The translations under genes and the position numbers were made by a program. The notes under the pieces are model-generated. The model was not told the origin of the DNA. It was given only the letters and a program-made list of their open reading frames with translations, and did not search any database. This document shows, in pieces, positions 1-39,928 of a stretch of 39,928 bases of DNA (position 1 is its first letter; the number at the start of each line of letters is the position of its first letter). This DNA is from an uncultured Ignavibacteria bacterium (lineage in GTDB: Bacteria; Bacteroidota; Ignavibacteria; Kapaibacteriales; UBA2268): positions 1 through 39,928 of the forward strand of contig CAIOZA010000110.1 in NCBI GenBank assembly GCA_903862655.1, written 5' to 3'.

Positions 1-105
1 AGTAGTGAGGAATCTCAACTAGATATACAGAAACAGATACCTATCTTCGCTCGTGATGACAGACAAATATGTCATTTCGAACGCAGAGAGAAATCTATGT
101 ATTTG
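1..105. repeat. REP-like intergenic repeat, head of window
   Basis: Two oppositely oriented units are visible. The first runs from the window edge through GTGAGGAATCTCAACTAGAT to CTTCGCTCGTGATGAC, and a second starts with GTCATTTCGAACG at about 79-91. The same wording (GTCATTCTGAAC / GAAGTGAAGAATCTAG) recurs at 33600-33632 and 37398-37495, so this is a dispersed family. It is cut by the window edge. The rest of the stretch to 331 holds no gene I can support. Confidence 0.55.
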
Positions 106-331
106 TATCGTGGGCACATGCAATGTACCCCAACAAAAAACCAAAAATTCCCAAATATACCCTATTTTAAAAATACCCGAAACACCGCATCCAATATGCT
201 ATAACAAACTATTTTTATTTTCTGTGAGACGTTTTGCCATTTTTTGTGTCATTATAATATACTCTGTGACAAATTTCAAAAAACTCATTTGGAATTTGTT
301 GAGAGTATGGGTAAATTGGAATAATGAATAA

Positions 332-1258
332 ATGAAGATAAATCGTATGAAAAAGAACCTCTACATCATTTTAATGCTTCTCTTATCAAGCACATTTTCG
401 TATTCGGCAGAACCACTTGTCAGATTCTATCTACAGGATGGACGTTCTAAATCATTCAATATGGATGATATCGAAACCTTTACTTTTCAATCGTTAAAAA
501 ATGTGGAGTCAATCATAATCTTTTTAAATGACTCAATTCATTCATCAATTTCATTTGCTAATGTAGATAAAATTAGCTTTTTCATAAACAAAGATCAACA
601 TAGAGAGTTATGGGTATATCAAAGAGATCGTATAAAGAGTTTTGATCCTGGTCAAATTGATAGTTTGATTTTTCTTAATATTAAGACCAATGAAACAGTA
701 TCAATAGGTACTCAAATTTGGATGTCTAAAAATCTTGATCTTGCTTTTTACAGGAATGGTGATACAATACCTCAAATTACTGATTCTCTAGAATGGGCAA
801 ATCTTACCACAGGTGCTTGGTGTTATTATAACAACGATTCCGAATTAGGTAAAATCTATGGAAAGTTATACAATTGGTATGCAATAAATGATTCTAGATG
901 CTTAGCACCAAAAGGATGGCATATTCCATCTGATTTTGAATGGGAAACACTATCAAATTTTCTTGGTGGCATAAACAATGCCGGGAATAAATTGAAAGAA
1001 TCAGGAATTTCACATTGGGCTGATCAGTATTATGGAACAACAAATGAAACCGGTTTTACAGCATTACCTGGAGGATATCGTTCTTCCATCGGTTCACTTT
1101 TATTTTACGGCATCGGGAGTAATTGTTATTTCTGGTCTTCCAGTGAGAAAGATCAAAAAGAGTCTTGGTATTGGAAACTGCAAAGTAAAAATGCTAGCTT
1201 TAATAACGATATTGTCAATAAGGTAAACGGAATGTCAATTAGATGTATTCGAGACTAA
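332..1258 (+). CDS. Secreted FISUMP-domain protein (first of tandem pair)
   Basis: 308-residue exported protein. Residues 6-26 form a signal peptide (MKKNLYIILMLLLSSTFSYS, then AEP), so translation may begin at Met6 (nt 347). Residues about 27-115 hold three short repeats of the form strand, turn, I-[DE]-[ST/K]-x-x-F (DDIETFTF, ANVDKISFF, GQIDSLIFL). Residues about 123-307 are a FISUMP domain (Fibrobacter succinogenes major paralogous domain): IGTQIWMSKNL, RNGDTIP, GAWCYY, YGKLYNWYA, GWHIPSDFEWETL, GFTALPGG, FWSSSE and the terminal SIRCIRD are all present. No T9SS sorting domain and no lipobox Cys is seen. FISUMP proteins are surface or exported proteins of unknown biochemical role. The next gene is a paralogue 9 bp downstream, so the two are probably co-transcribed. 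Recognition of the domain is firm; the function is unknown. Confidence 0.85.
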   Translation: MKINRMKKNLYIILMLLLSSTFSYSAEPLVRFYLQDGRSKSFNMDDIETFTFQSLKNVESIIIFLNDSIHSSISFANVDKISFFINKDQHRELWVYQRDRIKSFDPGQIDSLIFLNIKTNETVSIGTQIWMSKNLDLAFYRNGDTIPQITDSLEWANLTTGAWCYYNNDSELGKIYGKLYNWYAINDSRCLAPKGWHIPSDFEWETLSNFLGGINNAGNKLKESGISHWADQYYGTTNETGFTALPGGYRSSIGSLLFYGIGSNCYFWSSSEKDQKESWYWKLQSKNASFNNDIVNKVNGMSIRCIRD

Positions 1259-1267
1259 GGTAAAATT

Positions 1268-2185
1268 ATGAAAAATGCACTTCTATTCATCATCATCATC
1301 CTTTGCTCTGCTTCACTCTTTTCAGCAGAGCCTCTTGTTAAATTCTATCTCAATGATGGAAGCTCGAAGCAGTACAATCTAAGCGATATAGACAGTATGA
1401 GCATCCTGGATAAAAAGAACAACTTTGTTATGCGAATCCATTATCAGGATACACTTGTTGCCTATTATCCAACAGAAATCATAGGAAGTATCAAATTCGA
1501 AAAAGACAGCGCAACACGTGATATTCTCAATGTTTATATCTTCTCATATCCCAAATCCTACATATTAAGCTCAATCGACAGCGTTATCTTCTATATTGAT
1601 CAGTATCAGCCACTAACAATCGGTTCTCAGGTCTGGATGCTGAAAAACCTAAATGTTGATCATTATCGGAATGGGGATTCTATACCGGAAGTAACATATC
1701 AAGATGAATGGGGTAAACTTCAGGTTGGTGCATGGTGTTATTTTTGGTATGAGCCAAATTATTGTGATTTATATGGAAAACTATATAATTGGTATGCTGT
1801 TAATGATCCTCGTGGTTTAGCTCCTTCAGGCTGGCATGTTCCCTCAGATGATGAATGGTCAACACTTTCAACTTATCTCGGGAAGGAAAGTATTGCCGGT
1901 GGCAAACTTAAAGAAATAGGTTCAGAAGATACTTGGGATGGATTATGGTATGGTCCAAATGTAGGAGCCACCAACGAGAGTGGATTTTCAGCACGTCCTG
2001 GTGGATTATGTGACGATACTGGTTTTTTCAATTATAATAAACACGCTGGATATTGGTGGTCTTCTTCGGTTTTCAATTTGTCAAAAGCATGGATCAGATA
2101 TATAGTCTACTTTTACAAAAATATTGGCAGGGTAAATTATACTAAGGGAAATGGCCTTTCTGTCCGCTGTATTAAAGATAATTAA
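1268..2185 (+). CDS. Secreted FISUMP-domain protein (second of tandem pair)
   Basis: 305-residue paralogue of the preceding gene, starting 9 bp after its stop. Residues 1-20 are a signal peptide (MKNALLFIIIILCSASLFSA). Residues 21-112 carry the same three short repeats (LSDIDSMSI, TEIIGSIKF, SSIDSVIFY). Residues about 116-304 are the FISUMP domain, with IGSQVWMLKNL, YRNGDSIPEV, GAWCYFWYE, YGKLYNWYAV, GWHVPSDDEWSTL, GFSARPGG, WWSSS and SVRCIKDN at the end. No sorting domain or transmembrane anchor follows. The pair looks like a local gene duplication that has diverged considerably. A strong inverted repeat at 2249-2285 ends the unit. Its role is unknown; exported and probably surface-associated is inferred from the signal peptide and family. 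Confidence 0.85.
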   Translation: MKNALLFIIIILCSASLFSAEPLVKFYLNDGSSKQYNLSDIDSMSILDKKNNFVMRIHYQDTLVAYYPTEIIGSIKFEKDSATRDILNVYIFSYPKSYILSSIDSVIFYIDQYQPLTIGSQVWMLKNLNVDHYRNGDSIPEVTYQDEWGKLQVGAWCYFWYEPNYCDLYGKLYNWYAVNDPRGLAPSGWHVPSDDEWSTLSTYLGKESIAGGKLKEIGSEDTWDGLWYGPNVGATNESGFSARPGGLCDDTGFFNYNKHAGYWWSSSVFNLSKAWIRYIVYFYKNIGRVNYTKGNGLSVRCIKDN

Positions 2186-2248
2186 GGTAAAATAGTAAGA
2201 AATATTCAACACCAGCCCAAACCCCGCCTCAAGGCAGGGATTAAATTA

Positions 2249-2285
2249 AAACACCTTCCTCAAGTCGAGCCTGAGGAAGGTGTTT
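2249..2285. terminator. Bidirectional intrinsic terminator
   Basis: A perfect 14-bp stem (AAACACCTTCCTCA at 2249-2262, TGAGGAAGGTGTTT at 2272-2285) with a 9-nt loop lies between two convergent genes (FISUMP on +, YbjN-like on -). The flanks are T-rich when read in either direction, which suits termination both ways. Confidence 0.8.
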
Positions 2286-2303
2286 GTTAATAATCATACC
2301 TTC

Positions 2304-2792
2304 TTAATTATCCAATACCGAGATAATATCCATTGCTCTTTTGCCACCGGCAAGATCGACTATTATATCATCATAATAATCTGATATTGTTGCGACTGAG
2401 TCAAGTGAAATTTCCAGCTGACCAGAATCCAGAGATTTGTCTGAGAATGAATGAGAGAAAGTGATTGTGTTATCGAACAATAAACCAAATGAACCGAAGT
2501 GAAGTTCGGAATTTTTTCTCAAAAGGAAGTGCATTAGATCGGGAGAAACTTTGGCTCCCATTACAGTATTGGCCAGACATTCTACACAGGCTTCTTCATT
2601 GGTGAAAGGACGAACGATGATCATCACCTGAGTTGAACCTCTGGAAATAGTATAAGAACCATCGCCAAAAGAAAGATGGTCGGGATACTTATTCTTCAAA
2701 ATAGCAGCAACTTTCTTGATGGCACTATCAATTAATTCCTGAGAGGTATTTACACTATGATCATCTATCTTATAATTTTCTAATTCGGACAT
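2304..2792 (-). CDS. YbjN / TY-Chap-like putative chaperone
   Basis: 162-residue cytoplasmic protein with no signal peptide or membrane segment. The mixed alpha/beta pattern resembles the YbjN and type III secretion chaperone-like (TY-Chap) fold: an N-terminal helix (SQELIDSAIKKVAAILK), strands with SYTISRGSTQVMIIVRPF, the segment CVECLANTVMGAKVSPDLMHFLLRKNSEL, then FGLLFDNTITFSHSF and a C-terminal helix. Proteins of this fold are thought to bind partner peptides; no catalytic residues are evident. It lies 26 bp downstream of pspA on the same strand, so the two probably form an operon, which points to a role as partner or chaperone in the envelope-stress response. The fold assignment is by pattern only and the function is inference. 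Confidence 0.6.
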   Translation of the reverse strand: MSELENYKIDDHSVNTSQELIDSAIKKVAAILKNKYPDHLSFGDGSYTISRGSTQVMIIVRPFTNEEACVECLANTVMGAKVSPDLMHFLLRKNSELHFGSFGLLFDNTITFSHSFSDKSLDSGQLEISLDSVATISDYYDDIIVDLAGGKRAMDIISVLDN

Positions 2793-2818
2793 AACAACTC
2801 CATTATAGATTTCAATTA

Positions 2819-3505
2819 TTATTTAATTTCTGTGGTTTCGGGCAAAATTCCCATCTTTGCTTTCAGCTGAAGAAGATCGCTATCAACATTTGTAGATGTT
2901 CCCAACTGTTTGAATTCCTGATCCAGACTAGTGTTTTCTCCGGCTAATTGTCCGAAAGCTTCTGCTTCTGATTCTAGTTTCTCGATCTTAGTTTCGTATT
3001 TCTCGAATTTACCAAAGGCATCCGATCCAACACCGGACATTGCCTGAGCCATACTCTTCTGTGCCTTTGCTGCCTGCGAACGTGCAATGAGTGTGCTCTG
3101 ACGTGAGCGTGCTTCGTCAAGCTTAGCTTTAAGCTGATTGAGCTGTTCTCTCATTTTGTTTGAAGTATCTTTAGCCTGCTGAGCAATTGGTTGAAGATCA
3201 TTGAAGTTTCTTTCGGCAATAGCTTTCTTTTCCAAGGCTGCGCGAGCCAAATCTTCACGTCCAGACTGAAGAGCGAGAACGGCTTTATTTTCCCAATCTC
3301 CGCGTTCGGCTCTAGCTTTTTCCATTTTACGTTCAAGAGATTTTTCGTTAGCCATGGCATTAGCAACGGCAAGAGTTGTCTTATTAATCGATTCTTCCAT
3401 TTCGAGAACCATCTGCTTTAGCATTTTTTCAGGATCTTCAGCCTGGTCTAATGCCTCGTTAACATTCGATTTAAAGATGTCAGTTATTCTACCAAAAATA
3501 CCCAT
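2819..3505 (-). CDS. pspA: PspA/IM30 (Vipp1) family membrane-stress protein
   Basis: 228 residues from the start I prefer, MGIFGRITDIFKSNVNEALD, which has GAGG 8 nt upstream; the frame stays open for 36 more codons upstream but that extension has no family similarity. PspA/IM30 proteins are long alpha-helical hairpins (ESCRT-III-like) that polymerise on the inner leaflet of the plasma membrane and protect it under stress. Visible signatures: the N-terminal amphipathic helix, QAEDPEKMLKQMVLEMEESI, the Ala/Glu/Arg-rich coiled coil (about residues 25-190) and the late FGKFEKYETKIEKLESEAEA segment. Length matches the family (about 220-230). A probable chaperone gene follows at 26 bp, and ybaB-recR lies divergently, sharing a 110-bp intergenic region with an 8-bp inverted repeat. 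No pspF or pspBC partner is seen nearby. Confidence 0.92.
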   Translation of the reverse strand: MGIFGRITDIFKSNVNEALDQAEDPEKMLKQMVLEMEESINKTTLAVANAMANEKSLERKMEKARAERGDWENKAVLALQSGREDLARAALEKKAIAERNFNDLQPIAQQAKDTSNKMREQLNQLKAKLDEARSRQSTLIARSQAAKAQKSMAQAMSGVGSDAFGKFEKYETKIEKLESEAEAFGQLAGENTSLDQEFKQLGTSTNVDSDLLQLKAKMGILPETTEIK

Positions 3506-3531
3506 AATGAACCTCGGTTTATAAAATAAAT

Positions 3532-3558
3532 AAAACTTTTCGTTTAGAGTAAAGTTTT
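3532..3558. promoter_or_regulatory. Inverted repeat between pspA and ybaB, possible operator
   Basis: AAAACTTT at 3532-3539 and AAAGTTTT at 3551-3558 form an 8-bp inverted repeat with an 11-bp spacer, 27-53 bp upstream of the pspA start. Its place in a divergent promoter region suggests a regulator site, but it is AT-rich and could be chance. Confidence 0.25.
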
Positions 3559-3615
3559 TTAATTTACATATTCGTTTGAACCATCTTTTTATTGAAACAT
3601 AAAGGTTAAACAATT

Positions 3616-3936
3616 ATGAAATTTGATTTACAGAATATACTTCAACAAGCACAACAAATGCAAGCGGAAGTTGAAAAAAAACGTCAGGAGCTTAATTCAA
3701 AGATAGTCGAAGCTGAAAGCGGCGGTGGCATGGTAAAGGTCAAAATGACTGGTAATAATAGAGTTACAGAGCTCAAAATATCAAAAGAGATAGTCGATCC
3801 TGAGGATATAGAAATGCTCGAAGATTTGATTATTGCTGCTGTGAACAAAGCCGGTCAGAAAGTCGATGCACTAACTCAAGAGGAAATGGGTGCACTAAGT
3901 AATATGATGCCCAATATTCCGGGATTGAATCTATAA
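3616..3936 (+). CDS. ybaB: YbaB/EbfC family nucleoid-associated protein
   Basis: 106 residues. YbaB/EbfC proteins are small dimeric DNA-binding proteins with a tweezer-like shape that coat the nucleoid. Seen here: a basic, Gln-rich N-terminal helix (LQNILQQAQQMQAEVEKKRQ), the glycine-rich GGGMVKVKMTGNNRVTELKI strand region, the conserved DPEDIEMLEDLIIAAVNKA helix and a hydrophobic tail ending in PGLNL. Length is typical. AGGT stands 11 nt before the ATG. It is followed at 25 bp by recR, the classic ybaB-recR pairing found across bacteria (often behind dnaX, which is not here). Confidence 0.93.
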   Translation: MKFDLQNILQQAQQMQAEVEKKRQELNSKIVEAESGGGMVKVKMTGNNRVTELKISKEIVDPEDIEMLEDLIIAAVNKAGQKVDALTQEEMGALSNMMPNIPGLNL

Positions 3937-3961
3937 TTATCTTAAGCCAGGAAAGAATAAA

Positions 3962-4555
3962 ATGCTTTATACATCCGAATCGATAGAAAGAATCGTTGAT
4001 TTGTTTTCAACCCTGCCGACAATTGGCAGGAAAACGGCACAAAGATTGACGTTTCACCTTCTCAGACAGAGCACAGAATTTGTCGACAGCTTTGCTTATG
4101 CACTAGTTGAATTAAAGAAAAATGTAAAATACTGTTCGTCTTGCTTTAACTACACGGAGACCGATCCTTGCCCGATTTGTTCATCCACAAAAAGAAATAA
4201 GACAATAATTTGTGTAGTCGAAGAACCTAACGATGTGTTTGCAATTGAGAAAACAAGTGAGTTTCATGGTTTATACCATGTATTGCACGGAGTACTGAAT
4301 CCACTTGAAGGCATAACACAGAATGACATAAAAATTCGTGAGCTACTTCAAAGACTGGAAGACGTTGAGGAAATAATCCTTGCATTAAATCCCAGTGTTG
4401 AAGGCGAGGTTACGACTCAGTTTATAGCAAAATCACTCAAACCACTAGAAATCAAGACTACCCGGATAGCCAGAGGAATCCCAATTGGATCCGATCTTGA
4501 ATTTGCCGACGAAGCCACAATATCTCGAGCTATCGAAGGCAGAAGCGTAGTTTAA
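3962..4555 (+). CDS. recR: Recombination mediator protein RecR
   Basis: 197 residues, normal RecR length. RecR forms a ring clamp that, with RecO and RecF, helps load RecA at single-stranded gaps during daughter-strand gap repair. Domains in order: N-terminal helix-hairpin-helix (LPTIGRKTAQRLTFHLL, residues about 17-33), a C4 zinc finger (CSSC then CPIC with an 8-residue spacer), and a Toprim domain beginning IICVVEEPNDVFAIE, with LNPSVEGEVTTQFIA and the conserved RIARGIPIGSDLEFADE segment. AGGAAAG precedes the ATG. It is the second gene after ybaB, 25 bp apart. Confidence 0.96.
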   Translation: MLYTSESIERIVDLFSTLPTIGRKTAQRLTFHLLRQSTEFVDSFAYALVELKKNVKYCSSCFNYTETDPCPICSSTKRNKTIICVVEEPNDVFAIEKTSEFHGLYHVLHGVLNPLEGITQNDIKIRELLQRLEDVEEIILALNPSVEGEVTTQFIAKSLKPLEIKTTRIARGIPIGSDLEFADEATISRAIEGRSVV

Positions 4556-4579
4556 TCCAAAAATTATTGGAGATGATTT

Positions 4580-4627
4580 AAACTCCGATATTGAGTTTGT
4601 GCAAGACAGAACTTACTATCGGAGTTT
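4580..4627. terminator. Possible terminator between convergent genes
   Basis: An 11-bp perfect inverted repeat (AAACTCCGATA at 4580-4590, TATCGGAGTTT at 4617-4627) with a 26-nt loop sits just after recR and before the oppositely oriented propeller gene. The large loop makes it weaker than the other terminators in this window. Confidence 0.45.
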
Positions 4628-4641
4628 ATGGATTATAACTA

Positions 4642-5658
4642 TCACCTTTTAAATAAAATCTTCTTAACAATTTTGAGGTTTTCATTGTAACAACAGAGAT
4701 AATACAATCCAGAATAAGAAGATGATAGATCAAAGGCTTGATAATTCTTTCCAGTTCCAAGATAGATATTCTGAAGATTTTTAATAATTTTTCCTTGAAT
4801 ATCGACAATACAGATATTGATATTAGTGTTTTCTTTTGAATCAATAATAAGATTAATACTGTTAGATGTTTGATTGTAATCAATATCAAAATTTTCTTTT
4901 TGCTTTTTTGAATCTAAAACCGAAAGAACTATTTCTGAAGATTTATAAATTCCTTTATCAGTCCCGGCATATAATATTCCATTACTATCAAGACATAAAT
5001 CATTTACAGTAGAATTATTCAATCCTTTGTATATTTCAATCCAAGTCTTACAACTATCAATGCTTTTCAAAACACCACTTGTATTTGAATTAATAGAAGC
5101 ATATATTTCGTTAGATTTTGTAATCAAAAATGAATTTATTCCTATTATATCTTTAATTTCTGGTATATTCAAAATACTATCAATACGATTCCAATAAAAA
5201 TATTGACTTTTCCATTTCATAGGAATCAAGATAGATTCATCTTGAAATATAGTAAATTTATTAAAACCATGTCCGGAATTATCATCATTGTATTTATTAT
5301 TTGATAGTTCAATATATGTTTCACCAAAATCTATTGAAGTGCATATATACCCTTGATGAAAATTTCCTCTAAATAGAGAAATCATTAAAAAGACTTTATT
5401 TGATTGATACTTGAGTCCTAAGTAATTATTTCCAGAATATTTTTTTTCATATTTCTGTTTTTCTGTCCAACTGTAGCCTTGATTTGTGGATTTATATAAA
5501 TAGCAATAACTATAAGTATCATCTAAAGTAAGTAGAATATGCCCCAAATTGTTAATTATGATTGAAAAAACATTTTTCCCTTCAAATGCTTTTAATTCTA
5601 AAGAATCATCATTTACATTACTAACGAACAATCCCTTATCAGTGCAAACATAGATCAA
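4642..5658 (-). CDS. Beta-propeller T9SS cargo protein, 3' part of a frameshifted gene
   Basis: 338 codons read from the first ATG, but this is very likely the C-terminal three quarters of one gene that begins at 5926. The ATG at 5658 has no ribosome binding site and starts inside a propeller blade. Visible features: Asp-box (BNR/sialidase-like) motifs KSTNQGYSWTEK, TSIDFGETYIEL and KSIDSCKTWIEI, followed by the two-component-propeller-like stretch VNDLCLDSNGILYAGTDKGI, and at the C terminus a type A T9SS sorting domain (NINICIVDIQGKIIKNLQ ... YSGLYYLCCYNENLKIVKKI). Without the upstream piece it would lack a signal peptide and could not be exported. Removing one T from the T8 tract at 5665-5672 (coding strand) joins it in frame to give a 427-residue protein. 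Confidence 0.75.
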   Translation of the reverse strand: MIYVCTDKGLFVSNVNDDSLELKAFEGKNVFSIIINNLGHILLTLDDTYSYCYLYKSTNQGYSWTEKQKYEKKYSGNNYLGLKYQSNKVFLMISLFRGNFHQGYICTSIDFGETYIELSNNKYNDDNSGHGFNKFTIFQDESILIPMKWKSQYFYWNRIDSILNIPEIKDIIGINSFLITKSNEIYASINSNTSGVLKSIDSCKTWIEIYKGLNNSTVNDLCLDSNGILYAGTDKGIYKSSEIVLSVLDSKKQKENFDIDYNQTSNSINLIIDSKENTNINICIVDIQGKIIKNLQNIYLGTGKNYQAFDLSSSYSGLYYLCCYNENLKIVKKILFKR

Positions 5659-5662
5659 ATCA

Positions 5663-5926
5663 TCAAAAAAAATAACAACTATTCACATAGATTGATTTAC
5701 TATAATTCAATGCAGTCCAAGTATTTCCATTGTCCTTGCTTTTCATTATATAACTTCTTCCAGTAATTACATTTTCTATTGAAGTATAAATGAAATTGTT
5801 AGGACTCACACTAATATTATAAACATTAAGAGAATCAGAAAGGAAATTTGTTTTAACCCAAGTAAATTCAGCTTTAAGACTTAATCCAGAAAAGATAACC
5901 ACTAAGAAGAATAGAAATGTTTTCAT
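5663..5926 (-). CDS. Beta-propeller T9SS cargo protein, 5' part of a frameshifted gene
   Basis: 87 codons. Residues 1-19 are a signal peptide (MKTFLFFLVVIFSGLSLKA), followed by the start of a propeller with the Asp-box SKDNGNTWTALNY. The frame ends at TGA directly after eight T residues (coding strand). With seven T the reading continues YFFDDLIYVCTDKG into the downstream frame. So this piece supplies the export signal and the first blade of the protein whose remainder is at 4642-5658. The break could be a sequencing or assembly slip, a real pseudogene, or a phase-variable switch; the sequence alone cannot tell. Confidence 0.7.
   Translation of the reverse strand: MKTFLFFLVVIFSGLSLKAEFTWVKTNFLSDSLNVYNISVSPNNFIYTSIENVITGRSYIMKSKDNGNTWTALNYSKSIYVNSCYFF
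5665..5672. other. 8-base homopolymer at the frameshift point
   Basis: A8 on the + strand (T8 on the coding strand). It lies exactly where the frame passes from the signal-peptide part to the propeller and sorting-domain part of the protein. Confidence 0.8.
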
Positions 5927-6205
5927 TGACTTACCTTTACATAAATGAAAGAAAGGAAATTAAAGATCAATAAGACAAAATTAAACAAACTTTAAATAGA
6001 AATAAAAAAAATTAATAAATTTCATTTCAGTTAATTGCTCTAATTTTAGCATAGAAGCCACGTTACAGCTTTTCTCACACAAATTGATTATAACAAGACT
6101 TAATCAAAATTCGATATATTAACACCAAAAAGGAAAAATCATTGATTCACGTTAAATTGTGGAATATGTTAAAAAATTGGTAAGTATATTGGTAAGTCAC
6201 TAAAA
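5927..6205. other. AT-rich intergenic region without a recognised gene
   Basis: Very AT-rich. It holds the upstream region of the frameshifted propeller gene and the space below the tRNA terminator. A short direct repeat TTGGTAAG occurs twice at about 6178-6199. No ORF or RNA gene is supported. Confidence 0.5.
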
Positions 6206-6252
6206 AACCCCTCAATAAATGTCAGCCTAATTATCTGATTTATCAAGGGGTT
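6206..6252 (-). terminator. Intrinsic terminator of tRNA-Arg
   Basis: A long imperfect stem: AACCCCT plus AATAAAT and TCAG on the left arm, paired with CTGATTTATCAAGGGGTT at 6235-6252. Read on the - strand it ends in GGGGTTTTTT, a clear T run, 17 nt after the tRNA. Confidence 0.75.
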
Positions 6253-6268
6253 ATTTAATTTCAATTCG

Positions 6269-6342
6269 TACACCCGGAGAGACTCGAACTCGCAACCTTC
6301 TGATCCGTAGTCAGATGCTCTATCCAATTGAGCTACGGGTGC
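6269..6342 (-). tRNA. tRNA-Arg (anticodon ACG)
   Basis: A 74-nt cloverleaf can be folded by eye: acceptor GCACCCG with CGGGTGT (G1-U72 wobble), D arm GCTC/GAGC with a 9-nt loop, anticodon arm TCTGA-CTACGGA-TCAGA giving anticodon ACG, variable loop AGGTT, T arm GCGAG-TTCGAGT-CTCTC, discriminator A. The CCA end is not encoded. A34 would be expected to be edited to inosine by TadA to read CGN arginine codons. The second T-stem pair (C50 with U64) is a mismatch, which is unusual. Confidence 0.95.
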
Positions 6343-6417
6343 ATATTTATATTTCATCCCGAAATAGGATTACAAAAATAAGAAATAATTATTGATTTGA
6401 CAATTATATTACAAAAA

Positions 6418-6445
6418 AACAGCCGTTCATTGCTGAACGGCTGTT
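6418..6445 (-). terminator. Intrinsic terminator of the 1506-residue surface-protein gene
   Basis: A perfect 12-bp stem (AACAGCCGTTCA at 6418-6429, TGAACGGCTGTT at 6434-6445) with a 4-nt loop TTGC. On the - strand it is followed by a run of T (the complement of the A7 ending at 6419), 22 nt after the stop codon. Confidence 0.9.
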
Positions 6446-6467
6446 ATATTTATGGATTGTATAATCT

Positions 6468-9400
6468 CTATTTTATTACAACTACCTTACGTGTCAAGGA
6501 CTCATTTGAGGTTTGAATTGTATAGTAGTAAACGCCACTGCTCAGTCCTTCTGGATTGAAATCAATTTCATGATCGCCCTGAGACAGGCTTCCATCAAAT
6601 AGTTTTTTCTGAACCACACCGTGACCATCAGCTATGGTAACGATAACCTTTGATTCATCTTTTGGTAAGGTGAATTTGATTATAGTGGAACTGTTAGTCG
6701 GGTTTGGAATGGCTTCCGATAAGAAGATGGATGCACTGTTTTGATCTCCATTGACTCCCTGAATAGGATTATCGAAAGTGATTGAACCTGTAGAAACAAC
6801 TTCATCATAAGAATTCCTTGTTTCAAACTGAATTACAGTCTGCTGAGGGTTCTTGCTGATTAAGGTAAGGAACACAGGTCCGATATTTCTATTGACAGGA
6901 ATTGGCGAAATCATAGCAACATTGCCATCGGGAGCAGAACTCAACAGAGAGAAGTCTCCAGAAGCTTCGCGATAGCCAGAGAGTGATACTTCCTGATCCT
7001 TAACTTGTGGTCCAACAGCCAGAACAGAGCCATCTTTCACGTTAAGAATCAATTTAGAGATACTATCACTTGCAGAATTTGAAGTAATCAATCTCAAAGC
7101 ATAGGTCTTGGCAGTGCGAACAATGTCATTCTCGCTGTAATCAGCAAGCACTGCATCTCCCCCGGCTACTCCTGGAGTTCTTACTCTAAGAACAGTTGCA
7201 CCGCTCAATGTATCCTCAATTCCCTGAATTGTGAACATCATGTTGAGAGTACAATCCCAAGTTTTGAAAAGTGCCGGATTGTCAAATTCGATATCGAAGG
7301 TTAATGATTTGCCGGGAGCAAGAGATCCTGAACTAATCATGCTATTATCTACAATCGTTCCTGTTGACCAGTCGCTTGAATTAGGTGTCAAGGTTAAGAT
7401 ACCAACACCTAATGAAGATTGTACTGCCAAGGATGAAAGATTGATACCCATTGTTGTTTCATTTTCAGCAGGATTATTAATGGTTAATGTACCCTTTGTG
7501 TCTGAGCTCATTTTGATAGATGCAAACTCAGGTTCGATTGCTAATTGATTTGGTAAATCTGATTTATCAGTTGAATTTTTCCCATCATATTTTTTGATGT
7601 CGCCAGGTAGAATTATTGGCATCCATTTTCTGACCAATTCATAGCAAACTACTGTATCACAAGTGTTACACTTACAATCTGTGATGGTATAACGAATACA
7701 GAATTTAACAATCTGATAGCAGCCCTTACCCGGTGCATTTGGAATATTAAGTATCAAAGCTAATGGTTTATTGACTAAATCAGGACACAACATATTAGTC
7801 CAGGTTACTTCATTGGTTCCAAGCCCAACAGCAGTGATAGGATTCCACGAACCCCAGTTAATGGTTGCTGCGGGTGTATATGTTGTAGAAGGACCATTGA
7901 AGCAGGTTTGAGTAACAGTTGCATTAATCAATGTAGCTTTAACCTTCATAACCGGTGCTCCAATGACAGAGATAAAGTTATTAAGCCATATTTGATTTCC
8001 TGAAGACTGGACAACATGATTTTCCTTAATTCCGATAGTAAACGGACATGGGCAAGGATTCGGACATGGCTTAGCATCGAGACAAATAGTTGTATCACAA
8101 AGTCTATCACCCTTTTGTGAAGTAAGAGTAATTGTGAAACAAACTAGAGGATTTGAGCTTGATGGATTATAAGTAGCAGTAATAGCCGTCGGCACACCAC
8201 TAGGCAAGAATGTCGGAGTGACATTAGAGACTGTTCCGGTTGATGATGTTATGACAATATTACCAGGCAGAGCATTTAAATTAGTCAAGTTTGTTTGCAA
8301 CTGATATACCCATCCACCGACAGAATTCAATCCAATACAGTTAAGAACAATTTGATCAAATCTGAAACATGGTTTTGGTTCATCGATTGAAAGACAAGCA
8401 TTGTTCGATTCAGCTTTCAAGCAAATACTAGGCATGCCAAGAGGTTTAGCCTGAACAGCAAATGAATTACATGCTGAGGATTGAGGTTTCATACCTCCTG
8501 GTACTTTCACGGGCACCAATACTGATAATGTACCACCTGGGGCAAGATTAATTGTTGGATTGGCATTAACCTTGAATGAATAGGTTTGAGCCGCAACTCC
8601 GGTAAAGTTACCTAAGACTGCGCCAACAGGATCACTTGATCCACAGAAACCACCACATTCAGTTGTTCTGGTTGGATTCTTCGAAGGAATCAGACCTAAA
8701 GTATTATATGTTGATGAAAATCCAACAGGACTGACTGAAATCAATCCATTTGTAGGATCATATGGTAAATCATATTGGCTGTTTCTGGGTGAATAAGCCG
8801 GTAGAACTTTTATGTCGCCAACATAGGGCATTATATCAAGCAGACATAGGTTAGTCAAAGCCGTATTACCTGTGTTTACTACCGACAGTTTAAATGCCGC
8901 CATACCTCCAGGCAGAGCAGAAGCACTGTTTGACCAAGGATTATTAGAGCCTTGAGCTTTAACTTCCTTTATCGCCTGAATCTGAGCCGTAGCATTGACA
9001 GTTAAATATGCTGGGTTAGACAATGTATTCGGTACATTTGATGAACTGAATGTAAATGTATTTACATATTGTCCCGGAGGAGCCGGAGGACTATCTGAAA
9101 TTTTAACATCGAAATCAATCATGAAATACTCGACTAATCCATCACATCTAGCCGGCAATGTTGGGAAAGTCCACTGCAAATTTGTTTGACCGGCAATTGG
9201 TGTTGTTAATGTTCCTCCGATTTGAGAAGGCACAGCTACTGATAAAGAACAGCATGGAGGATTATAAATATATGCCATCCAATTAAATGTGTTGTAATAA
9301 TATGTAGGGTTACCAACATAGGATAATCCAGCAGGTAAAGTATCTTTAATTACGCAAGTTGTTGCATTGGCACTGCCAATATTTGCAACTGCTATACGGA

Positions 9401-10988
9401 ATCTTACTGTATCACCGGGTTGGAAAGGTCCACCCGGAGTAACCTGACATGCGTTATTACAGTCACCGATGAACATTTTGGTTGTAATAATCTTAGGCTG
9501 TACTACATCAACTACTTTAGTATGAGTAACAGTCATTACCGGAAGACTGGTTGCTTGCGCCTGAAGTGTATTTACGATATTCTGTCCAACAAGTACAGCG
9601 CTTCCATTAGAAAAATCAGTTGTTCTTACACAAACATTAACTGTATTATATAATGACTGGGAAACAGCTATGGGTTTAGTGTATGTCCATTTGATCTTAC
9701 AAACATTGGCTGGTAAGCCCGTCATAGTTTGGAAGCCTGCTGTAGTATAAGTCACAGTTGTACAAGGTGAGGTACTACATGAAGTACCACTCCAACAGTA
9801 AACATCCACTTTAACGGTATCCCCGGTTGGAACACTAGTATTAATAGTATTTACATCAACTTTTGTGGGCAGAATATCTGTCATTACATAGTTTGATTGA
9901 GCCAAAGTTCCGTTATTTGCATACCATAGGGTATATGTTCCGCAGCAACCTGGCGAAAACACAGGATACCAGCTAGGATTGCTTGGGAAATACATATTTA
10001 ATGAGAGCCATTTATTAAGAGATCCGGAATAAATACCGTTACATAAAACTACCTTAGCCGTATCGCTCCAAGTAACCGGTTGTGAGTTGCAAGGAGTGGT
10101 AAACCGAATACTCGAATTATTTATAACAGTTTGACCAACTGAAAATGGTCCTGTTGGGAATTTTAATTTCACATAAACAGTGTACCAAGTGTACCATGGG
10201 CTAACTCCAATGGAGGTAGGACCACCAGTGAGCAAAGTACCGCTGATGCCATTCCAATTGCCATATATACCTAATACAATAGCTCCTGGGGGAATGATAT
10301 CATATAGATTAATGTTGGTTAGATTTAGTCCCCCAATATCTCCACCCCATGGATTAATGATCTTTATTCTGAATACGACTTCATCGTCCAATGCACAGCC
10401 GGAAACTAATTCTTTTTCAAATGTCCATTTATTAGTTGGGGTGGCTGCTGTAACACAATCATCGTTACTCCAAACAAATGCTCCACCATTTAGATTTGTT
10501 GTAATTGCTGCTTTGTTGCATAACCTTGTACCACCACATGTAACACCTGGTGCGAACATTGCATTGATTTGGATTGTACCTGATCCACTTGGTAAGGTAA
10601 GACCAGACAGAGCAAATGTCACCTGATTACCTACTATTGTTGATATTGGGGATGTGGGTAATGCACTAATAACATTTAGACCTGCAGGAACATTATCAAC
10701 TATATACAATGTTCCCGGAGCACCACCTGACCAACTGTACACTATCGTGTAAGTAAAGGGTTGCCCTGATGGAATAGGGTTCGGTGCATTGTTGCTCTTT
10801 GTTACTGTGAGAGTCACTTGCGAAAATGCTGTTGAGCTCACAGCAATAATCATAGGTAAAAACAAGAAGATGCAGATCTTCAGGAACCTACTTAGCTTAG
10901 ACTTTTTTTGCTTGCTGATTATCTTAGACTCTCGATAATTAACAGACATTATAGAATCGTTATTTAAATCGTTAAAACTTATTCCCAT
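6468..10988 (-). CDS. Giant DUF11-repeat T9SS cargo protein
   Basis: 1506 residues; the ATG at 10988 is preceded by GGAG at 8 nt. The N terminus is an extended signal peptide of about 57 residues: a polar, Lys-rich n-region, then FLKICIFLFLPMIIAV and cleavage near STAFSQ. The body is a chain of DUF11-like beta-sandwich repeats typical of bacterial surface proteins: FTYTIVYSWSGG...VDNVPAGLNV, VVFRIKIINPWGG...YDIIPPGAIVLG, YTLWYANNG...DILPTKVDV, DTVRFRIAVANIGSANA...DTLPAGLSYVG and AAFKLSVVNTGNTAL. A Cys/Pro-rich hinge (PKPCPNPCPCP) follows at roughly two thirds. The last about 85 residues are a type A T9SS sorting domain (AIPNPTNSSTIIKFTLP ... LSSGVYYYTIQT ... TRKVVVIK). Many paired cysteines suggest disulfides outside the cell. 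It is a single-gene unit with its own terminator. Adhesin or surface-layer role is inference. Confidence 0.85.
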   Translation of the reverse strand: MGISFNDLNNDSIMSVNYRESKIISKQKKSKLSRFLKICIFLFLPMIIAVSSTAFSQVTLTVTKSNNAPNPIPSGQPFTYTIVYSWSGGAPGTLYIVDNVPAGLNVISALPTSPISTIVGNQVTFALSGLTLPSGSGTIQINAMFAPGVTCGGTRLCNKAAITTNLNGGAFVWSNDDCVTAATPTNKWTFEKELVSGCALDDEVVFRIKIINPWGGDIGGLNLTNINLYDIIPPGAIVLGIYGNWNGISGTLLTGGPTSIGVSPWYTWYTVYVKLKFPTGPFSVGQTVINNSSIRFTTPCNSQPVTWSDTAKVVLCNGIYSGSLNKWLSLNMYFPSNPSWYPVFSPGCCGTYTLWYANNGTLAQSNYVMTDILPTKVDVNTINTSVPTGDTVKVDVYCWSGTSCSTSPCTTVTYTTAGFQTMTGLPANVCKIKWTYTKPIAVSQSLYNTVNVCVRTTDFSNGSAVLVGQNIVNTLQAQATSLPVMTVTHTKVVDVVQPKIITTKMFIGDCNNACQVTPGGPFQPGDTVRFRIAVANIGSANATTCVIKDTLPAGLSYVGNPTYYYNTFNWMAYIYNPPCCSLSVAVPSQIGGTLTTPIAGQTNLQWTFPTLPARCDGLVEYFMIDFDVKISDSPPAPPGQYVNTFTFSSSNVPNTLSNPAYLTVNATAQIQAIKEVKAQGSNNPWSNSASALPGGMAAFKLSVVNTGNTALTNLCLLDIMPYVGDIKVLPAYSPRNSQYDLPYDPTNGLISVSPVGFSSTYNTLGLIPSKNPTRTTECGGFCGSSDPVGAVLGNFTGVAAQTYSFKVNANPTINLAPGGTLSVLVPVKVPGGMKPQSSACNSFAVQAKPLGMPSICLKAESNNACLSIDEPKPCFRFDQIVLNCIGLNSVGGWVYQLQTNLTNLNALPGNIVITSSTGTVSNVTPTFLPSGVPTAITATYNPSSSNPLVCFTITLTSQKGDRLCDTTICLDAKPCPNPCPCPFTIGIKENHVVQSSGNQIWLNNFISVIGAPVMKVKATLINATVTQTCFNGPSTTYTPAATINWGSWNPITAVGLGTNEVTWTNMLCPDLVNKPLALILNIPNAPGKGCYQIVKFCIRYTITDCKCNTCDTVVCYELVRKWMPIILPGDIKKYDGKNSTDKSDLPNQLAIEPEFASIKMSSDTKGTLTINNPAENETTMGINLSSLAVQSSLGVGILTLTPNSSDWSTGTIVDNSMISSGSLAPGKSLTFDIEFDNPALFKTWDCTLNMMFTIQGIEDTLSGATVLRVRTPGVAGGDAVLADYSENDIVRTAKTYALRLITSNSASDSISKLILNVKDGSVLAVGPQVKDQEVSLSGYREASGDFSLLSSAPDGNVAMISPIPVNRNIGPVFLTLISKNPQQTVIQFETRNSYDEVVSTGSITFDNPIQGVNGDQNSASIFLSEAIPNPTNSSTIIKFTLPKDESKVIVTIADGHGVVQKKLFDGSLSQGDHEIDFNPEGLSSGVYYYTIQTSNESLTRKVVVIK

Positions 10989-11258
10989 AGCATTACTCCA
11001 TAAAAAATAAATAATCTGGTACTTAGTTAAATATATTTAGTTCTAATATTTCTTTAATAAATTAAGACAGTAATAACATTTATTCAAAATCAAAGTGATT
11101 GATGAAACGACATTATTAAATGAGCTGACAGATAAAACTAATATTAATATCAATAGTAATTAATTAGAGCAACGTAATGATTATTAATTTATTTGAAAGA
11201 AATTAATAATTACCTAATATTTTTTTTAGTCAAACCTAAATTACTACTTTAATAATAA
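10989..11258. other. AT-rich intergenic region upstream of the giant surface gene
   Basis: No gene is supported on either strand. It includes a perfect 11-bp inverted repeat made only of A and T (ATTATTAATTT at 11180-11190, AAATTAATAAT at 11200-11210). The promoter of the 1506-residue protein gene should lie here, but I cannot place -35 and -10 boxes with confidence. Confidence 0.4.
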
Positions 11259-11289
11259 AAAAGTGTATTAATAACTTTAATACACTTTT
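11259..11289 (-). terminator. Intrinsic terminator of rpsT
   Basis: A 12-bp perfect stem (AAAAGTGTATTA at 11259-11270, TAATACACTTTT at 11278-11289) with a 7-nt loop, 36 nt past the rpsT stop. The flank on the - strand is TTATTATT, so it is T-rich though not a clean run. Confidence 0.65.
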
Positions 11290-11325
11290 AGATATATTTC
11301 ACAAACAAGCAACTATTAGGAATGC

Positions 11326-11592
11326 TTATGCTACGGCAGTTTTAAGTTTCAGTATAGTTTTGTACAAACTTGATTTCTTATGGGCAGCAGTATTCTTATG
11401 AATAACTCCTTTTGCTGCGGCTTTATCAAGTATGCTAAAGGCTTTAACTAATTCTTGTTGTGCCTGTTCGAATGACTGAGCTTCGTTCACTGCACGGAAT
11501 GACAATTTCATACCTTTTCTTTTTTGTCTATTATAAATTCTTTTCTTTTCAGACTGTCTCATTCTTTTTAATGCTGACTTATGATGCGCCAT
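11326..11592 (-). CDS. rpsT: 30S ribosomal protein S20
   Basis: 88 residues, the usual S20 length. S20 binds 16S rRNA early in small-subunit assembly. Typical features: start MAHHKSALKRMRQSEKKRIYN, strongly basic N-terminal helix, KAFSILDKAAAKGVIHKNTAAHKKSSL in the middle and a short C-terminal helix. Lys and Arg are very abundant. It sits between surface-protein genes with 69 bp to the upstream paralogue array and its own terminator downstream, so it is probably a separate transcription unit. Confidence 0.97.
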   Translation of the reverse strand: MAHHKSALKRMRQSEKKRIYNRQKRKGMKLSFRAVNEAQSFEQAQQELVKAFSILDKAAAKGVIHKNTAAHKKSSLYKTILKLKTAVA

Positions 11593-11661
11593 TTCTCTGA
11601 ATTCCTAATTGTTAAAATATATGAACTGCAAAATTATAAATTTTTTTTTAATTTACAAAAT

Positions 11662-14600
11662 CTATTTGTAAATAAATATTGATTTTATGAACTGCCGTGA
11701 TGGAGTTAGGATTTGATAGAAATAAATACCGCTTGGATGAGTGTTCACAGTATAAACGGTTTTGTTTGAAATATTCTCCGAATCGTTGAACCAGACTTCA
11801 TTATAAATATTTTGTCCATTCAAATCAAAGACAGAACATTTGAATAACCCTTTTTCTTTAGTAATTACTTCAATATTAACTCTTCTTTCGTCTTCTTGTT
11901 TCAAAAATTGAACTTTTGTGAGATTGGAATTTTGAATATGACTCAATTCTAAAGCACACACCCCATAAGTTTGCAATTCACCACCAATGGTACTGCTCGA
12001 GAAATACTGATTATCTGCAATTATTTCATTCAATTCAATAACTACCCATTCATAATCGCCAAAAAGAACAGTACCGCAAATTGAGAATAGTAATGAATCT
12101 CTGTTTGTTAAGGAATCGATAGTCCCTTCAATATCGAAGTATCTTCTGGTGCCTAAAACGTATGTTTTTTTGACAAAACTATGCAAATCTTTATTGGGAA
12201 TGAACATACTTGCATCCAAGACTAAAGTGGTATTTATCTTTAGTTTGTTTCTCAGAGTATCACCACATGACAGCTTGAAGTTCACAGGGATACAATACTC
12301 ACTACCAATCGGAAGAGTTGAATCAGGGATAGAAGCTCTAGCGGTTGTAACTCCGGTTCCAGAAACGTTAATTTTATACTCAAAGAGGCATGGCGATACA
12401 ATTTGGATATTTAGTGTATCCTCAAAAGTCCGCAAGAATTTTGGTTTGAATGTAATTTCAACTTCTAATGAATTATTTGGTGGAAGAGAATATTGCAAGA
12501 CAGAATTAGTGGTTTCGGAGAAGGTTGATGGATCATTAAATGTCAAGGATTTAACAATTACAGATTCATGACCATTGTTCTTTATTTTGATTGATTTTGT
12601 TTTAGTAGTACCAATGCAATTATTACCAAATTTACTGTTGCTGATGTCTTCTATTGATATATTAACTTCACTAACACTAACTATAATAGTTTGACTTATA
12701 TTTTTACAGCCGTTTGAATCTTGTACTTCAACGTAGTAATTTCCAGCTTCAGTGACTAAGATTGATTCAGAACCTTCACCTGTTGACCATTTGTAGGTCT
12801 GATATTTTTGGTCAGTCTGAAGATTTATAGCACTACCTTTACAAATAGTAAGTGGACCAGAAGATATAATATTAGGATTTGGTTTAGGGCTAAACTTTAC
12901 TGATAATTCAGCAGAATCCTTACATCCAAATTGGTTAGTAACTTCCACTTTATATTTCTTTGTAGAGTTCACCCAAATGTAATCACTAGTCGCTCCATTG
13001 GACCACTTAACACTATAATCCGAGCCGATTGGCGAAGCTATGAGTTTTAGAGCATCGCCATCGCAAAGATTGGTTGAACCATCAGGCAGAATATCAACTT
13101 TTGGAGAAGGTAAAACATTTACAAATATAGATGTTGTATCGGCACAACCTGATTCATTTGTGACAGTAAGAGAATAATTTTCCTTTTGATTTACAGAAAT
13201 TGATTTTAGAGTATCTCCGGTTGACCATTTATAAGTTGTTTTAGCCAAACTATCAGATAAAGCTTCCAATATGATAAAATCACCTTCACAAAAGGTCGAT
13301 GGACTGCTAGGTTTAATATTTGCTTTAGGCTTTGGATTAAATAATGCAATGAATTTTGCTGTATCAGTGCAACCACCTTTATAACTAACGATAGCTTGAT
13401 ATTCTCCACTTTGGAATATTTTTATTGATTGGGTATTGAATCCTCCAGACCATTTGCAGGTAAACTTTGGACCTTCATAGTTTGTACTTAATGTAACTGT
13501 ATCACCATCACAGAATGGGAGTGATAAATCGGATTTAATCGAAACATCAAGCTTGTCGTTAACTTTAACATCAATAGTATCAAAACCCTTACAGCCATTA
13601 GCATTCTCAATCGTCAGTATAATCTGCTGTGAAGATTTTACTACTATTTTGTTAGTAGATTCACCATTACTCCATTTTAGAAAATTATTACTTTCCAGAG
13701 GAGTCGCTAGTAAGATTACACTATCCCCCGAACAAAATTCAGTGCTACTTTGTGGTTGGATCCTTGTTGCGAAGCGAACATATTGAACAAGAGTATCCCT
13801 GGTATATTTGCATCCGTTTTGATTAGAAATGGTTAGTGTGATTTTACCAGGATTTCTAACAGTAATTTTTGAGGTAGTTTCGCCGGTGGACCATTTGTAT
13901 TGCAATCCAGGAGCAATAAAATCAGGGAAAAGCACGATACTATCCCCAGGGCAAATACTGGTTGGGCCAGAAGCTTCGATGGAGAATTTGGGGGCGGGAT
14001 TGACAATAACATTAATGCTATCTAAATATTCCCGACCAGAAACTACGACTTTAAGTATATAAAATCCGGATTGAGTTTGAGAGTTAATGATCACATAAGG
14101 ATTTTGGAGTTGAGATTTAAATTTATCAGGGCCTGCCCAAAGATAGTTACCACCAAAAATAAATGTGGATGTAAGGAAAAGTGTATCTCCCTCACAAATT
14201 TGTACATTTCCTCCCAGATTAAGTTTAATAAGCTCTCTGGAGTAGAAGTTGGGTAAACCCTGACGAGATAGCTTTCCGGTAAGATAGACGGCACTATCAA
14301 TATAATTGCAATTTTTTCCAGAAATGTCAGGATTATTTATTCTACTTAGGAATAATTTGTTGGGTCTTGCGACATATATCTTATTGTCGGGAGCTAATTG
14401 CAGTGCCTGAAAATCTCTATATTCCTGACTTTCAGCGATTAATGACTGTGTATTTAATATCCCTGATGCTGACCATGTTTTTAGGTTGAACTGAAGAATG
14501 GCTGATGGAATTTCGCTTTTTGTAATGTAAATATAGCTACCTGACGAAGAGAATTCAACCCCGTAAGCATCGTTAAAAACAGATGATTTTAATGTCACAC

Positions 14601-15342
14601 AATTTTGTAAAATTCCTTTTGAATTATCAAAATCGAATAGCTCCACAGTAGCCAGATTGGGAATTACTAATGCAATTTTTGTCCCGTTTTGACTAGCTTT
14701 AATTTGTCCTTTTTTATTGGAAAGATTGCCATTGTGAATTGAACCAATTATCGATGCAACATGATTGAGAGTGATTCCAGTTGACGTCAACTGATAGACA
14801 CGAAAGACATCTGAATCCCATTCATGCATAATAATCCACCAATCTGTTCCATTACTATGCCGAGTTGCTGTAATTTTTTCTGTTGGATTGGAAAAAATTA
14901 ATTTATTTTTGGGAGTAAGAACATCCCCAAAACCTCCATCACTATTCATATCAACTTCAGAATATCTGCATCCATTAATTCCCAGATTATAATCGTTCGT
15001 AATGACATAGTAAATGTTTGGAGTGTTTGGTTTAGGAATAATTATTACAGATTGAGTAGCATTATTGTTTCCACTAAGTCCCAACCCATTTCTCATAGGT
15101 AAATGATTTCGGTTCCAAACAGTTTCACCATCAGAATAAAACAACAGCTTACCGCTAGCATCTGACATGGATGCACAGCCTTCCTCAGATGAAATCGAGC
15201 TGCTAATTGGGACAGGGTTGAGATCAGATGTATTGAATGTCAGTCCGGCATTTTCGCCAAAATTCCAATTATAAGCCTCTTTCTGGGACAAAACAGGCAA
15301 ATAACTTAAACAAAACAATATGAGGATTATCCTTTGAAACAA
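11662..15342 (-). CDS. T9SS cargo with conserved N-domain and seven Ig-like repeats (third of paralogue triplet)
   Basis: 1226 residues. Residues 1-20 are a signal peptide. Residues about 21-372 are a propeller-like domain shared with the next two genes upstream (NWNFGENAGLTF, EEGCASMSDASGKLLFYSDG, TQSVIIIPKP, APDNKIYVA, ending SRQGLPNF). Then seven tandem repeats with conserved Trp at 402, 484, 557, 631, 706, 780 and 852, that is a period of 72-82 residues (mostly 72-75). The later six read W-S-x-G ... N-x-x-G-C, with a first Cys in a C-x-G-D-like motif, so each repeat likely holds one disulfide. An Ig-like domain (about 893-1000, GHESVIVKSLTF), a cohesin-like domain and a type A sorting domain (VFDLNGQNIYNEV ... 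HPSGIYFYQI ... KSIFIYK) follow. The start is 19 bp after the preceding paralogue. Function unknown; surface adhesin is a guess. Confidence 0.85.
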   Translation of the reverse strand: MFQRIILILFCLSYLPVLSQKEAYNWNFGENAGLTFNTSDLNPVPISSSISSEEGCASMSDASGKLLFYSDGETVWNRNHLPMRNGLGLSGNNNATQSVIIIPKPNTPNIYYVITNDYNLGINGCRYSEVDMNSDGGFGDVLTPKNKLIFSNPTEKITATRHSNGTDWWIIMHEWDSDVFRVYQLTSTGITLNHVASIIGSIHNGNLSNKKGQIKASQNGTKIALVIPNLATVELFDFDNSKGILQNCVTLKSSVFNDAYGVEFSSSGSYIYITKSEIPSAILQFNLKTWSASGILNTQSLIAESQEYRDFQALQLAPDNKIYVARPNKLFLSRINNPDISGKNCNYIDSAVYLTGKLSRQGLPNFYSRELIKLNLGGNVQICEGDTLFLTSTFIFGGNYLWAGPDKFKSQLQNPYVIINSQTQSGFYILKVVVSGREYLDSINVIVNPAPKFSIEASGPTSICPGDSIVLFPDFIAPGLQYKWSTGETTSKITVRNPGKITLTISNQNGCKYTRDTLVQYVRFATRIQPQSSTEFCSGDSVILLATPLESNNFLKWSNGESTNKIVVKSSQQIILTIENANGCKGFDTIDVKVNDKLDVSIKSDLSLPFCDGDTVTLSTNYEGPKFTCKWSGGFNTQSIKIFQSGEYQAIVSYKGGCTDTAKFIALFNPKPKANIKPSSPSTFCEGDFIILEALSDSLAKTTYKWSTGDTLKSISVNQKENYSLTVTNESGCADTTSIFVNVLPSPKVDILPDGSTNLCDGDALKLIASPIGSDYSVKWSNGATSDYIWVNSTKKYKVEVTNQFGCKDSAELSVKFSPKPNPNIISSGPLTICKGSAINLQTDQKYQTYKWSTGEGSESILVTEAGNYYVEVQDSNGCKNISQTIIVSVSEVNISIEDISNSKFGNNCIGTTKTKSIKIKNNGHESVIVKSLTFNDPSTFSETTNSVLQYSLPPNNSLEVEITFKPKFLRTFEDTLNIQIVSPCLFEYKINVSGTGVTTARASIPDSTLPIGSEYCIPVNFKLSCGDTLRNKLKINTTLVLDASMFIPNKDLHSFVKKTYVLGTRRYFDIEGTIDSLTNRDSLLFSICGTVLFGDYEWVVIELNEIIADNQYFSSSTIGGELQTYGVCALELSHIQNSNLTKVQFLKQEDERRVNIEVITKEKGLFKCSVFDLNGQNIYNEVWFNDSENISNKTVYTVNTHPSGIYFYQILTPSRQFIKSIFIYK

Positions 15343-15361
15343 AACTATTCCATTTGTTTAT

Positions 15362-18148
15362 TTAATTTTTAATAAAATATCCTGTGAATGACGATAGTTC
15401 ATCTCTAATCATCCAAAAATAAATACCTGGAATAAAATCACTTATGTTAATTTCAAGAATACTATTACCTTTTTGAGAAATTGCATATTCCTGAGGATTT
15501 ATTTTATCACCTTTATTATCGAATAAGTCGACGCTGAAGCCGGATGATAATTTTAGATTTGAAACTATCGTTAAATTCGATTCAACCGGATTAGGGTATT
15601 GATTGAAAAACTGGTTTTCAAGAAGGACTATCTTGCTAAGTGCTGGTTGGCAAATTCCGTAAAGATTTAGAGATCCATTAGTAGTATCGAGTTTTATATG
15701 CCGATTAGTGCACTCAGCTGAAATAAAATTAACAGGTGTAGGACTATTATCTAGCAGAACAGTGCCATAGATACTACCAATAACGGATTGGATGTTCTTC
15801 ACCATTACAGAATCTATCCTTAAAGTGATGATTCGGTTTCCATTCTCAAGTCGTTGATTTACAATTTGTGATTGATTTGGGCTAACAAGAAAAGCCTGAT
15901 TAGAAAATGCAAACTCGACATTGAAGGACAGTTTATATGAACCTGTATCCAATAACCTTGCATATATCGGAATCTGATAATTTTTGTCACCAATTTTAGC
16001 TTTTGCATGTGGTATGATTAACTCAAGTTTATTGCTTTTTCCAGAGCATTCAAGAACACAGATATACTTAGCTTTGCATGGGGAACTAAAGTTAACAACA
16101 AGTGTATCATAGAACTTTCCAGAAGATGGAGGATTTGCCTCAATTACGATAGGGATATTACCATTTGGCAATAAAACTGATAAATCATCCGGTTTTGATT
16201 TAATTTTAAAAGCATTGTTGCCATCTTTTAACACAATACTTTCAATCTCCATCTGAACAGTACTTTGGCTGATCAGGTCAATTTGCTGATTTTCTACTAA
16301 ATCAATCAGTAAGTCCCCAAAGTTATGATTTGGAGGCATTGATGCTAACATTTTAACAATATTTACCTTGATACTATCAACACCCTTGCATCCAAAGTTA
16401 TCAGTAACTGTTACAAAATAATAACCATCCATGTTGGCAATAATTTCAGGAGTGAATTCTCCGTTTGACCATTGATACGAGGCATAACTATCCTTTACTG
16501 ACAGTAACTCACTTCCTCCATTGCAAAGCCAAATACTATCACCTTGAGCTATTTGAGGTGTTGGCTGTAATTTTTGCTGAACATAGCAATAAGCAGAATC
16601 TTTGCACCCATTTTCGTTTTCGATAATGAGATAATATAATCCTGCTGAATCGACAATTATACCCTGAGTTTTAGCTCCAGTATTCCATAAATATTTGTTA
16701 TTGGAAAAACTGCTGCTGGATTGCAGAAAAAGACTTGCCCCTTTACACAGATAAGCAGTATCTCCCGGAATAATCCGAAATACAGGTTTAGGAAAAATTT
16801 TAACAAAAATACTATCAGATTTTGTGATATTTGCCATCTTTACTGTCAATTTATAAATACCACTATCGATAAGTGAAACTGATGGTATATCTAGAAAAGC
16901 TGAATCTGATTTTAAGCCATTAGGACCAGTCCAGCTATAGGTTGCACTGTCGAGGCGGTTACTATTTAAATAAAGTGTGTCTCCTTCACAGAGTAAAGTA
17001 TTCCCTTTTATTTCTATACTAAAATCAATGAAACTCTGATTAAATGAAGGGAGTCCTTGCCTACTTTTCTTATCGCCGAGTGAAACTGCATCATCGACAA
17101 ATCTACATTTATCGAAACTTTTATTAGGTTCATTGATACAAGCTAAGTAATTTCTGCCGCGTTTGGCGATATATATCTTCCTATCAGGAGCAATTTGCAT
17201 TGCATGATAGAGCAAATAAGAAGCACCCTGAATTATATTCTGAACAGAATTAATTATATCCTGATTAGATCCGGCATTCAGGTTAATTTGGAAAATAGCA
17301 GAAGGATTATCGAATCCGGCACAGGAGAAATATAGCTTAGAAACATCGGGTGAAAATTCTATCCCATAGGCTGTTTTATATAAATCAGATTGAATTGTTA
17401 TTGGATTTGACAAAATACCTGTTTTGTTATCAAAATTGAAGATTTCGACGATTCCTTTGTCGTATATAGCTAAAGCGAGTTTTTTACCATTAGAAGAGAA
17501 TTTCATGTAGCCAGAAGCATTCATATCGGAACCATCATGATAACTACCTATTGGGGTGATAATTGGGATATCGACCACACCAGTATCAGTGACAAGAAAA
17601 GATAAAAATTTATTAGAATTCCATTCGTGGGTAACAACCCAAACATCCCTTTCGTTTTTATGCTTTACAGCTGAGATTTTTTCCGATACGGGGTAATGCA
17701 AAGGGGTGTTTTTTAAAATAATATCGCCAAGTTTCTGATCCTTATCCATATCGACCAGAGAATATTTCATACCATTTGATTTACCTTGACAGTCAACTGT
17801 AAAAACATAATAAAATTGCTCTGAACGTGGCTTTTGGACGATAATTGCAGATTGTGTTGAGGAGAAATTGCCATCGAGATTATCTCCATTTGGCATTTGT
17901 ACATGCAATCTATTCCAAACAGTTGTTCCATCAGTATAAAAAAGCAGATTCCCAAGCCAATCAGAAATCACTGCACAACCCTCATCGGTCTTCATAGCAC
18001 TATTAGTAAGTGCTACCGGCACATTATCAGTAGTACTGAAAGACAGCCCGCAGTAATCCCCAAAATACCATGTATCGGCATCGTGAAGCTGTGAATAACT
18101 TTTAAATGATGAAATCAAGAGAAGCAATATTAATATTAATTTAGGCAT
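15362..18148 (-). CDS. T9SS cargo with conserved N-domain and three Ig-like repeats (second of paralogue triplet)
   Basis: 928 residues. Residues 1-20 are a signal peptide (MPKLILILLLLISSFKSYSQ). Residues about 21-370 are the shared N-domain (TWYFGDYCGLSF, DEGCAVISDWLGNLLFYTDG, STQSAIIVQKP, APDRKIYIA, ending SRQGLPSF). Three Ig-like repeats follow, with Trp at 406, 488 and 560 and the motifs NENGCKDSA and DNFGCKGVD. Next come an Ig/Hydin-like domain (about 600-705), a cohesin-like domain (about 710-830) and a type A sorting domain (YPNPVESNLTIVSNLK ... FDNKGDKINPQ ... FIPGIYFWMIRD). The start codon directly follows the stop of the upstream paralogue (TAAATG) with no ribosome binding site between, so translation is probably coupled. 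Confidence 0.85.
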   Translation of the reverse strand: MPKLILILLLLISSFKSYSQLHDADTWYFGDYCGLSFSTTDNVPVALTNSAMKTDEGCAVISDWLGNLLFYTDGTTVWNRLHVQMPNGDNLDGNFSSTQSAIIVQKPRSEQFYYVFTVDCQGKSNGMKYSLVDMDKDQKLGDIILKNTPLHYPVSEKISAVKHKNERDVWVVTHEWNSNKFLSFLVTDTGVVDIPIITPIGSYHDGSDMNASGYMKFSSNGKKLALAIYDKGIVEIFNFDNKTGILSNPITIQSDLYKTAYGIEFSPDVSKLYFSCAGFDNPSAIFQINLNAGSNQDIINSVQNIIQGASYLLYHAMQIAPDRKIYIAKRGRNYLACINEPNKSFDKCRFVDDAVSLGDKKSRQGLPSFNQSFIDFSIEIKGNTLLCEGDTLYLNSNRLDSATYSWTGPNGLKSDSAFLDIPSVSLIDSGIYKLTVKMANITKSDSIFVKIFPKPVFRIIPGDTAYLCKGASLFLQSSSSFSNNKYLWNTGAKTQGIIVDSAGLYYLIIENENGCKDSAYCYVQQKLQPTPQIAQGDSIWLCNGGSELLSVKDSYASYQWSNGEFTPEIIANMDGYYFVTVTDNFGCKGVDSIKVNIVKMLASMPPNHNFGDLLIDLVENQQIDLISQSTVQMEIESIVLKDGNNAFKIKSKPDDLSVLLPNGNIPIVIEANPPSSGKFYDTLVVNFSSPCKAKYICVLECSGKSNKLELIIPHAKAKIGDKNYQIPIYARLLDTGSYKLSFNVEFAFSNQAFLVSPNQSQIVNQRLENGNRIITLRIDSVMVKNIQSVIGSIYGTVLLDNSPTPVNFISAECTNRHIKLDTTNGSLNLYGICQPALSKIVLLENQFFNQYPNPVESNLTIVSNLKLSSGFSVDLFDNKGDKINPQEYAISQKGNSILEINISDFIPGIYFWMIRDELSSFTGYFIKN

Positions 18149-20002
18149 TTATTTTTTCATGAATGATAATCTGTGAATTTGTGAAGATGCAGTTTTTAGA
18201 ATTAAAAAATAAAAGCCTGAAGATGCTTTTTTTAGGTCAAAATCATGATGAATTCCAACTTCAGATTTTTGAATATGAATATCGCGACCGATAATTTTCT
18301 GTCCACTAATCGAATATATTGAAATAACCGCATTAGTTTCATCTGAGGATTTTAAATTTACTTCGAGCAAATCCGACACAATGGTTTGAAGCAGATCAAT
18401 TTGAACTTTAGGTATATTGGTAACTTTACGTAGATCCGATTTGCATACATCATTTATTATAATTTCTCCTGGATCAAGGAAAGCAACTAATGTTGTATCG
18501 GACCAAGAAAAATCAGAGATTTTTACTTCATTTCTTGCTTTGTCTCCAAGTAGTATAGTGCCTCTAAGCCTGAACAACTCCAGATCATAAATACTCAAAC
18601 CATTAGTCAAACCACTAAATTTCAATATTCTGACACCATTTTGTATGGAATTATCTTTAAATTGCGGCAAGTTAAGTTCAGGGAGAAATGCCGATGCATT
18701 AAATTCCAGAGTGATTTCATAAGTCAGGTGACTGCTTATCATTGAATCTGTCAAAAGCTTAGCAAATACGGGCAGTTCGACTATATCGCCAGGACTACCT
18801 TGAGCGCTATTTATCCGAATAAGAGATTTGTGGATTTTTGGATCAGGCTTATCTACAACATATAGTTTTTGAAATGCAAAATTAGGTAATCCTAACCTGC
18901 ATAAAGTTTCATCTAGATATACTCCATTTTCAACAAATTCACAGCTAACTCCCCTTTTGTCAGGATAATTAATTACCGAAAGATAGTCGTTTTGATACTT
19001 ACTCACATATAATTTACCATCAGGCGCAGATTGGATTGCTCCAAATATTTTTGCATTATAACTATGCGCTATAATAAGCTTTGATTTAAGAATTTCAGAT
19101 TGTGAGCCACCAATTAAATCGAATTGAAGAATATATGTGCTATCGCTATTTTCTGTATTTGAGCAGTAAAGCTTGGAACAATCAGGAGAGAAACAAACAC
19201 CATATACAAAATAATCATTGCTCTCTTTTGCCAAGAGCGGTAATTCAATAACATTAGATAATTCTCCTGTTTTAGCACTAAAATCATATAATTCGAACTG
19301 TGATGCGGTGTATGTAGCAGCAGCTATTCTTGCTCCATCAGGAGCTACAGCTAAATAACCCATAGAGCTCCACTTCTTCGTTAGGTCGTACTTTAAATTA
19401 AATCTACTAATTACAGGAGACATTGATAATCCGTCAGAAGTGAGCAGATATGAACGAAAATTGTATGAAGCTTGTTCTTTGATAACAATCCAAACATCTG
19501 TCTGATTCGAATGAACTATTGCGACTAGTTTTTCTGAACAGGAATCATAGACATTCACATTTTTGGTAATGACTTCGCCAAAACCGTTATCACCGTGTAG
19601 ATCAACAATGGAGTAACAGAAAGAACCGCCTTCATTGGAGGTAGTAAATACATAAAACAAATTATTCTTCAACGGTTGTTGAACAATTAATACAGCTTGA
19701 GTCGAGGAGTATCCGCCTAAAAGACCTGAGCCATTCAACATCAATTCTTGCTTTTTATTCCAGATTTTATCGCCCTGAGCATAGAACAATAAATTCCCAA
19801 GTTCATCAGAAATTGCGGCAGTGCCTTCTTCAGTAACCAGATTACTGTGGATTGGCTTTGGACTTTTATCGGGAGTATTAAATGAAATTCCTGAGTGCTC
19901 ACCGAAATACCAATTATTTGCCTCGGGCCCAAGAATATGATCCTGGGCAAGAAGCCAAGAAGAACTTATCAGTAAAAATATATATGTTTTGATTTGATTC
20001 AC
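18149..20002 (-). CDS. T9SS cargo with conserved N-domain and no Ig-like repeats (first of paralogue triplet)
   Basis: 617 residues. The N terminus is a signal peptide (MNQIKTYIFLLISSSWLLAQ). Residues about 28-372 are the shared N-domain: NNWYFGEHSGISF, EEGTAAISDELGNLLFYAQG, STQAVLIVQQP, APDGKLYVS, ending CRLGLPNF. There are no Trp/Gly-Cys repeats; the chain passes straight to a cohesin-like domain (IRINSAQGSPGDIVELPVFAKL ... LRGTILLGD, about 390-520) and a type A sorting domain (VISIYSISGQKIIGR ... KASSGFYFLILKT ... HRLSFMKK). This is the compact form of the family and the promoter-proximal gene of the triplet. Its stop abuts the start of the next paralogue. The partner or ligand is unknown. 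Confidence 0.85.
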   Translation of the reverse strand: MNQIKTYIFLLISSSWLLAQDHILGPEANNWYFGEHSGISFNTPDKSPKPIHSNLVTEEGTAAISDELGNLLFYAQGDKIWNKKQELMLNGSGLLGGYSSTQAVLIVQQPLKNNLFYVFTTSNEGGSFCYSIVDLHGDNGFGEVITKNVNVYDSCSEKLVAIVHSNQTDVWIVIKEQASYNFRSYLLTSDGLSMSPVISRFNLKYDLTKKWSSMGYLAVAPDGARIAAATYTASQFELYDFSAKTGELSNVIELPLLAKESNDYFVYGVCFSPDCSKLYCSNTENSDSTYILQFDLIGGSQSEILKSKLIIAHSYNAKIFGAIQSAPDGKLYVSKYQNDYLSVINYPDKRGVSCEFVENGVYLDETLCRLGLPNFAFQKLYVVDKPDPKIHKSLIRINSAQGSPGDIVELPVFAKLLTDSMISSHLTYEITLEFNASAFLPELNLPQFKDNSIQNGVRILKFSGLTNGLSIYDLELFRLRGTILLGDKARNEVKISDFSWSDTTLVAFLDPGEIIINDVCKSDLRKVTNIPKVQIDLLQTIVSDLLEVNLKSSDETNAVISIYSISGQKIIGRDIHIQKSEVGIHHDFDLKKASSGFYFLILKTASSQIHRLSFMKK

Positions 20003-20097
20003 TTAAAAGAAAGCAATAATTTACGTTTAACATAATCAATAACTAATTTAAGTGAAAAAAGTTTCTAAATAAAATAAAATAAATGCGAAATTGATAA

Positions 20098-21903
20098 TTA
20101 TTTTATTCCATACATTTGTTCAATCAGATCATTATACTTCTTTTCGACCACATGGCGCCTAATACTCATTTTTGGAGTTAATAAACCACTTTCGATAGTA
20201 AATGGTTCAGATAAGAGTTTAAATTTTCTCACTCTTTCGAATTTAGCAAGATCCTTTTGAAGTCTGTCGATATCATCTTTAATAACTTTAATGATCTTAT
20301 CGTTGGCAATAAGCTCAGTTGGGTTTTCGAAATTAATACCGACATTTTTTGCTAATTTCTGAAGCTCACCAAAGTCAGGAGTAATCAAAGCTGTATTGAA
20401 TTCTCTTCTATCACCGATTAGTATGCATTGTTCGATAAAAGCACTTTGGGTGAGCAAATTCTCAATAGGTTGAGGTGCAATATTCTTACCCCCACTACTG
20501 ACAAAAATATTCTTTTTACGATCTGTTATTTTCAGGTTACCCTTTTCAGTTATTATACCGATATCTCCTGTATAAAGCCATCCATCTTCATCAATAGCTT
20601 CCATGGTTGCACGTTCGTCATTCCAGTATCCCTTCATGATATTTGGACCACGGGCAAGTATTTCACCATCTTCAGCAATTTTAATCTCCACATTGCCTAA
20701 CGGCATTCCTACAGTTCCGGGTTCTAAGTTTTCAACCCTGGTAATAGTTAGTGCAGGTGATGACTCGGTCAAGCCATATCCTTCGAGTACACCGTAACCA
20801 ATTGCCAAAAAGAATTCAAATACTTCGGCAGCCAGAGCAGCACCACCTGAGACAAAGCATAGTTTTTCACATCCAATTTTCTCTCTGATTTTGGAGAAAA
20901 CAAGTGAATCAGCAAGTTTATATTTTGTTTGCAAGAAGAAAGATACATTATTATCTAGTTTAGCATGTACATATTTTAAACCTGTATCCAAAGCCCAATG
21001 GAAGATTTTTTGTTTTGCTCCACCATCATTATCAGCAGCACTAATAATTTTCTTTCTTACCATTTCCATTAATTTGGGCACGGTAGACATGAATGTGGGT
21101 TTTGCTTCTTTAATATTACCGGCAACAGCGTCTATAGATTCTGCAATATAAACAGTAGCTCCAGAGCTAAATGCAACATAGTACCCAGCTATTCTCTCAA
21201 ATGAGTGACAGAAGGGAAGGTAACTTAGGAAAACATCACTCTCATCAAATTTTGTAGTTTGTTTTGAGGCAATGGCATTAGAAACCATGTTATTATGAGT
21301 CAACATGACACCTTTTGGGTTCCCAGTTGTACCGCTAGTGTAAATCACAGTCAGGAGATCATCAGGATTAACTTTAGCAGAATATTCCAGAATAATCTCT
21401 CTTCTTTGCTGAGGCGTTCGAATTTCTGAACCACGATCTGAAATGTATTTCATAGATTTGACATTTATATCATGGGATTCAAACTGTTCATTCATAATTA
21501 TGATGTGGCGAAGTGAGGGAATACTGGTCTTAACCTCAACAACTTTAGCAAGTTGGAATGTATTGGAGACAATTACCCCTACAGCTTGGCAATCATTAAA
21601 TATAAATTCTTCCTGTTTAGCCGTTAATGTAGTGAATAAAGGGACGGATATTGCGCCAATACTTGCAATAGCAAGATCGGAAATAATCCATTCGACACGG
21701 TTCTCTGATACTATACCGATACGGTCGCCAGATTTAATACCCAGATTCAATAAACCTAGAGCAAAGTTTTCAACTTTTTCCCTTAACTCATCGTGATTAA
21801 TATGTTCCCAAACACCATCAATTTTAAATTTGAATGGAGTAGATGTTGAGCCATACTTTTCGTGCAAATATATTAATAGCTCGGGAATAGTTCTGTAATT
21901 CAT
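20098..21903 (-). CDS. Long-chain fatty acid-CoA ligase (AMP-forming)
   Basis: 601 residues, the size of the FadD15/long-chain acyl-CoA synthetase group. It would activate fatty acids to acyl-CoA through an acyl-adenylate, using ATP. Motifs: P-loop YTSGTTGNPKG at 188-198, EGYGLTESSP at 374-383, YTGDIG at 444-449, and the hinge/catalytic region DRKKNIFVSSGGKNIAPQPIE at about 461-481. No signal peptide or membrane helix. AGGAG stands 5 nt before the ATG. It lies 36 bp downstream of the STAS gene on the same strand and closes the methyltransferase-YfhO-flippase-STAS series, so it may share that transcript. The substrate chain length is inferred only from the family. Confidence 0.92.
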   Translation of the reverse strand: MNYRTIPELLIYLHEKYGSTSTPFKFKIDGVWEHINHDELREKVENFALGLLNLGIKSGDRIGIVSENRVEWIISDLAIASIGAISVPLFTTLTAKQEEFIFNDCQAVGVIVSNTFQLAKVVEVKTSIPSLRHIIIMNEQFESHDINVKSMKYISDRGSEIRTPQQRREIILEYSAKVNPDDLLTVIYTSGTTGNPKGVMLTHNNMVSNAIASKQTTKFDESDVFLSYLPFCHSFERIAGYYVAFSSGATVYIAESIDAVAGNIKEAKPTFMSTVPKLMEMVRKKIISAADNDGGAKQKIFHWALDTGLKYVHAKLDNNVSFFLQTKYKLADSLVFSKIREKIGCEKLCFVSGGAALAAEVFEFFLAIGYGVLEGYGLTESSPALTITRVENLEPGTVGMPLGNVEIKIAEDGEILARGPNIMKGYWNDERATMEAIDEDGWLYTGDIGIITEKGNLKITDRKKNIFVSSGGKNIAPQPIENLLTQSAFIEQCILIGDRREFNTALITPDFGELQKLAKNVGINFENPTELIANDKIIKVIKDDIDRLQKDLAKFERVRKFKLLSEPFTIESGLLTPKMSIRRHVVEKKYNDLIEQMYGIK

Positions 21904-21939
21904 AACTGCTCCTAGGAAAATGATATTTATAAAAAATAA

Positions 21940-22302
21940 TTATTTTACTTTATGTTCCAGGTAAATTAAAGCTTCTTCTTTTGTCTGAAATAACGGAAAC
22001 ACTTTATCCAGACCTACAATTTTGAATGAGCTTAGAATATATGGTTGCAATGCATAAGGGACTAGTCTACCACCCGAATTACATACATTATAATGCCCAT
22101 TGGTTATAGAGCCTATACCATCAGAACCAAAAAAAGTAACATTTTCAAAATCGATTAGAACTTTTTTGACATTTTCGGTAATGAGTAATTTGATACCCTC
22201 TTTTATTCGAGAAGGGAAGTTGTAATCTCCACTATGAAATGCACCAGCAAGATGAATAATTGCATAATCATCATTTCGTTCAATTTCTATACTCATATCC
22301 AT
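21940..22302 (-). CDS. STAS-domain protein (anti-sigma factor antagonist type)
   Basis: 120 residues, a single STAS domain. Such proteins work in partner-switching: the unphosphorylated form binds an anti-sigma kinase or other partner. Seen: LIDFENVTFFGSDGIGSI, in which Ser60 aligns with Ser58 of Bacillus SpoIIAA (MDSSG), while the flanking Asp57 is Gly and the second Ser is Asp. The last third (GGRLVPYALQPYILSSFKIVGLDKVFPLFQT) is the typical end of the fold. GGAG lies 7 nt before the ATG; a second ATG two codons later is possible. No kinase or phosphatase partner is in the window. Placement between a flippase and an acyl-CoA ligase suggests envelope-related regulation, which is inference. 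Confidence 0.85.
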   Translation of the reverse strand: MDMSIEIERNDDYAIIHLAGAFHSGDYNFPSRIKEGIKLLITENVKKVLIDFENVTFFGSDGIGSITNGHYNVCNSGGRLVPYALQPYILSSFKIVGLDKVFPLFQTKEEALIYLEHKVK

Positions 22303-22388
22303 ATTCTGGCTCCAACTTGATTCAATGATTTCATGATATTTCGATTAATATATTACACAATATTAATAAAAAGTAATGATTTATTAAA

Positions 22389-23861
22389 TTATTTTTTTTT
22401 GAAAAGTGATCTGATTGATTTAATTTCTGATGTTGTAAAGAATTTAAAATAAAACAAAGCAGATACAAATACGATAATCCCTCCAGTTCGAATGATAAAC
22501 GCTAAACCGAGGTTGATATTGTTAGTACAATAGGCTATCGGAAAATAGACAACACTCATCAGCAGCAATACCATTATTATTTTGCGCCAATTGTAATCGA
22601 TTGGGTATACTTTTCTTGATATCAAATAAAGTAGAGTTGAACTTACAAGATAAGCAATAAATGTGGCCCATGCAGCACCATAAATTCCCCATATTGGAAT
22701 AGCAATAAAATTAAAAACAATATTAACAATAGCTGCTATTCCGACAGCCAGAGGAAGATAATCTGTTTTTTTACTGATATGGAATCCAGCTGCGAAATTT
22801 GAAAAAGCTCCATTTAAATAATATCCGAACAAAATAATTGGGACAATTCCCAAACCACTCCAATAGTCAGATTTTATAAAGTTCCCTCCAATGAAGGGCA
22901 TTCTGACAATGAATTCAATATAGAATCCGATAAAGAGAAACAACACAACAGAAATTAAAGTAAAATAAGTAAAGATCCTCGAGAATAACTGCTTTGCATC
23001 GGGATCATTATATCTGCTTAAATAAAATGGCTTCCATGCATATTCAAAAATAGTAACGAATAGCATCATGGGAATAGCAAGCCGGTAATTAACGCTATAG
23101 ATTGCAACTTGTTTGGACTGATCGGTTGTAGCAAGATATTTTAAAATAGGTCTGTCCGCCACCTGAAGAATCATCCCAGATAATGCAGCAGGCATTGTTG
23201 GGAAACCAAATCTAAGCATTTGAAGAGTTAAGGATTTATCAAATTTAAATACCAGAAATCTGAATAGATCAGGAAGAAAAAGAAAAATGCCGAATACCGA
23301 GGATATCAATTGTGCCCAAAACACTCCTTCAGCTCCCCAATGAAAACCAATTACAAACCAAAGATTCAGATTAAATGCGACGATTATCATTGCAAATCTA
23401 GACCAGGCAAATCTTTTTGCTTTACCTGTCATTCTGAGCATAGCCATTGGTATAATAAGAAACGAATCCAACAAAGGTAAAAATGCAGCTATTCTAACCA
23501 AGGTTACTGAGTTGGGTAAAGAGGACATAGTTGGTGCTATCTTTTCGGCGAAAACGAAAACTATAGTTGATATAACAACAGACATAAATCCGATGGTAAA
23601 ATATGCAGTAGAAAATACTTTTTTGGTTTGATTGATATCATCTTTAGAATAGAATCTAAAGAATGATGAATCCATTCCAAGAGCAAATGTGATATTTAAA
23701 AAGGCTATAATTGAAAAGAAAATAGTTACATCACCCAATTCAATTTGAGTGAGATAATTAGAATAAATTGGAGTAAGAAAGAAAGTTAAAAATCGACCAA
23801 CAACTGTGAACACACCGTAAATAAGTGTATCAGATGCCAGGCTTCGTATTCTACTCTGCAT
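22389..23861 (-). CDS. Oligosaccharide flippase, Wzx/MATE-like (MVF superfamily)
   Basis: 490 residues, a polytopic membrane protein with about 12-14 hydrophobic segments and little soluble sequence. The N-terminal pattern (ASDTLIYGVFTVVGRFLTFFLTPIYSNYL ... LGDVTIFFSIIAFLNI) is that of polysaccharide transport proteins that flip undecaprenyl-linked glycans across the inner membrane. RFGFPTMPAALSGMILQVADRPIL and the later KKTDYLPLAVGIAAIVNIVFN also match the family. It follows the YfhO gene by 23 bp on the same strand. No glycosyltransferase genes of the GT-A or GT-B type are present, so the substrate is unknown. Confidence 0.88.
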   Translation of the reverse strand: MQSRIRSLASDTLIYGVFTVVGRFLTFFLTPIYSNYLTQIELGDVTIFFSIIAFLNITFALGMDSSFFRFYSKDDINQTKKVFSTAYFTIGFMSVVISTIVFVFAEKIAPTMSSLPNSVTLVRIAAFLPLLDSFLIIPMAMLRMTGKAKRFAWSRFAMIIVAFNLNLWFVIGFHWGAEGVFWAQLISSVFGIFLFLPDLFRFLVFKFDKSLTLQMLRFGFPTMPAALSGMILQVADRPILKYLATTDQSKQVAIYSVNYRLAIPMMLFVTIFEYAWKPFYLSRYNDPDAKQLFSRIFTYFTLISVVLFLFIGFYIEFIVRMPFIGGNFIKSDYWSGLGIVPIILFGYYLNGAFSNFAAGFHISKKTDYLPLAVGIAAIVNIVFNFIAIPIWGIYGAAWATFIAYLVSSTLLYLISRKVYPIDYNWRKIIMVLLLMSVVYFPIAYCTNNINLGLAFIIRTGGIIVFVSALFYFKFFTTSEIKSIRSLFKKK

Positions 23862-23884
23862 TTAAATATCTGAAATTTTATAAA

Positions 23885-26290
23885 TTAACTTATTGAATCT
23901 GTATCTTCAGGATCTGCCTTTGTGGCATTCACAGCTTTGGTTGTATCCTTAGTTACTCTTTCGAAATGCTGGGCAAAGAAGAATCCAACAATGCTTAGAA
24001 CAAAAGTGATCATTGAAATAATCTTACCTGTGGTATATGATTCAGATTCATATTTCATTTCAATTGTGTGCTCACCTGCAAGTAATGGGATAGCACGGAA
24101 ACTGTAATTCGCACGCAATAATTTCACTTTATTGCCATCGACATAAACTTTCCAGTCAGGATAATATATTTCGCTAAAAACCAAAATGGAATTATTCTTA
24201 GATTTGACATGGTAGGAAAATTTATTGGTTGAATAATCATTGCAAACAATCGAAGTTCCTGTAGTATCGGCAGTTTTACCTGGTAGAGTCACATCGATTT
24301 TTTCTTCAAGAATAACACTTGATCTATAATCAAAATTATTTTTCTGCATGAATTTCTTTACTTCGCCCTGATCAAGTATTTTCATGTCGTAAACGAGCCA
24401 CGCTCTGGGCAAAGTCGAATCGCGCTGGGAGTAAGCCCAAGATCCTTTTTCGAGATCAACTTTTATTTCATACTTGACGTTATATAAGTCATAGGCAACT
24501 TTTGTGTCAGGTACCGGCACACCGGCACGCTCCAGGACGAGAGGATTGTAGCCTTCAACCATTTGAATCCGATCAATCATGCCTTGATTTCTCTGCATTG
24601 ACATAAAGCTAACAGGTTTATAAATTCTTGTATTAACCCTATATAAATCTTCCTTTGATTTTGGAGTTAAGAGAGCTTTAAGATCAGGCTTAAGTTCATA
24701 AACAGTAGCAGGATTAGTGGGACTCTGATTAAATTTACCGCCTACAACATAAAGATCTATAAATGCTAATGCGATAAACAACAACCCAGCAACTGAAGGA
24801 TTGATTAATTTCCAGTTAACAATGAATGCAATTGCATAAGCAACTACAGATATTGTAAGCGCTATTGTTCCAAAAGAAATAATTTCGTCAATTGCCAATT
24901 CGGGTGCATTAAACATTTTTGGTAAATATCCGGTGGCAGTAAGTATCGAAAATAGTATTGGGAAAAAAGCTGCACTGAGAATAACCCACATCATTTTCTT
25001 CTCTTTAATGTTCTGCCAGAGTATATCGAATCCAAACCCAGCTAATATTGAAAATCCAAGAGTAGCCATAAACATCATTCTTCCTGGATTTCGAAAACTA
25101 TTGAAAAATGGGAAATGATACATAATGTTGAAGACAAAACTACCGCTTCCTAGGGCAAATAGGCACCCAAATACCGCGATAAATATCAAAAAACCACCCT
25201 GTGATGTACGAAATTTCAGTATTGCACCGATTAAACCCAAAAACAAAGCAACTATTCCGAAATAGAAACCTGTCTCCCAATAAAAATGGCTTTGAACTTT
25301 ACCATCGATTTTGTTGTAATATGTCTGCTGTTTATCGGGTTGTCCGTCAATATAACCAAAAATCTTTGGAATTACGGAAGTAATAATGTTTTTGAATTCG
25401 AGTGAACCTTCAGTTGATTTTTCGTAGGAAATTTCATTTCTCTGTGATAATTCAGCCAGATCCTTAGACGGCAAATACTGTATATAGAATATTCCCAGAG
25501 CAATAACAATAGTAAGAATTCCACCACTTATGAATTTTACTAAATTAATACCTACGATGGATTTATCCAGAAACCCACTGATCAAGAACCATACGAAGGC
25601 AAATCCCAGCAAAAGCCCCATATATAGTGTCATCTGTGGATGTCCGCTCAGCATTACGAAACCAAATATTATTCCGGCAAGAATTGAATTAGATAATTTT
25701 TTCTGCTGCAAACCCTTTAAAAAAAACATCAAGATCAATGGCAACCAAGTTAAATGGTAGACAATCATTGGATGAATTACATGACAAACCATCAGCATTG
25801 AGAAAGAATAAGAAATGGCAGCGATGACAGCACCATAAGAACTAATTTTGAAGAATCTTGCAAGGAAATAAGTATTAATCTGAGAAATCAGAAAGTGAAT
25901 TATAACAACCAATTCAAGAATTACAACTGGGAGGTTATTATTTGAAACAAACAGTGATAGAATTCTGTTGAAAGGATAGAAGAAACCAACTTGTAAATCA
26001 GCAAAGAAAGGCATTCCTACAAAAGTAAAAGCATTCCAGAATGGAATCTCACCCTTCGCGAATTCATTTGCAGCAAATGTTTGGACAGGATATACATATT
26101 CTATGAAATCTTCCCAAAAGAATGAATTCTGAAGAATTATATCCCAGAAGAAAATAGCAGTAGTTATAAAAAATAAAATAAGTGTCACCCAAACAGGGAA
26201 ATCTGTTGGAGGTAATATTTGATTTTTTGATGTTGACTGTATCTTAGATTTCGTTTGTTTTGGCAATTTAACTAATTTTTTTGCTACCAT
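23885..26290 (-). CDS. YfhO family membrane protein (GT-C-like)
   Basis: 801 residues from MVAKKLVKLPKQ, chosen because AGGTG lies 6 nt upstream; the open frame extends 13 codons further to 26329 without support. About a dozen transmembrane segments start at residue 34. After the first helix comes the acidic loop WEDFIEYVYPVQTFAANEF and then GEIPFWNAFTFVGMPFFAD, the hallmark of YfhO proteins. These resemble GT-C glycosyltransferases that use lipid-linked sugars; in Firmicutes relatives decorate teichoic acids. The C-terminal soluble part (YYPDWKVYVDGNKV ... AGEHTIEMKYE) and a final helix are typical. It lies 49 bp after the methyltransferase gene and 23 bp before the flippase, which supports a role in surface glycan or glycolipid modification. 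Confidence 0.85.
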   Translation of the reverse strand: MVAKKLVKLPKQTKSKIQSTSKNQILPPTDFPVWVTLILFFITTAIFFWDIILQNSFFWEDFIEYVYPVQTFAANEFAKGEIPFWNAFTFVGMPFFADLQVGFFYPFNRILSLFVSNNNLPVVILELVVIIHFLISQINTYFLARFFKISSYGAVIAAISYSFSMLMVCHVIHPMIVYHLTWLPLILMFFLKGLQQKKLSNSILAGIIFGFVMLSGHPQMTLYMGLLLGFAFVWFLISGFLDKSIVGINLVKFISGGILTIVIALGIFYIQYLPSKDLAELSQRNEISYEKSTEGSLEFKNIITSVIPKIFGYIDGQPDKQQTYYNKIDGKVQSHFYWETGFYFGIVALFLGLIGAILKFRTSQGGFLIFIAVFGCLFALGSGSFVFNIMYHFPFFNSFRNPGRMMFMATLGFSILAGFGFDILWQNIKEKKMMWVILSAAFFPILFSILTATGYLPKMFNAPELAIDEIISFGTIALTISVVAYAIAFIVNWKLINPSVAGLLFIALAFIDLYVVGGKFNQSPTNPATVYELKPDLKALLTPKSKEDLYRVNTRIYKPVSFMSMQRNQGMIDRIQMVEGYNPLVLERAGVPVPDTKVAYDLYNVKYEIKVDLEKGSWAYSQRDSTLPRAWLVYDMKILDQGEVKKFMQKNNFDYRSSVILEEKIDVTLPGKTADTTGTSIVCNDYSTNKFSYHVKSKNNSILVFSEIYYPDWKVYVDGNKVKLLRANYSFRAIPLLAGEHTIEMKYESESYTTGKIISMITFVLSIVGFFFAQHFERVTKDTTKAVNATKADPEDTDSIS

Positions 26291-26339
26291 AATGCACCTG
26301 ATATTTTTTACAATAAATCTATCAATCAAAAAAACAGAA

Positions 26340-27074
26340 CTATGGCTTTTTCGCTATTGTAACGACTGAAAGCCCGAATGGTATGCGAATCAATTTAAGA
26401 ATATTTGCTTCGAATTTGTAGAGACTATCAAAAATAGTGTTTAACATTGGCGATACCTCGTCAACAGGCTTTGAATCACTATCATCTTTCTTTATTAATC
26501 TATCTAAAAACCTCTTGAGAACAGCAGGCAGAAACAAAAAGCTGTTCATATAACTCGAAAATTCAATATTAAATCCTGCATCTATAATTATTTGATTGAT
26601 TCTTCTTTTTGTGTACCGTCTGTAATGCATGTGTACTTCATCATGCTTACTCCAAAGCCATTGATATGCTGGAACTGTCATGATATAATATCCTCCTGAA
26701 GGCAGAAGATTAAAAACATCTTTGACAACTGCATTATCATCAGGAATATGCTCAACTACATCAAGCATTGTTATAGCATCGATTCTATTCTTATCCCTCG
26801 GAAATTCATTTAATTGACCGCAAAATAAATTCTCAAGTCCTCTTTTCCTGCAAAATTCTAAAGCTAATTCAGATGTATCGAGGCCTATCATATTGAAACT
26901 CTGAGACATGTGTTTAGTGAAGCCACCTGTACCACAGCCCACATCCAGCAAAGTCTGACCTGGCTTAAGATCTGTATAAGTATTGATGAGCTTATCTATT
27001 ATCACCTGTCTGGCTGTGAACCACCAATACGTATCTTCTAATTCATAATTTGTATGATATACAATATTCTGCAT
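26340..27074 (-). CDS. Class I SAM-dependent methyltransferase
   Basis: 244 residues. SAM-binding motif I is LLDVGCGTGGF at about 42-52, the acidic residue after strand 2 is in MIGLDTSELAL, and the post-motif LDVVEHIPDD fits the Methyltransf_11/23 type. A late HYRRYTKRRINQIIIDAGF segment is common in methyltransferases of polysaccharide and lipid loci. The substrate cannot be read from the sequence. It is first in a - strand series with YfhO and flippase genes and is divergent from the yqeY-like gene (187 bp shared upstream region, AT-rich). Confidence 0.85.
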   Translation of the reverse strand: MQNIVYHTNYELEDTYWWFTARQVIIDKLINTYTDLKPGQTLLDVGCGTGGFTKHMSQSFNMIGLDTSELALEFCRKRGLENLFCGQLNEFPRDKNRIDAITMLDVVEHIPDDNAVVKDVFNLLPSGGYYIMTVPAYQWLWSKHDEVHMHYRRYTKRRINQIIIDAGFNIEFSSYMNSFLFLPAVLKRFLDRLIKKDDSDSKPVDEVSPMLNTIFDSLYKFEANILKLIRIPFGLSVVTIAKKP

Positions 27075-27261
27075 TTAAATTTACAAGTTTAATATTAATT
27101 TAGAATAAATTTTATATTTTTCAATTGTTAATAAACAATGAATATAAATTTAGAAATTGCAATTTACTCTTACTAATAATATAATGCAAATTTTATCGTT
27201 AAATTTAAATTAATCGGACTGAATTATAATAGTTTAAATATATCAAAATTGTGGGTGCAAA

Positions 27262-27714
27262 ATGAATCTGGAGAAGACAATCACTGAAGAATTAAAGAAG
27301 GCGATCAAAGAGGGTAATAAATTGAGAATGGAAACCTTGAGATCAATCAGAGCTACCATTATCGAGTTTAACAAAAGTGGCATCGGTCGTGAGATGAATG
27401 ATGATGATGAATTGAAAATGCTTCAGAGTGCTTCCAAAAAACGCCGTGAGGCTATTGAACTGTATGAAAGAGCAGGCAGAACTGAGCTTTCTGACAAAGA
27501 AAAGGCCGAACTCGTTATCATAGCTGAGTTCTTACCCAAACAGCTTCCAGATGATGATGTGAGGTCAATAATAGCGCAGGTAATCAAGGATTCGGGAGCA
27601 ACAGGGATGAAAGATATTGGTAAAGTAATGGGAGCTGCTATGAAAGAATTAAAAGGTAAGGCTGACGGTAATCTTGTTCAAGCCTTGGTTAAGAGTGGAT
27701 TGGAGAATCTATAA
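27262..27714 (+). CDS. yqeY: GatB/YqeY domain protein
   Basis: 150 residues, typical for the free-standing YqeY family, which resembles the tail domain of GatB of the tRNA amidotransferase. Its exact role is not established. Visible: MNLEKTITEELKKAIKEGNKLRMETLRSI helical start, then the segment KRREAIELYERAGRTELSDKE, the loop EFLPKQLPDDDV and the Gly-rich KDIGKVMGAAMKELKGKADGN near the end. The stop codon directly precedes the mutS2 start (TAAATG), so the two genes are translated in tandem. Confidence 0.93.
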   Translation: MNLEKTITEELKKAIKEGNKLRMETLRSIRATIIEFNKSGIGREMNDDDELKMLQSASKKRREAIELYERAGRTELSDKEKAELVIIAEFLPKQLPDDDVRSIIAQVIKDSGATGMKDIGKVMGAAMKELKGKADGNLVQALVKSGLENL

Positions 27715-30084
27715 ATGAATCAGCCGTTGACTCCGGATCAGATCAAACTTCAAAATGAATCTCTTAAACAATTAGAATTCAATCTAGTACTCGAAAAGGT
27801 GTCCAGATTTACTTTATCTTCACTGGGTAAGGATATTATACTTGATTCATCCCCAACTGACGACATCTTCTGGCTTAATTCCGAACATAATCTGATAGAG
27901 GAGATGACAAACCTCATCACACTTGATGACAGTTTGCCAATTGAAAATTTATCGGATATCAGATCAAAACTACATAAATCACTCGTTGAAAATGCCGTGA
28001 TGAATACCGATGAAATTCTGTCGGTTAAAGATGTTTTCAGAACATCACGAATGGTTAGAAACTATTTCAGAATCAAAACCGAGAAGTATCCCGGCTTGTC
28101 CGAGAGAACATCAATGCTTCATGAAGACAGGCTTCTGGAAAAGCATATCGATGAGGCTATCGATGACACGGCTTTGGTTAAGGATTCGGCTTCACGTGAG
28201 TTAGGAAGAATTCGTCGTGATATTCTTGAAAAGTCGGCAAGGCTTCGCTCAAGAGCTCAGAAAATTCTAAAAAGGGTTTCTGAAAATGAGATGCTTATGG
28301 ATGATTATTTATCTATCCGTGAGGGCAGATTAGTCCTGCCTGTTAAAGTTGAAAGCAAGAGGCAGATTCCCGGGATTATACATGGAATATCTCAATCCGG
28401 TTCCACAGTATTTCTGGAGCCTACGGAAATCATCGAGATGAATAATGAGCTTTCGATTCTCGTGAATGAAGAGAAGAGAGAGATTTTCAGAATACTTCAG
28501 AATTTGACAAAGGAAATAGGTGAACAGGCAAGAGAGTTTCTGCAATCTGTCGAGATTTTGGCTCACATTGATTCGATAACCGGCAAAGCAAGATATGCTC
28601 TTGAATATGGCGGAATCAAACCCCAAATATCTGATCGTAACCAGCTTTATCTTAAGAATGCAAGACATCCGATTCTTGTTCATGCAAAAGGAAAATCAAA
28701 GGTAATTCCATTAAGTATAGAACTTAATGAAGTTAAAAGAGGCAACCTTATCTCCGGTCCAAATGCAGGAGGTAAAACCGTTGCTCTTAAAAGTATTGGA
28801 TTGAATGTTGCAATGGCTCTGAGTGGTATTTTTCCGCTTGGTGAGTGTGCAACAAATTACAGAACAATCTTCACTGCTATTGGGGATAATCAATCGATCG
28901 AGAATGATCTTAGTACTTTCAGCTCTCAATTGATTCAACTCAAAAGAATCATAGATAATTGCGAAAGTAATTCTCTAATACTAATCGATGAAATCGGTTC
29001 CGGGACAGATCCACAGGAAGGATCTGCACTTGCCGCAGGAATTCTGGACAGTTTTCTGAATATAAATCTATTTTTTATCGCAACTACACATCAATCATCG
29101 CTAAAGAGTTATGCATTGACTAAGGAATCAATTGAGAATGCTTCACTGGAATTTAATGAAGAGCATCTAAAGCCAACTTACAAGTATTTGCATGGAGTAC
29201 CTGGAAATTCTTATGCCTTTGTTTTGGCGGAAAATATTGGAATTCCCGGCAATATACTCGAACGAGCCAGAGGGTATCTTGGAACGAAGCAAACCGAATT
29301 GGAAGAGTCAATTAAGATACTTCAAAGCTACATATTGCAGACGGAAGAACTAAAGCTTCAGGCTGAGAAAGAAAAGAATCAGGCAGAAATTAAGCGTAAA
29401 GAGTATGAAATCAGATTCAATGAAATCAAGCTGAAGCGGAAAACCATCATGGAAAATGCCCGCACTGAAGCTGACGAGATTCTCAAGAAAGCCAATTCGC
29501 TTATAGAAAATACGATCAGAGAGATTCGAGAAGATAAGCGGGCTATTTCTGAGGTTAAGCATGAGTTTCAGGATGAAAAGAATAAGATAACGAAGTCCAT
29601 CCGAGAAGCTGAGGCTCTAAGGAAAGAAGTCAACAGCGACGAAACTTTTGCTAAAGGTGAATCTGTTAAGCTCGAGGATTCAACCAGCATAGGAACAATT
29701 CTCGAGACAGATAATTCGAACAGGACTGCTGTGGTGGATTTCAATGGAGTTAGATTCAGACTCCCTTTCGACCAATTGAACAAGACAAAACCAGACACAA
29801 AGAAACCAAAGTCCAGAGGAATCTCGGACAATCTGAAATTCGATTCCAAATCTTCTATTGATCTTCGGGGGCTGAGGGTTGATGAGTGCTTGAGATTAGT
29901 TGATGAATTTTTATCGGACGCTGTGTTGGGGAATATTGCAATGGTTTCGTTAATTCACGGCAAGGGAACAGGTGCCCTCAGAGCAGCCATACATGAGTCT
30001 TTAGCCAATCACCCTTCAGTAAGAAACTTCAGAAATGGAACATTGCCCGAAGGCGGCGATGGGGTGACGATAATAGAGCTGTAG
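27715..30084 (+). CDS. mutS2: Endonuclease MutS2 (Smr-domain MutS family)
   Basis: 789 residues, full length. MutS2 proteins act on recombination intermediates and in some bacteria split stalled collided ribosomes; they are not mismatch-repair proteins. Domains: core/lever helices (about 1-330), ATPase with Walker A GPNAGGKT at 348-355, signature STFSSQ at 400-405, Walker B LILIDE at 421-426 and switch His459 in TTH; long charged coiled coil about 525-645; a small beta domain (KGESVKLEDSTSIGTI); and a C-terminal Smr nuclease domain 714-789 with IDLRG and HGKGTGALR. The LDLR-type motif reads IDLRG here, so the Smr domain keeps its conserved start. It overlaps nothing and follows yqeY with no gap. 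Confidence 0.95.
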   Translation: MNQPLTPDQIKLQNESLKQLEFNLVLEKVSRFTLSSLGKDIILDSSPTDDIFWLNSEHNLIEEMTNLITLDDSLPIENLSDIRSKLHKSLVENAVMNTDEILSVKDVFRTSRMVRNYFRIKTEKYPGLSERTSMLHEDRLLEKHIDEAIDDTALVKDSASRELGRIRRDILEKSARLRSRAQKILKRVSENEMLMDDYLSIREGRLVLPVKVESKRQIPGIIHGISQSGSTVFLEPTEIIEMNNELSILVNEEKREIFRILQNLTKEIGEQAREFLQSVEILAHIDSITGKARYALEYGGIKPQISDRNQLYLKNARHPILVHAKGKSKVIPLSIELNEVKRGNLISGPNAGGKTVALKSIGLNVAMALSGIFPLGECATNYRTIFTAIGDNQSIENDLSTFSSQLIQLKRIIDNCESNSLILIDEIGSGTDPQEGSALAAGILDSFLNINLFFIATTHQSSLKSYALTKESIENASLEFNEEHLKPTYKYLHGVPGNSYAFVLAENIGIPGNILERARGYLGTKQTELEESIKILQSYILQTEELKLQAEKEKNQAEIKRKEYEIRFNEIKLKRKTIMENARTEADEILKKANSLIENTIREIREDKRAISEVKHEFQDEKNKITKSIREAEALRKEVNSDETFAKGESVKLEDSTSIGTILETDNSNRTAVVDFNGVRFRLPFDQLNKTKPDTKKPKSRGISDNLKFDSKSSIDLRGLRVDECLRLVDEFLSDAVLGNIAMVSLIHGKGTGALRAAIHESLANHPSVRNFRNGTLPEGGDGVTIIEL

Positions 30085-30450
30085 ATTTGCATTGATTGCA
30101 TCGTATTTTTTGTAATTTTGGTTGATTATCCTACCTTTAAAAAGTCAACGACTTTTCGAAAGTGATTTGTATCATTTGAATAACCGTGGGTGAAACCCGT
30201 GGGAAATGATAAATTTTTCCGGAAACACCATCGGTGTGAAAGCTTAATAGATAAAATGGAGGATAGAGCGTCGATGCCCCGTAGGGGCGGTATCTCCTTT
30301 CGTTATAAAAATCAATTTCGCTCCTACGGAGCTTTGGTGACTGGTTGGTGCGATTTTCTATTAAGATTCCATACCTAACGGGATTAAATTCACCAAATGC
30401 AAATTGCGAAAATGTTGCAATTCTATCAAAGAAACGGTTTTAAATATAAA
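30085..30450. repeat. Intergenic array of short palindromes
   Basis: No protein gene is supported. Within 150 bp four short hairpins occur in series: CCGTGGGT/ACCCGTGG (30184-30202, with two wobble pairs), ACACC-ATC-GGTGT (30225-30237), GCCCC-GTA-GGGGC (30276-30288) and GCTCC-TAC-GGAGC (30320-30332). The loops of the last two are complementary (GTA and TAC). The wording (CCCCGTAGGGGCG, CTCCTACGGAGCTTTGGTG) is like short palindromic repeats that are dispersed in many Bacteroidota-type genomes, but only one copy is in this window. Confidence 0.55.
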
Positions 30451-32730
30451 TTAAATCTTTATGAATTTGCATAACTTATCTCCTATCTGGGCAAAATACA
30501 TTCCCGGAGCCAAACCGGAGACATCAATTCTTGCTCCCTCCCTGCTTGCGGGGAGGGTTGGGGTGGGGTTAACGGTGGTCTGTATTTCTCCTAGAACATT
30601 ATATATCCTCACTTCGCTTTGTAAGGGCGAACGGCCGTTCACCCCTACGTTTATTTCGATGAAATCGGAAGCAGGATTGGGAAAGATCATCGTACTATTG
30701 TCCTTTATGATCTTATCCTCAACATAGTCTGGTTTTAAATACAGCTCTAAACGAGTGATCCTGTTATGACCAATTAGCATGTATTTATTATCACCAATTT
30801 TATTGATTTTGAAAAATCCAGTAGATTTATTTTCATAAAGAGTAGTGTCATTATTCAAATAATAAAACGACCAGTTTTTACCGGCATCAGTAGTAATAAA
30901 AACTGAATCCTTTTTAGTTGTTGCTATCCAAACATTTGCATCTTGTGAAAAAATATTAGTCGGATAAAAGCTCAAATAATCGGAAAGCAATTCATTAAAA
31001 TTTGAATCTAGTAGAATAATTTTCTTTGAAAACCCATTGCCATGTACTAATATTTTTTTGTCAGGTAGTATATTAATACCATAAGTATAATCCTTACCTA
31101 ATGGCATTATCTTTTTTACTTCTAGTGTAGAATTTTTTATATCAAATATGTAGAAAATCAATTCAACTTCTTCTTTATTTGGATTGTTAATTGAATCTTT
31201 TGTATTGAGATTGGCAACTTTCAATAAGATATATTCAGAATCATTTATAGGAGAAATCGAACTTATAATATTAAAATACTGTATTGATTTATTTTTAACT
31301 TTTAATAGAGAATCCGGGAATGGAATTGTTTGAAATGTATTCCCATAATCTATAGAATAACTTACAGGAGATGTGCCAGATAAATATATAATATTATTCT
31401 TTTGCTGTGAGACAACCGAAGCCCTAATTTCATTAATATTTACTATAGCACCTGAGGTTGTATCATAATATATATCCAGAGGTTTTGTATATTTATTTAT
31501 ACCAACAAATCTAAAACCATTTTTATATTGAAACCCACCCAAAAAATATACTCCGTCATCTCGAAAATCATTCCATGGACTTTTTTGAGCTGTCTCCGAA
31601 AGAGTATCAAATGGAAAAATGGTGTTCCAAATGGTTCCATCATTGGATGATTTTAATATTTTACCATAATTACCTAAAATAAATAAATTATTTTCTTTAA
31701 TAATTAGTTCATTGAGTGCAACTGTATAAACTGGAACAGGATATTGTGAAGAAGCATAATTTAGTAATTTCTTTGTAGAAAGAGGTTTTAAATATCCATA
31801 ACTCTGATCCCGACCACAATAGAAAATGTCATCTCCAAATTGAATAATATCTTTGATAATAATAAAATCTCTTGAAAATTTCAAATAATCTTTAGTAAAT
31901 ATGGTATCGGAACCAATTAAATCAAAATTATTGTCAAAATAAAAAATATAACCCCAAGAATTTAAAACAGCAAAATTATCTTCAAAATTAATAATCTTGT
32001 TTATGTATCCTAACTGATTATTTCTAACACTATCAAATGTTGTCCCGCCATCTGAGCTTTTATATAAATAATTAGCATAATTACCATTGCTAGTATCAGC
32101 TCCACCTATGAGAATATTTTTGGCATTAATTGCACAAGATGATATATTAGAATTGAATTTGCCTTTAACTTGAGTTTTAATCAAAAAATTTTCGTTTAGT
32201 ATTTTATAAAAATACTCCTTTATTGTTAAATAAATAATACTATCATGTATGACAAAATTCGAAATAATATCGTCGGCTATAAAAGATGTATCGCTTCTTT
32301 CATTGATAAAATTATATTTGAATAAGTATTTTCCTAATGAATAGAAAAGATTCTTGTTGTCATCGGTGATAAATGATTGTTTTATTGAATTACTATTATC
32401 CTCAATAATCAACTTCCAATAATCTCCTCTATCATTGCTGTAAATTATTTCTGAAGTAGTATTCAATACTATCTTTCCTTTATTATTTGAATTCAATGAT
32501 ATAAATGAATTCCTTGTACCAGTTTCTATCCAATTCCAAGTTTTTCCTTCATCCTTGGTTTTAATTAGCTTTCCATTCTCACCAGCTATAATAATTTCAG
32601 ATTTCGAGAGTAATAATATTTTATTATTTGAAGCTGATACTCTTTGATAGCTGATATCTAAGCAATTTAAATTCAGAAAATTCATTAGAAGAATTAATAA
32701 GACGATGTATATTCTGATTGATATTTTCAT
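30451..32730 (-). CDS. Beta-propeller T9SS cargo protein with palindromic insertions in the sorting domain
   Basis: 759 residues. The first about 23 residues are a signal peptide (MKISIRIYIVLLILLMNFLN). The body is a BNR/Ycf48-like beta-propeller with Asp-box motifs: TKDEGKTWNWI, SNDRGDYWKLI, KSSDGGTTFDSV, KSSNDGTIWNTI, SIDYGNTFQTI and TTDAGKNWSFYY. From about residue 678 a type A T9SS sorting domain begins (IFPNPASDFIEINV), continues with VRIYNVLGEIQTTV, then IDVSGLAPGMYFAQI and FIKI. Two extra segments interrupt it: GVNGRSPLQ between the first strands and NPTPTLPASREGA before IDVSG. Each is encoded by a GC-rich DNA palindrome unlike the AT-rich rest of the gene. It probably shares a transcript with the cysteine-rich gene 30 bp upstream. 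Role unknown. Confidence 0.85.
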   Translation of the reverse strand: MKISIRIYIVLLILLMNFLNLNCLDISYQRVSASNNKILLLSKSEIIIAGENGKLIKTKDEGKTWNWIETGTRNSFISLNSNNKGKIVLNTTSEIIYSNDRGDYWKLIIEDNSNSIKQSFITDDNKNLFYSLGKYLFKYNFINERSDTSFIADDIISNFVIHDSIIYLTIKEYFYKILNENFLIKTQVKGKFNSNISSCAINAKNILIGGADTSNGNYANYLYKSSDGGTTFDSVRNNQLGYINKIINFEDNFAVLNSWGYIFYFDNNFDLIGSDTIFTKDYLKFSRDFIIIKDIIQFGDDIFYCGRDQSYGYLKPLSTKKLLNYASSQYPVPVYTVALNELIIKENNLFILGNYGKILKSSNDGTIWNTIFPFDTLSETAQKSPWNDFRDDGVYFLGGFQYKNGFRFVGINKYTKPLDIYYDTTSGAIVNINEIRASVVSQQKNNIIYLSGTSPVSYSIDYGNTFQTIPFPDSLLKVKNKSIQYFNIISSISPINDSEYILLKVANLNTKDSINNPNKEEVELIFYIFDIKNSTLEVKKIMPLGKDYTYGINILPDKKILVHGNGFSKKIILLDSNFNELLSDYLSFYPTNIFSQDANVWIATTKKDSVFITTDAGKNWSFYYLNNDTTLYENKSTGFFKINKIGDNKYMLIGHNRITRLELYLKPDYVEDKIIKDNSTMIFPNPASDFIEINVGVNGRSPLQSEVRIYNVLGEIQTTVNPTPTLPASREGARIDVSGLAPGMYFAQIGDKLCKFIKI
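30533..30570. repeat. GC-rich palindromic element inside a coding region (copy A)
   Basis: CCCTCCC and GGGAGGG form the outer part of a 22-bp hairpin (one mismatch, 2-nt loop AA on the coding strand) preceded by AACCCCACCCCAA. It encodes NPTPTLPASREGA, 13 codons, so it keeps the reading frame. Base composition differs sharply from the AT-rich host gene. Confidence 0.75.
30621..30649. repeat. GC-rich palindromic element inside a coding region (copy B)
   Basis: A 28-bp inverted repeat centred on GGCC: GTAAGGGCGAACG is matched by the reverse complement on the other side with only two mismatched pairs. It encodes VGVNGRSPL in the first loop of the sorting domain. It is a different element from the one 50 bp away. 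Confidence 0.75.
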
Positions 32731-32760
32731 AATATAAGAAAAAAAATGATTAAAAATAAC

Positions 32761-33372
32761 TTAATAGCATGGATCAATATTCGTACAAGGTGGTGCACAG
32801 TTGATACCAGGTGATGACTGTGCATATAGAAAAGTATGAATAATTACGCCATTACTCATGCAGATGCTGTAAACTTTCTGACACCACGAATTGCTACCTG
32901 CGCAAGTATTAATACCATCCCAACATCTACTCCAGAACACTTCTACTTCAGTGTTATTTATCGGACAATCGGGAATGTAAGTGAAAATATTTCCTGGATT
33001 ATTTGTAATAATTGATTCAGCTATTATTTTCTCCTTTTCGGTCCATGTCAAAGCCCAAAAAGCTGGACTTTGGCAACTATTGCTTATACAAAATGAACAT
33101 AGATATAATTGATATCTAGGTGAAGTTAGGTAGGGTTGACGCCAACAAAATGCGACGCAAGCTTTACAAATTATTCCGTCCGGCATTGTAACCGTGATTT
33201 CCGTGAGTGGTTCACAAGTCCATCCACCAGGAAAAGGTGGAATATCAGGACTAATATTTGCAGGATTGCAGGGACTTATTGAACAACTATCACATGCTGA
33301 TTGAGAATAAGAGACTACAAAGTTTAATAATAAAAAGATTGCGATCGTAAATGGAACATAAATCTTTTTCAT
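32761..33372 (-). CDS. Small cysteine-rich secreted protein
   Basis: 203 residues; residues 1-23 are a signal peptide (MKKIYVPFTIAIFLLLNFVV, then SYSQ). The mature chain of about 180 residues holds 18 cysteines, several in C-x2-C form (CDSC, CKAC, CSFC), and ends CAPPCTNIDPCY. An even number of cysteines and export suggest nine disulfides. There is no sorting domain and no lipobox. I do not recognise a family. It lies 30 bp upstream of the propeller cargo gene on the same strand, so the two are probably co-expressed. Confidence 0.7.
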   Translation of the reverse strand: MKKIYVPFTIAIFLLLNFVVSYSQSACDSCSISPCNPANISPDIPPFPGGWTCEPLTEITVTMPDGIICKACVAFCWRQPYLTSPRYQLYLCSFCISNSCQSPAFWALTWTEKEKIIAESIITNNPGNIFTYIPDCPINNTEVEVFWSRCWDGINTCAGSNSWCQKVYSICMSNGVIIHTFLYAQSSPGINCAPPCTNIDPCY

Positions 33373-33639
33373 AAATAATCCTTATTTATTAAATATGCCA
33401 GTTACTTTATACAAAATAATTAATTCCAAATTACATTGCAAGTTTATTTGTATACACCAATTGTTTTAACTAGCTAATTATTTCTATGACGTTAAAATAA
33501 TTTTATAAATTATCTATTATAAAGCTTTGCGTGCGACGATACAGTCATTGAGAAAAAGTGCCTTTTGGGACAAATATTGGAATTTCTCATGGAATAAAAC
33601 ACACTAGATTCTTCACTTCGTTCAGAATGACTTATAAAA
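33373..33639. repeat. Intergenic region with REP-like repeat
   Basis: 33373-33520 is AT-rich with no gene seen and should carry the promoter of the cysteine-rich gene. From about 33530 to 33632 lies a REP-like copy: GATACAGTCATTGAG on one side and CTAGATTCTTCACTTCG-TTCAGAATGACT (33605-33632) on the other. The latter is the reverse complement of the family word GTCATTCTGAACGAAGTGAAGAATC. Confidence 0.5.
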
Positions 33640-33668
33640 AAATGGGGATGTTTAGAGCATCCCCATTT
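33640..33668 (-). terminator. Intrinsic terminator of the hutH-ptb-buk operon
   Basis: A perfect 11-bp stem (AAATGGGGATG at 33640-33650, CATCCCCATTT at 33658-33668) with a 7-nt loop. On the - strand the stem runs into TTTTTTTATAAG. It lies 23 nt after the buk stop codon. Confidence 0.88.
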
Positions 33669-33691
33669 CCAAATTGATAATTCTATTTTCA

Positions 33692-34762
33692 TCAAACATA
33701 TTCTTTGATTTCGATTTCCCCTTTATGGGCATAGTAAACGCCCTCTACGAGAGCATGGATTTCGTCCTCCCCAGGATAGACAATTACCTTGCTGATGAAG
33801 CTGACGCGGTCTGTGATCCAATTTATGAGTGTCTTTGAGTAGGCAAGTCCACCGGTGATAATAATGGCATCTACTTTTCCTTTGAGCACAGTTGCGCAAG
33901 AACCGATTTCTTTTGCAACCTGGTACGCCATAGCTTCATATATGATCTTAGCTGCAACATCGCCGTTTTGTACTCTTTCTTCTATATCCTGCGCACTATT
34001 TGTTCCGAAATAGCCCACCAGACCACCCTTGCCGGTAATCATCTTTCTAATCTCAACCATTTGGAATCTTCCGGAGAAACAGAGTTTGACCAAAGCTCCA
34101 ACAGGAACTGATCCGCTTCTTTCGGGAGAGAATGGACCTTCACCGTCGAGACCATTATTTACATCGATAACTCTTGCACCTTTGTGGACACCGACAGAAA
34201 TACCACCTCCGAGATGGACAACGATAAGGTTTAGGTCTTTATATTCGACTCCGATATCATGCGCATAACGGCGGGCAACCGCTTTTTGGTTAAGTGCATG
34301 GAAGATAGACTGACGCGGAAGCAAAGGATTGCCGGAATAGCGCGCAATGTCCTCCATTTCGTCAACAACGACAGGATCGACAATAAACGCATCAATATCT
34401 TTACCGGATGACTGGACGATTTCTCTGGCGATAAGAGCACCTAAATTGGAGGCATGTTCGCCAAGAATTTCCTTTTTAAGATCATCGATAAGAATATCAT
34501 TAACTTTATAAACACCTCCGGGAATAGGCTTGATCAAGCCTCCCCTTGCGACAACTACATCCAAGGAAGCAAGAGAAATCTCCTCTTCCAGTAAAGAATC
34601 GATAATAATATTTTTCCTGAATTCATACTGATCAAGAATTCTAGGATAGGGATAAAGTTCATCTACAGTATGTCGGAGTGTTTTAACAAGAACTTCATTA
34701 AGATCATCATAAACTCCAAATTTAGTAGATGTAGAACCAGGATTAATAGCTAAAATTCTCAT
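33692..34762 (-). CDS. buk: Butyrate kinase
   Basis: 356 residues, the normal butyrate kinase length (acetate kinases are about 400). It belongs to the ASKHA acetate kinase superfamily and turns an acyl phosphate (butyryl- or branched acyl-) plus ADP into acid plus ATP. Motifs: N-terminal ILAINPGSTSTKFGVYDD, the HLGGGISVGVHKG phosphate loop, and DVNNGLDGEGPFSPERSGSVPV, which is characteristic of Buk rather than AckA, plus IIITGGLAYSK near the end. It follows ptb by 12 bp and ends the hutH-ptb-buk unit. Confidence 0.95.
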   Translation of the reverse strand: MRILAINPGSTSTKFGVYDDLNEVLVKTLRHTVDELYPYPRILDQYEFRKNIIIDSLLEEEISLASLDVVVARGGLIKPIPGGVYKVNDILIDDLKKEILGEHASNLGALIAREIVQSSGKDIDAFIVDPVVVDEMEDIARYSGNPLLPRQSIFHALNQKAVARRYAHDIGVEYKDLNLIVVHLGGGISVGVHKGARVIDVNNGLDGEGPFSPERSGSVPVGALVKLCFSGRFQMVEIRKMITGKGGLVGYFGTNSAQDIEERVQNGDVAAKIIYEAMAYQVAKEIGSCATVLKGKVDAIIITGGLAYSKTLINWITDRVSFISKVIVYPGEDEIHALVEGVYYAHKGEIEIKEYV

Positions 34763-34774
34763 TTATTCTCCGTT

Positions 34775-35674
34775 TTAATAAGATGCCGCCAAAGCAATGG
34801 ACATCAGTTTACTTCGCTCTGAGTCTGCTCTGGATGTTAACACAATCGGAACAGCAGCTCCGAGAATGATAGCCGCTACAACAGCCTGAGCAAAATAGGT
34901 AAAGCTTTTATAAAGAGCGTTAGCAACCTCGATATTGGGAGCTAAAATTAAATCTGCATCCCCAGCCACTTCACTTATTATTCCTTTATGTAACGAAGCT
35001 TCTTTCGAAACTATATTATCAAATGCCAAAGGTCCATCGACGATACAACCTTTGATTTGACCACGTTTGTTCATCATGGTTATAAGAGCGGCATGAACAG
35101 TGGCTTCCATTTTGGGATTGATTGTTTCAACTGCAGCAACTAAAGCAATTTTTGGTTTTTCATAACCTATTTTATTGAAGAGTTCTACTGAATTCTTTAG
35201 AATGGAAATCTTATCTTCAAGAGTAGGTGCGATATTCTGAGCAGCGTCGGTCAGAGCGATAAGTTTGTGATATTGGGCTAATTCAAAGAATCCAATATGA
35301 CTTAACAATTCACCTTTTCTTAATCCATTTTCTTTATCGAGAACAGCACGGAGAAAATCGGCAGTACTGACTAATCCTTTCATTAGAATTTGTGCATTCC
35401 CATCTTTAACAAGCTTAACGGCTTTTCTGGCAGAAAGAGCAGGATTTGGCTCGTCAATAATTTCAATACCATCGATATTATGATTCATTTCGAAGCATAG
35501 TGCCTTTATTTTTGCTGAGTCACCTACAAGAATCGGAGTAACAATACCATGTTCATGAGCTGAAATCACAGCACCGATAACATTATCGTCTTCAGCGGCA
35601 GCAACGGCAATTTTCTCTCGAGGTTTTTGCTTAGCAATATCGACAAATGAATCTAAGGATTTTAATATCATCAT
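34775..35674 (-). CDS. ptb: Phosphate butyryltransferase
   Basis: 299 residues, typical Ptb length and shorter than Pta. It exchanges CoA for phosphate on butyryl-CoA or branched acyl-CoA to give the substrate of Buk. Family features: KIAVAAAEDDNVIGAVISAHEHGIV, PILVGDSAKI, ILMKGLVSTADFLRAVL, LSHIGFFEL, DAAQNIAPTLEDK, KIALVAAVETINPKMEATVHAA and the acidic loop CIVDGPLAFDNIVS. TT start AT-rich leader with two ATGs in a row (MM). Buk follows at 12 bp and hutH precedes at 24 bp, so one operon is likely. Confidence 0.94.
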   Translation of the reverse strand: MMILKSLDSFVDIAKQKPREKIAVAAAEDDNVIGAVISAHEHGIVTPILVGDSAKIKALCFEMNHNIDGIEIIDEPNPALSARKAVKLVKDGNAQILMKGLVSTADFLRAVLDKENGLRKGELLSHIGFFELAQYHKLIALTDAAQNIAPTLEDKISILKNSVELFNKIGYEKPKIALVAAVETINPKMEATVHAALITMMNKRGQIKGCIVDGPLAFDNIVSKEASLHKGIISEVAGDADLILAPNIEVANALYKSFTYFAQAVVAAIILGAAVPIVLTSRADSERSKLMSIALAASY

Positions 35675-35698
35675 TTACCCAGTTTTTTACCTAAATAA

Positions 35699-37222
35699 TT
35701 AATCAAGACTACCAATCAGAGCTTCAACTCCATCAAGGATCTCACATGATTTAACAAGAGCTTTCATTGTGTTGTGATCACTGTACAAAGGCCTGTCAAT
35801 GTCAAGAAAATCTATATGTTTTCTTATAATTTCCTTAGCTTTAGTTACCCCAAATCCAGATTGGAATTCCCTGAAATCAAGAGCCTGAGCTGCTGCCATA
35901 AACTCAATTCCCAGAACTCCAAAAGCATTATCAAGAATCTGCATATTCTTAAGGGCTGTGTTCATACCCATTGAAACGAAATCTTCCTGATCGGCAGCGG
36001 CAGGGATTGACTGTACAGAAGCGGGTGTACATAATATTTTTTGTTCTACGATAAGCATATCGGCTGTATATTGGCTGAGCATTAGCCCTGAGAACATACC
36101 GGCACCTTTTGTCAGAAATGCGGGTAGACCAACACTTAGAGCAGGATTAAGTAATCTGTTGAGTCTTCGTTCCGAAAGCACATTAACCATGGTAATTGCA
36201 GTACCAGCCATTTCCATAGGAAGAGAAACAGGTGTTCCCTGGAAGTTAGCACCAGTAAGAGTAAGATTTTCTTCAACTAAAAATATGGGGTTATCACCAA
36301 CACCATTCAATTCGATTTCAACTTGTTTACGCGCATAAGCAATAGCATCGTGAGCTGCACCAATAACCTGAGGAGTAGATCTCATAGAATAAGCATCCTG
36401 AACCTTAGTTTTAACTTTACCAGAGAGTAAATCGCTACCTTCGATGCATTTTTTAATAGCTATGGCACTTCTTTGAGCTCCGGCAAATCCTCTCATCTGA
36501 TGCAGACGGACATCGTAGGGCTTCATATTAGCCATTAGAGCTTCTAAGGACATGGCGGCGGCTATTTCAGCTTGTTTTAGCCATCTATTGAAATCATAGA
36601 TGTGCAATGCACTCATAGCTGTAAGTAGATTTGAACCATTGATTGTGGCAAGACCATCACGAGCTTCAAGCCCTGGAATTGGTATGCCAGCTTTGTCGAG
36701 GGCATCTTTACCGGATAATCTTTCGCCATTGAAGAATGCTTCACCCTCACCCATCATCAGGAGTGCTATCTGAGACATAGGAGCAAGATCTCCGCATGCT
36801 CCAACTGAACCTTTATTGCAGACAACAGGAGTAACACCTTTGTTCAGCATTGCTATCAATGTTTGTGTAATCGCTAAACGGCAACCGGAATGACCTTTTG
36901 CATGAACGTTTATTCTGCCAAGCATAGCCGCTCTGACCTGTTCGATAGGAACAGGATCGCCGATACCGGCAGAATGATTATAAATCAAATATCGCTGAAA
37001 TTGACCTACCTGCTCATCGGTCAGAACTATTTCGGAAAACTCACCAATACCGGTATTAATGCCGTACATTGTTTCACGAGCTTTTATTTTCTCTTCGATC
37101 AAAGCACGACATGCATTAATTTTTGCAATCGCATCAGCAGTTAATTCAACCTTTTCGCCAAAGCGGGCGACAGCAACAACTCTCTCAATCGTTAAATTAT
37201 ATCCGTCTAAAACTATTGACAT
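35699..37222 (-). CDS. hutH: Histidine ammonia-lyase (MIO family) with Ala-Cys-Gly triad
   Basis: 507 residues, normal for HutH, which converts histidine to urocanate and ammonia using an MIO group built from Ala-Ser-Gly. Here the triad is Ala142-Cys143-Gly144 (GSVGACGDLAPM; codon TGC at 36794-36796). The rest of the active site matches the Pseudomonas enzyme: Tyr53 (MYGINTGIG), His83, Asn195 (TINGSN), Tyr278 and Arg281 (AYSMRSTPQ), Phe327 and Glu413 (DQEDFVSMG, where QEDHVSM is usual). Glu413 and His83 favour histidine over phenylalanine. No hutU, hutI or hutG is in the window; instead ptb and buk follow in the same operon, which suggests amino acid fermentation. Identity as an MIO lyase is firm; histidine as substrate is likely, not proven. 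Confidence 0.9.
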   Translation of the reverse strand: MSIVLDGYNLTIERVVAVARFGEKVELTADAIAKINACRALIEEKIKARETMYGINTGIGEFSEIVLTDEQVGQFQRYLIYNHSAGIGDPVPIEQVRAAMLGRINVHAKGHSGCRLAITQTLIAMLNKGVTPVVCNKGSVGACGDLAPMSQIALLMMGEGEAFFNGERLSGKDALDKAGIPIPGLEARDGLATINGSNLLTAMSALHIYDFNRWLKQAEIAAAMSLEALMANMKPYDVRLHQMRGFAGAQRSAIAIKKCIEGSDLLSGKVKTKVQDAYSMRSTPQVIGAAHDAIAYARKQVEIELNGVGDNPIFLVEENLTLTGANFQGTPVSLPMEMAGTAITMVNVLSERRLNRLLNPALSVGLPAFLTKGAGMFSGLMLSQYTADMLIVEQKILCTPASVQSIPAAADQEDFVSMGMNTALKNMQILDNAFGVLGIEFMAAAQALDFREFQSGFGVTKAKEIIRKHIDFLDIDRPLYSDHNTMKALVKSCEILDGVEALIGSLD

Positions 37223-37283
37223 TTAAACCTCAAATAAGAACTTATAGTTTGTGATAAATCAAACAAACAAAAATATGTAAAAA
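37223..37283. promoter_or_regulatory. Short upstream region of hutH
   Basis: Only 61 bp separate the hutH start from the edge of the inverted-repeat element. The hutH promoter must therefore lie in this AT-rich stretch or inside the element itself. Confidence 0.35.
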
Positions 37284-37615
37284 CGGGGCTGTATCAAAAG
37301 TGTATTTTTATGGTTAATTAGAGTTGCAATTCTAACCGTAAATTTTTTTTAAATAATTATATTCCTACATTTGAGACTGTATGAAAACTACGATCATGTC
37401 ATTCTGAGGAAGCGTAGCGACCGTGAGAATCCAGTATTTATTCGAACTAGATTCGCTACGCTAGGCCTACGGCACCTTACTACGTTCGGAATGACCTCTA
37501 AATCAGACTTTTCACACTATCTCATAAGCAAGATTAACAAATTCAAAATTTACAATATATTCCTGTAAACACAGGATTACTAATTTTAAAAAAAAATACT
37601 TTTGATACAGCCCCG
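37284..37615. mobile_element. Nested MITE-like element with 18-bp terminal inverted repeats
   Basis: Perfect 18-bp terminal inverted repeats (CGGGGCTGTATCAAAAGT at 37284-37301 and its complement at 37598-37615) bound a 332-bp AT-rich segment with no transposase. The end resembles the GGCTGTxxCAAAAG termini of several IS families. Inside is a second inverted pair (TGAGACTGTATGAAAA at 37372-37387, TTTTCACACTATCTCA at 37509-37524, 11 of 16 matching) and within that a REP-like unit (GTCATTCTG at 37398-37406, CGGAATGAC at 37487-37495). AATATGT occurs at 37272-37278 and 37616-37622, a possible but imperfectly placed target duplication. It lies between hutH and the end of pta. Confidence 0.7.
37398..37495. 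repeat. REP-like unit inside the MITE-like element
   Basis: GTCATTCTGAGGAAGCG at one end and ACTACGTTCGGAATGAC at the other face each other, with GATTCGCTACGCTAGG between. It belongs to the same family as the repeats at 1-105 and 33530-33632. Confidence 0.6.
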
Positions 37616-37621
37616 AATATG

Positions 37622-38596
37622 TTATTTTGCCATTAAACTGCAAATAGCCGCCACATTGATCATATCATCAACACTACAACCGCGAGAGAGATCGCAATAT
37701 GGTTTGGCTAATCCCTGAACGATAGGACCAACAGCTTCGAAGCCACCTAATCTTTCGGTTAATTTATATCCTATATTACCAGCGTCAAGATCCGGAAATA
37801 CTAGAACATTTGCTTTACCGGCTACGGGAGAACCTTTACATTTTCTTTCTCCTATGGCTTCAATAAGAGCTGCATCGGCCTGTAATTCACCATCGACTGA
37901 TAATTCCGGTGCTTTTTCTTTTACCAGATTAGTTGCAGCAATAACTTTCTCAACATCAGGATGCTGAGCACTGCCTTTTGTAGAGAAAGACAACATCGCA
38001 ATTTTTGGTTCTAATCCGGTTACTGACTGGAAGTTGCGAGCTGATGAAATTCCGATGTCTGCCAATTGTTTGTAGTCAGGATTTGGATTAACAGCACAGT
38101 CAGCAAAGCAAATAATTTTCTCTTCTTTGACCATGATGAAATAGGAGCTGACTGTAGAAATACCCGGAGCTACACCGACTGTATAGATAGCTGCTCGAAT
38201 AATATCACCTGTTGATGATTCGTTACCACCAACAACAACTTTAACATTATCAGAATCAAGTAAGAAACCCGCATAGTATATTGGATTAAGAGCAAGCTCC
38301 AATGCTAATTCTTCAGTCATTCCTTTTGATTTTCTTTTTTCGAAAAGGATAGATGCAAAACCTTTAGTCTTATCAGAATTTTCTGGATTAACCAATTCGA
38401 TTCCGTTAAGGTCGATATCATTCTCATCAGCAAGCTTTTTGATTGAAGCATCATTACCAACCAATACGGGTTGAGCTATAGCTTCAGATTTCAGAAATAA
38501 CGCAGTCTTTAATGTTCTAATATCTTCACAATCGGGGAAGGCTACACGATAATTGAGAGATTTTGCCTTATCCCTTATCATTTCTGTAAATTTCAT
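37622..38596 (-). CDS. pta: Phosphate acetyltransferase
   Basis: 324 residues, the short Pta form without the N-terminal regulatory domain. It interconverts acetyl-CoA and acetyl phosphate. Features: RVAFPDCEDIRTLKTALFL, PVLVGNDASI, the PTA_PTB core GGNESSTGDIIRAAIYTVG, FADCAVNPNPDYKQLADI, the active-site region KIAMLSFSTKGSAQHPDVEKV, DGELQADAAL and NVLVFPDLDAGNIGYKL. It lies 60 bp downstream of ackA and would pass acetyl phosphate to it. The stop codon almost touches the right end of the MITE-like element, so termination may occur inside that element. Confidence 0.95.
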   Translation of the reverse strand: MKFTEMIRDKAKSLNYRVAFPDCEDIRTLKTALFLKSEAIAQPVLVGNDASIKKLADENDIDLNGIELVNPENSDKTKGFASILFEKRKSKGMTEELALELALNPIYYAGFLLDSDNVKVVVGGNESSTGDIIRAAIYTVGVAPGISTVSSYFIMVKEEKIICFADCAVNPNPDYKQLADIGISSARNFQSVTGLEPKIAMLSFSTKGSAQHPDVEKVIAATNLVKEKAPELSVDGELQADAALIEAIGERKCKGSPVAGKANVLVFPDLDAGNIGYKLTERLGGFEAVGPIVQGLAKPYCDLSRGCSVDDMINVAAICSLMAK

Positions 38597-38656
38597 AAAA
38601 TTAATTTCCTTAATTATTATATAATTTCATCTAACAATCAATAATTTACTAATATT

Positions 38657-39904
38657 CTACCAGATTCTCGGTGCATTCAAAACTACCCTGACAGTATCCC
38701 TGGCAAGAAGTAATTCTTCATTTGTCGGAATAACATATACAGCTATTCTACTCTCAGGAGTACTGATTTTCATTTCTCTGCCACCACATGCTAATTGATT
38801 CAATTCATCATCAATCTCGATACCGAAGAAATCAAGATGAGTTAAACTTCTTTTACGGATTTCGGCAGAGTTTTCACCAATTCCTCCAGTAAAGCAAATA
38901 GCATCGGTTCCATTCATTTCTGCAAGATAGAAACCAATATACTTCTTAATTCTATGGCAGAACATATCGATTGCCAGTTTGGCTCTGCGGTCTTGGTGTT
39001 CCTTTTCTTCCTGAAGAAGATCACGCATATCATTTGTTAAACCAGAAATACCAATCAGACCGGAACGTTTGTTCAGTACGCTGAATACTTCATCCATAGT
39101 AATCCCTTCGTTGTGTGAGAGGAATTCAACAACTGTTGGATCGATATCACCACATCGGGTTCCCATCATTAATCCATCCAGAGGAGTCAATCCCATTGAA
39201 GTATCAATAGATTTGCCACCTTTGATTGCGCAAGCAGAAGCTCCATTGCCAAGATGCATGCTGATTATATTAACATCATCCCTTTCTTTGCCGGCCAGAC
39301 GTCGGTATCTGTAACCAATAAATCTGTGGGAAGTACCATGAAATCCATATTTTCTTATTTTAAATCTGCTATAAAGCTGATATGGAATAGCAAATAAATA
39401 TGAAGTTTCTGGCATAGTGGAATGGAATGAAGTATCAAAAATGGCAACTTGAGGAACGGATGGGCCAAAGATTTCACGAGAGGCATAAATACCTTTCAGA
39501 TTAGCTGGATTGTGTAATGGTGCCAGAGGAATACAATCCTCGATACCCGAGATCACATCGTTATCGAGTCTGACAGATTTTTTAAATCTTTCAGCTCCAT
39601 GAACACAACGATGGCCAATAGCGTGAATATCAGCTAAATCTGCAATACCAGGAATTTTTGAATCCTGATTGGTGATCCATTTGATTGCATAAAGAAGAGC
39701 TTGTTTGTGATCTCGAAGAGGTTCTGCAGATTTAAAAGCAATTTGACCCTCAGCTTGAAAATTAATAATTGACTGACTTCCGATTCTCTCAATCAGCCCC
39801 TTAGCAAGCATTACATCGGTATCGTTTTCAATATGAGCCAAGTCCGTTTCAATAATCTGAAATTTGAGGGACGAACTTCCACAATTAAGAACTAAAACAT
39901 TCAT
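38657..39904 (-). CDS. ackA: Acetate kinase
   Basis: 415 residues, full length. AckA makes ATP and acetate from acetyl phosphate and ADP. Signatures: VLVLNCGSSSLKFQIIE at 3-19 (Asn7), HRCVHG with Arg99, FDTSFH with Asp157, GFHGTSH at 187-193, HLGNGASACAIKGG at 217-230, MGTRCGDIDP and ICFTGGIGENSAEIR. First gene of the ackA-pta pair; its start lies 24 bp from the end of the window, so its promoter is outside. Together with Ptb-Buk it gives the cell two parallel acyl-phosphate routes. Confidence 0.97.
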   Translation of the reverse strand: MNVLVLNCGSSSLKFQIIETDLAHIENDTDVMLAKGLIERIGSQSIINFQAEGQIAFKSAEPLRDHKQALLYAIKWITNQDSKIPGIADLADIHAIGHRCVHGAERFKKSVRLDNDVISGIEDCIPLAPLHNPANLKGIYASREIFGPSVPQVAIFDTSFHSTMPETSYLFAIPYQLYSRFKIRKYGFHGTSHRFIGYRYRRLAGKERDDVNIISMHLGNGASACAIKGGKSIDTSMGLTPLDGLMMGTRCGDIDPTVVEFLSHNEGITMDEVFSVLNKRSGLIGISGLTNDMRDLLQEEKEHQDRRAKLAIDMFCHRIKKYIGFYLAEMNGTDAICFTGGIGENSAEIRKRSLTHLDFFGIEIDDELNQLACGGREMKISTPESRIAVYVIPTNEELLLARDTVRVVLNAPRIW

Positions 39905-39928
39905 TTCCGTAACCTTAAAAAAATTTTA

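Follow-up and report, generated by a model that had tools for sequence, protein, structure and literature searches.

Mobile repeat DNA has most likely made the T9SS sorting tail its home in the genome described here. The reading we favour, with a probability of roughly 0.7, is that two permissive loops in one multiplied lineage of C-terminal T9SS type A sorting domains (CTDs) have repeatedly captured REP-like palindromes and exchanged them. A preliminary description of the window (the whole 39,928-nucleotide stretch of DNA that was analysed) had reported the two palindromes from a single gene. That gene does carry both, but the two-slot pattern recurs in dozens of CTDs and in several genera.

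The host gene and its two palindromes

The host gene (30451–32730, reverse strand) encodes a 759-residue protein with propeller-like N-terminal matches to PF15902 and PF14870 and a CTD of the slotted class at residues 682–759 (30454–30687, reverse strand). In profile searches the C-terminus matched PF18962 with 36.3 bits (E = 6.9e-09, cut-off 27) and TIGR04183 with 27.7 bits (cut-off 23). With the curated cut-off passed and the match at the C-terminus, the protein is a carrier of a predicted T9SS type A export signal. The class profile A1 matched the host CTD with E = 7.0e-39, the CTD itself being 1 of the 21 rows in A1. The domain is laid out as FPNPASDFIEIN-V[GVNGRSPLQ]S-EVRIYNVLGEIQTTV-[NPTPTLPASREGA]-RIDVSGLAPGMYFAQIGDKLCKFIKI, with the palindrome-coded peptides in brackets.

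Both palindromes that the preliminary description placed in frame in this domain are present. Its pairing of palindromes and peptides named the right members in swapped order. Palindrome A, which fills slot 1 (GTAG type, coding strand GTAGGGGTGAACGGCCGTTCGCCCTTAC; 30621–30648, reverse strand), has 14-nt arms that are 86% complementary and a zero loop; it encodes (V)GVNGRSPLQ, the codons of GVNGRSPLQ being 30619–30645. Palindrome B, in slot 2, has a 22-nt core (30536–30557, reverse strand) with 10-nt arms that are 90% complementary, and lies within the codons of NPTPTLPASREGA (30532–30570). The reading frame is preserved by both. GC content is ∼15–38% across the gene body (in 60-nt steps) against 50–60% in the element region. 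The 28-mer consensus of palindrome A, with ≤3 mismatches allowed, has a single match in the window, whereas none of 100 shuffles gave one.

In an AlphaFold2 model (mean pLDDT 78) the peptides are found between strands 21–25/38–42 and 47–51/63–67, so that both sit in predicted inter-strand loops. Model residues 58–60, in the second loop, have pLDDT <50, as expected for a flexible insert. A fold search returned nothing at E ≤0.001 (best 0.0098, with PorU among the weak matches), and a search of a defence-system library gave no match. The suggestion that the inserts weaken the export signal appears unlikely, because filled CTDs retain conservation over the last ∼26 residues, which include the final two strands. 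In the host protein these residues are RIDVSGLAPGMYFAQIGDKLCKFIKI (the last 26; 30454–30531, reverse strand), conserved and element-free.

Searched against 54 family genomes, the propeller body gave, besides itself, only matches of ∼100 aa at 30–36% identity and no orthologue for comparison. The orthologue comparison was replaced by one with empty class CTDs from the same genome. The propeller N-terminus has a distant paralogue (36% over ∼100 aa) in a 782-aa frame (L398, at C48:1756 of the same genome, and L129); the CTD at C48:3832 belongs to the ordinary class and lacks palindromes. The intergenic DNA beside the host gene (30105–30440) is a mosaic repeat with 27 genome matches including itself, the best other copy being 88% identical (C15:43507), and it contains an inverted repeat, GCCCCGTAGGGGCG/CGCTCCTACGGAGC, at 30276–30332. 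At 35–96 of the window there is an imperfect inverted repeat containing TCATTTCGAACG. We take it to resemble a dispersed element whose translation is SNEVRNP; this peptide also occupies slot 1 of some CTDs in genome G009.

Copies in the genome and the two-slot class

With ≤3 mismatches, palindrome A was found at 24 places in the 4.07-Mb genome and palindrome B at 15 distinct places; the reversed patterns used as controls gave 0 in each case. The source proposed in the preliminary description, dispersed intergenic repeats, does not fit this genome, where 23 of the 24 places of A lie in CTDs, all in the same loop (the exception is C84:27551), as do 13 of the 15 places of B (exceptions C12:52825 and C67:1829). 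A broader GTAG pattern gave 45 rows that reduce to 36 distinct places (its reversed control gave 2 per strand), all but one of the 36 in CTDs; the exception, C122:32551, is inside an intergenic repeat. In six places A and B stand 88 bp apart and in two others 79 bp, and the 25 aligned copies of A in CTDs use a single register.

The CTDs concerned share a core, DFIEIS ... RIYNVFGQ ... RIDVSGLAPGMYFVRIGDRVSKFVKL, with two loops (slots) filled by differing elements. Seven types were distinguished in slot 1 (GANGRSPLQ, AGSEPA, RAVSEQ, YPPLERG, INPMLKY, LSESLKLSES and GEVTSPL) and nine in slot 2 (PTLPASREG, IHELP, VQNLEP, AGLEPAPT, TLSTSGEG, SLRDTPPWKG, VCSAATPASGG, PLLDIPYQAG and STSLPPLQFEG). By our own reading an inverted repeat is recognizable in at least one copy of 7/7 slot-1 types and 7/9 slot-2 types; by the palindrome score there is none in VCSAATPASGG and PLLDIPYQAG. 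Sixty class rows were collected, one of which (L038|159) is a partial duplicate of L074|662, and 57 could be parsed, the other three having no anchors. Both slots were typed in 46 rows (22 combinations), one slot in 3 and neither in 8 (7 distinct); L120 and L065 were kept under 'other', though A-like and LSES-like by eye. Slot lengths and permutation tests refer to the 49 CTDs that remain when the 8 rows with neither slot typed are removed. Despite unequal element lengths, slot 1 has 13 residues in 42 of these 49, compared with 7 or 9 residues in empty class CTDs (the six with both anchors found). The 40 bodies of ≥100 aa from the 46 CTDs fall into 27 BLAST clusters (E ≤1e-5; largest 11), so the class tails sit on many different proteins.

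CTD fragments with filled slots and no secreted body lie in short ORFs (64–72 aa) at two loci, L012 (C147:6918–7361) and L430 (C19:89601–89804). They are traces of CTD copying or gene decay, and on C147 two CTD fragments stand in tandem. Elsewhere in the same genome (L069, C24:69901–78362) five class-CTD genes lie within ∼9 kb, four of them filled and one empty.

PF18962 scored 150 CTDs among 304 candidates in this genome, and the enrichment of palindromes over ordinary CTDs was measured on profile-found CTDs. Because many class CTDs had first been found via the palindromes, they were recounted with exclusion by hand of class CTDs not matched to the PF18962-scored list and of fragments, which left 149 CTDs. 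The 46 class CTDs among them hold 43 strong palindromes (score ≥9), with at least one in 29, whereas the 103 generic CTDs hold none (Fisher p ∼3e-19 for CTDs with versus without a palindrome). Upstream blocks gave 6 palindromes in 453 (3 in 152 plus 3 in 301). Before the exclusion the figures were 55 palindromes in 55 class CTDs and 1 in 105 generic ones. Shuffling of synonymous codons reduced 68 palindromes (score ≥8) to a mean of 5.8. Chance or codon bias as the origin of the palindromes is ruled out by the shuffles and controls.

Relatives, other phyla and Y1 transposases

The class profile matched in 45 of the 54 family genomes, own included (E ≤1e-9). Of the class CTDs of relatives, 84 were read, these being the top matches. 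In 44 of them the final 210 nt contain a palindrome (55 palindromes in total, counted anywhere in these 210 nt, a few of them outside the slots), compared with 18 palindromes in 288 upstream blocks. The other 40 of the 84 have none, including one CTD each in G033, G062, G074 and G076. In relatives from several genera these loops are filled as well, frequently by unrelated palindromes, and the element type varies by genus: ATCAACC...GGTTGAT in G024, G032 and G075, GTAGAGACA in G018, and a mixture in G009. Six genomes hold the TCAACC type, which is unrelated to A, at 53 places in total (control 0). Seventeen distinct places among these were read, and 14 of them are in slot 1 and in one register, although at two (L465, L476) the frame leaves the CTD soon after; of the three that are not slot 1, one (L466) lies in a CTD that has decayed and is on the opposite strand.

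All 20 copies of palindrome A in G005 are outside CTDs. At one locus of that genome (L188, C267:5372–5863) A recurs every 235 bp, three times in all, as part of a larger tandem repeat. Within the order, two genomes, G038 (31 places) and G054 (17), hold many copies of a variant of A with two mismatches; by eye, no CTD was seen at the few order-level loci read (L167–L169, L171–L173, L175 and L176). Profile A1 matched 11 of 395 phylum genomes at E ≤1e-12, 7 of them in the same family, own genome included. Judged from these matches, the class appears nearly confined to its own family in the sampled phylum genomes.

The 28-mer of palindrome A (R/Y at two positions) was found in at least 114 DNA stretches from Cyanobacteria, Chloroflexi, Nitrospirae, Planctomycetes and others. 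For 80 loci with 85 sites that were read, 58 sites have no ORF by our criterion. In the ORFs of other phyla both registers are used. By Pfam, the in-frame hosts include RibD, HemD, MurD, MutS2, HsdM, CHAT proteins and four Y1_Tnp proteins. In the RibD, HemD, MurD, MutS2 and HsdM proteins (L211, L215, L222, L245, L284) the 28-bp palindrome is inside the Pfam domain.

The four Y1_Tnp proteins belong to other genomes (L194, L225, L251, L263) and score 23.8–27.4 bits, just over the cut-off of 23. Palindrome A stands at residue 91–100 of the open frame in these Y1 ORFs, and there is a second copy beside L251. We take the Y1 proteins to be RAYT-like, by their motifs. The genome with the host gene has a RAYT-like Y1 gene (L206/L439, C22:44468) with an AGSEPAPT-type palindrome in frame in the matching loop, and another Y1 gene (L204/L438, C6:82403) with the like peptide RAGLESAPT and no palindrome by score. 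These IS200-like Y1 ORFs have in-frame GTAG-type palindromes at about the same loop, past the NHxH motif (in L204 the peptide only); a related gene in G015 (L434) has no palindrome at that loop. Beside the two Y1 genes of the own genome no CTD-type palindrome of that genome was observed, and one of another sequence lies ∼300 nt from the L204 gene.

Origin of the filled loops and known systems

At the level of sequence, these comparisons establish that elements have been captured recurrently, in frame and at specific positions, that they turn over, and that there is sharing of elements across phyla. Had the elements been acquired once by an ancestor and carried along by gene or domain duplication, the present differences would be drift. 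The class core does have a common ancestry in its DNA: class-wide synonymous identity is 0.583 in the tail against 0.422 expected from codon usage, and 0.675 against 0.461 before slot 1. Orphan CTD fragments, such as that at C147:6918–7361, would also suit such a history. However, when 48 of the 49 CTDs were compared by slot type, the synonymous codon identity of pairs sharing a type was 0.888 for slot 1 (n = 313 pairs) and 0.848 for slot 2 (n = 134 pairs), against 0.69 ahead of slot 1, 0.62 for the linker and 0.58 for the tail in these pairs. Slot DNA is more alike than its own flanks, so the palindromes are younger than the surrounding domains or have been homogenised more. The elements were not simply carried by old duplications but arrived or were homogenised later. 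Many unrelated elements share one slot, relatives have other element families, and slot type shows no association with the tail (the observed value was reached in 111 and 34 of 200 permutations). The CTDs L060 and L084 are 87–88% identical on both flanks and differ in slot 1. We regard a single acquisition as highly improbable. The slot types do track other parts of the domain, slot 1 its 5′ flank (4/200 permutations) and slot 2 the linker (3/200). This is the behaviour anticipated for recombination seams, at which domesticated palindromes would serve to exchange sorting tails between genes, and it is in keeping with tails that sit on bodies of 27 BLAST clusters and with a similarity between class CTD genes that stops at the stop codon (∼0.285 downstream). 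Generic CTDs, however, are likewise found on many genes and have no palindromes; of the alternatives this is the strongest, and still an unlikely one.

The hairpins might instead be kept for a role close to the 3′ terminus of the gene, at the mRNA or the DNA level (stability, pausing or gyrase), with the peptides as a by-product. The accessible text of PMC3733652, which places REPs elsewhere mostly downstream of coding regions, is consistent with this, as are two-sided changes in 2 of 14 pairs among nine IHELP copies. Against it, the 25 slot-1 copies of A have such changes in 0 of 14 pairs and generic CTD genes manage without palindromes (0/103), and we judge a hairpin role improbable. Least probable of all is selection for particular loop peptides, in recognition or anchoring, with the palindromes incidental. 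The single register of A in its 25 aligned CTD copies, where ORFs of other phyla use both, and the nearly fixed length of slot 1 would be expected of it, but the peptides differ widely between element families, the synonymous sites are conserved, and in G005 and other phyla this DNA is also present outside ORFs.

We return to repeated capture and swapping as the preferred reading. REP-like elements of ∼20–40 bp, from several unrelated families, would have been captured in frame at the two loops again and again, the host being one lineage of T9SS type A CTDs that multiplied within the genome on many different proteins. Entry would be by a transposition-like step, for which IS200/RAYT-type Y1 transposases are the best candidate, a tentative choice that falls a little short of even odds; the DNA examined showed neither a transposition event nor a target duplication, nor any exact empty site. 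Also to be set against this reading are the two slot-2 types that lack a palindrome by score, the 40 of 84 class CTDs of relatives that have none, the marginal scores of the four Y1_Tnp proteins and the surroundings of the own Y1 genes, where no CTD-type palindrome was observed. Spread and replacement could then proceed by recombination among similar tails. This would explain why none of the 103 generic CTDs was hit, an absence which suggests that spread needs tail homology and that most copies perhaps arose by recombination, not by fresh insertion. The elements would be retained because the loops tolerate inserts, lying away from the conserved last strands and being held nearly constant in length. 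We are more doubtful of a stronger form, in which the CTD loops would be a standing exchange site where palindromes, perhaps as hairpins cut by Y1/RAYT, are continually captured and swapped between paralogous tails. The secretion signal would then be the main genomic niche of selfish DNA, and each genus would refill the slots with its own elements, diversifying the loop peptides on secreted proteins. What the CTDs offer is mobile-like palindromic DNA resident in coding sequence, at fixed domain positions, in dozens of paralogues and several genera. They may be viewed as an experiment, run and replicated by nature, on the conversion of repeat DNA into protein, on the amount of loop insertion tolerated by a T9SS signal and on REP-like spread.

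With known T9SS type A CTDs (PF18962, TIGR04183) the class shares the profile match, the C-terminal position, the seven-strand model and the conserved last strands. It differs in that palindrome-coded peptides enlarge two of the loops; in the alignment, the solved relatives 7pzj_A and 8glj_D have short loops at these positions. The open-licence PMC literature, with few subscription papers covered, yielded no description of palindromes in T9SS CTDs. GTAG REPs are, in the accessible text of Di Nocera et al. (2013; PMC3733652), palindromes of 20–40 bp found in many phyla and linked to RAYT tyrosine transposases; they are mostly intergenic, with in-gene copies in varied proteins, many of them from replication or repair genes and some in frame. 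The 28-nt palindrome at slot 1 falls within that size range, several of our elements start with GTAG, and presence in many phyla with some in-frame in-gene copies is common to both. Unlike in those REPs as described there, the GTAG of our elements is base-paired, with CTAC/TTAC, instead of forming an unpaired tag, and other families have no GTAG. In the own genome only 1 of the 24 places of A is outside CTDs, whereas REPs are mostly intergenic (as in G005, 20/20 outside), and nearly all copies of two palindromes occupy two loops of one domain family.

The preliminary description had also likened the elements to the Rickettsia palindromic elements (RPEs), and frame-preserving palindromes in CTD loops of a comparable kind are supported by our data. 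According to the accessible parts of PMC3733652 and PMC10969869, RPEs are protein-coding palindromes inserted in frame into ORFs that are likely still functional. The two systems are alike in having palindromes in frame within ORFs. RPEs are ∼150 bp long (PMC10969869), although RPE-4 and RPE-6 are counted among short CGTC repeats (PMC3733652), and they occur in unrelated genes of Rickettsia; the elements here are ∼20–40 bp and occupy fixed loops of one domain family, a use that the accessible text of the two papers does not mention for RPEs. As far as these sources go, intragenic REPs and RPEs are already known, and what is new is the residence of palindromes at fixed loops of one domain family.
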